Shown: positions 1 through 64,000 of the stretch, one piece after another
How positions within the stretch are numbered: position 1 is the stretch's first letter
How the letters are laid out: every line of letters starts with the position of its first letter
From: Pseudanabaena sp. UWO311
Lineage (GTDB): Bacteria > Cyanobacteriota > Cyanobacteriia > Pseudanabaenales > Pseudanabaenaceae
Direction: 5' to 3'
Assembly: GCF_006937785.1 (NCBI RefSeq)
Contig: NZ_SJEE01000002.1
Location: 186,001 to 250,000, forward strand
DNA: 64,000 bases
The notes under the pieces: model-generated
Seen by the model: the letters and a program-made list of their open reading frames with translations, nothing else
Told to the model about the DNA's origin: nothing
Database searches by the model: none
Program-made: the position numbers and the translations under genes

Positions 1-7
1 AATCGCA

Positions 8-394
8 GTGGCAGGAATGGCGATCGCAGCCAGTCGTCATGCAGGTGTATTGCTGGCAGGTGGGACTCAAATGTTAGCGGTATATGCGTTAGCAAGAGCG
101 ATCGCTGCCCATCAAAATCTTGTATGGAATCCTGATGCGATTATTGCAGGCACAACCAGATGGGTTGCTGAAGATCCCACGGGTAATACCGTCGATCTAG
201 CCTTAGCTGTTCAAGATGTGCCTTTACTAGCCACACAGCTAAGTTTTGCCAAGTCTAAGTTTGCACAATTGCGAGCCTATGAACAAGGTTTTGTGAAAGA
301 AGGTGTTGGCGCTGGGGGCGCAGCGATCGCCGCGCATTTATATCAAAATTGGACGCAAGAGAAATTGTTGAATGCGATCGAATCTCAGCTATAG
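8..394 (+). CDS. Nicotinate-nucleotide-dimethylbenzimidazole phosphoribosyltransferase-like (CobT/TIGR00303-type), C-terminal part; 5' end outside window
   Basis: Gly/Ala-rich motifs (HAGVLLAGGTQMLAVYAL, GAGGAAIAAHL) typical of the cyanobacterial CobT-like family; ORF likely continues upstream of the window. Confidence 0.6.
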   Translation: MAGMAIAASRHAGVLLAGGTQMLAVYALARAIAAHQNLVWNPDAIIAGTTRWVAEDPTGNTVDLALAVQDVPLLATQLSFAKSKFAQLRAYEQGFVKEGVGAGGAAIAAHLYQNWTQEKLLNAIESQL

Positions 395-451
395 TTTCCA
401 GACTTTACACATTTTGCTTGACAGTCTCTCTATCCCGATAGCCAGCAATCA

Positions 452-667
452 TATAGCTAATGTCATACCAAAACACAAAATGGCGTAGCCATTTTGTGTT
501 TTAAAACCCTTACAGGGTTTGTTTTTTAATTCACAGTGTTGTCACACTTTTGTGAATTGGTATCACATGCCTTAGGACAAATCAAAACCCAAGAATTGGT
601 TGGCAGCGCTCCGCGCTGCCAACCAATTCTTGGGTTTTATGTCCTAGTGCATTTGGCGACAGCTATA
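452..667. mobile_element. Family-1 palindromic MITE-like element (TATAGCT...AGCTATA ends), interrupted by a family-2 element at 466-562
   Basis: Ends and core match copies at 27951-28064, 40630-40744 and 57598-57713; central perfect stem AAAACCCAAGAATTGGTTGGCAGCGC... Confidence 0.75.
466..562. mobile_element. Family-2 MITE-like element (TACCAA...TTGGTA) nested in family 1, flanked by TCA/TCA
   Basis: TIR TACCAAAACAC.../...GTGAATTGGTA; 3-bp direct repeat TCA at 463-465 and 563-565; removal restores the uninterrupted family-1 spacing. Confidence 0.75.
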
Positions 668-693
668 AATCACAAATCCCTTAGCTCCTTTTC

Positions 694-2316
694 TCAATTT
701 ACGGAACCTAAAGTCTGCTGAATTAAGAGGTTAAGTTGTCGAAGCTTGATAGGTTTAGACACATAGTCATTAGCACCAGCCGCTAGACATCTTTCACGAT
801 CGCCTTCCATCGCCAGAGCAGTTAGGGCAATGATGGGAGTGTTAATCAAGTTAGGATCGAGGCGAATTTGTCTAGTTGCTTCTAGACCATCGATGCCCGG
901 CATCTGAATATCCATAAGGATGATATCAGGGGAATTTGCCTTCGCCATGCTCACAGCTTCTTCTCCATTTTTGGCGACGATGATACGGTAATTGAGGGCA
1001 GTCAAATAGGAGGTTGTGGTTTGGATATTTGCTTCGTTATCTTCGACGAGTAAAATAAGTGGCGCGATCGCAATTTTAGGATTTTCAGCTAGTGGCAGTG
1101 AATTTGTGACGGTTGGTTCAGATTCTAATGTGCAATAAGGAGAGTGATCATAGGGTAGAGCAACTGTGAAGCAGCTACCTTGTCCAACTTCGCTCTCAGC
1201 TATAACTTGACCACTATGCAGTTCGACAATCTGCTTAACTAGGGCTAGTCCTAAGCCAGTGCCTTCGTACTGACGATTAAGGGCGCTATCGACCTGTATA
1301 AAGGGCTGGAAGAGCATTTGCAAATCTTTAGCGGAGATACCAATGCCCGTATCGACTACTTGAAATAGGATCGTCGGCGAATTCATATCTCTAAGTTGTT
1401 GGGGAATTGTCGCTTCACCTTGCCATGTATCGCCGCTACCGATCGCAACGAGGAGACTTATATTTCCTTCATTGGGAGTAAATTTGACGGAATTTGTGAG
1501 CAGGTTAATCAATACTTGTTTGATGCGACGTTCATCGATATTGATATTGATGTTGTTTATATGGGTCGGAATATGGCTATGGATTTTGATTCTCTTTTGA
1601 AATGCTTGCTGCTTGACGAAGACTAGACTGGAATTACAGAGAGCATTGACTGAGACTGATTCAATATCTAGTTCCATCATCCCTGCTGAGATTTTTGATA
1701 GATCGAGAATGTCGTTAATCAGTGATAGCAAATGTTCGCCGCTTGACTCGACTGTAGAGATCGCCTTTAATTGCGTTTCGTTTAGTGCACCCAAAATCTC
1801 TTCTTTAAGGGATTCTGATAGCCCTAAGATGGCATTTAGTGGCGTGCGGAGTTCGTGGCTCATGTTAGCGAGAAATTCGTCCTTGAGCTTGGTGGCGCGG
1901 AGCAGTTCATCGTTAATATATTTTAGTTGGGCTTCAGCTTGTTTGCGATCGCTTAGATCGGTATGTGTACCCATCATTCGTAAGGCATGACCATTGACAT
2001 CCCACTCAAACACTTTGCCACGGGCTAAGATCCATTTATAGCTACCATCTTTACATCGTAATCGATGCTCGTTTTCGTAAAAGAGAGTTTCCCTATTGAG
2101 GCATTTGTTGATATCCGCGTAGGATTGGGCGATATCGTCGGGGTGGACGAGATTTTCCCATGACTCAAATCTATTCTCAATTTCATCATCTGCATATCCC
2201 AGCAAGGCTTTCCATTGCTGGGAGAAGAAGACCTCATTGGTTTGAGCATTCCAGTCCCAAATGCCATCACCAACGCTTTCTAAGGCAAATTGCCAACGTT
2301 GATCGCTTGCTCTCAA
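694..2316 (-). CDS. C-terminal part of hybrid sensor histidine kinase (PAS-HisKA-HATPase_c-REC); continues the 2267-4627 ORF across a frameshift
   Basis: H-box FLANMSHELRTPLNAILG, N/G boxes (DTGIGI, GTGLGLALV), receiver LLVEDNEAN...DIILMDIQMPG; starts mid-linker (RASDQRWQFALESVGDGIWDW). Confidence 0.85.
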   Translation of the reverse strand: MRASDQRWQFALESVGDGIWDWNAQTNEVFFSQQWKALLGYADDEIENRFESWENLVHPDDIAQSYADINKCLNRETLFYENEHRLRCKDGSYKWILARGKVFEWDVNGHALRMMGTHTDLSDRKQAEAQLKYINDELLRATKLKDEFLANMSHELRTPLNAILGLSESLKEEILGALNETQLKAISTVESSGEHLLSLINDILDLSKISAGMMELDIESVSVNALCNSSLVFVKQQAFQKRIKIHSHIPTHINNININIDERRIKQVLINLLTNSVKFTPNEGNISLLVAIGSGDTWQGEATIPQQLRDMNSPTILFQVVDTGIGISAKDLQMLFQPFIQVDSALNRQYEGTGLGLALVKQIVELHSGQVIAESEVGQGSCFTVALPYDHSPYCTLESEPTVTNSLPLAENPKIAIAPLILLVEDNEANIQTTTSYLTALNYRIIVAKNGEEAVSMAKANSPDIILMDIQMPGIDGLEATRQIRLDPNLINTPIIALTALAMEGDRERCLAAGANDYVSKPIKLRQLNLLIQQTLGSVN

Positions 2317-4627
2317 GACTGCTTCGGCATTTTTTGCGATCGCTAATATCGGTTAACGATCCGATGTAGCCAGTGACTTCCCCGCTATCATTGAATTCTT
2401 TGACGAGTTGAGAAAAATACCAGTTAATAGTGCCATCTGGGCGAAGATGTCTGCCTTCCCCAGTCATCATAAGTTGTCGGGATGAAGGCGAGAAGAACTC
2501 ATGTTCTGTCAAGCCTCTAATCATATCTCGATCATCGGGATGCACTGCGTCGAGCCATCCTTTCCCCATTGCTGATGCGGCGGATCTTCCTGTCATTTCG
2601 CTCCAACGTTCGTTGACGTAGATACAGTTTAATGGGCAAAGATCGAAGCGAGTAATGGCAACAGGAGAAGTAGAGACCAATGTTGAGAAAAGGCGTTCGC
2701 TTTCTTTTAAGGCTTTTTCAGCTTGTTTGCGATCGCTAATATTGTCAGAGCAACCAATTAAGCGAATGGGATTTCCCATTTCATCCCGAACGAGCGAAAG
2801 ACGCAAGCCTATATAAATTATTTTTCCTGATTTTGTCCGATTCCGTAACTCAACTTCATGAGTTCCATTTTCTAATAGCGGTCTAAAGACTGCGGATATC
2901 ATAAGAGACAAATCTTCATTTAGATAAAGCATACTAACGTTCTGCCCGATCGCCTCATCAGACTTGTATTCATAGAGTCTCTCCGCCCCAAAGTTCCAAG
3001 TTTGGATTGTGCCATCAATCGTTGTAGAAATTACTGCATCATGAATCTGCTCCAGCATTTGCGATTGCAGTTGTATTTCTTGAGTGCGTTCTGTAACTTT
3101 TACTTCTAGGGATTGATTGAGTTGTATCAGTTCTTGTTCAGCGCGTTTGCGATCGCTGATATTGCGAATCATCCAGAATAGTTGAGGCTTATTATTACCA
3201 AGATTGCTATTTTGGATGACGCTAATTTCGGCAGGAAAAAGATCGCCATGATAGTTTCTCAGCGTAATTTCCCAAGTTGTTTTTGCATTGCTTGAAGGTG
3301 ACTGACTATTGAGTTGGCTATAGAAAAAATCTCTGTTTTCAGAGGCAACAAACATCACCAGTGGCTTTCCTAAAATAAACTCACGACTAATTGCTAGCAA
3401 TTCTAAAATAACTTGATTTACTTCTGATATCCTGCTCGATAAGTCTGTCACCAGATAACCATCAGGCGCAAAGTCAAATAAATTTTGGTAGCGATACTGT
3501 TCGTATTCCAGTAGTCGATTTTGCAAAACCTGTTCTTCAGTAGTGACCCGCAATTCCTCTAAAGTACATTCCAAGTCTGCTGCTGTAATTTCTAACAAGT
3601 TATTACGGGTTTCTAACTCTGCTTGCTGCTCTAGGAATAAAGCCTCAACTCGTTTGCGTTCTGCCAACTCATTTTGAATTTGTTGATAGGCGATCGCTTG
3701 TTTAATAGAAATCGCTAGCTGCACCGCTAGCTGTTGAATTAGCTGAACATCTGACTCTAGCCAAATCCTTGGAGCCGCGCATTGATGCAAAATTAGCAAA
3801 CCCCATAAAATGCGTTTGTTAGCATTTGGTAACAGGATCGGCACTACCAGATTGGCGCGTACTTGAAATCTTTCGAGCAGTTTAATATGGCAAGCTGTCA
3901 AATTAGCTGCATAAATATCATTCGCGACGAAAATCCTCCCCTCGCAATATGCACCACCAAGATTTTCTAGAAAGCAAGTATCTTGAACTTGCATATCTAA
4001 GCAAGGCTGCCAAGGTGAGACAATATCTTCGGCAACAATTTTGCCACTCATATCTGCTGGGTTGAACTTATAAATAGTGGCGCGATCGGCATCTATAAAT
4101 TGACGGACTTCTTTAACAATTGCATTCGAGATATCGTCTAAATTCGTAAATTCGCGAATCCGCAGTGCGATTTCGGAAATTAATATTTGCTGTTGTTGCG
4201 ATCGCAAAAGTTGACGACTTAGCGCAGTTTCTCGCAGCACGCGATTAACCGTAGTAGTGAGTGATTTTGCCGTGATATCCCCTTTCAGCAAGTAGTCAGC
4301 CGCCCCCAATTTCATAGCACTTACAGCCGTTTTTTCATTTCCCTGCCCCGTCAACATAATCACAGGAACTCGATCTTCTGCATGATCGATATTGATTGCT
4401 TCTAGAAATTCCAGCCCATTGCCATCGGGCAAACTCAGATCGAGCAACACAATGTCAAGCGAATGCGATCGCCACAGTTCTAAACCTTCTGCTAGGGTTG
4501 CCGCTTCGATAATGCGATAAGTTATCTCTGAGTCTGATTGCAAATAACGCGAGTAAGTTTCGCGATCGGTCTCAGCGTCATCGACTATCAACAGGGTTAT
4601 AGCAGTCTGCAAGAGTTGATCAGTCAT
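2267..4627 (-). CDS. N-terminal part of hybrid sensor kinase: REC-GAF-PAS(s)
   Basis: Receiver LLIVDDAETDRE...DIVLLDLSLPDGNG, GAF with phytochrome-like AYCEGRIFVANDIYAANLT, repeated PAS/PAC ISDRKQAE motifs; ends out of frame after TDISDRKK. Confidence 0.85.
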   Translation of the reverse strand: MTDQLLQTAITLLIVDDAETDRETYSRYLQSDSEITYRIIEAATLAEGLELWRSHSLDIVLLDLSLPDGNGLEFLEAINIDHAEDRVPVIMLTGQGNEKTAVSAMKLGAADYLLKGDITAKSLTTTVNRVLRETALSRQLLRSQQQQILISEIALRIREFTNLDDISNAIVKEVRQFIDADRATIYKFNPADMSGKIVAEDIVSPWQPCLDMQVQDTCFLENLGGAYCEGRIFVANDIYAANLTACHIKLLERFQVRANLVVPILLPNANKRILWGLLILHQCAAPRIWLESDVQLIQQLAVQLAISIKQAIAYQQIQNELAERKRVEALFLEQQAELETRNNLLEITAADLECTLEELRVTTEEQVLQNRLLEYEQYRYQNLFDFAPDGYLVTDLSSRISEVNQVILELLAISREFILGKPLVMFVASENRDFFYSQLNSQSPSSNAKTTWEITLRNYHGDLFPAEISVIQNSNLGNNKPQLFWMIRNISDRKRAEQELIQLNQSLEVKVTERTQEIQLQSQMLEQIHDAVISTTIDGTIQTWNFGAERLYEYKSDEAIGQNVSMLYLNEDLSLMISAVFRPLLENGTHEVELRNRTKSGKIIYIGLRLSLVRDEMGNPIRLIGCSDNISDRKQAEKALKESERLFSTLVSTSPVAITRFDLCPLNCIYVNERWSEMTGRSAASAMGKGWLDAVHPDDRDMIRGLTEHEFFSPSSRQLMMTGEGRHLRPDGTINWYFSQLVKEFNDSGEVTGYIGSLTDISDRKKCRSSLESKRSTLAICLRKRW

Positions 4628-4706
4628 TTATAGTATTTATACTTATTGTATTTAACGTTGACTTATCTTTTAAAATTATCCCATAAAAATTTTTGCTCAA
4701 TAGGTG

Positions 4707-4785
4707 ATACCAAAACCCTTTTATTAAAGTAGCTGTGGCTTATTTCAAAAAAGGGATTGCACAACTTTCCCTCTTTAATTGGTAA
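4707..4785. repeat. Inverted repeat with TACCAA/TTGGTA ends extended by AGGTG/CACCT (divergent family-2-like)
   Basis: aggtgataccaaaaccc ... aattggtaacacct. Confidence 0.4.
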
Positions 4786-4946
4786 CACCTAACAACTTGT
4801 TAGGTGTTGGCTATTTTTTACCCTTAAAAATCCCTAACAGCTTGCAAGGTGACCGATCGCCCCTGTAACAACTAATCTAAATACATCAAACAAGTAGCTT
4901 TTTTAAATGACTTGATCAATGGGCTTGATTAGTTCAGGGCAAAACT

Positions 4947-5786
4947 ATGACCACCGTAACATTCGCCGTCAAATCCAATATTTCTGAGCACTCTGGCAAC
5001 ACCTATACTCACAAAGTCCGTGAGTTTTCGGCTGAAGACAAAACCACAACCCTCGAACTACTCAAGCAATATCGCAAAGCACCATCAACATATCTACGCG
5101 ATCGCCTTGTGCGTTTAAATATCGGTCTCGTCAAAAAAGAAGTACATTTTTGGGCAGATCGTAATTCTGAGCTATACGATGATTTATTGCAAGTGGGGGC
5201 ACTTGGTCTAATCGGAGCCGTTGATCGCTTTGAGCTAAATCGTGGTTATGCATTTAGTTCTTTTGCTGTCCGCTACATTCGCGGTGAGATTCAACATTAT
5301 TTACGTGATAAAAGTTCGTCAGTCCGCATCCCTCGCCGTTGGATGGATTTGCAACAGCAATCAGTGCGGGTGATGCAAAAGTTACGCAATACTTTGCAAA
5401 GAGAGCCTTCGGTGCAAGAGGTTGCAAATGCCCTCGGAGTGACACTTGTCGAATGGCAAGAAGCGAAACTTGCCTGTCAAAATCGCGCTCCCTTAAGTCT
5501 TGATGCACCTATTCGTTCTGAAGAAGAAGATGCTGCTTCCATTGGAGATTTAGTTGCTGATCCTAAAAGCAATATGCAATTACAGCAAGATGAGAAGTTC
5601 CGTCTACAACAGGCTTTAGCAGTTCTAGAACAACGCACTAGAGAAATCGTGGAGTTTGTGTTTATTGAAGATCTACCTCAAAGAGAAGTCGCTAAAATGC
5701 TAGGGGTGAGCGCAGTGACAATTTCTCGCCAACTCAAAAAAGGCTTGTCAACTTTACGTTGTGTATTAGAAGCTGAAGCTTGCTAA
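4947..5786 (+). CDS. sigF: RNA polymerase sigma factor, sigma-28/SigF-type group 3
   Basis: Region 2 (DDLLQVGALGLIGAVDRFELNRGYAFSSFAVRYIRGEIQHYLRD) and region 4 HTH (LPQREVAKMLGVSAVTISRQLKKGL). Confidence 0.85.
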   Translation: MTTVTFAVKSNISEHSGNTYTHKVREFSAEDKTTTLELLKQYRKAPSTYLRDRLVRLNIGLVKKEVHFWADRNSELYDDLLQVGALGLIGAVDRFELNRGYAFSSFAVRYIRGEIQHYLRDKSSSVRIPRRWMDLQQQSVRVMQKLRNTLQREPSVQEVANALGVTLVEWQEAKLACQNRAPLSLDAPIRSEEEDAASIGDLVADPKSNMQLQQDEKFRLQQALAVLEQRTREIVEFVFIEDLPQREVAKMLGVSAVTISRQLKKGLSTLRCVLEAEAC

Positions 5787-5910
5787 TATTTGATTCTCCA
5801 ATTCAATATGGGGCGTAGGGGCAGAGCATTCCCGCAGAGATTTATGCATTTATCAGGTCACCCGAATTCGGGAATGCTCTGCCCTAAACTCAAAGCGCAG
5901 GGACAATTTA

Positions 5911-6011
5911 TTCCAAAACACAAAATGGCGTATCCATTTTGTGTTTTTAAAACCCTTACAGGGTTTGGTTTTTAATTCACGAAAGTGTGGCTACACTTTC
6001 GTGAATTGGTA
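5911..6011. mobile_element. Family-2 MITE-like element flanked by TTA/TTA
   Basis: ttccaaaacacaaaatggcgtatccattttgtgttttt...aattcacgaaagtgtggctacactttcgtgaattggta; direct repeats 5908-5910 and 6012-6014. Confidence 0.7.
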
Positions 6012-6127
6012 TTATTGATGAAAGCGGAGAGGGTTAAGCATTTGCGAATTGAGATTTTGGTGACGAGTTGATCAATTGTGGCGCAAATGCTTAACCCCTA
6101 CGGCGGGATGCGGTGGTATGTGCAATA

Positions 6128-6179
6128 TCAATTAAACACGTAGGGGCAATTCATGAATTGCCCCTACGTGTTTAATTGA
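6128..6179. repeat. Perfect 52-bp loopless palindrome overlapping the stop codon of the phosphohexomutase gene
   Basis: tcaattaaacacgtaggggcaattca|tgaattgcccctacgtgtttaattga. Confidence 0.9.
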
Positions 6180-7650
6180 ATTGTTCTGCCCAATTGGAAA
6201 TCCAGTTGAGAGTTTTATGTACAAGTTCATGCGTTGATGCTTCGCAATAGAGTCGTAGCAATGGCTCAGTGCCGCTAAAACGAATTAAAAGCCAACTGCC
6301 ATCTGCTAATCGGAACTTAAAGCCATCAGGAGCTTTAGCATCAATTACTTTTCGTCCCGCGATTTCGGTCAGTGAGAATTGCTGAAGAGTAGAGACTAGC
6401 TTCTCACGCGCTGCCATGCCAGATAGCTTTTTGTCAATGCGATCGTAATGGGAAACAAAATTAGTTTGCTTTTGCAAATCGCTGTACAGAACGCTCAAAT
6501 CTTTGTCTGATTGTGCGATCGCTTCTAGTACATACAAAGCCGAAAGCAAAGCATCCCGCTCAGGAATATGATTGCCATAGCCGATGCCACCTGACTCTTC
6601 GCCACCCAATAAGCAAGGAATTCCTGAAAGCATTCTTTCGGCAATATACTTGTAGCCAACAGGAGTTTCGTAAACGGGCAGATCGAAAAGAGCGGCGACT
6701 TTGGGCATTAAGTCAGAGCCACTGATTGTTTTAATCAGTTCTCCTTTAAATCCGCGATGCTTAGCAAGATGTTCTAGCAAGATCGGAATCAGGATTTGAG
6801 AACTCAGAAAATTACCTTCGCTATCCACCGACGCAATGCGATCGGCATCACCATCAAACACAAATCCTACTAGAGTTTTTTCGGGATGGTCATGATGATA
6901 GGTTTTGACTTGACGAAATAGCTCGGCAATATAGCGGGGAAGTGGTTCAGGTGCACCACCACCAAAGAGAGGATCAGTATTGCTGTTGATTTCAATAAGA
7001 CTGGCTTGGGTTGTGGATGGCAATTCTAAAACTTTCGCCAAACCTCCTGCGGCGGTTCCATGCATCACGTCTGCAAAGATGGTTAACTTTCCCATTGCGA
7101 TCGCCTCTTTGATCGCTTCGATATTCACCTTGCCGCGCAAAGCTTGGCAGTAACTTGCCCATGCATCAAAAGTTTCGATTTTGCCTTTTTGGGGACTTTC
7201 GTAGACAAAATCGCCACGGTCTAAAATTTCTTCAACTTTTGCAGTCACATCTTGCGATACTGAGCCACCAAATGCACCTTTAATTTTTAATCCCGAATAG
7301 TTGGCGGGGTTATGGCTAGCGGTAATTACCAATGCGCCCAAAGCTTTGCGATCATATGCAGCCCAACTAAATGCAGGTGTTGGTGCAAATTCTTCGGCAA
7401 GTAAGACATCAAATCCGATCGCGGCAACGGCTTCGGCGGTGCGTTTGGCGAAAGCATCGGACATGAAACGGCGATCGTATCCAACAATAATTGTGTTGCT
7501 GCCAGATTCACCAAAGGTTTCGCGAAGTATATGTGCTGCGATCGGCGCAACTGCTGCTAATCGATCAAATGTAAAGTCATCGGCAATGATGCCTCTCCAG
7601 CCGTCAGTCCCAAAGCGTATGGGGGGATGCAATGTGAATTTGCCGTGCAT
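6172..7650 (-). CDS. Phosphoglucomutase/phosphomannomutase family protein
   Basis: RFGTDGWRGIIADDFT, active-site TASHNP, metal loop DGDADR, GEESGG, RFSGTEPLLRLYCE. Confidence 0.9.
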   Translation of the reverse strand: MHGKFTLHPPIRFGTDGWRGIIADDFTFDRLAAVAPIAAHILRETFGESGSNTIIVGYDRRFMSDAFAKRTAEAVAAIGFDVLLAEEFAPTPAFSWAAYDRKALGALVITASHNPANYSGLKIKGAFGGSVSQDVTAKVEEILDRGDFVYESPQKGKIETFDAWASYCQALRGKVNIEAIKEAIAMGKLTIFADVMHGTAAGGLAKVLELPSTTQASLIEINSNTDPLFGGGAPEPLPRYIAELFRQVKTYHHDHPEKTLVGFVFDGDADRIASVDSEGNFLSSQILIPILLEHLAKHRGFKGELIKTISGSDLMPKVAALFDLPVYETPVGYKYIAERMLSGIPCLLGGEESGGIGYGNHIPERDALLSALYVLEAIAQSDKDLSVLYSDLQKQTNFVSHYDRIDKKLSGMAAREKLVSTLQQFSLTEIAGRKVIDAKAPDGFKFRLADGSWLLIRFSGTEPLLRLYCEASTHELVHKTLNWISNWAEQFN

Positions 7651-7837
7651 AAGCCTTTTAAAATTTCTTTTAGGTAAAGTTTATCCTGAATTCTTGTCAT
7701 CTAGAGCAACTGTGCCATTTTTACTTCAGTGCAAAGCGCTGTAAAATAGCTAAGGAACCAGTTTTTTGTGATGTGGCGAAGCCGCGCCATAAAAAACTAA
7801 ATGGCACAAGCCTAAATAACTTACTAAAACCATAGAT

Positions 7838-8023
7838 ATGTCTACTCCTGAAGCTTTAAAAGAAAGATTTGTGGCGATCGCAAGCAAGCGTGAATTATTG
7901 GTGCAGTTGTCTCTCAAAGATAATTTGGGTAGCTTGAGCATAGATGTAATCCAAGCCCTAGAAGAGCTTGATGATTTGCTAATTGAAATCAGAAAAGTCT
8001 TTCCTGATTGGCAGCAGAATTAA
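7838..8023 (+). CDS. Small conserved-type hypothetical protein (61 aa)
   Basis: ORF in an intergenic slot with a hairpin terminator directly after it (8028-8060); amphipathic alpha-helical composition. Confidence 0.45.
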   Translation: MSTPEALKERFVAIASKRELLVQLSLKDNLGSLSIDVIQALEELDDLLIEIRKVFPDWQQN

Positions 8024-8027
8024 TAAC

Positions 8028-8060
8028 ATTTAGTAGCGCGGCTTCGCCGTGCTACTAAAT
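8028..8060. terminator. Hairpin tttagtagcgcggcttcgccgtgctactaaa
   Basis: Near-perfect stem between two genes. Confidence 0.5.
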
Positions 8061-8077
8061 ATTTCTCCTAGAATATC

Positions 8078-9760
8078 TTGATGCCTCCTAAAATAACTGC
8101 ATTCCATTCTCAAGTTAATGTCCAGCGCCAAGTCAAAATCCCCATGCGCGATCGCATTAATTTGACTGCTGACATTTATCGACCTAAAAATGTTGATAGT
8201 ACTTTACCAGTGCTATTGATGCGCTTACCCTATGGTCGAGCGATCGCCTCTAGTTGCACCTATGCTCATCCCAGTTGGTATGCCAGCCAAGGCTATATCG
8301 TGGTGATCCAAGATGTGCGTGGTTGTGGCACTTCTGAGGGTGAGTTCTATCCATTTCGCAATGAATATGATGATGGATTTGACACGGTTGAATGGTGTGC
8401 GAAAGAACTTGAAGGCAGTAGCGGCAAGGTGGGAATGTATGGATTTTCCTATCAGGGGGTGACCCAATTTCAAGCTGCTGTGCAACAGCCTCAAGGGCTA
8501 GTTACAATCTGTCCAAGTATGGCAACAGCAGATTTATATCATGGTTGGTTTTATTTTGGTGGTGCACTTTGTCTGGATTTTGACTTGGGCTGGGCTTTGC
8601 AATTGGCGCAGAATCGAGCATGGTATTTAAAAAAAGAGCCTCAAGCCACTAATCTTTTTGATGCCCAAAAGCAGATGTCTAAATGGTTAGGTGCTACACC
8701 ACTAAGTGAAATAGAACTATTTAAGAATGAATCCTTTGGAGATTTCGGTAGATTCTTTTTTGATTGGATTGGGAATCAGCAAGCTGATGATGAATATTGG
8801 CAAAAGCTAAATCCTCTGAGTTATTTCGATCTCTATGATTTACCTGCATTACATATTGCTGGATGGGCAGATATTTTTATTGAGGCGACGATTAACACAT
8901 ATCATCAAGCCAAATCTGCAACGCAGAAGCCACAGCATTTAGTGGTTGCACCTTGGCAGCATATGCCTTGGCTACCGAAAGTCGGTGAGATTGATTTTGG
9001 TGAAGTTGCCGTTTCTAAAATTGATCAATTGCAAGTGGATTGGTTTGATTTTTGGTTAAAAGGAATTGAGAATGGAATCTGCGATCGCGCTCCTGTAAAG
9101 ATGTTCTTCATGGGCAAAAATCACTGGTTAGATTTACCAGAATTTCCAAAAAATCCTCAAGCGAAAACACTCTATCTCTCTTCCCAAAAACAACTAAGCG
9201 ACCAATCACCAATCACCAATCACCAATTACCTGATATCTACGTCTACGATCCCCGTAATCCTAACCCTAATACTCCCTACGGATTCTATGACCAGCGTAA
9301 TGTGCATCATCGTTGGGATGTATTGGTTTATGAGAGTGCAGAACTGGATGAAGAGATCGCGATCGCAGGTATTCCCGAATTTATTCTCTATGCGGCTACC
9401 ACTGCGCCTGATACCGATTGGGTAATTAAGCTCTTAGATATTTATCCTGATGGTAAGCAAATGCTAGTGTCAATGGGTGTTTTACGAGCAAAGTTCCGTA
9501 AATCATGGACTGAGCCTGAATGGGTTGAATCGGATGTGGTGAATAAATATCGCATTAAATTACGTCCTACCTGTCAAAATTTTGCTCAAGGGCATCGGAT
9601 TGGCGTAGCGATCGCAAGTTCAGCTTTTCCTGCGATCGAGCGACATTCTAATACGCAAAAGTTACCGTCAGAGGCAACAATCTGTGACTTGGTGGAGGCA
9701 ACACAGCAAATTTTTTATGGTGTTGAATATCCTTCCCATTTACAACTACCAATCAAATAA
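8078..9760 (+). CDS. CocE/NonD family hydrolase (X-Pro dipeptidyl-peptidase-like)
   Basis: QVKIPMRDRINLTADIYRP, VIQDVRGCGTSEGEFYPF, MYGFSYQGVTQ nucleophile elbow. Confidence 0.88.
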   Translation: MMPPKITAFHSQVNVQRQVKIPMRDRINLTADIYRPKNVDSTLPVLLMRLPYGRAIASSCTYAHPSWYASQGYIVVIQDVRGCGTSEGEFYPFRNEYDDGFDTVEWCAKELEGSSGKVGMYGFSYQGVTQFQAAVQQPQGLVTICPSMATADLYHGWFYFGGALCLDFDLGWALQLAQNRAWYLKKEPQATNLFDAQKQMSKWLGATPLSEIELFKNESFGDFGRFFFDWIGNQQADDEYWQKLNPLSYFDLYDLPALHIAGWADIFIEATINTYHQAKSATQKPQHLVVAPWQHMPWLPKVGEIDFGEVAVSKIDQLQVDWFDFWLKGIENGICDRAPVKMFFMGKNHWLDLPEFPKNPQAKTLYLSSQKQLSDQSPITNHQLPDIYVYDPRNPNPNTPYGFYDQRNVHHRWDVLVYESAELDEEIAIAGIPEFILYAATTAPDTDWVIKLLDIYPDGKQMLVSMGVLRAKFRKSWTEPEWVESDVVNKYRIKLRPTCQNFAQGHRIGVAIASSAFPAIERHSNTQKLPSEATICDLVEATQQIFYGVEYPSHLQLPIK

Positions 9761-9806
9761 ATAAGTCTCTTTATTGAATCTTTAGGTTGTTTTTTACTAC
9801 GAGACT

Positions 9807-10772
9807 TTAGGTAACAAATACCCAATACATACCATCGGGAGCAAAAAAGCCAAAGGATCTTTCTCCAAATTCATTAATCACGATCTCACTGACATCATAA
9901 GCATCACTCTGTAAGATGCGATCGCGAAAGCTATCAATGTCATCAACCCGATAGGTGAACAGGCAGACACCTAGCGATCCTGGCTGAGCAAATTCTCGCT
10001 TGTCAGGGGTGGGATAGAGTGGGGTATAAACTTGAAATACACCAGCGATCGCTTCAGGAGAATTAAACATCGAATAGCATAACTCTTGTCCTTCTTGAAG
10101 CATTAAAATCTGGCGAGTGGCAGGCTTCTGATAACCTGAAAGGCGGTTGTTGAGGGTCATAGTCAAGCCAAATACCTCCTCATAAAAAGTCACCGATGCG
10201 TGATCAGTAGTCACAAAACTAGAATGAGTTCCTTCACTCACTCCCAAAGGAGAATTTTCGGGAATTGTGCCATAGCCATCACGATTGTAGTTGTAACGCT
10301 GAAAGAAAGCCTGCCTTGTTTCTGCGCCAATCACAAACATTTCGCGCACACCAACAAACCGATTGAAAATCCCCGTACCTTCATGACCAATTCCTTCAAT
10401 CCCACGCACAGGCTCAGAATAGATCCAGTTGCCACCATTGGCATTGTCATCTGCGAAGGCATCCGCAATTACAAAAATGTCGCGTACTAGTGAAGCAAAC
10501 CAACGACTGCCAGCTACCATAGGCAAAGTGTTTTCCAGCCCTTGATTACGGATCTCCTGCCAATACATTAGCCTGAGGGAACTATGTTTAGCAGAATCAC
10601 CATTTTGTAAGCGCACTGATATTAAGGGCGATGCATGTCCATATAGCGATCGCGCTGCTTCTGTATCTAAGTGACCACGCTTTACCTCCCGATAGCCAAA
10701 CTCTGCCCAATATTTTAGTGCCGCATCTAAATCCCTTGTACCAATGCAGTTTTCAAAAATTCCACTAATCAT
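9807..10772 (-). CDS. VOC/glyoxalase superfamily protein, two-domain
   Basis: Two VOC-like modules (RDLDAALKYWAEFGY; DHASVTFYEEVFGLTM...FFAPDGMYWVFV). Confidence 0.65.
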   Translation of the reverse strand: MISGIFENCIGTRDLDAALKYWAEFGYREVKRGHLDTEAARSLYGHASPLISVRLQNGDSAKHSSLRLMYWQEIRNQGLENTLPMVAGSRWFASLVRDIFVIADAFADDNANGGNWIYSEPVRGIEGIGHEGTGIFNRFVGVREMFVIGAETRQAFFQRYNYNRDGYGTIPENSPLGVSEGTHSSFVTTDHASVTFYEEVFGLTMTLNNRLSGYQKPATRQILMLQEGQELCYSMFNSPEAIAGVFQVYTPLYPTPDKREFAQPGSLGVCLFTYRVDDIDSFRDRILQSDAYDVSEIVINEFGERSFGFFAPDGMYWVFVT

Positions 10773-10851
10773 AGTCAGTCTCCCTTTTTTTGGAGTTTAC
10801 CAAAAATCAGTTTAGAATGTGGCTTTGCCACATTCTAAACTGATTTTTGGC

Positions 10852-11229
10852 TTAGCTTGCAGTGTAAGCTCGCCAACCACCATAGGAAGTAATTTCCTTT
10901 TGACCTTCACATAAAAACGGTTCGCCGAGAACGCCCAAAACTTCTTGTCCATCAGACAAAACAATTTTGCCAATACATAGCCCAGCAGGCTCAGATAATA
11001 AAATTGCTCCCAAAGCATCAGGAGTAATAGACCAGATCTCCAAGGCGATCGCTCGTCCATTTTCACTAACTCGTAACATCGCAGGATGGCGATCGGCAAT
11101 CGTCCAAAGTCTATACATAGGCGCAGTTATATCTTCTCTTACAAATACTGCCCCAACCTTCAGCAAGTTACCATTTAACTCTAGTCCTCGCATTAAAGTT
11201 CCATTTACGGCAAAATCAATCATCTGCAT
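10852..11229 (-). CDS. Stand-alone allophanate hydrolase C-terminal (AtzF-C-like) domain protein
   Basis: NGTLMRGLELNGNLLKVGA...APMYRLWTI...GLCIGKIVLSDGQEVLGVLGEP...EITSYGGWRAY matches the allophanate hydrolase C-terminal domain pattern. Confidence 0.7.
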   Translation of the reverse strand: MQMIDFAVNGTLMRGLELNGNLLKVGAVFVREDITAPMYRLWTIADRHPAMLRVSENGRAIALEIWSITPDALGAILLSEPAGLCIGKIVLSDGQEVLGVLGEPFLCEGQKEITSYGGWRAYTAS

Positions 11230-11275
11230 AGTTTTTTATTGTGGTAAGGGTGGACGGCGTTTTGCTTCTATTCCG

Positions 11276-12748
11276 TTAGTTTTTAGTTTGAGCAACGAGG
11301 TAGATGCGATCGCTTAACTGCCTCAATAACTGGGCGATATCCCCATCAGTTGATTGTAGTTGCGCGACTTTCTCGCAGCTATACATCACCGTCGTATGAT
11401 CTTTACCACCAACAGCCTCACCGATTTTGGGAAGACTGAGATTAGTGTGTTGACGCATGAGATACATCACATACTGACGGGCTTGGCTAATTTCTCTGCG
11501 CCGTGAATTTCCTAATAGATCCGCTAAATCAATATTCAGCATTTCTGTAACTACACTCAAAACCATCTCCGCAGATACTTCTACAGGCTCTTTAGGAGGA
11601 TTGAGAACTGGTGCAACATTTTCTACTGTCATCGGTAGTCCTGAGATGGAAATATAGGCAACAGTACGCACTAACGCTCCTTCCAATTCACGAATGTTAG
11701 AAGTATAGCTAGCGGCAATATAATGGAGGACATCAGCAGGAATTTTGAGATGATCGTATTCAGCTTTCTTTTGCAAGATTGCCATGCGCGTCTCCAAATC
11801 TGGAACTTGAATATCCGCAATCAATCCCATGGAGAAACGTGAACAAAGTCGCTCTTGTAAACGCGGAATCTGAGCAGGTGGGCGATCGCTTGCTATGACG
11901 ATTTGTTTACCAGTTTCGTAGAGCGTATTAAAGGTATGAAAAAATTCTTCTTGAGTGTATTCCTTACCCTCGATAAATTGAATATCATCAACAATCAGCA
12001 TATCGATCTCGCGATATAGCTCCCGAAATCTCTGCATACTATCTTTGCGAATTGCCGAAATTAGATCGTTAGTGAATTGCTCCGTCGATACATAGGCAAT
12101 TCTAGCTTTCGGTTCGATTTCCAGGCGATAATGGGCGATCGCTTGCATCAGGTGCGTCTTGCCTAGACCCACACCGCCACATAAAAATAAAGGGTTAAAC
12201 TCGCGCCCAGGGGACTCGGACACTGCCAGCGCTGCCGCATGTGCCATGCGATTGGTGGAGCCAACTACAAAACGATTGAAATTGTACTTAGGATTGAGAT
12301 TGCTAGGACGGGGTGCATTGCTGTGGGTTTCGGACTGGGGGATGATTGGAGTATTAAGCGTATTTGGAATTGCCGCTGACATTGCTTGTACTGCTTCCGC
12401 CGCGATCGCTGTTTCTAGCATCCCATCTTGACTAATTTCAACACCTTCGAGATTTAGATTTAGTTCTGGCTGACCAGTGGGAGGTTCACTACTTGGAGCC
12501 GCCTCAATACGAATTTCCACGGGATAACCGAGGATCTCTGTTACAGCATCTGTAATATTTTGAACATAATATTTATGAAGCCAATTTTTAGCAAAAATTG
12601 AAGGTGTGCGAATAGTCAAGCGATCAGCCGTAAGCTCATCAGCCACAACTGTTTTAATCCATCCTTCATAAGTAGGACGGCTAAGTTGGCTTTCAAGCAG
12701 TTCGAGAACTTGATTCCAGAGGGTTTCTAAGGAAATATCAACTGACAT
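11276..12748 (-). CDS. dnaA: Chromosomal replication initiator protein DnaA
   Basis: [20 protein letters not shown] Walker [17 protein letters not shown]-terminal [15 protein letters not shown] signature. Confidence 0.97.
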
Positions 12749-12937
12749 CGTTGGTTTTAGTCAAGAGGGCTAACAGCGGATCACGATCTTATCGCGTGGA
12801 TTAAAATTTTGGAGAATTACTTAACTACTTGTGCAAAATAAATTATCGAAACCCGTAAAGTTGTGCCCCGCAAGGGCACAACTTTACGGGTTGGGGTTTG
12901 TAATTAATTATGTAAACATCTAAAATCAACTGACTTA

Positions 12938-14020
12938 ATGAATATTCTGAGGAATCCTCACACAAGCTCCAGAGCAAAATCTCAATCCAATTCTAGAGCG
13001 CGAATAGCTCTCACTATAGGCGATCCCGCAGGAATTGGTACGGAAATCATTTTGAAATCTCTTGCCGATCGCACTTTACTAGCTCTAGATGCTGAGTTTA
13101 CGGTGTTTGGTGATCAACGCTATCTCAGAGACACCTATGATTTGTTAAGAAATCATGGCAATCTACTGATCGCCGATCCCGATCGCCTAGATATTGTCGA
13201 TATCAGTACGAATGAGGCGATTTCATTGGGAATTGGCAATCGAGCTAGTGGGGCAGCTAGTTTTGCTTATCTTGATGCTGCGATCTCTGCAACTCTGGCT
13301 GGTGCTTTTGATGCGATCGTCACCGCCCCGATCGCAAAGTCAGCATGGAAACAAGCGGGGCATGACTATGCTGGACAAACTGAGTTGCTAGCCGAGCGTA
13401 GCCAAGTCGATGATTTTGGCATGTTGTTTGTGGGCAAATCTCCTCATACAGACTGGGTATTAAGGACTTTGCTAGCGACGGTGCATATTCCTTTGAGCGA
13501 AGTGACAACGCAACTTACACCAGAGTTAATTGAGCAAAAATTAGAGTTGTTACGCCGATCGCTGTTACAAGATTTTGGTATCACGAATCCACGAATCGCT
13601 ATATCAGGAATCAATCCCCATAGCGGTGAACAGGGGCAACTGGGACACGAGGAGCGCGACTGGTTACAGCCTTTAATTGAGCGTTATCGTCAACAGCATC
13701 CTAATGTGCAAATCACTAATCCGATTCCTCCCGACACAATGTGGATCAATCCAGCGAGAGCTTGGAGCGATCGAGATCGGGTTTCACTTGGTCATGATGC
13801 CTATCTTGCTATGTATCACGATCAAGGTTTAATTCCCGTAAAGCTTTTAGCTTTTGATCGGGCTGTGAATACGACGATTGGTTTACCCTTCGTGAGGACA
13901 TCACCCGATCACGGTACAGCCTTTGATATTGCAGGCAAAGGTATTGCCGATCCTGCTAGTACGATCGAAGCGATCGCTTTAGCTGTAGAACTCACAAAAA
14001 TACGTAGGGAATCGCCGTAA
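12938..14020 (+). CDS. pdxA: 4-hydroxythreonine-4-phosphate dehydrogenase
   Basis: [34 protein letters not shown]-type motif, [24 protein letters not shown]. Confidence 0.95.
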
Positions 14021-14126
14021 AAATAAGGAAGCAATTTTTGTGTGGCGCGGCTTTGCCGCCCCACACAAAAATTGCTTCCTTATTTTCCAAAAGTAGGCGG
14101 CGCATTGCGCCGCCTACTTTTGGAGA

Positions 14127-14588
14127 TTATTCAGCAATAACTTGAATTTTGATGGTAGCTGTAACTTCAGCATGAAGCTTGATCGAAACATCAAAAGTAC
14201 CTGTTTGATTAATTTCAGGAATCGTAATGTCGCGGTGATCGATTTCTAACATCGACTTCGCTGTAATCAACTGAGCAACTTCGCGATCAGTTACAGTACC
14301 GAAAATTGCATTACCTTCGCCAACTTTTTTCTTGATAATAAAACCGCCAATGGTCGAGAGTGCAGTCTTACGGCTTTCTGCTTCTTGGCGAATTGCGATC
14401 AAACGTTGACGCTCAACTTCTTTGCGTCTTTCAACTTCTCTAACAACACCTGTGGTGGCACGAATAGCCATACCTTGAGGTATGAGGAAATTTTGGGCAT
14501 AACCAGGCGCTACAGATACTAAGTCGCCGAGTTTACCTAATTTTGTAACATTTTTGGTCAGCATGACCTGCAAATTACTCTTTGCCAT
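14127..14588 (-). CDS. rplI: 50S ribosomal protein L9
   Basis: VMLTKNVTKLGKLGDLVSVAPGYAQNFLIPQGMA. Confidence 0.95.
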   Translation of the reverse strand: MAKSNLQVMLTKNVTKLGKLGDLVSVAPGYAQNFLIPQGMAIRATTGVVREVERRKEVERQRLIAIRQEAESRKTALSTIGGFIIKKKVGEGNAIFGTVTDREVAQLITAKSMLEIDHRDITIPEINQTGTFDVSIKLHAEVTATIKIQVIAE

Positions 14589-14799
14589 GTGCTTTTGACT
14601 CTTACTCGTTTAAAATATAGGTTGGGATCTATGAAAGTGTACAGTCCGCACGCTTTCATTAATCGTTATGAGAATTACTGATAGCTATGGTCAAACATCG
14701 AAGTTAGAACTAATATAGATATATTAGAATTTACGGTTTTAACCAGACTTTCTAGTATAGCGAAAAAACTGGCTTTGTAGACTCTACAAAAAATTTACG

Positions 14800-15924
14800 A
14801 TGCAGCATTGGCAGTTATCTAAAATCTCTGGGCAAATTTTGCCTCTTCTGTTCCTTTCTCTGGTAGCCGTAGGGTTGCCTAGTTGTACAGGTAATCAGCC
14901 TCCTAAACCTTTTAGTTCTGAAGCTTTACCCACAGAAGCGATCGCGGAAATCAGTGAAATTCGCAGCTATCCAGTGCGAGTTAAGTATATTAATGCTACA
15001 TCCTCCCGACCTGCAACTATTGGGGTGCCACTTAAGGTCAATGAAAGTGTCAGCACTGAGGATACCTCAACTGCTCAAGTGACCTTACGCAGTGGTTCAA
15101 TTATCAGAATTGGCGGAAAATCAACTTTAACCCTCAAGCCGCAAAACCAAGTTGAATTTACCTCTGGACGCTTAGTCGCATGGGCTGCGAAAGATCTCAA
15201 ATCTCCAGCCCAAGTCCAAACTCCGTTTGGCGAAATTTCCAGCAATGATGGCACTGTATATCTAGAAATACCTGAAAAGGCTTCTGAAGAGCGTCGAGTG
15301 ATTGCTCTCGATGGCACTGTTACGGTTTTGCTAAAAAGCACATCAGAGATTGTTACCCTTGGCAAAGGTGAAGAAATTAGAATCCAAGCTGATGGCAAAG
15401 CTTCTGCACCAAAACGCATTGACAAAGAAAGTATTGACAAGCGGATTGCCAATAACTCACTAATTTTTGGATTTAGCTCTCAGTTAGCAAGCTTGCCTCA
15501 AATTAGCTCCGAATTTGGGGTGACAGCATCGTTTAAAGAAGCGAAGACAATCGAGTTTCGCCGTTCTGACTTACCCAAGACTAGTGAAAACAAGAATCGG
15601 AATAAAGTTACTTATACTTCAGGCAATGCAAATAGCGATCGCAATGATCGACGAGAAGATCCGACTGATAACAAGCAAAGAGACCAAACTGCTGCTAATA
15701 AGAATGATCCTCCAGCTACTCCAGAAGTAAAACCAACAACTCCACCTCCAGCGAACAATCCCCCAGAGCCAGTAAGAGCAAACACACCCGCTCCTACGCC
15801 TGCAAATACTACCGTGGCGACTCCTGTAGAACCACCCCAGCCTGCTCCTTTAGAACCACCACCCCAGCCAGTTCAGCCTGAGATACCTGCCCCTGCGCCT
15901 GTAACTCCAGCACCAAAACCATAA
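14800..15924 (+). CDS. FecR-domain lipoprotein with proline-rich C-terminal tail
   Basis: Lipobox-like LVAVGLPSC; FecR-type core (VTLRSGSIIRIGGKSTLTL...TPFGEISSNDGTVYLEI); PAPTPANTTV... tail. Confidence 0.7.
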   Translation: MQHWQLSKISGQILPLLFLSLVAVGLPSCTGNQPPKPFSSEALPTEAIAEISEIRSYPVRVKYINATSSRPATIGVPLKVNESVSTEDTSTAQVTLRSGSIIRIGGKSTLTLKPQNQVEFTSGRLVAWAAKDLKSPAQVQTPFGEISSNDGTVYLEIPEKASEERRVIALDGTVTVLLKSTSEIVTLGKGEEIRIQADGKASAPKRIDKESIDKRIANNSLIFGFSSQLASLPQISSEFGVTASFKEAKTIEFRRSDLPKTSENKNRNKVTYTSGNANSDRNDRREDPTDNKQRDQTAANKNDPPATPEVKPTTPPPANNPPEPVRANTPAPTPANTTVATPVEPPQPAPLEPPPQPVQPEIPAPAPVTPAPKP

Positions 15925-15957
15925 ACTAAAAACGGCGCAACGCGCCGTTTTTGGTTT
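15923..15957. terminator. Hairpin aaactaaaaacggcgcaacgcgccgtttttggttt
   Basis: Stem immediately at and after the stop codon of 14800-15924 with T-rich 3' arm. Confidence 0.7.
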
Positions 15958-15958
15958 A

Positions 15959-16005
15959 ACCCAAAAGAGAATGGCGGCGCTTTGCGCCGCCATTCTCTTT
16001 TGGGT
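15959..16005. repeat. Perfect long palindrome with ACCCAAAAGA outer arm and GGCGGCGC core
   Basis: acccaaaagagaatggcggcgctttgcgccgccattctcttttgggt. Confidence 0.85.
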
Positions 16006-16112
16006 CTGAGCGCAAAGCGCTATAAGTCTAAAATTGATGTGGCGATCGCAATCTCTTGTGTTAACATCTGACGCTTAAAAGAGTCTAAATAGGGTGTAGT
16101 GAGGACATAAAG

Positions 16113-17201
16113 ATGTTGACAAATCAAAAGATATCTGGGGCGATCGCGAAAACTTTCTCTCAAATTTTCCCAAAGGCACTATTAGCCATAACAGTTAACG
16201 TAGCTAGTCTATGCGCCCTGAGCTATGGAGTCATTAATAACGCAGAGGCAATTAATCCTGACAGCCATAACCTCATACCTCAAAATATTCGTCTTGCCCG
16301 TAATCCATCATTAAATGTAGATGGTCGAATTAGTTCAACCCTCGTAGATGAACAGGGTCGGCTTTGGATCGGAACTTGGCAAGGTTTAATGCAAATTGAT
16401 CAAAGGTCTGGAAAAGCGATCGCCTCCATATCTTTACCTAATTCTACTGTCACAGCATTATTGGAAGATCGTCGTGGGTACTTCTGGGTTGGTACAACTT
16501 CGGGCTTGTACCAAATCGATCCTGACTCAGGCAAAATTGAAAATATTGCAATCCAACTATCTTCGAGTCGGATTCTGAGTCTAGCTATGGATCGAGCTGG
16601 CTTTATCTGGGTTGGCACTGATCAAGGAATTACTCGCATCAGTCCCTATAATGCTGAGACCTATGCCAGACTTCCCGATATTCCTGGGACAGCCGCGAAT
16701 GTGATGCAGATTGATAATGCTGGCAATATTTGGGTTGGCACATTAAATGGCTTGTTTAAACTTAATCCTGGGACAGCCAAAATCACCGCAAGGATTCCCT
16801 ATGTATCAGGGCAAATTGTTCAAGCGATCGCTGTGGATCCATCGGGGAAGATTTGGGCAGGAACGCCACGTAATGTGATTGAAATTAATCCAAATACTAA
16901 TAAAGCGATCGCACGCATTAATTCTGTAACAGGGAGGGATATTGTGGCTCTGGTAAGTAGTAAAAATGGCGAGTTGTGGATCGGCATGAGAGATGGGTTA
17001 GTGCTTGCAAGTACTGACAATGGCGCAATTAAATCATCAATCTACAATTTGCCAAGTAGTTCAGTCATCAATTTACTGGTGCACAATCAACAGATCTGGG
17101 TTGGCACTGAGGACGGCTTAGGCAAGATCAACAGTAATCTTAAACAATCAGAAATACCAACAGCTACTGCTACAGTCGTCTACAAAATGCCTAGCAAGTA
17201 A
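16113..17201 (+). CDS. Two-component-regulator-type beta-propeller repeat protein (secreted)
   Basis: Repeated (W)(I/V)GT motifs (LWIGTWQGLMQID, FWVGTTSGLYQID, IWVGTDQGITRIS, IWVGTLNGLFKLN); N-terminal signal-like segment. Confidence 0.8.
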   Translation: MLTNQKISGAIAKTFSQIFPKALLAITVNVASLCALSYGVINNAEAINPDSHNLIPQNIRLARNPSLNVDGRISSTLVDEQGRLWIGTWQGLMQIDQRSGKAIASISLPNSTVTALLEDRRGYFWVGTTSGLYQIDPDSGKIENIAIQLSSSRILSLAMDRAGFIWVGTDQGITRISPYNAETYARLPDIPGTAANVMQIDNAGNIWVGTLNGLFKLNPGTAKITARIPYVSGQIVQAIAVDPSGKIWAGTPRNVIEINPNTNKAIARINSVTGRDIVALVSSKNGELWIGMRDGLVLASTDNGAIKSSIYNLPSSSVINLLVHNQQIWVGTEDGLGKINSNLKQSEIPTATATVVYKMPSK

Positions 17202-17235
17202 AAAGAGGGTGCGAAGCACCCTCTTTTTACTTGCT
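17193..17235. terminator. Perfect palindrome overlapping the stop codon of the propeller gene
   Basis: agcaagtaaaaagagggtgcgaagcaccctctttttacttgct. Confidence 0.75.
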
Positions 17236-17427
17236 ATAAAACCCAAAAGATGAGAGGTTGCACAAAGTGTCGCTTCTCGTCTTTTGGGTTTTATGGCTAT
17301 ATTTTAGATCAGAAAAAGCTATATAGCGGTTTGAAAATCATTAGGTTATGAGTAAGTTTAGACAATATTGCCTTGCGATATTGCCTAAACTTATTTTGGC
17401 TTGAGTTGTGGAGAAATAGACTAAAAG

Positions 17428-18906
17428 ATGGATGTTTTATTAACAAAACTGTATGAAATCTTCACAGCCCAAATTTTAGATATTGGAGGTACTAAGTTTT
17501 CGATCGCGACAATCGCCTCTTTACTAGGACTAATTATCCTAGCTTTTTTTGTATCTAGACTTATTAGCGAAATCATTCGGCGAACACTTTTAAATCGATT
17601 TCGCATTAATCGCGGATTACAAGAAGCGATTACCGTATTTATCAAATATGTATTGATCACCCTTAGTAGCGTGATCATTTTACAAACGGCGGGAATTAAT
17701 CTCAGTTCCTTAGCTGTAATTGCTGGTGTAGTAGGAATTGGACTCGGCTTTGGATTACAAAATATTGCCAGTAACTTTATTAGCGGACTAGTTTTGCTAT
17801 TCGAGCAAACAATTAAGGTTGGCGATTATATCGAAATCGGAGAACTCAAGGGCACAATTGAAAAAATTTCCATTCGCTCTACAATTATCCGTACTGAAGA
17901 TGACCTATTCGTGATTGTGCCAAATCAAAGGTTTATCGAGAACAATACGGTCAACTGGAGTTATGAAGGACATACTTGCCGAATTCATATACCTGTCAGT
18001 GTTGCTTATGACACAGATCTATTGGTCTTGACTGAAACCTTACTAACTGCGGCTCGGCATGAGCCCCGTGTACTATCTAACCCACCACCAGAAGTTTGGT
18101 TTAAATCATTTGGTAGAGAATCACTTGAGTTTGAGCTATTGGTTTGGATTGATGATCCTGATGCCAACGAACCAATTCGGAGTTCTATTAATTTTCGGGT
18201 TGCCTATGAGTTCAGAGCTAAAGGCATTAGAATTCCTTTCCCAACTAGAGAAATAATCCTGCACAATCCTAAAGTACTTAGTCAAATTGTTACTAAGAGA
18301 GAGCCAGAAGATTATGAAAATATTCAAAATCTACAAACCACAAAACAGACAAGTTCTCAAACATCTTCCGCTAATCATGAAATAGATGCGAGCAGTCTGC
18401 GTGATTTATTGCGAAAAATATCCTACTTTGAAAGAAGTACAGAAGTAGAACTATTTGCTTTAATTGCAAGGGGTTATCGTAAATATATTGATATAGGCGA
18501 AGTGATTTGCCGTGAAGGAGATCCTAGTGAGGAGTTCTACATCATTTTGTCTGGGGCAGTAGAAGTTTTTTCTGAAAGGAATAATCAAGCGATCGCAACT
18601 TTAAGGGAAGGTGATTTTTTTGGTGAAATATCTCTACTGACTGGTACGCCTCGAACTGCAACTGTCCGAGCTTTGGTCGTTAATACAGTTCTTTTTGTGG
18701 TTGAGCGTCAACAATTGCAAAAACTTTTAAGTGAACATAAGGAGTTAGGTGAACAAATAGCTGTGAAATTATCAGAACGTCAACAGATTTTAATCAGTCT
18801 CGGATTATTGAATGAAGAAGAATTGCAGCGATCGCAATATGCCGCACTGACATGGGTACGCGATCGCTTAAATAATTTATTTGGGATTAGCTTAGGCAAA
18901 AACTAA
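17428..18906 (+). CDS. MscS-family mechanosensitive channel with C-terminal cyclic-nucleotide-binding domain
   Basis: MscS pore/beta region (GLGFGLQNIASNFISGLVLLFEQTIKVGDYIEIGELKGTIEKISIRSTIIRTED); cNMP-BD (EVICREGDPSEEFYIILSGAVEVF...GDFFGEISLLTGTPRTATVRAL). Confidence 0.92.
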   Translation: MDVLLTKLYEIFTAQILDIGGTKFSIATIASLLGLIILAFFVSRLISEIIRRTLLNRFRINRGLQEAITVFIKYVLITLSSVIILQTAGINLSSLAVIAGVVGIGLGFGLQNIASNFISGLVLLFEQTIKVGDYIEIGELKGTIEKISIRSTIIRTEDDLFVIVPNQRFIENNTVNWSYEGHTCRIHIPVSVAYDTDLLVLTETLLTAARHEPRVLSNPPPEVWFKSFGRESLEFELLVWIDDPDANEPIRSSINFRVAYEFRAKGIRIPFPTREIILHNPKVLSQIVTKREPEDYENIQNLQTTKQTSSQTSSANHEIDASSLRDLLRKISYFERSTEVELFALIARGYRKYIDIGEVICREGDPSEEFYIILSGAVEVFSERNNQAIATLREGDFFGEISLLTGTPRTATVRALVVNTVLFVVERQQLQKLLSEHKELGEQIAVKLSERQQILISLGLLNEEELQRSQYAALTWVRDRLNNLFGISLGKN

Positions 18907-19169
18907 TATAGTAGGTATGCTCAAAGCTGCACCAATAAGTATTTGAGAGTGCTACTTTCTCATTTTGCAAATAAAGATCTTTGGACAGTTTAATTTTTTG
19001 AGATAGGCGATCGCCTATCTCAAAAAAAATCATAAGGAGTATTACCAAAATGTGACATGGCATAGCCATTTTACGTTTTGGTGTAAATCATGACCTAAAG
19101 AGTGATGACAACTTGGAGAATTGTCATGAGATTCTGGTATGTTTGAGGTTCGCCGTTAGCTGACAATCC

Positions 19170-20942
19170 ATGACCGTTAGAGAAACTTTTCGTCGCACAA
19201 AAATTGTTGCTACTATTGGCCCCGCAACCAGTAGCCCCGATATGATCCGCCAGCTTATTGAAGCAGGCGCAAGCACCTTTCGCCTCAACTTTTCCCACGG
19301 CACTCATGCTGACCACCATCGCAGCATTTGCAATATTCGCCAAGTATCTAGCGAACTCAATCAACCTGTGGGCATTTTGCAGGATTTGCAAGGGCCAAAA
19401 ATTCGCCTTGGGGTATTTAAAGAAGGCCCAATTACTCTTAATAAAGGTGACAAATTTACCCTTACTAGCCGCAAAGTTGATGGTAACTACGAGATTAGTT
19501 GCATTACCTATGACACCCTTGCCGAAGAAGTGCCTATCGGCGCAGTAATCATGCTCGATGACGGCAAAGTAGAGATGGTCGTCGAAGATGTAAATGTAGA
19601 ATTAGGTGATCTTTATTGTCGCGTGGTCATTGGCGGCACACTTTCTAATAATAAAGGGGTAAATTTCCCGAATGTGCACTTATTGGTCAGTGCGATGACC
19701 GATAAAGATCGCGAAGACTTACGTTTTGGCTTGTCTGAAGGCGTGGATTGGGTAGCACTTAGCTTTGTCTGTAATCCTGAAGATGTGCTTGAGGTAAAAG
19801 ACTTAATTGCCGCTTCAGGTCGGAAGGCTAGCGTCATTGCCAAAATCGAGAAGCACGAAGCGATCGCTAATATGGAAGCGATTCTCTCGGTCTGCGATGG
19901 CGTAATGGTAGCAAGAGGCGATCTGGGCGTGGAAATTCCTGCCGAAGATGTACCGATCGCCCAAAAGCAATTGATTAAAACCGCTAATCGCCTTGGCATT
20001 CCTGTCATTACCGCGACACAAATGCTCGATAGCATGGTCAGCAGTCCTCGGGCAACCCGCGCCGAAATTTCTGACGTTGCAAATGCGATCATTGATGGCA
20101 CTGATGCCGTGATGCTCTCTAACGAAACAGCCGTGGGGAAATATCCGATTTTGGCTGTGGAAACGATGGCAAGAATTGCCGTACGTATCGAAAGAGAACA
20201 AGATCTTAAAATGCAACCCCTTGAAAGCATGGGACGGGCTGTGCCCAATGCCATCAGTCAAGCTGTGGGCAGAATTGCCATTCAACTTAATGCAGCTGCG
20301 ATCGTTACTCTTACCAAAACAGGCTCAACAGCGCGGAATGTTAGCAAATTTCGACCACCAATTCCCATTTTGGCAGTTACACCCAATGTCCAAGTAGCAA
20401 GGCGTTTACAAATGGTCTGGGGTGTACAGCCGATGGTATTAATATCTTTGCCATCAGCAAGACAAAATTTTGAAGCAGCTCTCAACCTCGCGCAAGAGAT
20501 GAAATTGCTCTCCGCAGGTGATTTGGTGGTTATGTCCGCAGGCACATTGCAAGACGTGGCAGGCTCTACGGATTTGATCAAAGTTGAGTTTGTTTCATCG
20601 GTAGTTGGCAAAGGCTTAAGCATCGGCTCTGGTATTGTTCATGGACGCGCTAGAGTTGCTTTCCATCACCTTGATGTCCGAGACTTTAACGAAGGTGAAA
20701 TCCTTGTTATTGATCGCACTGATGCCGACTATATTGACGTAATTCGCAAGGCATCCGCTGTAATTACTGAAGAATCAAGTCTTGATTCTCATGCGGTGGT
20801 GATTGGTCGCAGACTGGGTATACCTGTTTTGATCGGGGTACACAATGCCACAGGCTTCATTCGCGATGGCGAACCGCTTAGCGTTAACTTCAGCAAAGGC
20901 ATGATCTATTCAGGCTCGCGATCAGACGATCTCGCATTTTAG
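19170..20942 (+). CDS. pyk: Pyruvate kinase with C-terminal PEP-utilising mobile domain
   Basis: RRTKIVATIGPAT, NFSHGTH, VMVARGDLGVEIP, ITATQMLDSM; C-terminal EESSLDSHAVVIGRRLGIPVLIG. Confidence 0.96.
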   Translation: MTVRETFRRTKIVATIGPATSSPDMIRQLIEAGASTFRLNFSHGTHADHHRSICNIRQVSSELNQPVGILQDLQGPKIRLGVFKEGPITLNKGDKFTLTSRKVDGNYEISCITYDTLAEEVPIGAVIMLDDGKVEMVVEDVNVELGDLYCRVVIGGTLSNNKGVNFPNVHLLVSAMTDKDREDLRFGLSEGVDWVALSFVCNPEDVLEVKDLIAASGRKASVIAKIEKHEAIANMEAILSVCDGVMVARGDLGVEIPAEDVPIAQKQLIKTANRLGIPVITATQMLDSMVSSPRATRAEISDVANAIIDGTDAVMLSNETAVGKYPILAVETMARIAVRIEREQDLKMQPLESMGRAVPNAISQAVGRIAIQLNAAAIVTLTKTGSTARNVSKFRPPIPILAVTPNVQVARRLQMVWGVQPMVLISLPSARQNFEAALNLAQEMKLLSAGDLVVMSAGTLQDVAGSTDLIKVEFVSSVVGKGLSIGSGIVHGRARVAFHHLDVRDFNEGEILVIDRTDADYIDVIRKASAVITEESSLDSHAVVIGRRLGIPVLIGVHNATGFIRDGEPLSVNFSKGMIYSGSRSDDLAF

Positions 20943-20993
20943 TTATATTAAATCTGATGCAAAGCATCAGATTTAATATTTTTTGAGTTAGTC

Positions 20994-22148
20994 ATGGAAA
21001 ATTTTGCTTTTTACAATCCAGTCAAGATTTTATTTGGCAAAGGTCAAATTGCGAATATCAGTGCAGAAATTCCTGCTGATGCCAAAATCCTAGTCATCTA
21101 TGGTGGCGGTAGTATCAAAACCAATGGAGTTTACGAGCAGGTAAAGGCAGCCCTCGCAGGTCATAACTTTCTCGAATTTGGCGGGATTGAAGCAAATCCG
21201 CATCTGGAAACATTGCTCAAAGCAGTGGAACTGATTCGAGCTGAAGGAATTGATTTTTTGCTATCCGTGGGCGGTGGTTCTGTCCTTGATGGCACAAAAT
21301 TTATTGCTGCTGCTGTTCCCTTTGAAGGTGATCCTTGGGATATTTGTGCGAAACAAGCCCCTGTAAAAGCAGCGATTCCCTTTGGTGCAGTATTAACTTT
21401 GCCCGCCACTGGCTCGGAGATGAACACTAACTCTGTGGTTACCAAATGGAAAACCCAAGAAAAATTATTTTTCTCTAGTCCGTTTGTATTTCCAAAATTC
21501 TCAGTGCTAGATCCTGAAACAACATTCTCGTTGCCTATTCGTCAGGTCAGTAATGGAATTGTTGATGCCTATGTTCATGTTATGGAACAGTATTTGACAT
21601 ACCCTGCCAATGCGCCATTACAGGATCGGATGGCTGAGTCTATTCTCAAAACCTTGATCGAAGAAGGCCCCAAAGTCTTAGCAGATCTCCATAACTACGA
21701 AGCTCGGGCAAATGTGATGTGGTGTGCCACGATGGCGCTAAATGGATTGATCGGTGTGGGTGTGCCTCAAGACTGGGCAACGCATATGATTGGTCATGAG
21801 TTAACGGCGCTACATGGCATCGATCACGCTCAAACTTTGGCAGTTGTTCTACCGAATACTATGACGATTAGGCGCGATCGCAAACGGCAAAAGCTTTTGC
21901 AATATGCGGATCGCGTTTGGGGTCTTGACGATGGCACAGAGGATGTGCGCATTGATCGAGCGATCGCTAAAACTCGCGACTTTTTTGAGTCTGTTGGTGT
22001 TCGCACCCATCTTTCAGACTATGGCGTAGGGCTAGATGTAATCCCCAAAATAATTGATCGCTTCAAGAAACGTGGTTTTGTTGCTTTGGGCGAAAATCAA
22101 GATATTACTCCCAAGGTTGTCGAGCAAATTTTAGCGCTCTGTGCTTAA
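20994..22148 (+). CDS. Iron-containing alcohol dehydrogenase (YqhD/butanol dehydrogenase-like)
   Basis: FYNPVKILFGKGQI, GGGSVLDGTKFIA, LPATGSEMN, GHELTALHGIDHAQTLAVVLP. Confidence 0.92.
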   Translation: MENFAFYNPVKILFGKGQIANISAEIPADAKILVIYGGGSIKTNGVYEQVKAALAGHNFLEFGGIEANPHLETLLKAVELIRAEGIDFLLSVGGGSVLDGTKFIAAAVPFEGDPWDICAKQAPVKAAIPFGAVLTLPATGSEMNTNSVVTKWKTQEKLFFSSPFVFPKFSVLDPETTFSLPIRQVSNGIVDAYVHVMEQYLTYPANAPLQDRMAESILKTLIEEGPKVLADLHNYEARANVMWCATMALNGLIGVGVPQDWATHMIGHELTALHGIDHAQTLAVVLPNTMTIRRDRKRQKLLQYADRVWGLDDGTEDVRIDRAIAKTRDFFESVGVRTHLSDYGVGLDVIPKIIDRFKKRGFVALGENQDITPKVVEQILALCA

Positions 22149-22192
22149 CTTTTATCTGCAAAGGTGCTGCATTGCAGCACCTTTGTTTTTAA

Positions 22193-22284
22193 TTCATAAA
22201 AGTGTGACAACACTTTTATGAATTAAAAACAAACTCTGTAAGGGTTTTAAAAACACAAAATGGCGTAGCCATTTTGTGTTTTTG
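22193..22284. mobile_element. Family-2 element, degenerate ends
   Basis: aattcataaaagtgtgacaacacttttatgaattaaaaacaaactctgtaagggttttaaaaacacaaaatggcgtagccattttgtgttttt. Confidence 0.6.
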
Positions 22285-22311
22285 TACTACATGGTTGTTG
22301 GAATATAAATT

Positions 22312-22782
22312 ATGACTAAAAAACTTCTATTTGTTTGCCTCGGGAATATTTGCCGATCGCCTGCGGCAGAAAATATTATGAATCATTTAGTTGAGAAGCA
22401 AGGACTTGGCGATCGCTTTATCTGTGATTCGGCTGGCACAGGTGGCTGGCATGTGGGTGCACCACCTGATCGCCGTATGCGAGCAGCAGCCAAAGAACGC
22501 GGCTTAGATTTTGTTGGTTCAGCTAGACAATTTCAGGCGATGGATTTGCGTGAATTTGATTTGATTCTAGCGATGGACAAAGATAACTACTGCAATATTC
22601 TCGCTCTCGATCCGCAAGGGAAATTTACCGACAAGGTGAAGATGATGTGCGACTACTGCGAAACCTACACCGATAAAGAAGTTCCTGACCCCTATTACGG
22701 TGGTGCAGATGGGTTTAACTATGTTATCGATCTGCTATTTGATGCCTGTGGTGGTCTTCTCAAATCTTTTCCCAAAAACTAA
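22312..22782 (+). CDS. Low-molecular-weight protein tyrosine phosphatase
   Basis: P-loop VCLGNICRSPAAE; DPYYGG general acid motif. Confidence 0.93.
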   Translation: MTKKLLFVCLGNICRSPAAENIMNHLVEKQGLGDRFICDSAGTGGWHVGAPPDRRMRAAAKERGLDFVGSARQFQAMDLREFDLILAMDKDNYCNILALDPQGKFTDKVKMMCDYCETYTDKEVPDPYYGGADGFNYVIDLLFDACGGLLKSFPKN

Positions 22783-22808
22783 AGAGAGGGCGCAAAGCGC
22801 CCTCTCTT
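22781..22808. terminator. Hairpin aaagagagggcgcaaagcgccctctctt between convergent genes
   Basis: 12-bp perfect stem between convergent stops. Confidence 0.75.
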
Positions 22809-22812
22809 CAAT

Positions 22813-23694
22813 TTAATCGACGTAAAATGAGCGATCGCGTTGAGTATTAGCCAAAAAGGCTTCTAGTTCTTCCCATTGTTTGTTCTCAATTAAGCTAATT
22901 ACTTCTTGCAAAGATTGCTGATAGGTATGTAGCGATCGCAATACAGCTGATTGATTGTATTCCGCCATTAGCCTTCCTAATTCAGGATTGCCGCCACCAA
23001 CGCGACTAGTATCACGAAATCCAGAACTCGCTAAATTTTGCGCTAATTTTAAAACTGTCTGATCGCCTTCTGCTTGACAAGCCGCAATCAAACTTGCACT
23101 AATCATTACAGGTGCGTGACTAATTATCGCCACAGCGCGATCATGCTCTTCAGGGCTACATTCAAATACATTCATACCCACTGACTGCCAGAGCGATCGC
23201 ACTTTCTCAACAGCAGCAATATCATTACTGGGCGTAACTACACAGGGACGATTTTGAAAGAGATCCTTTTCTGCGGCTGAAATTCCTTGAAATGCAGTCC
23301 CTGCCATCGTATGACTTCCCACAAATCGCTGATTAAATTGCTGGCAAATCTTCGATGCTGGCTCGACGATCGCTGATTTGACTGAGCCAACATCTGTAAA
23401 GATGACATTAGCAGGTAACTTTGGCGCTATTAATGTAATTGTGGACAGGATAGAGGCGATCGGTGTGCAGATGACAACGATATCTGTTTGAGCAAGAATG
23501 CGATCGGGAATATTTTCAATATCTATATCAGCGATATTTACGGCAGCGATCGCTTCAGCCTGTTTGCAGGTGTCAGGATTGCGACTGATGCCCCACACAT
23601 AGTTATGACCTTGGGATGAAGCGAGCAGATCTAACCCCAGCGAGCCACCAATTAAACCTAATCCAACGATACCAATATTCATAAAGGCTTCCAC
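22813..23694 (-). CDS. tyrA: Prephenate/arogenate dehydrogenase
   Basis: IGIVGLGLIGGSLGLDL Rossmann motif; GSHTMAGT; SSGFRDTSRVGGGNPELG. Confidence 0.85.
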   Translation of the reverse strand: MEAFMNIGIVGLGLIGGSLGLDLLASSQGHNYVWGISRNPDTCKQAEAIAAVNIADIDIENIPDRILAQTDIVVICTPIASILSTITLIAPKLPANVIFTDVGSVKSAIVEPASKICQQFNQRFVGSHTMAGTAFQGISAAEKDLFQNRPCVVTPSNDIAAVEKVRSLWQSVGMNVFECSPEEHDRAVAIISHAPVMISASLIAACQAEGDQTVLKLAQNLASSGFRDTSRVGGGNPELGRLMAEYNQSAVLRSLHTYQQSLQEVISLIENKQWEELEAFLANTQRDRSFYVD

Positions 23695-23730
23695 ATAATA
23701 AAAGGGGTGCGAAGCACCCCTTTTATTATT

Positions 23731-23967
23731 TTAGAACTTGCGAAGATCAAGCCCTGCTTCTTTAGCAAATGCAGATAGTCCTTTCTTTTGCAGAGTCTTA
23801 ATAGCTTTAGTAGAAATTTGTAATTTTACAAAACGCTTTCCTTCTTCCCACCAAATTCTTTTGTCTTGTAAGTTTACGTGTTGTAAGTGCTTATGACGCT
23901 TGTGTGAGAAAGAGATCGATACAGAATTATTGGCTTTTTTGCCTGTTAGTTGGCATACGCGACTCAT
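23731..23967 (-). CDS. rpmB: 50S ribosomal protein L28
   Basis: [63 protein letters not shown]. Confidence 0.95.
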
Positions 23968-24118
23968 AGTACTAGTCTCCTATTTTTTCAGTCCAGCTAC
24001 CCATAGTACAGCCTCAAAGCATACTTAGGCAATCAAGAAAAATATTTTAGCGCTCAAAGCCCAAAAGAGAGACAACGCTCCACTTCGTCTCTCTTTTGGG
24101 CTTTGAGTCACTCTGTAA

Positions 24119-24318
24119 TACCAATTCACGAAAGTGTTCACACTTTTGTGAATTAAAAAACAAACCCAGTAAGGGTTTTAAGGAATAAAGATTAAATAAC
24201 ATGTGCAAATAAAACCCAAAATTGGTTCGGCGGGCGTAGCCCGCCGAACCAATTTTGGGTTTTATTAAATTTTCATTCCTAAAAACACAAAATGGTGTAG
24301 CCATTTTGTGTTTTGGTA
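24119..24318. mobile_element. Family-2 element flanked by TAA/TAA, interrupted by a family-3 element
   Basis: TACCAATTCACG...GTGTTTTGGTA; direct repeats 24116-24118 and 24319-24321. Confidence 0.75.
24182..24279. mobile_element. Family-3 palindromic element (GGAAT...ATTCC) nested in family 2, flanked by TAA/TAA
   Basis: TIR ggaataaagattaaataa / ttattaaattttcattcc; direct repeats 24179-24181 and 24280-24282; removal restores gggttttaaaaacacaaaatgg as in the copy at 22193-22284. Confidence 0.75.
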
Positions 24319-24376
24319 TAAGACAATCAAAGCGATGAGGTCTGTAAATTACAAGCTGGGCTAGGATATTGCAAAA

Positions 24377-24748
24377 ATGAGTAATAGCAGAATTTTTAAA
24401 AGCGCAGAATTTTTTCAATCAACAGAAGATGAGCCTATTCGCTCTGTCGTTACTGAGTCCTCAGACACCATCGTGGTGGCTTGGTATATTAAGCCAAATC
24501 AAGAAATTGCCCCACATCTTCATCCTCACGGGCAAGACACTTGGACTATTTTGCAAGGTAAAGGCAAATATTATTTAGATCAACAAGGTTCAACTACAGC
24601 GATCGCCGCAGGAGATATTGTTATTGCGCCTACTGGTTGTGTCCATGGAGTATTCAACGATGGCGATGAGCCACTAGTTTTTATTTCAACCGTTTCACCA
24701 GCTACCGCAGGATATCAACCTGTATTGATCGAGGCTTCGATTTCCTAA
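24377..24748 (+). CDS. Cupin-domain protein
   Basis: AWYIKPNQEIAPHLHPHGQDTWTILQGKGKYYLD...AGDIVIAPTGCVHGVFNDGDEPLVFI. Confidence 0.88.
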   Translation: MSNSRIFKSAEFFQSTEDEPIRSVVTESSDTIVVAWYIKPNQEIAPHLHPHGQDTWTILQGKGKYYLDQQGSTTAIAAGDIVIAPTGCVHGVFNDGDEPLVFISTVSPATAGYQPVLIEASIS

Positions 24749-24826
24749 ACCCCAAAGCGGCAGATTTGCTTGCGAAGAAAGCAAATCTGCCGCTTTGGGG
24801 TTTATTGTGATTTTCGGCGCATAAAA

Positions 24827-25240
24827 ATGGAACATAAAACAATGAAATTATTAATGCAATATTTTCGAGATATCAAACTCAACAAATTGATTTTATGGTG
24901 CTATTTAATTTGGTATTTAGTTGTCATAATTTTTCATTTTGACCCCACACTTAAAATATGGATTAATGCTATGGGAATCAGTGTAGTAATTGGCACTGCA
25001 TTAGTATTAAGCGTTTCTGCTAGCGATAGCAAAGTGGATTATTGGCAAACATTTCGACTGTATTTAATGCCATTCTGTGTGTCTAGCTTTTCATCATTGA
25101 TTAAAGATAAAGGATTTATTGTAATTATTTCCCCCAAGCCACAGGAAACAATATTGGCGATATTAAGCTGTGGTATTTTCTTGTCGATTATTGGAGGGAT
25201 TAAATTTGCGAATAGAGCGATTAACCCAAAAAACAGCTAA
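24827..25240 (+). CDS. Hypothetical membrane protein (several TM segments)
   Basis: Hydrophobic helices LILWCYLIWYLVVIIFHF, AMGISVVIGTALVLSVSA, ILAILSCGIFLSIIGGI; start moved downstream of the 24748-24803 hairpin that the longer ORF runs through. Confidence 0.5.
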   Translation: MEHKTMKLLMQYFRDIKLNKLILWCYLIWYLVVIIFHFDPTLKIWINAMGISVVIGTALVLSVSASDSKVDYWQTFRLYLMPFCVSSFSSLIKDKGFIVIISPKPQETILAILSCGIFLSIIGGIKFANRAINPKNS

Positions 25241-25284
25241 CTTGTAAGCTAAGCTCAAAGCTATATGCTTTCCATTTTTAATCC

Positions 25285-26106
25285 ATGACCAATAATGCAC
25301 AAATCCCTGTTGTTGTTTCTGGGGCGACAGGCAAAATGGGGCGCGAAATTATTAAGGCGATCGCCCAATCACCAGACATGATGCTCGCAGGTGCGATCGG
25401 CAGATCGCACATTGGCGAAGATATCGGCGAAGTTATTGGTATTGGTGAATTAGAAATACCTGTGACCGATAATCTCGAAGTTGTTCTCGCCCAAGCTGCA
25501 CAAGAATCACAACTACCAGTGATGGTCGATGTCACCCACCCCAGCATCATTTATGACAATATTCGCTCAGCGATCGCCTATGGTGTGCGTCCTGTCGTTG
25601 GCACAACAGGCTTAAGTGAGCAACAAATTGCCGATCTTGCCATTTTTGCGGACAAAGCAAGTACAGGCTGTATTATTGCCCCAAATTTCTCCGTCGGTGT
25701 AATTTTGATGCAACAAGCCGCGATCGCTGCCGCTAAATATTTCCAGCATGTGGAAATTATCGAGCTGCACCACAATCAAAAAGCTGATGCTCCTAGCGGT
25801 ACTGCAATCAAAACTGCACAAATGCTCTCAGAACTAGGTCAATCTTTTAATCCCCCTAGTGTCGATGAAAAAGAACATCTCTCAGGTGCAAGGGGCGCAA
25901 CCTACGGCGAAAACATTCGCATTCACAGTGTTCGTATGCCTGGCATAGTTGCGCGGCAAGAAGTGATTTTTGGCGCAATGGGCGAAACCTTAAAAATTGA
26001 GCATAATGCTAGCGATCGCACCTGTTATATGGCAGGTGTGTTGCTCTGTGTCCGCAAAGTCCTCGTGCTCAAGTCACTTATTTATGGTTTAGAAAAATTA
26101 CTATAA
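25285..26106 (+). CDS. dapB: 4-hydroxy-tetrahydrodipicolinate reductase
   Basis: [40 protein letters not shown]. Confidence 0.95.
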
Positions 26107-26179
26107 AGTTCGACTGCATATCGCGCAATTGAATAATAAAAAAGCACTTGCAATGCAAGTGCTTTTTATTATTCAAGAA

Positions 26180-26252
26180 TACCCCCAGGGGAATTCGAAT
26201 CCCCGTCGCATCCGTGAAAGGGATGTGTCCTAGGCCTCTAGACGATGGGGGC
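26180..26252 (-). tRNA. tRNA-Glu (UUC)
   Basis: Reverse complement GCCCCCATCGTCTAGAGGCCTAGGACACATCCCTTTCACGGATGCGACGGGGATTCGAATTCCCCTGGGGGTA folds as a cloverleaf with anticodon TTC. Confidence 0.95.
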
Positions 26253-26323
26253 GTGTTCTTGACCTTTATTAAGATACATACATGACTGAACCTTTGTCAA
26301 CACTTAAAGCAAACTTTTTTGTA

Positions 26324-26439
26324 TATAGCTGTTGCCAAGTGTATGAGGTCATAAAACCCAAGAAGAGAATGGCGGCGCTTCGCGCCGCCATTCTCTTCTT
26401 GGGTTTTGATTTTGTCCTAACACAATCGACGGTAGCTAT
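26324..26439. mobile_element. Family-1 element, inverted orientation, variant middle stem
   Basis: tatagctgttgccaagtgtatgaggtcataaaacccaagaagagaatggcggcgc...gggttttgattttgtcctaacac...tagctat. Confidence 0.65.
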
Positions 26440-26471
26440 GTAGCAAAAATCCAGCACTTTGTGGCTTTTCG

Positions 26472-26900
26472 CTATATTTTGGGGCGAATACCATAGTTGC
26501 GATAGCGCCAATAATCTTGCAGGATTTGAGCATGGTCGAAACATAACTGGCTAGGTATTTCCCAAGCAGCAAAACAACCAACAGACTTAGCATCATCATC
26601 AGCCTTTGGTTCGCCCACTGCTTCAGCCATATACACCGCACTAATCGTATGGAGACGCTCATCTCGACTAGGATCTGAATAAAGCCCTAGCAGGTCGATT
26701 AACTCCACCTGTAGCCCTGTTTCTTCTTGAGCCTCTCGCCTTGCGGCATCTTCTAGTCGTTCACCATAATCGACAAATCCACCAACGATCGCCCAGCCGT
26801 GAGGCGGATTTAGTCTCTCAATTAGCACGATGGGTTGATTAGGGCGATCGCGCAGGGCAATGATGATATCAACCGTAGGAACTGGATTTCGGTATTTCAC
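26472..26900 (-). CDS. NUDIX hydrolase
   Basis: Nudix box [28 protein letters not shown]. Confidence 0.93.
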
Positions 26901-27090
26901 TTGATTTACAAAGTTATTTGAAAAAAGCGAGCTGTGGCGCTTCGCGCCGCCACTCGCTTTATAAGCAGTAAGACAGCGCTTTTCGCACTCTAGAGGGTAA
27001 TTACAGCTACAAAATGCGGCTTCACACTAAGTTATCATGCAGATTCATAATCCGAGAGCTATAAGCATTATTCGGCAGGAGAGTATTTCT

Positions 27091-27879
27091 TTGATCCCAA
27101 TCAGCATAGAAATTGTAGAAGGTAATCCGAATCTTGCTTCTCTCTTGGGTTGGCATTTGCAGCAGATTGGCTATTCGGTATTTCAGGCGGTCAGTTGTCA
27201 GCAAGCAAAGCTTGTGTTTCAAAAGCAACAGCCTAGTTTGGTGATCTTGAGTACCGATCTGCCTGATGGGGATGGTATCGAGTTGTGTCGCTGGCTTCAT
27301 AAACAAAGAAGTTCGTTAGTATTCGTGATTTCGTCGCGCACCAATGAATCTGACATCGTGGAGGGTTTAAAATCGGGTGCAGATGACTATTTGACGAAAC
27401 CCTTTGGGATGCAAGAATTTTTGGCAAGGGTGGAGGCTTTGACCCGAAGATTACGCACATCTGCACCTCCTGCTTGTCTTGATTATGGTGTGCTGAAGAT
27501 CGATTTGGTACAACGACAGGTAAGACTCAAGGGCAATGCGATCGATTTAACTCCTCAAGAATTTAGTTTGCTCTATGTTCTCGCTCAGTCGGAGGGACTT
27601 GCCCTTAGCCGCGCTGAACTTCTGCAACGTGCTTGGCCTGACGAGATTAATAATCCGCGTACTGTCGATACTCATGTTTTATCGTTACGCAAAAAATTAG
27701 AGGTTGATCCGCAACAACCAAATTTGATTCAAACAGTCCGAAATATTGGCTATCGCTTTAATCCTGAAGCGTTAATGCGTCCGCCTTTGCGTCCTAATTC
27801 TCAAAGCTCAAATAATTCCAATAGCGATCGCCCGCCACAATTCACTGCTCCACCTAGTCGGTCATTCGCCAAATACTAA
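27091..27879 (+). CDS. OmpR/PhoB-family response regulator with degenerate receiver domain
   Basis: C-terminal wHTH (LTPQEFSLLYVLAQSEG...RTVDTHVLSLRKKL...QTVRNIGYRF); receiver keeps LTKPF but lacks the phospho-acceptor Asp (LVILSTDLPDGDG). TTG start preceded by AGGAGAG preferred over ATG at 27037. Confidence 0.85.
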   Translation: MIPISIEIVEGNPNLASLLGWHLQQIGYSVFQAVSCQQAKLVFQKQQPSLVILSTDLPDGDGIELCRWLHKQRSSLVFVISSRTNESDIVEGLKSGADDYLTKPFGMQEFLARVEALTRRLRTSAPPACLDYGVLKIDLVQRQVRLKGNAIDLTPQEFSLLYVLAQSEGLALSRAELLQRAWPDEINNPRTVDTHVLSLRKKLEVDPQQPNLIQTVRNIGYRFNPEALMRPPLRPNSQSSNNSNSDRPPQFTAPPSRSFAKY

Positions 27880-27950
27880 ACCCCAAAAAGGAAAAGCGCC
27901 TACGTAGCAGGCGCTTTTCCTTTTTGGGGTGCAAGCTTTCTTTTGCGAAT

Positions 27951-28064
27951 TATAGCTAATGTCACTTGTCTTAGGACAAATCAAAACCCAAGAATGTTTG
28001 GCGGTGCTCCGCGCCGCCAAACATTCTTGGGTTTTATGTCCTAGTCCACTTGGCGACAGCTATA
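27951..28064. mobile_element. Family-1 palindromic MITE-like element
   Basis: tatagctaatgtcacttgtcttaggacaaatcaaaacccaag...ttgggttttatgtcctagtccacttggcgacagctata. Confidence 0.75.
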
Positions 28065-28122
28065 GAATAATAAGCAATTACTTTATTCAAATTCGCAAAA
28101 ACTAAAACGTCTTTAGATATTA

Positions 28123-29625
28123 ATGAAAGTGCCACAGAAAATTATTGTTGTTGGGGCGGGAATTGGCGGTTTGACTGCGGCAGCTTTATTAGCTAAGCGC
28201 GGCTATGAAGTGATTGTTTACGATCTTGCTCTGATCGCTGGGGGTTGTGCATCGACGTTTAAGCGGCGCGGATTTACCTTTGATGTCGGTGCGACTCAGG
28301 TGGCAGGATTAGAATCTGGAGGGATTCACGATCGCATTTTTAAAGAATTAGAAATAGAACTTCCTGAAGCGACCTATTGCGATCCAGCTTGTGCGGTATT
28401 TTTGCCAAATGAGCGCGAACAGATTAATGTCTGGCGCGATCGCAATAAGTGGAAACTAGAACGCCAAAGACAATTTCCCAATAGTGAACCATTTTGGGAT
28501 TTCTTAGAAGACTTATTTTGGCGCAGTTGGCGTTTTCAAGGACGCGATCCGATTTTGCCGCCACGTAATATTTGGGATATATGGCAATTAGTTAAAGCTT
28601 TGCAAATCGATACCTTAGCAACTGTTCCTTATACTTTCTCGACGGTAGGTGATGCTTTACGCGGTTTTGGATTGGATAGTGATAAAAGATTGCGAACCTT
28701 TCTCGATTTGCAATTAAAACTCTATTCGCAGGTAAATGCAGAAGAAACTGCTTTACTCTATGCAGCCACGGCTTTAGCGGTTTCGCAAGCACCTTTAGGT
28801 TTGTTCCATCTTCAAGGCAGTATGCAAGTTTTAAGCGATCGCCTGATCGAGAGTATTGAACGTGATGGAGGGAAGGTTTTGATGCAGCATGAAGTAACTG
28901 CGATCGCGGATCAAGGTAAAAGCAAAAAGGTAAAAGTAAAAAATCTGAGGACGGGTGAGACTTTGTGGGATAGCGCGGATCATGTTGTGGCGAATGTAAC
29001 GGTGAATAATTTTGTGAAGCTATTGGGAGATAGAGCGCCCAAGGGCTACTCTAATCGAGTTGCCAATCTCAAGCCTGCTTCGGTTGCTTTTGTGGTTTAT
29101 TTGGGAGTTGATCGTGCTGCGATTCCTGACAACTGTCCGCCGCATTTGCAGTTTTTGGAATCTGGCGATAAACCTCATTCTCTATTCATTTCTGTTAGTA
29201 AGGAAGGTGATGGACGCGCTCCAGAGGGACGAGCGACGATTATTGCTTCGGAATTCACTGATGCGGCGGTTTGGTATGGCGATGAGGATTATCAGGAACT
29301 TAAAAAGAGATTTACAGAACGAGCGATCGCGCAATTAAGTAAATACTTCCATCTCAATGAGCAAACAATTATTCATGTGGAGTCTGCCACACCCCAAACT
29401 TTTGAACGATATACAGGACGAGATCGTGGCATCGTTGGTGGTGTAGGAATGCGTGTTTCTACATTTGGTCCATTCGGTTTTGCCAATCGCACTCCACTCA
29501 AAAACATCTGGCTAGTCGGCGACTCCACCCACCCAGGAGAAGGAACAGCAGGAGTCAGCTATTCAGCAATGACCGTAGTGAGGCAAATAGAGCAGCAACT
29601 AGAGAGAAAAAGGTTTCCAAGGTAA
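28123..29625 (+). CDS. crtD: C-3',4' desaturase / carotene isomerase-type FAD protein (CrtD-like)
   Basis: KIIVVGAGIGGLTAAALLAKRGYEVIVYD dinucleotide-binding; GGCASTFKRRGFTFDVGATQVAGLE; C-terminal NIWLVGDSTHPGEGTAGVSYS. Confidence 0.82.
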   Translation: MKVPQKIIVVGAGIGGLTAAALLAKRGYEVIVYDLALIAGGCASTFKRRGFTFDVGATQVAGLESGGIHDRIFKELEIELPEATYCDPACAVFLPNEREQINVWRDRNKWKLERQRQFPNSEPFWDFLEDLFWRSWRFQGRDPILPPRNIWDIWQLVKALQIDTLATVPYTFSTVGDALRGFGLDSDKRLRTFLDLQLKLYSQVNAEETALLYAATALAVSQAPLGLFHLQGSMQVLSDRLIESIERDGGKVLMQHEVTAIADQGKSKKVKVKNLRTGETLWDSADHVVANVTVNNFVKLLGDRAPKGYSNRVANLKPASVAFVVYLGVDRAAIPDNCPPHLQFLESGDKPHSLFISVSKEGDGRAPEGRATIIASEFTDAAVWYGDEDYQELKKRFTERAIAQLSKYFHLNEQTIIHVESATPQTFERYTGRDRGIVGGVGMRVSTFGPFGFANRTPLKNIWLVGDSTHPGEGTAGVSYSAMTVVRQIEQQLERKRFPR

Positions 29626-30720
29626 ATCACTTGCGCCAGTAAGTAGTAAATCTCTGGTAATTTGAGCAGTCACAGGAGCCATCATTACGCCATTGCGATA
29701 ATGCCCTGTCGCGATCAAAATATGCGGTTGGTCTGGGGCAAAACCTAAAATAGGGGACTGGAATCCATCGGGTCTGGGTCGATCGCCTGCCCATGTTTTT
29801 AAAACTTCAGCTTGCTTAAAAGTGGGACACCATGCGATCGCCTGTTCTAGCAATAACGAGATATTTGCCTCGCGGGGTAATTCACTGGGCTCAAATTCTA
29901 GGGTTGCGCCGAGCCAATATTGATCATTACCTAACGGCACAATATTAATGTCGGAATGATCCTCGTTTTCGGCATTAACTACAGTTTGCAAATTTAGATT
30001 GGGGATATTTAGAAGTAAGGCTTGACCGCCAACTGGTAGCAAAAGATCTTGCTCTCTATTTTTTGCACAGTTTTTTAAAAGTGAAGCAAGTAGGGCATTG
30101 CTGCCTAAGCCTGATGTAACTACGATGCGATCGCTTTTGATATCTTCTAAGCTCTTGACTGGCGCGTTCCAGTCAAACTTCACCCCATTTTGAGTTGCGG
30201 CAGTAACTAGCGCATCAACTAACTGAGTTGGATGCACTGCCCGATCGCATGGACTAAACAAGCCGTCATCAGTTAGCCATTGCGAATATTGATGAGAAAT
30301 GACATCGCGTTCAAGCCACTGCAACTCAAAGCCCTGCTCTTTACGGATTTCAATAAGCGATCGCGCTTTAATTTTTTCCTCAGGCGATCGCAATAAACTT
30401 AAAATCCCGTTGCGGTTATAGAGAATATTGCAGTTAGTTTGAGCAGTTAACTCATCAATCAAGCGATCGTACAGACTTAAACTCGCCAAACGTAACTTGA
30501 CCAAAGGACCTTTAGCTTTGGAACTAGAAGCCGCCATCAACACCCCTAGCGCCGAACCAGTTGCCACCATCGCAGGTCGAGGATTTGATTCAAGTACCGT
30601 CACCTTTAGCTCAGCTTTACTTAATTCATAGGCAAGCATTGCCCCAATTACACCGCAGCCAATGATCGTGACAGTTCTCATAAATATTTCAATAGAGTAG
30701 AAAAGAATGCTCCGCAGCAT
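29599..30720 (-). CDS. FAD-dependent oxidoreductase (glycine oxidase/DAO-like); true start probably the MRTVTIIG Met
   Basis: TVTIIGCGVIGAMLAYELSKAELKVTVLE; GDRPRPDGFQSPILGFAPDQPHILIATGHYRNGVMMAP. Confidence 0.82.
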   Translation of the reverse strand: MLRSILFYSIEIFMRTVTIIGCGVIGAMLAYELSKAELKVTVLESNPRPAMVATGSALGVLMAASSSKAKGPLVKLRLASLSLYDRLIDELTAQTNCNILYNRNGILSLLRSPEEKIKARSLIEIRKEQGFELQWLERDVISHQYSQWLTDDGLFSPCDRAVHPTQLVDALVTAATQNGVKFDWNAPVKSLEDIKSDRIVVTSGLGSNALLASLLKNCAKNREQDLLLPVGGQALLLNIPNLNLQTVVNAENEDHSDINIVPLGNDQYWLGATLEFEPSELPREANISLLLEQAIAWCPTFKQAEVLKTWAGDRPRPDGFQSPILGFAPDQPHILIATGHYRNGVMMAPVTAQITRDLLLTGASDLPWKPFSL

Positions 30721-30860
30721 TCTCTACTCTAAGATCTAATTGGGGACTAACAGTAAAATAAAGAATCAGTTTTTTGCGGCGAGGCGTTGTCGCAAAAAAC
30801 TGATTCTTTAATGATTAAAGTCAATGCTAAACTTTTGGAATAAGAACAAATCCTGTAGCT

Positions 30861-31337
30861 TTGGCAGTCAAAAAACTCCTAACTCTGCAAAATCTCTACA
30901 TTAAAGCCGTGATTACGCTAAATCTGCTGCATCCTATCGAATCGATACCAATCCAAACATGGAAATTTAACTCTGAGCCTGTAATTAGGATAGGGCGATC
31001 GGGCGATAATGACGTGATTCTCTATAGTTCTGTTGTTTCTCGCTACCATGCTGAGCTTCATCGTCACTCTCAGTATTGGGAAATTGTCAATATCGGGGCA
31101 AACGGTACGTACATTAATGATCAGCAAATAGATAGTGAGCGCGTGCATAATGGGATGATTATTCGCCTTGCTACAGCTGGTCCCAAATTACAAATTTTAC
31201 TAGATGGGTCTGAAGCGATCACTCCTTCCCTTCGTGACATTGTTCCTGCTAAACCCACATCACCAGATAATCTCACTTCATCAACTGCTCCAACTCTGCC
31301 AACCGATGATCGCCCTACTGTCAAGTCGCAAAAGTAA
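30861..31337 (+). CDS. FHA-domain protein
   Basis: IRIGRSGDNDVILYSSVVSRYHAELH...NIGANGTYIND. Confidence 0.88.
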   Translation: MAVKKLLTLQNLYIKAVITLNLLHPIESIPIQTWKFNSEPVIRIGRSGDNDVILYSSVVSRYHAELHRHSQYWEIVNIGANGTYINDQQIDSERVHNGMIIRLATAGPKLQILLDGSEAITPSLRDIVPAKPTSPDNLTSSTAPTLPTDDRPTVKSQK

Positions 31338-31598
31338 TTTGATTTGTTATGGCGCTAAACAGGTAAGGATAGTCAGCGCGAAGCGCCGCCTATCCTTACC
31401 GTATAAATCCTTTTCTTATTAGGACTACCTAATTTATAGCTTTTTGAAATATGCGATCGCCAATATCGTATTATCATAGACTTGGCATAATTTGGCACTC
31501 GCTTACAGTTTTGCCAAAAGTTGGCAAAAGTCCAAAAAATGTTTTTTGATTTCTAGATATATTCAATCTAGGCATACTTAATCTAGGCATATTTAATA

Positions 31599-33008
31599 AT
31601 GAAGGTCACTCTAGAGAAGCTTCCCGCTAGTCAAATTGGTTTTGACATTCAAGTAGAAGGAGCAAAGTCTCAAGCAATATACGATCGCATCGTCAAAGAC
31701 TTGACGCGCACGATGCAAGTCCCAGGGTTTCGCAAAGGCAAAGCGCCCACTCAGCTTGTATTGAGACAAGTTGGCAGTCAGCGGCTCAAAGCCAATGTCC
31801 TTGAAGAGTTGCTAGAAAAAACCTTAAACGAAGCCCTTGCTGAGAATAAAGAAGTTAAAGATAAAGCTCTGGGCGGCTTTCAACTAATTACCGATATTGA
31901 AACTCTTGTCCAAACCTTCACCCCAGGCCAAGAAGTAACCTTTAAAGCTGCGATCGACGTGGAGCCAGAAGTAACTCTTACGAAATATCAAGGCTTCACG
32001 GTCAAAGCTGAAGAAATTAAGCCCGATCTCACCGAAGTTGATCGCACCTTAAACGATTTTCAAGTCCGCAAGGCTACTATTGTGCCCATCGAAGATCGTG
32101 GAATCGAACTAAACGATGTTGTCACCGTCGATCTCAAAGTCCTCGATCGCGCCACTGGCGAAGAATTGCCAGATGCTGGCGAAGAAGATTTTCAGTTAGA
32201 TGTTGATGAAAAGGCATTTATCCCTGAAGTCGTTAAAGCAATCATCGGTGCAGCGATCGATGATGTCGTTGAAGTTGAGTCAATTTTCCCCGAAGAATAT
32301 TACCCTGAAGAATATGTCGGTAAAGAAATCAAGTATGTAGTCACAATCAAATCAATCAAAGGTCGTGAGCTTCCTGCCCTTGATGACGAGTTTGCTCAGT
32401 CAATCAGCGACAAACAAACGATCGCCGAATTGCGCGAACTTCTAGAAAAGCGGGTAATCGACGAAGCAGAATCGAAAACTCTAGCTAACAAAGAACGTGC
32501 CGTCCTTGATGCACTAACTGCCGAACTTGATGTTGATTTACCTGCAACTCTTTTGCAGCAAGAACTAGACTTTTTGGTAAGACAACAAGCTAATTATTTG
32601 CAAGAGCGCATCGATCCTGCGATGGCAAAGCAACTATTTACCAAGGAATTGGTCGAAGAAATGCGCCGTCTCAATCAGCCAGAGGCGGTTAACCGTCTCA
32701 GACGCAAAGTTGCCCTTGATAAAATCGCTGCGGAAGAAAAACTTTCTGTCGATGAAGCCGAACTCAAGGAGAGAGTTGCCAACACCTTGGAAATGCTCAA
32801 AGATCCCAATATCGATCCTGCTAGATTAGCTGGCTTGATTCGTGAGGAAATGCTGACTGAAATCGCAGTGGCATGGTTGATTGAGCATTCTGAAATCGAA
32901 TTAGTCGAGCAAGGCTCGCTCCAGCCAGAGCCAGAGGCTCTCGAAAGCATCTCACCAGAAGCTGATGCAGACGTTGTAACTGTTGATGCAACATCTGAAG
33001 AAGCTTAA
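31599..33008 (+). CDS. tig: Trigger factor
   Basis: MKVTLEKLPASQIGFDIQVEG, VPGFRKGKAP, followed by clpP-clpX. Confidence 0.95.
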   Translation: MKVTLEKLPASQIGFDIQVEGAKSQAIYDRIVKDLTRTMQVPGFRKGKAPTQLVLRQVGSQRLKANVLEELLEKTLNEALAENKEVKDKALGGFQLITDIETLVQTFTPGQEVTFKAAIDVEPEVTLTKYQGFTVKAEEIKPDLTEVDRTLNDFQVRKATIVPIEDRGIELNDVVTVDLKVLDRATGEELPDAGEEDFQLDVDEKAFIPEVVKAIIGAAIDDVVEVESIFPEEYYPEEYVGKEIKYVVTIKSIKGRELPALDDEFAQSISDKQTIAELRELLEKRVIDEAESKTLANKERAVLDALTAELDVDLPATLLQQELDFLVRQQANYLQERIDPAMAKQLFTKELVEEMRRLNQPEAVNRLRRKVALDKIAAEEKLSVDEAELKERVANTLEMLKDPNIDPARLAGLIREEMLTEIAVAWLIEHSEIELVEQGSLQPEPEALESISPEADADVVTVDATSEEA

Positions 33009-33172
33009 TTAAAAGAGAGAGGAGTGCAAAGCACACCTCTCTCTTTTAAATTGCGTAAGATAGTATAGCTATACCAATACTATTTTTGAGGCATAATGGC
33101 TTTTAAGTTGGTATGGTAAAACTTAAGCTTTGCCACTCAAGCTTTGCTTAAGATAACTCATCAAAAATTACG

Positions 33173-33856
33173 GTGAATTCAAAACGCATGTACCCTTTAT
33201 CTAGTCAATTAGCATCAAACAACTTTGCGATCGCGACCCAAAATCAGGTTGTGCCGATGGTAGTCGAGCAATCAGGTAAAGGCGAAAGAGCATTTGATAT
33301 TTTCTCACGCTTACTGCGTGAGCGGATTGTGTTCTTGGGTTCGCAAGTAGATGACACCACATCGAACTTAATCATGTCCCAGCTTTTGTTTTTAGAAGCT
33401 GAAGATCCTGAAAAGGATATTTACCTCTATATCAACTCTCCTGGTGGCTCAGTCTACGCAGGCATGGCGATCCTCGACACCATGAACCACGTCCGCCCCG
33501 ATGTTTGCACGATCTGCATGGGACTGGCGGCAAGTATGGGTGCGTTTTTGCTAGCGGCTGGCGCTAAAGGCAAGCGGATGTCTTTGCCAAATGCGCGAAT
33601 CATGATTCACCAACCTCTTGGTGGCGCTCAAGGTCAGGCAGTTGATATCGAGATCCAAGCGCGGGAAATCTTGTACATTAAGCGATCGCTTAACGAGATG
33701 TTAGCTGCCAACACAGGTAAGCCTCTCGAACAGATCGAGCAAGATACCGAGCGTGATTTCTTTATGTCACCTGCGGAAGCTCAACAATATGGTTTAATCG
33801 ATCAAGTTTTAACCAATTCCAAAAGCCTCCAGCCATCTGCCCTATCCCTAGTCTAG
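33173..33856 (+). CDS. clpP: ATP-dependent Clp protease proteolytic subunit
   Basis: [48 protein letters not shown]. Confidence 0.97.
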
Positions 33857-33873
33857 CCACAGCGAGATAGCTT

Positions 33874-35211
33874 ATGCCCAGTAAATATGACTCTCATCTA
33901 AAATGTTCCTTCTGTGGTAAATCGCAGGAGCAGGTACGCAAGCTAATTGCTGGACCAGGGGTATACATTTGTGATGAGTGTGTGGATTTATGTAATGAAA
34001 TCCTCGATGAGGAGCTGTTTAATAGCGCTCCACCTCAAGCTACCCAGCGCAAAGAACCAGCCAATGAAAAGCGGAAAACCAAAACTGCGGCGAATCTTAA
34101 TCTCAGTCAGATCCCTAAGCCTCGTGATATCAAGCGTTATCTCGATGAAAATGTAGTTGGTCAGGACGAAGCTAAAAAAGTTTTGTCGGTTGCGGTTTAT
34201 AACCACTACAAGCGCCTGAGTTTTATCGAATCGACGGCAAAAGGCCAAAATGAAGACGGAATTGAACTTCAGAAGTCGAACATTTTGCTGATTGGTCCCA
34301 CAGGTTGCGGTAAGACACTCCTAGCCCAAACTCTAGCAGAAATGCTAGATGTTCCTTTTGCAGTTGCCGATGCAACGACACTTACCGAAGCTGGCTATGT
34401 CGGTGAAGATGTAGAGAATATTTTACTGAGGCTGTTACAGGTTGCTGATCTTGATGTCGAAGAGGCTCAGCGTGGCATTATTTACATCGATGAAATCGAT
34501 AAAATTGCTCGTAAGGGTGAAAACACCTCGATTACCCGCGATGTATCGGGCGAAGGTGTCCAACAAGCATTATTGAAAATGTTAGAGGGCACGATCGCTA
34601 ACGTACCTCCTCAAGGTGGTCGCAAGCATCCTTACCAAGACTGCATCCAGATTGACACCAAAAATATCTTGTTTATCTGCGGCGGCGCTTTCGGTGGCAT
34701 GGAGAAACTGATCGAGCAACGCATCGGTAAAAAATCCATGGGATTTGTGCAGCAAGGTGAGTCGATTCCCCGTGAAAAGCGCACTGCTGAAATCCTCAAG
34801 AATGTGCAGCCTGATGATCTTGTTAAGTTCGGGATGATACCTGAGTTTATTGGTCGTGTGCCCGTTACGGCTGTACTCGATCCTTTAGATGAAAAAGCGC
34901 TGATGGCGATCTTGACTGAGCCTCGTAGTGCGTTGATCAAGCAGTATCAAAAGCTCTTGAAAATGGATAATGTCCAGCTTGAGTTTCAGCCTGATGCGGT
35001 ACAGGCGATCGCAAAAGAAGCCTATCGACGCAAAACAGGAGCGAGAGCTTTGCGCGGTATTGTCGAGCAGTTGATGCTGGATATGATGTACGAGTTGCCT
35101 TCGCGCAAGGATGTAACTAAGTGTTCGATAACTCTCGATATGGTGGAGAAATTATCCACGGCAGAGATTTTGCAGCATCCTGCATCAATGCCAAAACCTG
35201 AATCAGCATAA
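33874..35211 (+). CDS. clpX: ATP-dependent Clp protease ATP-binding subunit ClpX
   Basis: Zinc-binding CSFCGK...[34 protein letters not shown]. Confidence 0.98.
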
Positions 35212-35241
35212 AAAAAAGACTCGCAAAGCGAGTCTTTTTTT
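35211..35241. terminator. Bidirectional hairpin aaaaaaagactcgcaaagcgagtcttttttt
   Basis: Perfect stem with A-run/T-run between convergent genes. Confidence 0.85.
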
Positions 35242-35249
35242 ATACTGAT

Positions 35250-35966
35250 TCAGGCTTTCTGTAATTGAGTTAATATCCATAAAGTTACTTGACCATGATT
35301 GTTTTCTCTCGACAAGCGCAGAGCTTCTTCTAAAAGAGCAATCTCTAAACCTGTAATTATTTGCGATCGCGTAATCCTGTAACTACCTCTAGCACTCTCT
35401 GAATCAGCGATCGCAAAGGCTAAAATCTCAGCACTTTTTACATTGATTACCCAATATTCTTTTACGCCCAAATCTTCATACATCAAGCGTTTTTTACCAA
35501 TATCATCAGACCAAGAACTATTGGCAATCTCGATCACTAAATCAGGTGCAGGATAAACATCCAGATCGACAATGCCAGTCCCCCAAGGAATTAACTGAGC
35601 GCGGTCGCCAACGTAATATGAAATATCAGGCTGGACTTCTTTGCTCCCAACCTTACGATATGAGCAATTATCTTTACCTCTTATGATTAATCCATTAACA
35701 GCAATGAATAAACCTATTGCCATCACAATTAATAGATGATCGTCAGAATGGTCTGAGCCAGTGGACATAGGTTCAACTCGCGCTTCTCCATTGAAGTAAT
35801 AAAACTTGTATTTTTGATATTTTGGATCGTCAGCAACTTGGATAAATTGCTCCCAAGAAAACTTTACCCAAGTATTTAGGTTCTGCTCAATTATGTTGTC
35901 AGATGGATGATCAGCAATTTTATCGATGCTTAACACAGCAACCATATCTACACCTCCATTAGCCAA
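35250..35966 (-). CDS. Uma2-family (DUF820) PD-(D/E)XK endonuclease-like protein
   Basis: WEQFIQVADDP...YYFNGEARVEPM...APDLVIEIANSSWSDDIGKKRLMYEDLGVKEYWVIN. Confidence 0.88.
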   Translation of the reverse strand: MANGGVDMVAVLSIDKIADHPSDNIIEQNLNTWVKFSWEQFIQVADDPKYQKYKFYYFNGEARVEPMSTGSDHSDDHLLIVMAIGLFIAVNGLIIRGKDNCSYRKVGSKEVQPDISYYVGDRAQLIPWGTGIVDLDVYPAPDLVIEIANSSWSDDIGKKRLMYEDLGVKEYWVINVKSAEILAFAIADSESARGSYRITRSQIITGLEIALLEEALRLSRENNHGQVTLWILTQLQKA

Positions 35967-36005
35967 ATATTTAGGATTGTCGGGCTTTACACGATACTAC
36001 TTATC

Positions 36006-36989
36006 TTAATACAACCGATCTAAAACGTAGTTGGTTAAGCCAATCAAAGACTGTTTGGGTGCAGAAGATGGTAGCCACTCGATCGCTACTAGTGCGGACT
36101 TAACATGACTCTTAGCTAATTCACGCGATCGCGCAATGCCTTCACTGTTATGAACTAGTTCTAAAGCTTTTTCCAAATCGCCCACCTCGCTAAACTCGCG
36201 ATCGATTAGACCGCGTAACTGAGGATGCTCCTCTAATGCAAATAAGACAGGCGCAGTCAAATTACCCTGCTTAAGATCAGAACCAGCAGGTTTGCCAAGA
36301 GTTTCCGTCGAACTAGTGAAGTCGAGAATGTCATCGACAACTTGAAACGCGATGCCGAAATGTTTACCGAAATTAAATAACTGTTCAGCTTGTACTTGAC
36401 TTACTCCGCTAAGTACGCCCGCAGCCTTAGCACTACCCGCCATTAATGATGCCGTTTTATAAAAACTCTTTTCGAGGTAATCTTCTAACGTCAAATCCCC
36501 ATCAAATGCAGTAAGACTCTGACGAATTTCACCTTCTGCAAAATCAGTAATTACCTTCGATAAGAGCTTGACAACTTCAAGATCGTCTAAATTGGCAAGA
36601 TACCAAGATGCTTGTGCAAACAGGAAATCACCTGCAAGTACAGCAATACGATTGCCAAAGCTATTGTTTACTGTGGGCATTCCGCGCCGTAGATCAGCGG
36701 AGTCAATCACATCGTCATGTACCAAGCTGGCTGTATGAATCATCTCCGTGATTTCAGCGAGACGGCGATGACGTGAGGTGATATCGCGATCGCTCATCGT
36801 CGCTCTTGATACCAACAAGACCAATGCGGGGCGCATACTCTTGCCCTTAGCTTCAAATAAATGCTCAGCCGCAGCATACAAAATTGGATGTCTTGCTCCT
36901 ACCAACTGCTTCAAATTATCCGTTAGCATACGCAAGTCATCTTTGACTGGTGCAAAAAGTTCGGTGACAGAAGTAGTTGGAAGGCTCAT
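36006..36989 (-). CDS. sds: Solanesyl/polyprenyl diphosphate synthase
   Basis: GKSMRPALVLL, LVHDDVID first DDxxD, FQVVDDILDF second DDxxD. Confidence 0.9.
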   Translation of the reverse strand: MSLPTTSVTELFAPVKDDLRMLTDNLKQLVGARHPILYAAAEHLFEAKGKSMRPALVLLVSRATMSDRDITSRHRRLAEITEMIHTASLVHDDVIDSADLRRGMPTVNNSFGNRIAVLAGDFLFAQASWYLANLDDLEVVKLLSKVITDFAEGEIRQSLTAFDGDLTLEDYLEKSFYKTASLMAGSAKAAGVLSGVSQVQAEQLFNFGKHFGIAFQVVDDILDFTSSTETLGKPAGSDLKQGNLTAPVLFALEEHPQLRGLIDREFSEVGDLEKALELVHNSEGIARSRELAKSHVKSALVAIEWLPSSAPKQSLIGLTNYVLDRLY

Positions 36990-37277
36990 GCGAATAAACC
37001 AGTTTTAAATCAATTTTTACATATCTTCATATATTGTATGAGAATGTTGCAAGAGTTGAAGACTGACTTAGCTAGTTTTCGTAGTTAACATGGTTTAGAA
37101 GACTGCTAATAGCTGCTACTCTATACCTACTACTCCTTTAGCCAGAAATTTTTTGAGATCCACATATATAGCAATAATAAGAGTAAATACACCCTATCTT
37201 CCGCACTGAATATGTATCATGATGATATATATTATTTAACAAATCGTAATCCAATCACATAGATGGAATTTTGACTA

Positions 37278-38021
37278 ATGATGCCTAGGCTGCTCCTGAT
37301 CGATGATGATCCGATAATCTCTGAAATGGTTACGCTGAACCTCGAACATGCTGGCTATCAAGTCAGTCAAGCGAGTGATGGCATTAAAGGACAAGCACTT
37401 GCCATTCAGTTGATGCCAGACATGATCATCCTTGACTTGATGCTGCCAAGGGTAGATGGGTTTACGGTTTGTCAAAGACTGCGTCGTGATGAGCGCACTA
37501 AAGAGATTCCTGTAATGATGCTCACAGCTATGGGGCAAACCCAAGACAAAGTCGAAGGGTTTAACGCAGGTGCAGATGATTATTTGACTAAGCCTTTTGA
37601 ACTTGAAGAAATGCTGGCACGAGTGCGTGCTTTATTGCGACGTACTAATCGAATTATTGACACAGCTAAGCATGGCGAAATTTTGATTTTCGGTTCATTA
37701 ACACTTGTGCCTGAGCGCTTTGAGGCGATTTGGTTTAATAAAACCGTCAAGTTAACTCATCTAGAGTTTGAGCTGTTGCATTGCCTGTTGCAACGTCATG
37801 GTCAGACTGTATCACCAAGCGAAATCCTCAAAGAGGTTTGGGGCTATGAGCCTGATGATGATATCGAAACTATTCGTGTGCATATCCGCCACTTGCGAAC
37901 CAAGCTAGAGCCAGACCCACGCCATCCTAAATATATTAAGACGGTATATGGTGCGGGTTACTGCTTAGAGCTTCCCCATGATAACGATACTAATCAAGTT
38001 GAAGGCGAGATCGCTGAATAA
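37278..38021 (+). CDS. rpaA: Response regulator RpaA (OmpR family)
   Basis: [63 protein letters not shown]; near-identical C-terminus to remembered cyanobacterial RpaA. Confidence 0.9.
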
Positions 38022-38244
38022 CTATCACCCAAGAAATTGCTTTGCTCGTTATTTGTGATTAAAAAAGGAAAAACAGGAAAGGCATAAAATGTCTTCCCTG
38101 TTTTTTTGTGACGAGATTGGCAATTTCTAGAAAAATTTTTAAATTCTATAGGCTCAAGTGTTAGGCAACACATTGCTTGTGATACTTTACCTTCCAAAAT
38201 AGAAAAGTGAGGATTTTCTTTGGAAAGATAGATTATTAAGGGCT

Positions 38245-40581
38245 ATGCAGAAAAAATCAGTGTCTAGGGGTCTCAAAGCTTTTTGCTTATTATCAATAGT
38301 ATGCGTAAACGGAATAATTGTTACAGAAGCGTTTAGCCAAACTAATCCATTTCCATTTGATGCTCAACTTCGCTATAACGGTAGTGGTGCAGGAATAGAT
38401 GGCAATACTAGTGTTGAGTTACGTATTCCTCTTAATCAAACACCAGATAATTTTTTCTATCTCAATCCTCAAATCCGAGTCTTTAATAATGGGCGCATTG
38501 GCTCTAATCTTGCAGTTGGCTATCGATCGCTAAATGACGTTGCCAAATATGTATTAGGCGGTTACTTTGCCTACGACAATCGTGATACGGGATCGCAATT
38601 TTTTCAGCAAATTTCCGCAGGTTTAGAGTTTTTTGCAGAATCTTGGGATATGCGCCTCAATACCTATCTTCCAGTGGGTAAGACTAATACACAACTAAGC
38701 GAAACTATCCTGAACTCTGGCAGTTTTCAGGGCACCCAGTTTTTGATCGATCGCGATCGGCGTTTTGATGCGGCTATGAGTGGTGTGGAGTTAGAAGCTG
38801 GCACGATCATCACTACTGGCGATGCAGGATATCTCCGCCCCTATGTCGGGACTTACTATTACACAGCTACCAATAGTGTCGGAGCTTTGGGGATTAAAGG
38901 TGGTTTGGGATACTATGGCGATCTCATCAATGCTGGTTTATCGATTCAGAACGATCGCATTTTCGGCACGAGTATTCTTTTTAATATTGGTATTAATTTC
39001 TCCAACCGTCCAGCGCGAGGAGTAAATCCGCCAACGCTTCTGGAACGCATGAACGAACCAATTTCGCGTAATAGTTCTGTCCTAGTCGAAAATCAAACGG
39101 TGCGCGATCAACTCGTCGCAATTAATCCTCTAACTGGTCAGCCTTATAGTTTCTTTATTGTTGCCAATAACACTACAGGCTTATCTGGCAACCCTAATGT
39201 GGTGTCTTTTTCTAACTTTTCGACGGCTCTTGCTAATGCAAGCGCTGCTGGGGCAAATGGAATTGTGTATGCTTATACCCCAACAGGCTCTACAGCACCA
39301 ACTTTAGCTGGATTTACAATTCCTGATGGTGTAAAAGTCTTCTCTAGTGCGCCATCTGTATTGCCTCTGTCATATTTAGCTGGCTCTGGAGGTGCGAATT
39401 TGCCCAATATTCCTTTGCCAGCTAACACGGGTGTTTATCCCATCGTCAGTGATACAGTCACTTTAGCATCAGGGTCTAATCAAGCTCTATCTGGCTTTAG
39501 CATCAATAAAAATGTGGCTACTGGTGCAAATGCTGGCATTATTGGCAACAATAATGTGAATGCCTTGATCGCCAATAACAGGGTCAACATTACGGCTCCT
39601 AGCAGCACACCAGTGGGTAATTCGGGGCGAGGTATTGTCTTGATAGGTGCTAGTGGCAATACCAATGTTTCGGACAACCAAGTTAACAATGCGATCGCTG
39701 AAGGAATTCGTCTCGACAATGTCAGTGGTACTGCTGCGATTACTGGTAACACAGTCACTAACACAATTCAGCCCAATGTCCAAACACAGGTAGAAGCAGG
39801 CATTCTGGTCAGGAACAATACAGGGAATGTCAATCTCACGATCGCCAACAACATCGTCAGAGACAATACTGCCACCGCAGGCGTTGTCGAAATTGACGGG
39901 ATTGAGTTTAGTCTCTGTCGTGTCTATCCAGACTTAGCAGGTTGTGCTACTACGACTACTGCGACTGTCAACATCACAGGCAACATTATCCGAAATATTA
40001 CAGGTGCAACCGATGGAGCCGATGGCATTGATATCAATTTAGGCAATAATGCAAACGCCACGCTGACAATTAGCAACAATACCATTGATAACATCGTGAA
40101 CAAAGGCATTAGCTTTGGTGCTGTTGATGGTTCTATTGGTACAACAACGATCGCTAATAACAACATTAGCAATGTCGGTGGTGCAGCAATTCAGGTGCGT
40201 GTGGGAGAAACGGCAGTTGGAGGACAGTCGTCTGTTCGCGCGGCGGTATTGAATAATAAAGTTACAAACACCAATACACAAGTTGGTGTAGATGATGCAT
40301 CTATGATTATTAGATCGCAAAATGCTGCTTCGCTCTGCGTCAGGTTTGAAGGAAATACCTTAAACAATCCCACCTCTAGTCTTGATTATCTATTCCGCAG
40401 ACAAAGTACATCAGCATCAGGATTGCAACTAGCAGGACTAACCACAGCGATCGCTGTGGCTAACCCCAGTCCAACATTGGTAACTGAGTTAACAGCTAGA
40501 GGAAATACAGGCACAGCAAGTAAATATAGAGTTCAAAATAATACAGTGCAAGTTCCCACTGCGGCTTGTACATTTCCTTAA
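38245..40581 (+). CDS. Inverse-autotransporter-like N-terminal beta-barrel followed by right-handed beta-helix passenger
   Basis: Signal peptide; YLNPQIRVFNNGRIGSNLAVGYRSL...VLGGYFAYDNRDTGSQFFQQISAGLEFFAESWDMRLNTYLPVG; then many NNxITNxxxxGI-type beta-helix repeats. Confidence 0.7.
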   Translation: MQKKSVSRGLKAFCLLSIVCVNGIIVTEAFSQTNPFPFDAQLRYNGSGAGIDGNTSVELRIPLNQTPDNFFYLNPQIRVFNNGRIGSNLAVGYRSLNDVAKYVLGGYFAYDNRDTGSQFFQQISAGLEFFAESWDMRLNTYLPVGKTNTQLSETILNSGSFQGTQFLIDRDRRFDAAMSGVELEAGTIITTGDAGYLRPYVGTYYYTATNSVGALGIKGGLGYYGDLINAGLSIQNDRIFGTSILFNIGINFSNRPARGVNPPTLLERMNEPISRNSSVLVENQTVRDQLVAINPLTGQPYSFFIVANNTTGLSGNPNVVSFSNFSTALANASAAGANGIVYAYTPTGSTAPTLAGFTIPDGVKVFSSAPSVLPLSYLAGSGGANLPNIPLPANTGVYPIVSDTVTLASGSNQALSGFSINKNVATGANAGIIGNNNVNALIANNRVNITAPSSTPVGNSGRGIVLIGASGNTNVSDNQVNNAIAEGIRLDNVSGTAAITGNTVTNTIQPNVQTQVEAGILVRNNTGNVNLTIANNIVRDNTATAGVVEIDGIEFSLCRVYPDLAGCATTTTATVNITGNIIRNITGATDGADGIDINLGNNANATLTISNNTIDNIVNKGISFGAVDGSIGTTTIANNNISNVGGAAIQVRVGETAVGGQSSVRAAVLNNKVTNTNTQVGVDDASMIIRSQNAASLCVRFEGNTLNNPTSSLDYLFRRQSTSASGLQLAGLTTAIAVANPSPTLVTELTARGNTGTASKYRVQNNTVQVPTAACTFP

Positions 40582-40629
40582 AGATTAAAAAGATACTCAC
40601 TGTGTGAGTTTCTTTTTAATCTTTAAGCA

Positions 40630-40744
40630 TATAGTTGCAGTCACTTGTCTTAGGACAAATCAAAACCCAAGAATTGATTGGCGGCGCATCGCGCCGCCAA
40701 TCAATTCTTGGGTTTTACGTCCTAGTACATTGGCAACAGCTATA
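40630..40744. mobile_element. Family-1 palindromic MITE-like element
   Basis: tatagttgcagtcacttgtcttaggacaaatcaaaacccaagaattgattggcggcgc...gttttacgtcctagtacattggcaacagctata. Confidence 0.75.
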
Positions 40745-40934
40745 GTTTGTAAAAACTGCTGCTTTAGCGATCGCGCTCATCATCAAAGTTAGCGATCGCG
40801 CTAATAACAAAAAAGAAACCCGCTTTGCAGGTTTCTTTTTTATACAAAGCGTAGCTTGAAAAAAATTGCTGCTTTAGCGATCGCTCTATGCATGAAAATA
40901 GTGAGAGCCTGAAATACGAGTACTGAATCAACGA

Positions 40935-42311
40935 ATGAAAATTTTATTTGCGGCGGCTGAAGTTGCTCCTCTTGCCAAAGTTGGCGGCATGGGAGATGTA
41001 GTGGGCGCACTCCCTCCGATTCTCAAGAAAATGGGACATGATGTGCGGATCATCATGCCTTACTACGGCGTTATTCCAGACAAGCTCAAGGAAAAGCCTG
41101 AATGGAAATGGAAAGGCTATGCCATGTTTCAGGAATTTGATATTTTTGAGACAGTGTTACCAGGTACAGATGTCCCCTTGTATTTAATGGGGCATGGCTC
41201 ATTTATTCCTGCCCGCGTTTATGGTGGGGAAGATGAAGATTGGCGGTTCACCATGTTTGCCAATGCCGTTGCGGAATTTGCATGGAACTATTGGAAACCG
41301 AACATTATTCATTGCCATGATTGGCATACAGGCATGATTCCTGTGTGGATGCATCAAGTCTCGGATATTGGAACTGTATTCACGATTCATAATCTTGCTT
41401 ATCAGGGGCCTTGGAAATGGTTTTTGGACAAAATCACTTGGACTCCTTGGTACATGGATGCTCATAACACTATGGCAGCAGGGATCAAATATGCCGATCG
41501 CGTGAACACTGTATCTCCTACCTATGCTCAGCAAATTTGTACACCCACCTATGGGGAAGGTTTAGAAGGTATTCTTTCTTTCTTGAAACCTTGGGGGATT
41601 TTAAATGGTATCGATACGGAATTAGAAAATCCTGCTACTGATTCTGCCTTGGTGCAAAACTACTCTGTCGAAACCCTTGACGATCGCATGGCAAATAAGA
41701 TTGCTTTGCAAAAAGAGTTAGGACTAACCGTAAATCCTGCGACTTTCTTGATCGGTATGGTCGGTCGTTTGGTAGAGCAGAAGGGCATTGATTTGTTACT
41801 GCAAACCTTAGAACGTTTTTTAGCATATACAGATGCTCAGTTTGTGGTCTTAGGTACAGGCGATCGTTATTACGAATCGCAACTATGGCAAATTGCTGCC
41901 CGCTACCCCGGTCGCATGTCAGCGCAAATTTTGTTTAACTCAGCGCTTTCCCATCGTGTTTATGCTGGTTCAGATGCCTTTTTGATGCCAAGTCGTTTTG
42001 AACCATGTGGACTGAGTCAACTAATTTCATTGCGCTATGGTTGTGTACCTATTGTCCGCCGTACTGGTGGATTAGTGGATACAGTGTCATTTCATGATCC
42101 AATTGGTCAGACAGGTACAGGCTTTAGTTTTGATCGTTACGAGCCGCTGGATATGTACACCTGCATGGTACGTGCATGGGAAAGTTATCGCTATACTGAT
42201 GCATGGCGCTTGTTGCAACAACGCGGCATGAGCAATAACTTCAGTTGGCAAGCTTCCGCCGAAAAGTATGTGCAGCTCTATCGCTCGATTCCTGGCTTAG
42301 ATAATGCCTAA
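40935..42311 (+). CDS. glgA: Glycogen synthase
   Basis: MKILFAAAEVAPLAKVGGMGDVVGALP; HCHDWHT; FEPCGLSQLISLRYGCVPIVRRTGGLVDTV. Confidence 0.95.
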   Translation: MKILFAAAEVAPLAKVGGMGDVVGALPPILKKMGHDVRIIMPYYGVIPDKLKEKPEWKWKGYAMFQEFDIFETVLPGTDVPLYLMGHGSFIPARVYGGEDEDWRFTMFANAVAEFAWNYWKPNIIHCHDWHTGMIPVWMHQVSDIGTVFTIHNLAYQGPWKWFLDKITWTPWYMDAHNTMAAGIKYADRVNTVSPTYAQQICTPTYGEGLEGILSFLKPWGILNGIDTELENPATDSALVQNYSVETLDDRMANKIALQKELGLTVNPATFLIGMVGRLVEQKGIDLLLQTLERFLAYTDAQFVVLGTGDRYYESQLWQIAARYPGRMSAQILFNSALSHRVYAGSDAFLMPSRFEPCGLSQLISLRYGCVPIVRRTGGLVDTVSFHDPIGQTGTGFSFDRYEPLDMYTCMVRAWESYRYTDAWRLLQQRGMSNNFSWQASAEKYVQLYRSIPGLDNA

Positions 42312-42355
42312 ATCCTCATAAAGAAATACGCGCGAATCGCGCCGTATTTCTTTAG

Positions 42356-42455
42356 TACCAAAGCACAAAATGGCATAGCCATTTTGTGCTTTCAAACCCT
42401 TACTGGGTTTGGAGTTTAATTCATAAAAGTATTTTCACACTTTTGCGAATTGGTT
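42356..42455. mobile_element. Family-2 element, slightly degenerate right end
   Basis: taccaaagcacaaaatggcatagccattttgtgctttcaaacccttactgggttt...aattcataaaagtattttcacacttttgcgaattggtt. Confidence 0.6.
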
Positions 42456-42530
42456 TAATTTGCTTGCAAATCATTCAAAGCACTGTGAGAATTACATTTA
42501 CAGCATTTCGATCAAAAGAACTACAAATCG

Positions 42531-43406
42531 ATGCGTCAGTTTCCTGTTATCCTAATTCCCCCAGAAGTGCAGCGCATCGCTCAGTCCAAGCCCGCTACAC
42601 CTAAGCTTAGTCCACCACCAAGACTAACTTCCTCTGAGCAGCCACAGCCTATTAATATTCAAGAAGCGATCGCATTAAGCTTTGGTTTAATATTCATCGT
42701 AGCGTTAGTAACTACCTTTGCCAAAGAGTTAGGAATCATGCTACTGATAGTCGGAACGGTGGCACTTGTGCTGCGGATCAGATATCAGTTTCTTACCTAC
42801 AAAAAACGCTACCAAAGTTATCAAAACACTCTCCAAAACTATTTCAAAAAGCTTGAAACTTATTCCCGCGAGGAAGTTGGACATGAGCAAAAACTAGCGA
42901 TCGCCCATTCTCCAGAGCGTATCCTTGAGTTTCGGCATCAGCAATTTAAAAAATTTTTTGCAAAGATACCTGCCATCGAAAATGCGATCGCCGTAACTAA
43001 AATAAAGTCTCCAGATCGTGATCAATCAGCTATCGATGATTTCGGAATCACTCTTCAGCAACATTTGTCAGGGACAATCTATCAAGGCATAAAGCTTTAC
43101 ATTCCTAGTGTTAATCAGGATTGGCTGCCGACACTGACTTATATCGATCCAGTTCTCAATGTCCATATTGCGATCGAGATTATTGGAGATTCAGAAAGTG
43201 CGGCAAATCTCATGCAAAAGGATCTTAGCGATCGCTTTTTAGTAGATTCAGGATGGATTATGATCAAGTTCTCGCAGAAACAAATTTTACAAAGCTCAGC
43301 CCAGTGCTGTAAAGAGTTTGCCAAATTACTTGATCGCTTAAGTCTTGATCCATCAGTCCTACCAAACTTTGAGTCTATTCCTGATTTAGCTCCAGTAAAA
43401 ATATAA
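42531..43406 (+). CDS. Membrane-anchored hypothetical protein with possible PD-(D/E)XK/DUF559-like C-terminal domain
   Basis: Two TM helices (IALSFGLIFIVALVTTFA, LGIMLLIVGTVALVLRI); C-terminal YIDPVLNVHIAIEI...RFLVDSGWIMIKFSQKQI resembles the DUF559/Vsr-type core. Confidence 0.5.
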   Translation: MRQFPVILIPPEVQRIAQSKPATPKLSPPPRLTSSEQPQPINIQEAIALSFGLIFIVALVTTFAKELGIMLLIVGTVALVLRIRYQFLTYKKRYQSYQNTLQNYFKKLETYSREEVGHEQKLAIAHSPERILEFRHQQFKKFFAKIPAIENAIAVTKIKSPDRDQSAIDDFGITLQQHLSGTIYQGIKLYIPSVNQDWLPTLTYIDPVLNVHIAIEIIGDSESAANLMQKDLSDRFLVDSGWIMIKFSQKQILQSSAQCCKEFAKLLDRLSLDPSVLPNFESIPDLAPVKI

Positions 43407-44078
43407 ATGGTCAGACAAACAAATATTCTTGATATGGTAAAGTGGCGGGATCTTCCAAACTACAAGGTTGGGAATACCCTTATACCTTCTCCACCCCAAG
43501 CTATGTCTTTGATTGCTGTACTTGATAGAATCATGAATTGGATGCTCACAAACCAACCAAATTATGCTGAATCATTTCTTCCTGGATTAAGTAGGCAGGA
43601 GATTGATTCTATTTGTGAGGTAATTCCAGGTTGTTTGTCCGAAGATATTTGTCAACTATATCAATGGAGAAATGGAACAAATGAAGAATATTGGAGATGG
43701 ATGTTGAATTTTCACTTGCATTACCAACCACTTCAAGAGGTCGTAATGGATATTCTGGAAACTGAAGATGATACATACACGTTTGACGGAAAACATCTCT
43801 TCCCTTTTTTTCAAGAAGAAAAGACTTATTATTGTTCATTGATATCCGAAGAATTCAGCGAATCTTCTGTGATAGTTGATTTATACGCTGGAGGAGGAAT
43901 GGATGTAGTTCTAGCTTTTAATAGCCTTACCGCCATGCTTGAGGTGTTAGCAGAAGGATTGGAGACTGAAGTGCTTTTCTTGAATGATAAAGGTTGTGTT
44001 GGTTACGGAGAAAACAGAAATAATTTTCGGGAACTTTTTTATAAGTATAATTCATCCGATATTGAGTTTTTTCTCTAA
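43407..44078 (+). CDS. SMI1/KNR4 (SUKH)-family protein
   Basis: LSRQEIDSICEVIPGCLSEDICQLYQWRNGTNE signature; ATG directly follows the TAA of the upstream gene. Confidence 0.75.
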   Translation: MVRQTNILDMVKWRDLPNYKVGNTLIPSPPQAMSLIAVLDRIMNWMLTNQPNYAESFLPGLSRQEIDSICEVIPGCLSEDICQLYQWRNGTNEEYWRWMLNFHLHYQPLQEVVMDILETEDDTYTFDGKHLFPFFQEEKTYYCSLISEEFSESSVIVDLYAGGGMDVVLAFNSLTAMLEVLAEGLETEVLFLNDKGCVGYGENRNNFRELFYKYNSSDIEFFL

Positions 44079-44264
44079 ATGACTGCGATTTCAATATCCA
44101 TTTGATCCTTATATCTTTCTATCCAGCAATCACTTTTAGATTTTCGTGATTGTAAATGCGATCGCAGATTTTGAGATGATACTTTAGGCGATCGGGAATG
44201 TCTTGTTTGAGAGCGATCGCTTTCTAGTAATGAGTAGGCGATCGGTAAATGATAGAATCCCAAA

Positions 44265-45095
44265 ATGATCGATAATATTTGCAAATTCTTAGCCGAAAGC
44301 TTTTCCAGAGACTTCGCCAGTTGGATATTGGGCGAAGCGATCCCCCTAACCAAAATCGAACCATCGGAACTCTCAGTCGAACCAATTCGCGCCGACTCCG
44401 TGATATTTCTCGAATCAACCAAAATTATTCTGCATATCGAATTTCAGACCGAACCAAATAAAAATATCCCCTTCCGCATGGCAGACTATCGACTGCGACT
44501 ATATCGTAAATTCCCAGAAAGACAAATACATCAAGTCGTTATCTACCTCACCCCCAGTCAATCTCCCCTAGTCCATGAAACGACCTTTAGTATTGGAGCG
44601 CTAAACCATGAATTTAACGTCATCAGACTATGGGAACAGCCCACAGAAATATTTCAGCAATACCAAGGACTCTTTCCCTTCGCTGTACTAACAAAAACCG
44701 AAAACCCCACAGAAACCCTAAGACAAGTTGCCAAACAAATCGAAAATATTACCGATAAACAAGTACAAAGCAACGTCGCCGCATCGACAGCTATAATATC
44801 GGGTATAGCCCTAAATAAAGAAATCATCCAAAGACTTTTAAGGAGCGAAATCATGAAAGAATCAGTTATTTATCAAGAAATTCTACTAGAAGGCAAGGCT
44901 GAAGGCAAGGCTGAAGGTATAGCTGAAACAGCGAATCAGATAGCGCTAAACATGATGCGTTCCAACATTTCTGTAGAATTAATTGCCCAATTTACAGGAC
45001 TAACTCTCAAACAAATCCAAAAGCTACAAAAACTTTCAGCCAAAAAAGCTCAACCACCAAAATCATCAAAAACAAAGCGATCGCCAAAAGCTTAA
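44265..45095 (+). CDS. Rpn-family recombination-promoting nuclease/transposase-like (PD-(D/E)XK) protein
   Basis: DSVIFLESTKIILHIEFQTEPNKNIPFRMADYRLRLYRKFP; C-terminal EGKAEGKAEGIAE repeats. Confidence 0.85.
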   Translation: MIDNICKFLAESFSRDFASWILGEAIPLTKIEPSELSVEPIRADSVIFLESTKIILHIEFQTEPNKNIPFRMADYRLRLYRKFPERQIHQVVIYLTPSQSPLVHETTFSIGALNHEFNVIRLWEQPTEIFQQYQGLFPFAVLTKTENPTETLRQVAKQIENITDKQVQSNVAASTAIISGIALNKEIIQRLLRSEIMKESVIYQEILLEGKAEGKAEGIAETANQIALNMMRSNISVELIAQFTGLTLKQIQKLQKLSAKKAQPPKSSKTKRSPKA

Positions 45096-45244
45096 TTATC
45101 AAACCGATAAAACTGCACCGATAATCTCAAAAGTGATGACAGATTCCTTCATCATTGGATGGTGTGACGACTACCTATACTTGGGATGGGCTTTGTTGAT
45201 AGGAGACCCATTTACCATAATTTCACAGGAGTGTAGTAAGCATC

Positions 45245-45688
45245 ATGGGAATACAACAACTGCTAGAAGAAATTTATACCATCGTTAGCGAGATAATGCC
45301 CGAAACTGCCAACTCCTTACAGACAGGGTTAAGTAGAGATGCGATCAAGGCGATAATTGAACCTTTGCCATTTGATTTGCCAGAAGATTTCTATAAACTT
45401 TATGAGTGGCGAAATGGCTCAAATACATTTGAAGATAATTTTTTCCCCTATCATACATTTTTACCACTCGAAAACTCTGTTAATAGTTACTTTGAACTTA
45501 GAGAAGGTGAATTTGCTAAATGGATAAATTGGCCGCCCAATTGGTTCCCTTTCCTCAAATTTGATGCCAAACTATACCTTTTTCTTGATGTAGAGAGAAA
45601 CACCATCCGCGAATATTTTGCAGAATTAGGTACAAAGAGCACAAGATTGATGTTTGACAATCTAAGAGACATGCTTTCTTACTATTAG
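45245..45688 (+). CDS. SMI1/KNR4 (SUKH)-family protein, paralogous to 43407-44078
   Basis: LSRDAIKAIIEPLPFDLPEDFYKLYEWRNGSN. Confidence 0.8.
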   Translation: MGIQQLLEEIYTIVSEIMPETANSLQTGLSRDAIKAIIEPLPFDLPEDFYKLYEWRNGSNTFEDNFFPYHTFLPLENSVNSYFELREGEFAKWINWPPNWFPFLKFDAKLYLFLDVERNTIREYFAELGTKSTRLMFDNLRDMLSYY

Positions 45689-45878
45689 TTTGCTTATGAG
45701 AGCGAAATATTCTATGTTGATCAGTATGGGTTCTTATTGAAAAAAGAAGACGATTAGTAGCAATTTATTCACAAGTCCCAGCAAGTAGCGTAGCGATCGC
45801 TTTTTCATTTGATAGCGATCGGAGATTTTGAGGTGATGTTTTAGGCGATCGGGAATGTCTTGTTTGAGAGCGATCGTA

Positions 45879-46655
45879 CTACATCTCGTCAGGATTTAGT
45901 CCAAGCGACCTAAGCATTTCGGCAAGACGTTGGGCTTTTAGCTCAGCCTGTTGTTGAGCTAAAGTTGCTTGAGTAGCGATCGCCTCAGCCTCACGCCGAG
46001 CCTGCTGCTCATAAGAACGTTCCAACTCCGCCTGATACCTAGCATGTTCCGCCTCAGCATGAGACCTTAAAATCTGCTTAGAAATCGGATCGTAAAAACG
46101 GAAAGTCTTATCAACAAAAAGATGTAAATCTAAACCCAACGTTTGACTATGCAAAGACAAAGTACCATCAGCTAAAGTTGAAACAGCGATCGGTACATAC
46201 TTGCCATTTCCCAGCCGCACACCCTGCAAAGAATCAGGCTTCAGAGAAATCCCCGAAGGATCATATTGAAAATATTCTTTCACACCCAAATCCCGATAAA
46301 TTAATGGATTTTCCGTACGGTCTTTCGTCACGGTTCCCTTAGAAGTTATTTCCAACACAAAATCTGGAACCTTCCCATCTTCTTCCCAAACCGTATAACT
46401 TACCCGATCCTCTTTACTCGCTCCAAACACAACAAAGATATCAGGCGCAATTCTCTTTTCTACGCCATCCTCTTCATAACGAATAAATAGATTCCCAGAA
46501 ACATACACATCTGGTAATTGCTCAAACCACAGTTTCAGAGCCTCAGTCGCATAACTCAAATTACGGCGTTGTTTATCACCTTCGGGCATCGGCTCAAAGT
46601 CCTCTAAAGGAGAGTCAAGTGTTTTAATTAGCTTGCGATCGCCAGAAATATTCAT
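45879..46655 (-). CDS. Uma2-family (DUF820) endonuclease-like protein
   Basis: RIAPDIFVVFGASKEDRVSYTVWEEDGKVPDFVLEITSKGTVTKDRTENPLIYRDLGVKEYFQYDP. Confidence 0.9.
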   Translation of the reverse strand: MNISGDRKLIKTLDSPLEDFEPMPEGDKQRRNLSYATEALKLWFEQLPDVYVSGNLFIRYEEDGVEKRIAPDIFVVFGASKEDRVSYTVWEEDGKVPDFVLEITSKGTVTKDRTENPLIYRDLGVKEYFQYDPSGISLKPDSLQGVRLGNGKYVPIAVSTLADGTLSLHSQTLGLDLHLFVDKTFRFYDPISKQILRSHAEAEHARYQAELERSYEQQARREAEAIATQATLAQQQAELKAQRLAEMLRSLGLNPDEM

Positions 46656-46905
46656 AACGGCACTCTAAGTCATATCAAGATTCAGCCTATCATATTTACG
46701 ATTTCGACTGATAGCAATCGGTATTTTTTCGGGTTAAGTATTTATATGTTAAGGATGGGAGGCGCTTCGTGCCGCCCATCCTTAAATATTTAGAGATTTT
46801 TGATAACAGTTGCTACAGCGACCGTGACTTAAAATATGGTTTATTGTTGACGAGTGCTAGAATCAGCGATTAAAAGCTGATAAATCTTTATTTTGTAGGT
46901 TTTAT

Positions 46906-47343
46906 GTGAGGGTATTGCCCGTGAATGCTGCTGAACAAGCTAGAAATGTCGAAGTAGCAACAAAAATCGCTACGATTGTCAATTTGTTTAAAGCTATTTA
47001 CCCTGCTGCAAGATCTGACTTAAAACCTTGGCTGAATAATTCTGATACTCGCAGATTACTTGATCCAGATTCGATTGATATAGGCTTTCATTTCCCAGGG
47101 GTAAGCTGGCGGCTTAAGGTTCGCAGTATTCTCTTTCAAATTCGACTATATGAAGATCCCGTTGATGGTGACTTGAGGGCGATCGGCGTTGAGGCAAGTG
47201 GACATGATCATAAAGGCGAATGTTGGCGATTTTCCACAGTGGACAATTGGCAATTCTTTGGCGATAAGATGCCGATGGAAGATGGAGTCGCAAATCTACG
47301 CGAGTTTAGTCGCCAAACCTTAGAAGTTTTCAATCGCAAATAG
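46906..47343 (+). CDS. Hypothetical protein
   Basis: Intact 145-aa ORF in its own intergenic slot; no recognised family. Confidence 0.5.
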   Translation: MRVLPVNAAEQARNVEVATKIATIVNLFKAIYPAARSDLKPWLNNSDTRRLLDPDSIDIGFHFPGVSWRLKVRSILFQIRLYEDPVDGDLRAIGVEASGHDHKGECWRFSTVDNWQFFGDKMPMEDGVANLREFSRQTLEVFNRK

Positions 47344-47731
47344 AAGTAATACAAAAACATCAAATGGCTGAGCCATTTGATGTTTCTACAACCCTTGATG
47401 GGTTTGATCCTCAATTCACAAAAGTGTGGCGGGACTTTGGTGAAATGCTACATCGGAGTAAGCTTTGCTTAGACTGTAAAACCCAAAAGAGTAGTGGCGG
47501 CGCTACTCTTTTGGGTTTTATGCTCTAATTTGCTTTTTTATTCAAAACCAATTAGGGATTTTCAGCGCCGCAGGCGCTGAAAATCCCTAATTGGTTTCAG
47601 ATTACAATGAGTTATAAGAGCGCAGTAATGTAGGAAACCAATTTTTAGCGGCGTGGCTTTGCCACGCCACTAAAAATTGGTTCTTGATTAAATCGCAGAA
47701 TCATAACTTGGTAATTTTTGAGCACTAACCT

Positions 47732-48391
47732 ATGAAAGCATTTGTAGCAGGAGCCACAGGGCAAACAGGACGACATATTGTCACCGAATTAGTTAAGCGC
47801 AATATTTCCGTAAGAGCCTTAGTCCGTGACCTAGAACTCGCTAAAAAAATCCTACCGCCCGAAGTGGAATTGGTTCGAGGAAATGTGCTTTTTGCGGACA
47901 CATTAGCAGAGGCGATCGCAGATTGTGATGTGCTGGTATGCGCAACAGGTGCAAAGCCGAGCCTAAATGCTATGGAGCCATATTTGGTGGACTATATTGG
48001 CACAAAGAACTTAGTGAATGCTGCGAAGGCAAAAAACATCAAACATTTTGCGATCGTCTCTTCTCTTTGTGTATCAAAGCTATTCCATCCTTTAAATCTA
48101 TTCTGGCTAGTACTTTTCTGGAAAAAACAAGCAGAAAAATATTTGCAAAATAGTGGTTTGACCTATACGATCGTTCGCCCTGGCGGATTGCTAAATCATG
48201 AGAAAATAGGTGGACTGGTAATGTCTAGCCCTGACACTTTATTTGAAGGGAGTATTCCTCGGACTAAAGTTGCCCAAGTGACGGTCGAGGCTTTATTTGA
48301 AGATGCTGCAAAAAACAAGTTGGTGGAGATTGTGGTTGGAGCAGATAGCCCCGACAGCCCGATCGCTGGATTGTTTGCTAAGGTTGCTTAA
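47732..48391 (+). CDS. SDR/NAD(P)-binding atypical short-chain dehydrogenase
   Basis: MKAFVAGATGQTGRHIVTELVKRNISVRALVRD; TIVRPGGLL. Confidence 0.9.
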   Translation: MKAFVAGATGQTGRHIVTELVKRNISVRALVRDLELAKKILPPEVELVRGNVLFADTLAEAIADCDVLVCATGAKPSLNAMEPYLVDYIGTKNLVNAAKAKNIKHFAIVSSLCVSKLFHPLNLFWLVLFWKKQAEKYLQNSGLTYTIVRPGGLLNHEKIGGLVMSSPDTLFEGSIPRTKVAQVTVEALFEDAAKNKLVEIVVGADSPDSPIAGLFAKVA

Positions 48392-48581
48392 CCAAAACCA
48401 AAATTTATTTAAAATTGCTGCAAGGCAACGCTTTTAATGAATCACCCCGCCGCAAGCGGACGGGGTATCAAATTCTTTTTTACTGGAATATACTCACACC
48501 GCAGAGCGGTGGGGTATTTACCCTCTTAGTTGAATAAATTTGATGGTTCTTTTGATCATAAATTTCTACAAATAAACAAAT

Positions 48582-49409
48582 ATGCCTAAAACTGTATTCA
48601 TTACTGGAGCTTCATCAGGAATTGGCAGAGCAACGGCTTTATATTTCCAAAAACAAGGTTGGAATGTCGCCGCCACAATGCGATCGCCTGATCAAGAAAT
48701 AAGCAGAACCAATAGTCTGGCAAATCTTGATCGCGTAGTTTGCCTAAAACTTGATGTTACCGATCGTCCCACGATCACTGATGCAGTTGCAGAAAGTATT
48801 GCTAAATTTGGGGCGATCGATGTGCTGGTAAATAATGCTGGCTATGGCATGTTAGGAGCATTTGAGACTTCTACCCCTGAGCAAATCCAGCGTCAATTTG
48901 ATACTAATGTATTTGGACTGATGGAAACCACTCGCGCAGTGCTACCTCATTTTCGCGATCGCAAGCAGGGTGTAATTGTGAACGTTGCCTCTATTGGCGG
49001 GCGCGTCGCCTTCCCTCTCTATAGCCTTTATCACGCCACGAAATGGGCTGTGGAAGGATTTTCGGAATCCTTGCAACATGAACTTCTTGCTTTCAATATT
49101 CGCGTCAAAATTGTAGAGCCAGGTCCAATTAAAACTGACTTTTATGAGCGATCGGCAGACCGCACCAGCAATCCTGATTTTCCAGAATATGATGAATTTA
49201 GCGATCGCATTTTGACGAAACTCAATAAGATTGGCACAACGGGAGCATTACCTGAAGTTGTAGCCAAAACTATCTATACCGCTAGCACTGATAAATCATG
49301 GAAATTGCGTTATCCCGCCGATCCACTTGCTAAGCAATTATTATTTATGCGTAAGCTTTTACCTGATTTTCTCTTCACCAAAATTGTCCGCCAAAGCACA
49401 GGTGTCTAG
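48582..49409 (+). CDS. Classical SDR-family oxidoreductase
   Basis: TVFITGASSGIGRATALYF; LVNNAGYG; YHATKWAVEGF. Confidence 0.93.
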   Translation: MPKTVFITGASSGIGRATALYFQKQGWNVAATMRSPDQEISRTNSLANLDRVVCLKLDVTDRPTITDAVAESIAKFGAIDVLVNNAGYGMLGAFETSTPEQIQRQFDTNVFGLMETTRAVLPHFRDRKQGVIVNVASIGGRVAFPLYSLYHATKWAVEGFSESLQHELLAFNIRVKIVEPGPIKTDFYERSADRTSNPDFPEYDEFSDRILTKLNKIGTTGALPEVVAKTIYTASTDKSWKLRYPADPLAKQLLFMRKLLPDFLFTKIVRQSTGV

Positions 49410-49491
49410 ATTCAAAATAGAGAAGGCTTAGCCTTCTCTATTTTTTACAGCAGTTAAAAAAAAGTGGCGCTTTGCACCACCTTTTTTTTAG

Positions 49492-50922
49492 CTATTGTTT
49501 TGTTGGTGTAGGTTTAATAGGCTTCAGGGGAATATTATTTGCTTGAAGCCAGTCTTTGCCAACCCGAACCGTGATATCTGACTCAATATCGCCTGTTGAC
49601 TCGATGACCACTTCACCAAGACCCAGAGCTTCTCGCAACTTCTCGGCACTTTCTCGATCGCCATTTTGAGCAACAATCACCGTTTTCGCAAGAGGCTTTG
49701 TCCAGCGATCGCTAGCAGGAAATACTTGAGCATATCCAGCCTTAGACAGAACAGTTGTGGCTTTTTTGGAGCCTTCAGGTTGGGACAGACTATCTTGGAT
49801 CGCAATTCTTAGATTTTGAGGGGTGCTTTCCTCTAGACTTGCGTCTGCTTTCTTCATGATCCCGAAGCTTTGGCTCATGATTTTGGCAAGTCGTCGATTA
49901 TCCAAAATCCAGTAGCTCAAGCTATCAAACTCGCCTGGGTTACTAAACCGTCCTGGAGCCATATGCATCTGGATATTTTTGCGATCAATCTTTGACGTAT
50001 ACCCAGCAAGGGCAAGCACTTCTTCGACTGATAGGTTTGTATCAATATTGTCCTTAACAATGGCTAGGATTTCAGGAAACTTAGTGATGGCTTCGGGTTT
50101 TAGTTTCTGATCGATAAAAGCACGGAAAAATGCTTGCTGACGTTGTACACGACCAATATCGCCCAGATCATCGTGACGATAGCGCATGTATTGAATTGCT
50201 TTACTACCGTTTAATTTTTGCTGCCCCGCATTAAGGTTGATATATAGATGTTGGCTATCATCTTGATATTTCATCTTTTTCGGCACATACACATCAATAC
50301 CACCAAGGGCATCGACTAATTTACCAAAACCATTGACATTGAATCGGATATAACGATCAATCGGTATATCACCCAGCACTTGACTCACAGTTTGTGCTGA
50401 TAGGGGTGCACCACCTGCATAGTTGGCAAAATTAATTTTGGTCTTGCCTACACCTTGAATATCGACACGGGTATCACGAGGAATTGATAAAACTGCAACT
50501 TTTTGAATCGCAGGATCAAAACGGATCAGCAACATTGCGTCACTCATCCCATTGAGGTTGTCGTCAACCTCAGCCAAGTATTTACCTTTGGGCTTGGACT
50601 GGGCATCAGGTAAGTCAGAGGTAAGAATGATCGTTCCGAGAACCAAGATATTGACAGGACGAGTCAGCGTCGGTACACCCGCGATCGCTGAAGTCATGCC
50701 ATCGGAATTACGATTAAATACTGCTGCCTCATCAGCCGATAGCTGACGCTGCTGAAAAGGTCTACTACTCAATACAAAAGCCAAGCCTGCACCTAATCCT
50801 CCCGACAACAGCGCCACAAATAGAACTACAAAAAGAGTCCATTTATGCTTTGAAGCCGTTTTGGTCTTTGGCGACTTGTTAGTCAAACTTGAGTTACCTA
50901 AATTGATTGGATTTGTTGCCAC
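49492..50922 (-). CDS. LytR-CpsA-Psr (LCP) family protein with LytR_C domain
   Basis: DAMLLIRFDPAIQKVAVLSIPRDTRVDI...KINFANYAGG; single N-terminal TM. Confidence 0.9.
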   Translation of the reverse strand: MATNPINLGNSSLTNKSPKTKTASKHKWTLFVVLFVALLSGGLGAGLAFVLSSRPFQQRQLSADEAAVFNRNSDGMTSAIAGVPTLTRPVNILVLGTIILTSDLPDAQSKPKGKYLAEVDDNLNGMSDAMLLIRFDPAIQKVAVLSIPRDTRVDIQGVGKTKINFANYAGGAPLSAQTVSQVLGDIPIDRYIRFNVNGFGKLVDALGGIDVYVPKKMKYQDDSQHLYINLNAGQQKLNGSKAIQYMRYRHDDLGDIGRVQRQQAFFRAFIDQKLKPEAITKFPEILAIVKDNIDTNLSVEEVLALAGYTSKIDRKNIQMHMAPGRFSNPGEFDSLSYWILDNRRLAKIMSQSFGIMKKADASLEESTPQNLRIAIQDSLSQPEGSKKATTVLSKAGYAQVFPASDRWTKPLAKTVIVAQNGDRESAEKLREALGLGEVVIESTGDIESDITVRVGKDWLQANNIPLKPIKPTPTKQ

Positions 50923-51348
50923 AGGTAGGGAATACTCCTCACGACTGAACGGTTTCTTCAGCGATCACCCACCCATGAGCAAAGATGGGGCTCAACACAC
51001 TTTTTTAATTACCTCAAGAACTTTAGATAGCACTCTTGAGGCTTTTAGACTAATTAGCATTTTACTTTAGCACTGTATCGTAACTTATCGTTACAAAGTG
51101 TTAAACATCCTATTAGGCTAGCAAAAAGTCTAGCTATGCAAATTATTTGGATGGATGATACTACATATTTACAGATATAGAGAATTTCGCAAATTGGCAA
51201 TTCTCTATATCTGTAAATATGTATTGCCCTACGCTCAAGTGCAAGCTAAACAACCCAAAAACACGAGGGGCGGCGCTTAGCGCCGCCCCTCGTGTTTTTT
51301 TGGTTTTAATTCAGATGGTGCAACATATAAAATCAAGTTAACGTCAAC

Positions 51349-52251
51349 TTGGCAAACCCTGTAGTGAGAAAGAATTTGAAAAGTCAAACCTCTCGATCTC
51401 TAAAAGCTGTGAGTATGCTTGCTGTGATTGCTCTTGCCAGTTGTGCTTCTTCGTTAAAAGCCCCCTCCTCCGCTCCTAACCTTGTATCTAAGCCCGAACA
51501 AGCCTCAACTACAAACGCCCCCGCAAAGGAAGTTGTCCCCCGTCCGCTGCTAATTAAATCTGCTGAAATTTCTCTACAAGTCAAGTCCATCGAAGAGGTT
51601 ACTAAAGCCATCTCAGCACTTATCAAACAACAACAGGGAGATATTTTAGAATTACAGGACTTTCGTTCAGGAAATTCTGACATGGAACAGTCAGTTTTCC
51701 TGAGACTCAGAGTTCCTCAAGAACGTCTTGATTTGATGATTGATGCGATCGCTCAGCTAGGAATTGTCAAAGGGCGAGCAATTAAAGCTGAAGATGTCTC
51801 TACTCAATTGGTGGATTTGCAAGCTCGCCTCAAAAATTTGCGACAAACTGAAGTACAGCTACAGGGAATCCTCCAGCAGACTGGCTCTGTGGGTGATGTC
51901 CTAAAAGTTACGCAAGAACTCAGTCGTGTCAGGGAAGAGATTGAGCAAATTGATGCTCAGTTCACCAATCTAAAAAATCAAGTTGCTTATTCAACGATAC
52001 AGGTAAGACTTTTGTCCGCGATATCGACCATTGCACCTCAATCTGATCTCGGCACACAATTACAAAATACTTGGAATAGCGCCGCCAATTCTTTTACAGT
52101 TGTCAGCATCGGACTATTAAAACTAGCAATCTGGCTATTAGTCTATTGTCCCTATTGGCTAATCCCTCTAGCAATTTACTTATTTTTACGACACCGACAT
52201 CGCCAACTAGCGCAAGCCTCAAAGCCTGACTCTAATGTGAGTTCAGATTAA
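51349..52251 (+). CDS. DUF4349-domain membrane lipoprotein (TTG start)
   Basis: SAEISLQVKSIEEVTKAISALI...RVPQERLDLMIDAIAQLG...EDVSTQLVDLQARLKNL; C-terminal TM. Confidence 0.82.
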   Translation: MANPVVRKNLKSQTSRSLKAVSMLAVIALASCASSLKAPSSAPNLVSKPEQASTTNAPAKEVVPRPLLIKSAEISLQVKSIEEVTKAISALIKQQQGDILELQDFRSGNSDMEQSVFLRLRVPQERLDLMIDAIAQLGIVKGRAIKAEDVSTQLVDLQARLKNLRQTEVQLQGILQQTGSVGDVLKVTQELSRVREEIEQIDAQFTNLKNQVAYSTIQVRLLSAISTIAPQSDLGTQLQNTWNSAANSFTVVSIGLLKLAIWLLVYCPYWLIPLAIYLFLRHRHRQLAQASKPDSNVSSD

Positions 52252-52308
52252 GCTACTGCTAAACTAGTATTGACATATTTTTATCGAGATTTTTGAAAGA
52301 TCTGCAAG

Positions 52309-52764
52309 TTGATTATGGAAGTTAGATTTCGAGAATGCGATTGGTTCGACTTATGGATCTGGATAAAATTCAATGAAATCCCCTCCCAGCAAGAAAAACA
52401 ACTGTTAGACGAGGTATTTAATTCTTGGTTTTTGCTTGGTAAATTAGGTGGTTTCAATGCCTGCAATATGCAGGTTTTAGAATCTGGTGTGGATGTCAGC
52501 TATTTTGACTATGACAATCAAGCCGCCGATGATGAGATGATGTCGGTCATGCACAACATGACTGATCTCGAATACGAAAACGAATGGGGGCGCTGTTGGG
52601 TTGACTTGGGAACGACCGATGCGATCGCGATCGATACTTTGGTAAATGCGTTGCGCCAATTTGATAAGGAATATGTCGCGATCGAAGAAGTAATTATCGG
52701 TGGACAAAACTCTGACTGGTTAGTTGAGCATAAGAGTCTAGATGATGAAGATTATGATCGTTAA
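52309..52764 (+). CDS. DUF3531-like cyanobacterial conserved protein
   Basis: EVRFRECDWFDLWIWIKFNEIPSQQEKQLLDEVFNSWFLLGKLGGFNA...WGRCWVDLGTTDAIAIDTLVNALRQ. Confidence 0.65.
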   Translation: MIMEVRFRECDWFDLWIWIKFNEIPSQQEKQLLDEVFNSWFLLGKLGGFNACNMQVLESGVDVSYFDYDNQAADDEMMSVMHNMTDLEYENEWGRCWVDLGTTDAIAIDTLVNALRQFDKEYVAIEEVIIGGQNSDWLVEHKSLDDEDYDR

Positions 52765-52818
52765 ACTATTAGAGACATGCTGGGCATGTCTCTAATAAAA
52801 ATTTAGAGGAAAACCAAA

Positions 52819-53202
52819 ATGCGCGTTTTGCACACCATGATTCGAGTTGGCGATCTAGAGCGATCGCTTGATTTTTATAGTAATGTCCTAGGTATGAAAA
52901 TATTGCGTCGTAAGGATTATCCTGATGGGCGCTTTACCCTCGCCTTCGTTGGTTACGGCGATGAATCGAGCAATGCCGTCATTGAGCTAACCCATAATTG
53001 GGATACCAGTACCTACGACATTGGCACTGGCTATGGTCATATTGCGTTAGGTATGGAAAATATTTATACCGCCTGTGACGCTATTCGAGAAAAAGGCGGC
53101 AAAATTACCCGTGAGCCAGGACCGATGAAGCATGGCACAACTGAAATTGCCTTTGTCGAAGATCCAGATGGCTATAAAATCGAGTTGATTCAACTCAAAT
53201 AA
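52819..53202 (+). CDS. gloA: Lactoylglutathione lyase (glyoxalase I)
   Basis: [60 protein letters not shown]. Confidence 0.95.
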
Positions 53203-53236
53203 CTTGAATTGCGGCGAAGCCGCAATTCAAGTTTCT
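53203..53236. terminator. Perfect hairpin aacttgaattgcggcgaagccgcaattcaagtt
   Basis: Long stem directly after the gloA stop. Confidence 0.65.
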
Positions 53237-53292
53237 GAAGATTGAGATAAAAATTGTTATAAGCTGTAAAGCTGCACACCAGTAGCCTAGTC

Positions 53293-54723
53293 ATGCGTAG
53301 ACCCCGATATACAACTTCTTGGCAATCCAAGCGCAAATCTTGGTTGCGAAATACTCTACTTTTGATCCTAATTGGTCTGCCATTAATATTGATTTTGGCG
53401 GAACTAATCGCACGAGGAGCAGTTTTAGCAACAGGTAGTAACAACCAGCTCGCCCCCAACAAAACTGTAGCGATCGCTCAGTCCTACGCCTTTAAATTGC
53501 AGGACTCTAATGGTAATAACTATCCTGGACTACCAGATGCTGGGCAGCTCCAAGTAAAACGCAGTCCACTACTGGGTTATGAATTGCTTCCCAGTCAAAG
53601 TAGTGAATATTGGCAAATCAACGATCAGGGCTTTCGCCAAGATTCATCCGTCCCCGTTGTCAAGCCTCCTAACGAGATCCGAGTCTTTTTGGTTGGTGGC
53701 TCCACCGCTTTTACAAATATGGCGGAAAAGAATCAAAATGCTCTAGCTTTTAAGGTTGAGAAATTGCTGAACGAGCGCGTCCGTGCTCAGAATAGCAGTC
53801 CCGAAAAGTTTAAGCCCAAAGAAATCCCCTACTTTGCCGACCAAATTGAAGCGATGCGAGCATTACCTCCGCGTATTCGTGATGGCAGCTATAGAGTAAT
53901 TGCGGCTGCGGCTCCTGGCTATAGCTCTGGCAATGAACTAGCTCTATTAGCGCATAAGGTAATGACATATAGCCCCAATGCACTGTTGATTCTCGATGGC
54001 TATGAAGATTTGCGATCGCCTAGCAATCAGACTGCTCGCGAAATTGGGAATGTTGAGCAAATGCTACGTGATCCACTAGCCCAATATCGACAACATCTAA
54101 CCCAGCAATTTAATAATTGGTTAAATTCGCTCTATCTAGTCAAAGCATGGCAAAAATGGGTAATACCAGCAGATATCAGTACATTTAGCTCTGAATATCA
54201 AGTTTTTAATGCTGAACAACTTAGCAAAGATCCTAAGGAAACTCAAAAAAGAGTTGACCGATATCTCTACAATACTCAGCAAATGATGAGATTGACTAAT
54301 AATATTCCTGCTTTGATCCTGCTTCAGCCAGAAATAACAGGCAAGCAAAAATCCTTAACCAAAGAAGAAGAAGGTATTCTAAAATCTTTGGGCAAGGAAT
54401 ATAGCGATCGCGCTACTAATGCTTACATGCTCACTGAACAAGCTCTGAGCAATAGCCCGATCAAGGCCAAATTTGTCAGTTTTTATCAGCTGTTTCAAAA
54501 TACTAACCAGCAAGCCTTCATCGATCCCATCCATCTGACTGAAGCTGCCAATGATGTATTAGCTCAGAAACTATATGAAAGTACCGAACAGCTCTTTTTG
54601 GTGCAGCCTGCTCCAAATGCCCTAAGTGGTGATGTGGATGCAAAAACAAGCACACCGCCTCAGCCCGTGGTCACACCAGAACCTAATCAGTCGAGTGTCC
54701 TGCGTTCACTGATTATTCCTTAG
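53293..54723 (+). CDS. SGNH/GDSL-hydrolase-like membrane-anchored protein
   Basis: N-terminal TM; FLVGGSTAFTN nucleophile-like block; IDPIHLTEAANDVLAQKLYE DxxH block. Confidence 0.75.
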   Translation: MRRPRYTTSWQSKRKSWLRNTLLLILIGLPLILILAELIARGAVLATGSNNQLAPNKTVAIAQSYAFKLQDSNGNNYPGLPDAGQLQVKRSPLLGYELLPSQSSEYWQINDQGFRQDSSVPVVKPPNEIRVFLVGGSTAFTNMAEKNQNALAFKVEKLLNERVRAQNSSPEKFKPKEIPYFADQIEAMRALPPRIRDGSYRVIAAAAPGYSSGNELALLAHKVMTYSPNALLILDGYEDLRSPSNQTAREIGNVEQMLRDPLAQYRQHLTQQFNNWLNSLYLVKAWQKWVIPADISTFSSEYQVFNAEQLSKDPKETQKRVDRYLYNTQQMMRLTNNIPALILLQPEITGKQKSLTKEEEGILKSLGKEYSDRATNAYMLTEQALSNSPIKAKFVSFYQLFQNTNQQAFIDPIHLTEAANDVLAQKLYESTEQLFLVQPAPNALSGDVDAKTSTPPQPVVTPEPNQSSVLRSLIIP

Positions 54724-54746
54724 AACTAGGCGAGTTTTATTAGTAA

Positions 54747-54776
54747 TACAAAAAATGGCATAGCCATTTTTTTGTA
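54747..54776. repeat. Minimal family-2-like hairpin flanked by TAA/TAA
   Basis: taa|tacaaaaaatggcatagccatttttttgta|taa. Confidence 0.5.
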
Positions 54777-54884
54777 TAAGGAAAGACTATTAACAGCTAC
54801 AAAATCGTAAAAATGCAAAAACTGATTTTCATAATGAGAATAGCTAAAGTAAACTATATAAGTCAGTGAGTTTAATAAATATTT

Positions 54885-54983
54885 ATGGTAGAACCAATTC
54901 TGTCGGGCATTTGCCTCGGTCTTATTTTCATTACCCTTGGCGGACTGTTTTTTGCTGCTTATCAGCAATATCGTCGCGTCTAG
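54885..54983 (+). CDS. petG: Cytochrome b6f complex subunit PetG (absent from ORF track; 32 aa)
   Basis: Translation [32 protein letters not shown]; followed by a hairpin with T-run. Confidence 0.93.
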
Positions 54984-54997
54984 TAACAACATAAAAA

Positions 54998-55038
54998 TCA
55001 GAAAGCAGAAGAGGTGTAAAATGCCTCTTCTGCTTTTT
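54998..55038 (+). terminator. Hairpin terminator after petG
   Basis: gaaagcagaagaggtgtaaaatgcctcttctgcttttt. Confidence 0.75.
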
Positions 55039-55077
55039 GGTACAAACTTAAATAATGCTCCTTGCTAGATCCCCAAT

Positions 55078-55410
55078 TTATTCTTCTAATGCTTCGGGTT
55101 GTTCTAAATAGCGGCAAATTTCATTGATTTTCATGCGATAAATATGTGGCCAACCACCATTTGTTTCAATATCGCGTAAAAGATTAAACAACTCATGGCG
55201 ACTTGTAGGTAAAGCTGGTTGGAACAAATCATCGCGAATGCGCTTATGGATTACTTCTAAAACTCGTAAAATCTGCAAAAGACTAGCCACATCGTTTTGC
55301 TGATCTTGAGCAATTTGCCATAGGCGATCGCTGATCGCATCAACCTCCGATAAATTTGCAGTTTGCCTCGGTTGTGATTGGTTCTGTGATTGGATTTCAG
55401 TTTGTGCCAA
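55078..55410 (-). CDS. Hypothetical protein (110 aa)
   Basis: Intact ORF between petG and psbO; soluble helical composition. Confidence 0.55.
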   Translation of the reverse strand: MAQTEIQSQNQSQPRQTANLSEVDAISDRLWQIAQDQQNDVASLLQILRVLEVIHKRIRDDLFQPALPTSRHELFNLLRDIETNGGWPHIYRMKINEICRYLEQPEALEE

Positions 55411-55643
55411 GCTAAGTACCCTCGTGCGCGATAATATGGTGATTGGAATTTTATAAATTAAGTCTTTAGTTAGCTAACCCCTATGGCTAGTCTAAAGCAA
55501 CACCAACTCCTTAACGATCTCAATTTAAAATCCCAAACTAGATCGTATTTTTAACAGAGTTATCATAGGCTGTGCTTTGCTCAATCCGTCCTAACTCTAA
55601 AATACTAACCGTTAAATCCCATTAAATTAAAAAGAGGTTATTT

Positions 55644-56483
55644 ATGAAATTTCGTAGTTTTACGAAAGCAATTTTTACATTGTGTATCAGTTTATGTCTG
55701 TTAGTAGTAAGCGGTCTATTTGCTACTAATGCGATCGCAGGTACTCAAGGCTTGACCTATGACCAAATTTTAAATACTGGTTTAGCAAATAAATGTCCTG
55801 ACATTCTGGGTTCTTCTCGCGGCGGCCGCAACTTTATTCCCATTGGTGCAGGTCAGTCTGTCGAAATAACAGAGCTTTGCCTAGAGCCAACTTCATTTTT
55901 TGTTAAAGAAGAATCTAGCAATAAGCGTAAAAAATCTGAGTTTGTTGCTAGCAAGCTGATGACTCGCTCAACTTCTAGCCTCGACTTCGTGAAAGCAACT
56001 GTTACTGGAAATAGCGATGGTAGCCTTTCCCTAGTAGAAACTGATGGTTTAGACTATCAACCCATCACTGTCAAAATGCCTGGTGGTGAACTGGTAGCAA
56101 TTTTGTTTACCATCAAAGGTTTCAATGCCAAAACTGCTCCTGGTGTAAATGGCATCACCACATCGGTTGACTTTGTTGGTCCTACCGATGTTCCTACCTA
56201 TCGTGGCTCAGGCTTTATCGATCCTAAGGGTCGTGGTCTAGCGATCGGTTATGACTCTGCTGAAGCATTACCTGCTAAGCGTAATTCTTTTGATAACAGA
56301 AGCGTAAAGGATGACTCGACCTCCAAAGGTACTATGTCATTGCAAATCGCTAAGCTCAATGCTGATACTGGCGAAATTGCTGGTACTTTTGAGACTGAGC
56401 AAACCTCTGACAACGATCTTGGAGGTGTTGAACCCAAGGAAGTCATCATTCGCGGCATTTTTTACGGCAAAGTTAACTCTTAA
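55644..56483 (+). CDS. psbO: Photosystem II manganese-stabilising protein PsbO
   Basis: LTYDQILNTGLANKCPDI; ELCLEPTSFFVKEE; TSVDFVGPTDVPTYRGSGFIDPKGRGLAIGYD. Confidence 0.98.
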   Translation: MKFRSFTKAIFTLCISLCLLVVSGLFATNAIAGTQGLTYDQILNTGLANKCPDILGSSRGGRNFIPIGAGQSVEITELCLEPTSFFVKEESSNKRKKSEFVASKLMTRSTSSLDFVKATVTGNSDGSLSLVETDGLDYQPITVKMPGGELVAILFTIKGFNAKTAPGVNGITTSVDFVGPTDVPTYRGSGFIDPKGRGLAIGYDSAEALPAKRNSFDNRSVKDDSTSKGTMSLQIAKLNADTGEIAGTFETEQTSDNDLGGVEPKEVIIRGIFYGKVNS

Positions 56484-56489
56484 ATTTGT

Positions 56490-56534
56490 CCACAAAAAAA
56501 GAGAGTTCCCTTTGGGAACTCTCTTTTTTTGTGG
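56490..56534. terminator. Perfect palindrome after psbO
   Basis: ccacaaaaaaagagagttccctttgggaactctctttttttgtgg. Confidence 0.85.
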
Positions 56535-56535
56535 A

Positions 56536-57378
56536 TTATGGTTGATATTCTGGCTTCTCATGTTCGACTACAAAAACATTGGAATAAAGGTGCGCTACAA
56601 TCTCTTGACCTTGCTGTGTCAGAGACAAATAGTACAGAGCATCTTTAACAAATGGATATACGCTTGTCCAATAGAATTTAGGATAGTTTCGGCGTAAGTC
56701 CCCTGGGTGAGCGTAGCCAAGCGCCATATTTACACCAGTTTCTTCAAACTCATAAAATAAAGCCCCAATTTTTTTGAGATAACGGGGATCGCTGAGCTGT
56801 CCGATCAAATCTGCCGATCGCACCAAGCCTGCAAAATGCGTAGTATCCTGATGGTCGCCAGTTTTTGGTACAGGAAATCTTGTTAATTCAATATTTCGGC
56901 AAATTTTCTCAGACTTAATCAAAGAATGATTAGCAAAGCGCTGATTTACAAATAGTTTAGCGCGATCGACATGGTATGGCGTTAGTCCCGCATCTGACGC
57001 TCCAGCAGGTAACTCCACCATTGCCTCACCAATACCAGTTGCAAATTTACCACCTCCATCTTGGAGGCAAACCCCTTTAACATAGCCAATGTCATGGCAA
57101 ACAAGAGAAATAATGTAATGCAACCAATCTTCAGGTGAGACTCGTCCTTCACGGATATGCTTACCTCGCAAAATTTCTTGACCAACTAGCGTCACTAAGA
57201 TCGTATGTTCGACATTGTGATAAAGAGCATCACTATTGGCAATATTTTCCAACGCCATGTTGCCAGCCCAGCCGATAATATCTTCGTAATCATGTAGATA
57301 GCCGCCATAGGTACGGCGATATCCTAGCTTTAGTTGTTCAACAAAGTTACCGATCAGCAGTTCAGTTGCATTAAACAT
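56536..57378 (-). CDS. HD-domain metalloprotein/phosphohydrolase
   Basis: HNVEHTILVTLVGQEIL; ISLVCHDIGYVKG; RSADLIGQLSDP. Confidence 0.8.
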   Translation of the reverse strand: MFNATELLIGNFVEQLKLGYRRTYGGYLHDYEDIIGWAGNMALENIANSDALYHNVEHTILVTLVGQEILRGKHIREGRVSPEDWLHYIISLVCHDIGYVKGVCLQDGGGKFATGIGEAMVELPAGASDAGLTPYHVDRAKLFVNQRFANHSLIKSEKICRNIELTRFPVPKTGDHQDTTHFAGLVRSADLIGQLSDPRYLKKIGALFYEFEETGVNMALGYAHPGDLRRNYPKFYWTSVYPFVKDALYYLSLTQQGQEIVAHLYSNVFVVEHEKPEYQP

Positions 57379-57597
57379 AAATCTTCGCGTACCTAAGTAA
57401 AGCCAAAATGTAATCTAAATAATAAGCCTAACTCTTATTGTTGGTGCGATTGTCAATAAAATTCCTGAAAATCAGAAATTAATCGTAAGATGCCTCTTTT
57501 ACTTTCTAATAACAATCCTTAAAATTTTAGGTAGCTAGGCTCAATTAAATATAAACCCTAAAATCTTCACTGCCCACTGTGCGGGCGATGAAGATTT

Positions 57598-57713
57598 TAT
57601 AGCTAATGTCACTTGTCTTAGGACAAATCAAAATCCAAGAATTGGTTGGCGGCGCGGAGCGCCGCCAACCAATTCTTGGATTTTATGTCCTAGTACATTT
57701 GGCGACAGCTATA
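57598..57713. mobile_element. Family-1 palindromic MITE-like element
   Basis: tatagctaatgtcacttgtcttaggacaaatcaaaatccaagaattggttggcggcgcggagcgccgccaaccaattcttggattttatgtcctagtacatttggcgacagctata. Confidence 0.8.
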
Positions 57714-58022
57714 CCTGCGACGTAGGCTTGCTTTCAAAAAGTCCAAAATTGGTTTGATAATGAGAATTGATGCTAAAAGCTCAAGTATGCTAGAGAATAC
57801 TTCCAAGCAACCCGTCGAAATGGGGTTGAACTTTTTTAGTCTGCTCTTAAGTGCATAACTACAGCGTAAATCCTAACCTAGCAAGGTTTTAGAATTCTCA
57901 AAATGGCAACGCCATTTTGAGAATTGGTATAACTTTTAAGTTGCAGCAAAAAGTACTATATAGGCAATATAGTTAGGGTAGTATTATTTAGACTGATAAA
58001 TCTTATTCCTAAAATATCAAAT

Positions 58023-58550
58023 ATGCTTAAACGCTTCGCTGGTAGTTTGTTATTGCCTGTATCCATTGCATTGGCATTAGCTTCATGTCAGCAGCCTAGT
58101 GCTACACCAACAGCTCCTTCGCCGTCAGTGGCTGCTTCATCTTCTCCTAAAGCAGATGCTTCTCCTAAAGCAGATGCTTCTCCTAAAGCAGATGCTTCTC
58201 CTAAAGCAGATGCTTCTCCTAAAGCAGATGCTTCTCCTAAAGCAGATGCTCCTTCTGAAGGTAAGACTAAAGATATTGATGCCCTTATCAAAGATCAAGC
58301 TGAATACAAGGAAATGTATGAAGCAACTGGTGGTATCAAGTACATTGGTTTAGTCGAGGCGGAAACATGTAAAGCACTTGACTCAGGTGTTCCCATGAAA
58401 ACCCTAACCGATGCACTCGAGAAAGAATTTGACAAGCAAGGTAGTTCTATCCCTGCGGACAAACTCACGAAATTGAAAGAGTATACAGGTTTTGTACTTG
58501 GTGCTAGCGTGGCGATCTCTTGCCCTCAACACAAAGACAAGATTAAATAA
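58023..58550 (+). CDS. Lipoprotein with SPKADA hexapeptide tandem repeats
   Basis: Lipobox ALALASC; (SPKADA)x6; conserved-looking C-terminal domain. Confidence 0.7.
   Translation: MLKRFAGSLLLPVSIALALASCQQPSATPTAPSPSVAASSSPKADASPKADASPKADASPKADASPKADASPKADAPSEGKTKDIDALIKDQAEYKEMYEATGGIKYIGLVEAETCKALDSGVPMKTLTDALEKEFDKQGSSIPADKLTKLKEYTGFVLGASVAISCPQHKDKIK
58143..58250 (+). repeat. 18-bp in-frame tandem repeat (tctcctaaagcagatgct), six copies
   Basis: Six identical 18-bp units read directly. Confidence 0.95.
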
Positions 58551-58634
58551 ATCCTAATCGTTTCAGTAAAGCTATAACAGAGAGAGACAGCGCAAAGCGC
58601 TGTCTCTCTCTGTTTAATCGAGATAATTACGTAT

Positions 58635-59672
58635 ATGAAATCTGGGTATACTCTTCCTGTATTTGCGATCGCTGCTGCCAAAGCCGCAATTTTTGCCATC
58701 AAAAGAAAGAACTCAACTTCAGTAGAACTTGATCTACTAGAATCTGGTTCAGGGACAGTGGAAATTGCTCAAAGTGCAATTATTGACGACAATACAGCGA
58801 TCGCGATCGCCATTAGTAACCCAGGGGACAATCTCGATCTGACCGCAGGAACTCCTGTCTGGGCTTGGGTAAAATTAGAATCTTCAACGGGTGGAGAACG
58901 GATGATTTTGGAAGCTGGAGAAGGTTTGGGAAGAACTTCTAGTGGAGAACCAGCTATCTATCAATTAGCGCGAAATTTAGCAGAAGTTAATCTCTTGCAA
59001 CTCCTGCCCGAGCATCTCTCCGCAAGAATTAGATTTATTTTGCCTGAAGGAAGAGCATTGGCTAAACGTACTTCCAATGCTGCTTTTGGTATTCTTGAGG
59101 GACTATCTTTATTAGGAACTTCTGCAATATCCAAACCTCTCTCCGTAGAAGATAAACTCGAAGAGTTTCGCGCAGATTTACGCACTAAAGCATCTAATTC
59201 CCATCAAATAGCATTTTATATCGGGGCAAATGGCTACCAAGTCGCTCAAAATCTTGGGTTTCAAACTTCGCAATTAGTCCAGACAGCCAATTGGGTAGGT
59301 GCAATGTTAGTAGAAGCTGCGCTTTTAGGTGTAACTTCGATTACTCTTGTTGGCTATCATGGAAAGTTATTAAAACTAGCAGGTGGAATTTTCAATACCT
59401 CTAGTCACTTGGCTGATGCCAGAATAGATATTTTAGTTAGAGCGGCTGTACATGAGAATTTACCGATCGCATTAATTCAAGAAATAGAGCGTTCGCTTAC
59501 AGCCGAAACAGTGCATAAATTATTAGTTGAGCATGACTGCGATCGCGTGATTTTTCAGTACCTCACTGATCAAATTACGCGGCGAGCTACAGCTTATGTA
59601 CAGAAGTACACAGATCTTAAAATTGAGATCAAAACAATTTTGTGCGATCGCTTAGGGCAGTTAGTTGTCTAA
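58635..59672 (+). CDS. cbiD: Cobalt-precorrin-5B C(1)-methyltransferase
   Basis: SGYTLPVFAIAAAKAA; DLTAGTPVWAWV; LVGYHGKLLKLAGGIFNTSSHLADAR. Confidence 0.92.
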   Translation: MKSGYTLPVFAIAAAKAAIFAIKRKNSTSVELDLLESGSGTVEIAQSAIIDDNTAIAIAISNPGDNLDLTAGTPVWAWVKLESSTGGERMILEAGEGLGRTSSGEPAIYQLARNLAEVNLLQLLPEHLSARIRFILPEGRALAKRTSNAAFGILEGLSLLGTSAISKPLSVEDKLEEFRADLRTKASNSHQIAFYIGANGYQVAQNLGFQTSQLVQTANWVGAMLVEAALLGVTSITLVGYHGKLLKLAGGIFNTSSHLADARIDILVRAAVHENLPIALIQEIERSLTAETVHKLLVEHDCDRVIFQYLTDQITRRATAYVQKYTDLKIEIKTILCDRLGQLVV

Positions 59673-59716
59673 TATAAAGACAGCGCGTTGCGCTGTCTTT
59701 ATATTAGAGTTTTTTA

Positions 59717-60475
59717 ATGCAACCAGTTTATATCGTCGGTGCGGGGCCTGGTGACCCTGACTTAATTACAGTTAAGGGGCGTAACCTCTTAATCAAAGCC
59801 GATGTGATCGTTTATGCGAATTCTCTCATCCCCGACTCAATGCTGCAATTTTGTCGTTCTGATGCCGAAATAATTCCTACTGCGAGCAAATCCCTAGAGG
59901 AGATCTTAGAGATTATTGTTGATAGAGCGCGATCTCAAAAACTCGTAGTCCGTTTACATGATGGTGATCCTAGTTTATATGGTGCAATTCAAGAACAAAT
60001 AGTGTCTCTAGTTGAAGCCGAAATCCCTTTTGAAATCATTCCTGGGGTTAGCGCATTTCAACTAGCAGCAGCAAGATTACAAATAGAACTAACTGTTCCC
60101 GAACTAGTCCAAACGATAATTCTCACGCGCATCAGTGGGCGCACTCAGGTTCCTGAACGCGAAGAATTATCGAGTCTGTCTGCCCATCAAGCTTCATTAT
60201 GTCTATATCTAAGTGCTCATCATGTCGAGAATGTCCAAGCTAAGTTAATTGAACATTATCCATCTGATACCACCGTCGCTATTTGTTATCGATTAGGTTG
60301 GGAAGATGAAAAGATTTTGACGGTTCCCCTTTCAGAAATGGCATCCACCACAATCAAAGAAAACTTAACCAGAACTACGCTTTTTGTGATTAGTCCTGCT
60401 TTAAATAATTTAAGAAGTAGTACAAAAGAGCGATCGCAGCTATATAGCTCTCACTACCAGCGACTTTTTCGTTAA
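59717..60475 (+). CDS. cobM: Precorrin-4 C(11)-methyltransferase
   Basis: MQPVYIVGAGPGDPDLITVKGRNLLIKADVIVYANSLI; VRLHDGDPSLYGAIQEQ; IPGVSAFQLAAA. Confidence 0.92.
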   Translation: MQPVYIVGAGPGDPDLITVKGRNLLIKADVIVYANSLIPDSMLQFCRSDAEIIPTASKSLEEILEIIVDRARSQKLVVRLHDGDPSLYGAIQEQIVSLVEAEIPFEIIPGVSAFQLAAARLQIELTVPELVQTIILTRISGRTQVPEREELSSLSAHQASLCLYLSAHHVENVQAKLIEHYPSDTTVAICYRLGWEDEKILTVPLSEMASTTIKENLTRTTLFVISPALNNLRSSTKERSQLYSSHYQRLFR

Positions 60476-60831
60476 AGACTAATCTTAAAAAGCTGTGAGA
60501 TCGATCTCTGAGTTGCTTCACGGTCAGCTTGGCTTAAAGCCCCAATACGTTTTGTTACCAATACATCATCTAAAGTAAATAATTTCATTCTAATTACGGA
60601 AGGATGAGTAAGTCCAGCGCTTGGCAAATCAAAAATATTTATATCAAGCGCCCAAGGTGAATGACTTGCAGTTGTAATCATCGCCATAATGCTACGACTC
60701 ATGGTCGCATTAAAAACTAAGTGGTCAGAAATTACGAGTGCAGGTCTTCGTTTTTGATTAGCAGTATCTGTAAAAGGAAAAGGAACTATGACCACATCAA
60801 ACTGCTTAAATGTCACGATAGGCTTCCTCAT
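60472..60831 (-). CDS. MazF/PemK-family toxin (type II TA), start at MRKPIVTF
   Basis: FDVVIVPFPFTDTANQKRRPALVIS; adjacent and overlapping AbrB-type antitoxin. Confidence 0.85.
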   Translation of the reverse strand: MRKPIVTFKQFDVVIVPFPFTDTANQKRRPALVISDHLVFNATMSRSIMAMITTASHSPWALDINIFDLPSAGLTHPSVIRMKLFTLDDVLVTKRIGALSQADREATQRSISQLFKISL

Positions 60832-61048
60832 CTTCTGGCGATAACCACTCACTAAGTGTCCCTGACACCGCATTGAGATAATCTAAATCTAATGGCTGTA
60901 ATCTTTTGATGAAGACTCGACCTTCCTCAATTTCAAATACAACCGCATCTCCCTGAGATATCCCCATAACATCACGAATAGATTGAGGGATTGTTGTTTG
61001 AAATTTAGAAGTAACTTTTGAGACTAAAGCCTTTTTGGTTGCTTGCAT
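60806..61048 (-). CDS. AbrB/MazE-family antitoxin
   Basis: SKVTSKFQTTIPQSIRDVMGISQGDAVVFEIEEGRVFIK swapped-hairpin DNA-binding domain. Confidence 0.9.
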   Translation of the reverse strand: MQATKKALVSKVTSKFQTTIPQSIRDVMGISQGDAVVFEIEEGRVFIKRLQPLDLDYLNAVSGTLSEWLSPEDEEAYRDI

Positions 61049-61111
61049 GGCATCATATAGTATTACGGTAATACCATGTTACCGTAATACCTGATTAAAG
61101 CTGTCAAGTTT

Positions 61112-61663
61112 CTAACTAAGTGGTTTAATTAACTCAACGCCATCGCGACCATCCCCTGCGGCATTCAAAAATACTTTCACCTGCTCATCCTTAGAAGTTG
61201 GCAGGGTTCGCCCAACATAATCAGGATGAATTGGAAGCTCACGATGACCGCGATCGATCAGAGCCAATAATCTAACTACTTTGGGGCGACCATAGTCATG
61301 AATTGCACTTAAAGCAGCTCCAATTGTTCGACCGCTGTAAATAACATCATCGACTAAGACGATAGTTTTACCATTAAGATCAAAAGGAATCTCGGTTTTG
61401 CTGGGTGTTCGCAGCCCAATTTTGTCGAGATCATCTCGATAAAATGTAATATCCAAAGCGCCTGAAGGCACTAAAATTCCTTCCAGAGTCTCAATCTGCT
61501 TTGCGATCGCCACACCCAAGGGGACACCACGAGTATAAACACCAAGTAAAACAACATTAGAGAGATCATCACTAGCTTCGACAATTTGCGAAGCCAAACG
61601 ATTGATCGTCCGACGCAACTCGTCAGCAGATAAAATTTCGACAATCTTAGATTGTGACACCAC
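61112..61663 (-). CDS. pyrR: Bifunctional pyr operon regulator/uracil phosphoribosyltransferase
   Basis: [34 protein letters not shown] loop; [23 protein letters not shown]. Confidence 0.95.
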
Positions 61664-61780
61664 TTAGTTTCGTTAAATTAGCTAGTAGGTATTGACTTTA
61701 AATATAGCGCTTTGCGCTTAACCATATAAAGTAAAAGGGGCGCAATGCGCCCCTTTTACTTTATATGGTTGGAAAAATTC

Positions 61781-62110
61781 TTAACTATCTAAGTGCTTTT
61801 CGATAGTGGTAGATAATGTTGTCTTAGGGACAGCACCTACAACCACATCCACCCTTTGACCACCCTTAAATAACATGAGCGTGGGAATACTGCGAATGCC
61901 ATATTGTCCAGCTACGCTAGGATTCTCATCGGTATTAAGCTTAAAAACTTTGATCTTGCCCTCATATTGTGTAGCGACTTCTTCGACTACAGGAGCAACC
62001 ATACGGCAAGGGCCACACCAAGGGGCCCAAAAATCTACTAGAACAGGGATGTCACTTTTAAGTACGTCCTGCTCAAAGCTAGCATCTGTGACGGCGATCG
62101 CTGATGACAT
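61781..62110 (-). CDS. trxA: Thioredoxin
   Basis: [37 protein letters not shown]. Confidence 0.97.
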
Positions 62111-62410
62111 GCTTTGCTAACTCCCTAAATATTAAAAACTTTTATTTTCAAAAATTGCGTGTAGGTAGTATAACAGCTAGCATTGCACATTTGCTAAAAA
62201 CCAGAATTGTTAAGCAACGCACTCAACCATTGAGTTAACTCTTCGCAACGATTGCAAATTTTTGAGTACGCGCAATAACTTTGTAATATCACAAAGCTGT
62301 TATGACACTAATTTGGGTTTTTATCGACTACGGTGGGGAAACCCAAATAGTTATATAGTCAAAAAACAAAACATCCTCTGTCTTATGCTGATGCTCTTAA
62401 GCTAGCTCTG

Positions 62411-62554
62411 GCGACACCAAAATTTGCCTTTTATAGGCAAAAAATAAGAAACCACCCTTGCTGCTGATGCGTATAAGCTCAGGCGACACCAAAATTTGCC
62501 TTTTATAGGCAAAAAATAAGAAACCGCCTTTGCTGCTCATAAGCTCAGGCGGAA
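62411..62554. repeat. Tandem direct repeat, 72-bp period, two copies plus degenerate flanks
   Basis: gcgacaccaaaatttgccttttataggcaaaaaataagaaacc(a/g)cc...gctgct...ataagctcag occurs at 62411 and 62483. Confidence 0.9.
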
Positions 62555-62595
62555 TGTGGTGTGAGGAGTGAACGGAAACTTTCGTCTCCGCTTAC
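62511..62595 (-). ncRNA. yfr1: Yfr1-like cyanobacterial sRNA
   Basis: Minus strand GTAAGCGGAGACGAAAGTTTCCGTTCACTCCTCACACCACATTCCGCCTGAGCTTATGAGCAGCAAAGGCGGTTTCTTATTTTTT: 5' hairpin with GAAA loop, single-stranded ACTCCTCACACC motif, 3' terminator hairpin; TACAAT -10 upstream; located by trxA. Confidence 0.85.
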
Positions 62596-62622
62596 ATATA
62601 TATTGTAGTCTAATCCGCAAGT

Positions 62623-63984
62623 ATGAATACGATCGCCCAATTTTTTCGAGTTTTTCAGAGTCGCAAAATGGCGGCGCTTTTGTCACTGGGCTTTGCGTCA
62701 GGGCTACCCTATGCACTCACCGATGATGCATTTCGCGCATGGCTTACCAGCGCTAAGTTTGACCTTAGTACAATTGGCTGGCTAGGCTTAGTTTCACTGC
62801 CATATTCACTCAAATTTCTGTGGTCACCCTTTATTGATCGCTTTGTGCCACCTTTTCTAGGACGACGTAGAGGATGGATTTTGATAACACAAGGCGGTTT
62901 AGTTCTTGCTATTTTGGTGATCGCTTTACAAATGTTTGCAATAGGGAATATTGCGCCAATGGAAAGAACGGCAGCTTTACCAATATTGGCGATCGCCGCC
63001 TTGATACTTGCCTTTCTAAGTGCCACTCAAGATATTGCGATCGATGCCTATCGTACTGATGTGCTAGAAGTCCAGGAAGTTGGTGCAGGGATTGGCATTT
63101 GGGTAATGGGCTATCGCATTGCGTTACTATTTGCGGGGTTTGTTGGGTTTAACTTGGCAAGCCGATTGGGTTGGGCTTGGGTATATGTGTTATTAGCAGT
63201 TGTGATGAGTCTAGGACTGATCGCCACATTCATCGCCCCCGAACCGCCAGAAGCTAATGCTCGTCCTGCGACATTAGATGAAGCTGTAGTTAAGCCTTTT
63301 CAAGAATTTTTTCAACGCTTGGGTGTGGGGAAGGTTTTATTAATTCTTGTTTTCACGATCTTCTATCGATTTAGCGATGCCATGGTGGGTAAAATGGCAG
63401 TCCCTTTCTTAAAAACTATTTTTGATGATGGCACGATTGGCACGGTCAGACAGGGAATTGGACTAGTTGCCACAATTGTTGGGACTTTGGCTGGGGGAGC
63501 TATTCTTAGCAAAATTGGGGTTAATCGATCGCTATGGGTATTTGGATTTTTGCAAGCAATTAGCAACATTGGCTATTACGCGATCGCCGTTGCTGGGAAA
63601 AATGATCTAGTTTTACTAGCTGCAATCAATGTAGAGAACTTTTGCAGTGGTCTAGGAACCGCAGGGTTTTTGGGATTTCTGATGGTGTTGTGCAATCCTA
63701 GTTTCTCAGCAACTCAATTTGCACTGCTTTCAAGTCTATTTGCGGTTGGGCGAGATCTTATAGCTTCACCATTTTCAGGCGAGTCGGCCCAATTTATTCA
63801 GCGTAATATTTCCTCATGGACTTCGATTAATCAAATCTCTTGGTTAGCTGGTAGTGATGGCAAGGGCTGGGCTTTATTTTTCTTGTTTACGTTGGTATTA
63901 GCCATTCCTGGGATGATGTTCTTGCCATTTTTCGCACCTTGGAATGGGGAATTCAAAAAAGTGGATTCTTTGCCAATCGACTAA
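62623..63984 (+). CDS. AmpG-like MFS permease
   Basis: LSLGFASGLPYALTDDAFRAWL, SLPYSLKFLWSPFIDRF, LAFLSATQDIAIDAYRTDVL. Confidence 0.85.
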   Translation: MNTIAQFFRVFQSRKMAALLSLGFASGLPYALTDDAFRAWLTSAKFDLSTIGWLGLVSLPYSLKFLWSPFIDRFVPPFLGRRRGWILITQGGLVLAILVIALQMFAIGNIAPMERTAALPILAIAALILAFLSATQDIAIDAYRTDVLEVQEVGAGIGIWVMGYRIALLFAGFVGFNLASRLGWAWVYVLLAVVMSLGLIATFIAPEPPEANARPATLDEAVVKPFQEFFQRLGVGKVLLILVFTIFYRFSDAMVGKMAVPFLKTIFDDGTIGTVRQGIGLVATIVGTLAGGAILSKIGVNRSLWVFGFLQAISNIGYYAIAVAGKNDLVLLAAINVENFCSGLGTAGFLGFLMVLCNPSFSATQFALLSSLFAVGRDLIASPFSGESAQFIQRNISSWTSINQISWLAGSDGKGWALFFLFTLVLAIPGMMFLPFFAPWNGEFKKVDSLPID

Positions 63985-64000
63985 ACAACAACAGCCCTGC

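Follow-up and report, generated by a model that had tools for sequence, protein, structure and literature searches.

A MITE nested within a MITE in Pseudanabaena, a three-base TNA target duplication, and hairpins that template switching may rewrite

How did one palindromic element come to lie inside another at positions 452 to 667 of the window (the whole stretch of 64 000 nucleotides of Pseudanabaena sp. UWO311 analysed here), what moved the two elements, and what has happened to their hairpins since? Read directly, the letters from 452 to 667 run TATAGCTAATG, TCA (463-465), an insert beginning with TACCAAAACAC at 466 and ending with GTGAATTGGTA at 562, a second TCA (563-565), and then CATGCCTTAGGACAAATC onwards to AGCTATA. 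A previous sequence-only reading placed an element of one family (F2) within an element of another (F1) with a TCA target duplication, and this is exact: F2 (466-562) lies within F1 (452-667), with TCA on either side. Taking out the 97 bp and one TCA restores, as was also claimed, an F1 element of 116 bp, and the reconstructed element matches all three of the F1 copies named in that reading (27951-28064, 40630-40744 and 57598-57713). Its right part has 88-90% identity to these intact copies, and its left 14 nt are identical in two of the three (27951 and 57598). The uninterrupted copies contain a single TCA, compared with two around F2, and a fourth F1 match, beyond the three named previously, is located at 26324-26439. 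The F2 copy at 466-562 has lost 4 bp (97 versus 101), and the F1 element has its own target duplication, TA (452-453 and 666-667). The feature is a MITE within a MITE, in which F2 entered the F1 left terminal repeat at a TCA and duplicated these 3 bp. The nesting of MITEs is in itself ordinary. The features of the window are as follows.

452-465, forward strand: left part of the F1 MITE, with a TA copy (452-453), the terminal repeat TATAGCTAATG and the left TCA; 14 nt identical at 27951 and 57598
463-465, no strand: left TCA target duplication of F2, from the sequence; single TCA in intact F1 copies
466-562, forward strand: F2 MITE, 97 bp, three hairpins, ends TACCAA/TTGGTA (from the sequence, copies, folding and TNA duplications)
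470-502, forward strand: F2 hairpin 1, 15-bp perfect stem with loop GTA at 485-487, by folding; the loop-inverting hairpin
504-520, forward strand: F2 hairpin 2 (AAACCCTTACAGGGTTT), by folding
528-558, forward strand: F2 hairpin 3, at the right end, holding the 4-bp loss, by folding and comparison of copies
563-565, no strand: right TCA target duplication of F2, from the sequence
563-667, forward strand: right part of F1, with a 26-bp perfect hairpin core (584-609/613-638), the right terminal repeat and a TA copy (666-667)
27951-28064, forward strand: intact F1 copy with one TCA, serving as a built-in empty site
40630-40744, forward strand: intact F1 copy
57598-57713, forward strand: intact F1 copy with a single TCA
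26324-26439, reverse strand: divergent F1 copy
5911-6011, forward strand: F2 copy with a TTA duplication
42356-42455, forward strand: degenerate F2 copy
22191-22286, reverse strand: F2 copy without the normal right end
24119-24318, reverse strand: F2 copy split at a TA by a third MITE, F3 (around 24180-24283, ends TAGGAAT/ATTCCTA)
47350-47450, forward strand: divergent F2 copy

Solo hairpins resembling F2 hairpin 1 are also present in the window, at 54747-54776 (30 bp, with TAA on both sides) and 19043-19082. The F1 core AAAACCCAA...TTGGGTTTT recurs with other ends at 15958-16007, 17238-17297, 24206-24265, 47480-47518 and 51251-51316, in the manner of a shared module, and also resembles a bidirectional terminator. 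Most contigs with a 90-96% identical match to the cobT-like gene beside the feature are named Pseudanabaena. The search for an orthologous empty site at 452-667 itself found none, the cobT neighbourhood not being syntenic, and the flank of locus L001 had no ortholog in genomes G016 or G018. Downstream of a cobT-like gene in another Pseudanabaena (L137), a different hairpin element has split an F1-like element.

Elhai et al. reportedly described very small mobile repeats from cyanobacteria in 2008, and Nezha is said to belong with the IS630-type cyanobacterial insertion sequences and their MITEs. F2 has the properties of a MITE: it is short (about 101 bp; range 97-102 bp), non-coding and multi-copy, with terminal inverted repeats (TACCAA..TTGGTA ends). 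The genome of the organism contains 76 F2 matches, with about 40 full copies (40 of the 221 candidates scored), and 56 F1 matches, numbers well above any chance expectation. Of the genomes tested, all 26 from Pseudanabaena contain F2 and all 32 from other genera lack it. Folded as DNA, F2 forms three end-to-end hairpins (z = -8.3 versus shuffles) and F1 one long hairpin (z = -11.7). The genome of Anabaena sp. 90 has about 150 MITE copies, short, structured and for the most part intergenic, and no matching insertion sequence (IS) (PMC3542288). F2 is likewise short and structured, and no matching IS was detected in its own genome; it differs in having a matching IS in relatives, orthologous empty sites and nested copies. 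REP palindromes (PMC3733652) are, like F2, short and abundant bacterial palindromes with small loops, whereas F2 has terminal inverted repeats, target duplications and a matching DDE element. Classification of F2 as a REP/RAYT element (a GTAG/CGTC-tagged single hairpin with no target duplication) was ruled out by the terminal repeats and TNA duplications.

That F2 has been mobile, as the earlier reading held, is borne out by the many further copies that have TACCAA/TTGGTA ends and lie between TNA duplications, and by exact empty sites in relatives. Identical 3-base flanks were found in 98 of 130 F2 copies; in the set with long flanks, each of the 97 copies flanked by the same three bases on both sides carries TNA, which is TAA or TTA in 90. 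When the flanks of F2 copies were joined, relatives proved to have the junction exactly as predicted, with a single target copy and no F2 (for example L003/L376, L005/L328, L021/L363, L027/L361, L281/L392 and L282/L395). At the L005 locus F2 is present in G000 and G016, and the site is empty in G018. Because of the intact F1 copies and these empty sites, the TNA flanks cannot be a TA duplication within a longer target.

GTNAC occurs at nine of 85 F2 pre-insertion sites, with nested sites left out of the test, compared with 3% of TNA sites (p = 0.001), and GTCAC is present in the F1 left terminal repeat. This same TCA of F1 has been struck by F2 at three loci that keep the duplication intact (the window copy, L086 of G016 and L259 of G022); F2 sequences and flanks differ among the three, which are therefore independent copies. 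F2 also lies at that TCA in G000 and G016 (L275/L385), with bases lost on one side, and the G018 locus (L382) is without F2. The GTNAC preference probably plays a role in the nesting of F2 within F1. Pre-existing hairpins were rejected as a target rule, target folding energy being no stronger than background. At L011 (1501-1601) and its G016 ortholog, L379, different F2 copies occupy a shared TTA in opposing orientations; the double insertion suggests a repeated target, and the pair, being independent insertions, was not counted as an inversion.

The sequence-only reading had also taken F2 to be the younger element. This is true of the two copies at 452-667. It does not extend to the families, since L032, L037 and L057 have F1 inside F2 at TTTT-TA-AAACCC, and F3 (ends TAGGAAT/ATTCCTA, with an AAAACCC-type hairpin core) splits the window F2 copy at around 24180-24283 and another F2 copy in L131. 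With F1 and F3 both found inside F2, neither F1 nor F2 is simply younger; the order seen at 452-667 does not hold at family level, and F1 and F2 overlap in time. Other insertions of F2 lie elsewhere in F1 (L012 and L066). The L012 insert has an identical F2 counterpart elsewhere in the genome (L009), a sign of recent movement.

In agreement with the earlier statement that the window has no transposase gene, searches for DDE_3, DDE_Tnp_1 and the F2 transposase gave no match there. We screened the transposase loci of five well-assembled relatives for ends matching those of F2. A full-length IS of this kind, the possibility of which had been raised for the host genome and its relatives, was found in the relatives but not in the organism's own assembly. 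It is around 1.14 kb long, belongs to the IS630 family, has ends TACCAAATCACAAAAGAGAGGC, and shows a TNA duplication in all four intact copies. In G022 (L219, 1474-2616) its ends are TACCAAATCACAAAAGAGAGGCTACAGATAG and TACCAAAGCACAAAGAAGAGGCTACAGATAG and the duplication is TTA; the equivalents are L294 (TTA), L295 (TAA) and L298 (TAA), and the four share the ends TACCAAATCACAAAAGAGAGGCnACAGATAG. Its protein matches NCBIfam IS630 NF033545 (134 and 130 bits) and Pfam DDE_3 PF13358 (61-62 bits). The match between the IS and F2 ends is about 15-17 nt only. Close matches to the transposase occur in about a dozen relatives, and none was detected in the organism's own genome (an assembly of 61 contigs). 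Thus, with a matching IS in relatives and none in its own assembly, mobilisation of F2 in trans by an IS630-type transposase is plausible. The IS630 element of the organism's own genome (L088) was ruled out as the partner by its ends, TTACAGC. Fragments of the F2-type transposase lie at contig edges in G011 (C11/C36), G016 (C14) and G018 (C81), as is expected of multi-copy, possibly active elements in draft genomes. In G023, the F2-type IS of L295 (1145-2135) lies between the arms of a 16-bp inverted repeat (ATTGATTGAGAAAATG).

The duplication described for IS630 elements is TA, and the 3-base TNA found both in the IS copies and in F2 is thus a variant. ISY100, the studied cyanobacterial element of IS630 type, targets TA almost exclusively and duplicates it (PMC2170065). 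The systems examined here resemble ISY100 and related cyanobacterial IS and MITEs in their DDE_3/IS630 transposase, short terminal repeats and non-coding derivatives (PMC2170065), and F1 also resembles them in duplicating TA. In contrast, F2 and its matching IS duplicate the 3-bp TNA, and F2 has three hairpins, with each end self-folding. Other IS630-type elements in the genomes examined have TA-type ends, and no TNA-duplicating IS630 element was found in the literature searched. For F1, the TA flanks and the insertions into F2 at TTTT-TA-AAACCC establish a TA duplication. An IS630-type element in G021 (L094) has TATAGC...TAGGACA ends with the 28-nt layout of F1, and its middle differs. The candidate F1 partner is therefore IS630-like at the family level only, and is less certain than that of F2.

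Several other accounts of the nesting and of the mobilisation can be weighed against these data. Misassembly is possible in repeats, but that the locus is an assembly artefact or a chance juxtaposition of hairpins is extremely improbable, given the exact duplication, the intact F1 copies, the equivalent nested copies in other genomes, and the orthologous loci that are either empty or filled. Occupation of the same F1 TCA in several genomes would also be expected if F1 with F2 inside it were a composite of single origin that then spread as a unit. This is very unlikely, because the F2 copies of the window, L086 and L259 differ and each is nearest to an F2 outside F1, because the host flanks differ, and because F2 is found elsewhere in F1 (L012 and L066). 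As for the transposase, TNA/TWA duplications are typical of some IS5-group elements, and F2 might have been moved by an IS5/Harbinger-like transposase, its likeness to the ends of the IS630 element being convergent. We consider this unlikely: the IS4/IS5-type elements of the five relatives (PF01609 DDE_Tnp_1 and PF13359 DDE_Tnp_4) have different ends, which excluded them as the F2 partner, whereas in the IS630-type element the TACCAA ends and the TNA duplication occur together.

The hairpins themselves vary in a distinctive manner. The loop of hairpin 1 is GTA in 61 copies and TAC in 17, GCA in 12 and TGC in three, ATA in seven and TAT in two, and ACA and TGT in one each. Twenty-four copies have a loop at distance 3 from the modal GTA, 23 of them being reverse complements of other observed loops, and only four copies are at distance 2. 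The loops of hairpin 3 form similar pairs (TGTC/GACA, TGCC/GGCA, AGCC/GGCT and AGTC/GACT), as do those of F1 (GGA/TCC and GAA/TTC). The column-shuffle control of loops ignores shared ancestry, and weight was therefore placed on orthologous loci. There the loop of hairpin 1 is inverted in place in four of 10 orthologous pairs. The inversion in L005/L331 comprises five changes in 11 bp, with none elsewhere in the element and three in 360 in the flanks; the loop is also inverted in place in L282/L374, and in L280/L372 together with one substitution. In the fourth pair, the 41-bp hairpin of L002 has as its ortholog in L378 the exact reverse complement, arm mismatch included, and the coupled changes 8A>G and 34T>C were found in L002/L378 and L017/L366. 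Loops inverted in place with few intermediates, as template switching predicts, are thus present.

Further evidence comes from a search for two-ended 41-bp hairpins, in which 31 cases were fetched (a sample biased by design). Such hairpins with direct TNA duplications include L424, L430, L434, L411, L002 and L086. In about ten, the flanks continue the palindrome for 7-12 nt, and arms are extended by host flank in L425, L420, L432, L440, L410 and L441. In L420, L440 and L432 the outer F2 ends keep the TNA duplication, and GGTA and the complement of the host's left flank have taken the place of the interior. In L425 eight host-specific bases (TGAGTCGC) lie within the element, and the right end is truncated. 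In some of these cases the return point overlaps F2 sequence, so that the copied stretch is partly ambiguous. Arms homogenised or extended by copying from the other side, a further outcome of template switching, are accordingly observed. Insertion of 41-bp units into palindromic targets was rejected as the source of the inverted flanks: a site with perfect inverted flanks can carry no direct TNA duplication, since that would need a middle base identical to its complement.

In RNA hairpins, loop inversions and compensating changes have been explained by template switching (PMC8794818), and inverted flanks with host copying, together with loop inversions, are outcomes expected of that process. 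The F2 changes are the same in kind; here they affect dispersed bacterial mobile elements, with arms extended into unique host flanks. Judged from the sequences compared, the in-place inversions, compensating arm changes and host-flank arm extensions are best explained by template switching during replication. Perfect, covarying hairpins could instead reflect selection on RNA or DNA structure combined with gene conversion between copies: compensating changes are the classical evidence for structure, and variant arms (AAAGCAC) in other copies could serve as donors. Gene conversion between copies could account for some of the loop and paired changes; it does not explain the reverse complement in L002/L378 or the copying of host flanks. 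Selection with conversion predicts neither exact reverse-complement loops with few intermediates, nor an exact reverse complement in place that keeps its arm mismatch, nor host-locus-specific sequence inside the element (L425, L420 and L432), and we give this explanation a small, though not negligible, probability.

Our overall reading, which we hold with considerable confidence, is that of a MITE within a MITE in which an IS630-family transposase, duplicating the 3-bp TNA (mostly TAA/TTA) and favouring GTNAC, would move F2 in trans, and a TA-type IS630 element would move F1; after insertion, replication would switch templates between hairpin arms, keeping the arms perfect while the arm sequence drifts. 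More tentatively, a template switch at an F2 end hairpin may give rise to a two-ended, self-moving unit of 41 bp, that is, to the birth of a MITE without internal deletion. In one step, the switch would copy the F2 terminus (TACC to GGTA) and the adjoining host bases into the interior, and units with two complete ends would then move on their own. The extended-arm F2 copies (L420, L440 and L432) and the solo TNA-flanked units (L002, L086, L411, L424, L430 and L434) are consistent with this course of events; the solo form could also be a simple internal deletion of F2. No origin of MITEs by template switching was found in the literature searched.

The interest of the locus lies in the TNA duplication of IS630 type and in the genus-wide hairpin dynamics, not in the nesting. 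In the intact F1 copies the window supplies its own empty sites, and these prove that a system of the IS630 family, described as TA-specific, duplicates the 3-bp TNA. With hundreds of dispersed copies, a known ancestral form and orthologous pairs, the F2 family lets template switching be studied as a natural experiment, by counting inversions, arm repairs and arm extensions. It makes testable how perfect hairpins are kept up in mobile elements, and whether template switching yields new minimal elements.

Follow-up and report, generated by a model that had tools for sequence, protein, structure and literature searches.

A miniature element with ISAzo13-type ends nested within an older miniature element of Pseudanabaena

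How did one short repeat come to lie within another between two genes of Pseudanabaena sp. UWO311, and which transposase placed it there? The composite is located in the divergent intergenic region between rpmB, for ribosomal protein L28 (23731–23967, minus strand; PF00830, 1.6e-18), and the gene for a cupin-domain protein (24377–24748, plus strand; PF07883, 3.4e-15). Positions refer to the window, the whole stretch of 64,000 nucleotides that was analysed, which belongs to a genome of 5.2 Mb in a 61-contig assembly. With high confidence, the inner element is a 98-bp MITE with ISAzo13 ends, probably put into an older element of another family (family 2) by an ISAzo13 transposase acting in trans.

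The nested structure, with both elements flanked by TAA as the first-pass annotation had described, is confirmed base by base. The outer, family-2 miniature element (TACCAATTC...TTTTGGTA, 24119–24318, plus strand) has TAA target duplications at 24116–24118 and 24319–24321, and is split by the inner, non-autonomous element (GGAATAAAGATTAAATAACATGTGCA...AATTTTCATTCC, 24182–24279, plus strand). The inner element starts with GGAAT and ends with ATTCC, and is flanked by TAA duplications at 24179–24181 (within family 2) and 24280–24282. Its center is a palindrome with perfect arms of 28 nt and a 3-nt loop, GTA (24208–24266, plus strand). Without the inner element and one TAA, the outer element is 99 bp long and contains three hairpins, closed by TACC/GGTA. 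This excision restores GGGTTTTAAAAACACAAAATGG, an exact match to the family-2 copy at 22193–22284, as had been claimed. The family-2 element with its insert folds at −100 kcal/mol (z −14). The only open reading frame across the inner element (24047–24418, minus strand) is a mechanical frame covering both elements. An Rfam search of 23900–24500 gave no match, and the plasmid collection a single one, in Pseudanabaena galeata CCNP1313. The nesting is a well-documented but ordinary landing of one non-autonomous element in another.

The order of the two insertions is documented by orthologous loci. Neither element is present in the orthologous region of one genome (G011), where the site reads GAGTAGGACAATC, compared to CTGTAA + GACAATC here with the insert and one TAA left out. 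In another Pseudanabaena genome (G016), the same intergenic region holds an uninterrupted family-2 element flanked by TAA, which is probably the very same insertion event, its flanks having diverged. The outer element was therefore inserted first at this locus and the inner element second, and the two successive insertions proposed earlier stand. In the proposed mechanism, the family-2 element would have entered a TAA between rpmB and the cupin gene, duplicating it. A candidate ISAzo13 transposase, supplied in trans, would then have inserted the inner element at a TAA inside family 2, and this 3-bp target would have been copied in turn. A long hairpin (approximately 24052–24106) adjoins the composite, and its arms are different yet still complementary in the G011 ortholog.

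The order at this locus does not extend to whole families. The first-pass annotation had proposed a relative chronology of family 1, then 2, then 3. At positions 452–667 of the window a family-2 element interrupts a family-1 element, and the reverse is observed elsewhere in the same genome, with a family-2 element split by one of family 1 (G000:C55:81700-82300). A strict chronology is thus ruled out as a genome-wide rule, and families 1 and 2 overlapped in activity. As the direction of nesting varies within the genus, nested pairs are no simple clock for whole families.

The nested unit could also be a single composite that moves as a whole. Using the composite itself as the query, related composites were found in other genomes (L246 and L247), as this reading would expect. 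However, the inner element of L246 (genome G019, outer flanks TTA) occupies another TAA within family 2 and comes from a different inner subfamily, making it an independent nesting. Most family-2 copies have no insert, and most inner-family copies are located outside family 2. No second copy was seen with the same internal junctions but different outer duplications. Movement as one unit is accordingly very improbable, and two separate insertions are preferred.

Relatives of the inner element are numerous in this genome (best BLAST matches 1e-42 to 1e-15) and in the genus, and the nested insertion is therefore not a chance arrangement. Several two-ended copies are among the loci fetched from this genome, and many are present in sister species. 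Identical 3-bp flanks, all TAA or TTA, are found for 26 of the 30 two-ended copies fetched from the genus; six further matches are truncated or spurious and lie outside these 30. The four exceptions have TGA/TTA, TTC/TTA, TTA/TTC and TTA/TAA. The 3-bp TNA pattern claimed for the GGAAT...ATTCC copies is upheld, in the form TWA.

The 26-bp end of the inner element (GGAATRAARATTWAWTAACWTGTGCA) is also the end of ISAzo13-family insertion sequences. The end pattern has 26 matches in this genome and 0 for the reversed control. A search of 38 genomes finds the inner end in 28, with almost no matches for the reversed control, and two Pseudanabaena genomes (G014 and G016) have many GGAATGAAAAATAAATAAC ends. 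In a sister Pseudanabaena genome, a deletion derivative of 442 bp (L039) has a GGAAT-type end on both sides and TAA/TAA flanks. It retains N- and C-terminal pieces of an ISAzo13 transposase reading frame (Pfam DDE_Tnp_ISAZ013; NCBIfam ISAzo13 family transposase). The inner element and the right end of L039 are equal at 24 of 26 positions, for which the chance is about 3e-4 over 40 genomes in a uniform-base model. A second deletion derivative (L074) is 402 bp long and flanked by TTA/TTA, and at six other loci an inner-type end is found within about 50 bp of the stop codon of an ISAzo13 transposase (PF07592).

Complete ISAzo13 elements with GGAATGAAAA..TAATAA ends are present in other cyanobacteria. 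The copy in Microcoleus (L122) is 1368 bp long, with a GGAATGAAAAATAAATAA end and TAA/TAA flanks, and encodes a 407-aa ISAzo13 transposase (NF033519, E 3.4e-149; PF07592, E 2e-109). A complete element in Oscillatoria (L176) is flanked by TTA/TTA, and two in Oscillatoriales (L123 and L131) have unequal TNA flanks. Perfect TWA duplications are found for 10 of 12 ISAzo13 copies in Calothrix NIES-4101 and 21 of 25 in a Methanosarcina. The 3-bp duplications of the ISAzo13 family are known from the literature (PMC10045372). Five ISAzo13-type elements (L060, L131, L193, L194 and L259) are flanked by TAA at one end and by TTA at the other, which could be explained by recombination between copies or by an unusual repair of the target.

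The inner element is short, has no transposase gene, occurs in multiple dispersed copies, and shares terminal inverted repeats and the TWA duplication with the ISAzo13 family. Because its ends match those of ISAzo13 elements and TWA duplications are common to both, it is best filed, from its sequence, as a MITE with ISAzo13 ends. Like the ISAzo13 insertion sequences (PF07592, NF033519) it has ends of the form GGAATRAA..TWAATAAC and a 3-bp TWA duplication, and its 26-bp end is common to the Pseudanabaena deletion derivatives. Unlike these insertion sequences, it is only 98 bp long and carries a palindrome with 28-nt arms instead of a transposase gene.

An ISAzo13 transposase would be the agent of the inner insertion in this lineage. 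The genome itself has one near-complete ISAzo13 copy (L060), with other ends (GGGAAAGC...), plus a fragment (L088). Its 61 contigs yielded no transposase gene of the GGAAT type, so that the partner is absent, has been lost, or was missed in this assembly. None of the Pseudanabaena loci taken, at most 30 per search, held a complete ISAzo13 element of the GGAAT type; the copies are deleted or stop at contig edges, and most ISAzo13 copies of the genus sit at contig ends.

A different mobiliser, a transposase of the IS1031 group of the IS5 family, had been proposed for the inner element in the first-pass annotation, with the TNA duplications as the argument. IS1031-group elements make 3-bp TNA duplications, and two IS5-type elements of the genus (L337 and L339) appear, from a reading of their ends, to be flanked by TTA. 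The inner element does have such a duplication, but this is unspecific, as ISAzo13 also makes TWA. The IS5-type loci were surveyed with PF13340, PF13359 and PF01609 across 26 genomes of the genus, with up to 30 loci for each family. Their ends start with TATAGAACCC, GAGCGTGTTTGAG, GA(G/A)AGCATTTAAG, TAGACCT and others, none with GGAAT or TACCAA, and PF13340 has no match in this genome. The 26-bp inner end is found on ISAzo13 elements and not on the sampled IS5 types, which leaves mobilisation by an IS1031-group transposase with very little probability. A mobiliser named from the ends of the element, ISAzo13, replaces the guess from the length of the duplication.

The palindrome in the center of the inner element raises the question of whether this sequence transposed at all. 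Recombination or replication template switching could have produced or spread the palindrome, with the TAA flanks being coincidental. Consistent with such an origin, the palindromic core is also found in this genome with other ends or no recognisable ones. On the other hand, the identical TWA flanks of the two-ended copies, the ends shared with a transposase-bearing element, and the orthologous region that holds family 2 without the inner element all argue against it, and an origin without transposition is hardly credible. Transposition of the inner element with ISAzo13-type ends is the reading retained here.

In 14 distinct copies of the inner palindrome, 98.2% of the stem cells pair. Changes on both sides are found in 12 of the 28 pairs, which no shuffle or slide matches; as the copies are related, the shuffles overstate the case, but the slid controls drop to 0–5 pairs. 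Selection, hairpin-templated correction or exchange may maintain the palindrome. A similar palindrome is found in family 1 and in other places. Very similar long palindromes (AAAACCCAA...GGCGGGC..GCCCGCC...TTGGGTTTT) are located at 584–638 and 24211–24263 of the window. Such palindromes are seen at six further loci, both in MITEs with unrelated ends and alone; at two of them (L013 and L028) a further type of element, ATGATCCATATAAAACCCC...GGGTTTTATATGGATCAT, surrounds this kind of palindrome. One speculative reading, to which we give a rather low probability, is that the core AAAACCCAA...GGCGGGC-loop-GCCCGCC...TTGGGTTTT is an independent module. Several unrelated MITE families of the genus would carry it: the inner element with its ISAzo13-type ends, family 1 with those of the IS630 type, a third type that has GATCCATATAAAACCCC arms, and copies in which no ends are recognisable. 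The compensating arms, and a loop found in both orientations, would fit a core that passes from element to element and is copied or corrected in the form of a DNA hairpin.

The other two families differ from the inner element in their ends. Family 1 has IS630-type ends (PF13358), which it shares with elements in which TATAGCTGTCGCCAAGTGTATTAGGAC is located just downstream of the DDE_3 domain (L355; L374 is similar), compared to TATAGCTGTCGCCAAATGTACTAGGAC in family 1. For family 2, about 120 places are counted in this genome and as many as about 350 in congeneric species; a search of 15 genomes from other genera found none. Perfect duplications flank 13 of 18 distinct copies (7 TTA, 5 TAA and 1 TGA). 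Inspection of IS4/IS5, IS630 and ISAzo13 loci turned up no mobiliser of family 2. None of the IS630 elements inspected has TACCAA ends, and the sampled ends of the ISAzo13 subgroups are GGAAT, GGGAAAGC, GGGAGTAG and others, none of them TACCAA. A search for a parent with the right end of family 2, in four nearly complete genomes, gave a few matches. At two places (G013:C67:119132-119179 and G014:C51:104-151), TWATACCAATTCACR ends face each other about 48 bp apart, which suggests a shortened form of family 2 with hairpin A alone.

With the inner element, a MITE family can be assigned to ISAzo13; the literature that could be searched contains no other. Nostoc and its relatives reportedly contain very small mobile repeats (those of Elhai et al. 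2008) that are palindromic and sometimes nested; by this description, they resemble the inner element in being very small, mobile and cyanobacterial. Cyanobacterial MITEs such as Nezha (Zhou et al. 2008, cited in PMC10969869) are also short, AT-rich and intergenic, with terminal inverted repeats, a target duplication and many copies. The Zator transposons, which also make 3-bp duplications, have a transposase related to ISAzo13 (PMC10045372, PMC5718144); they are eukaryotic, and their link to ISAzo13 goes no further than the transposase family.

Two other repeats are present in the window. An 18-bp repeat (CTTCTCCTAAAGCAGATG), with seven registers reported, forms a tandem array at 58123–58284. 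Two direct repeats of 65 bp, with 94% identity and starts 72 bp apart, are located at 62404–62540.
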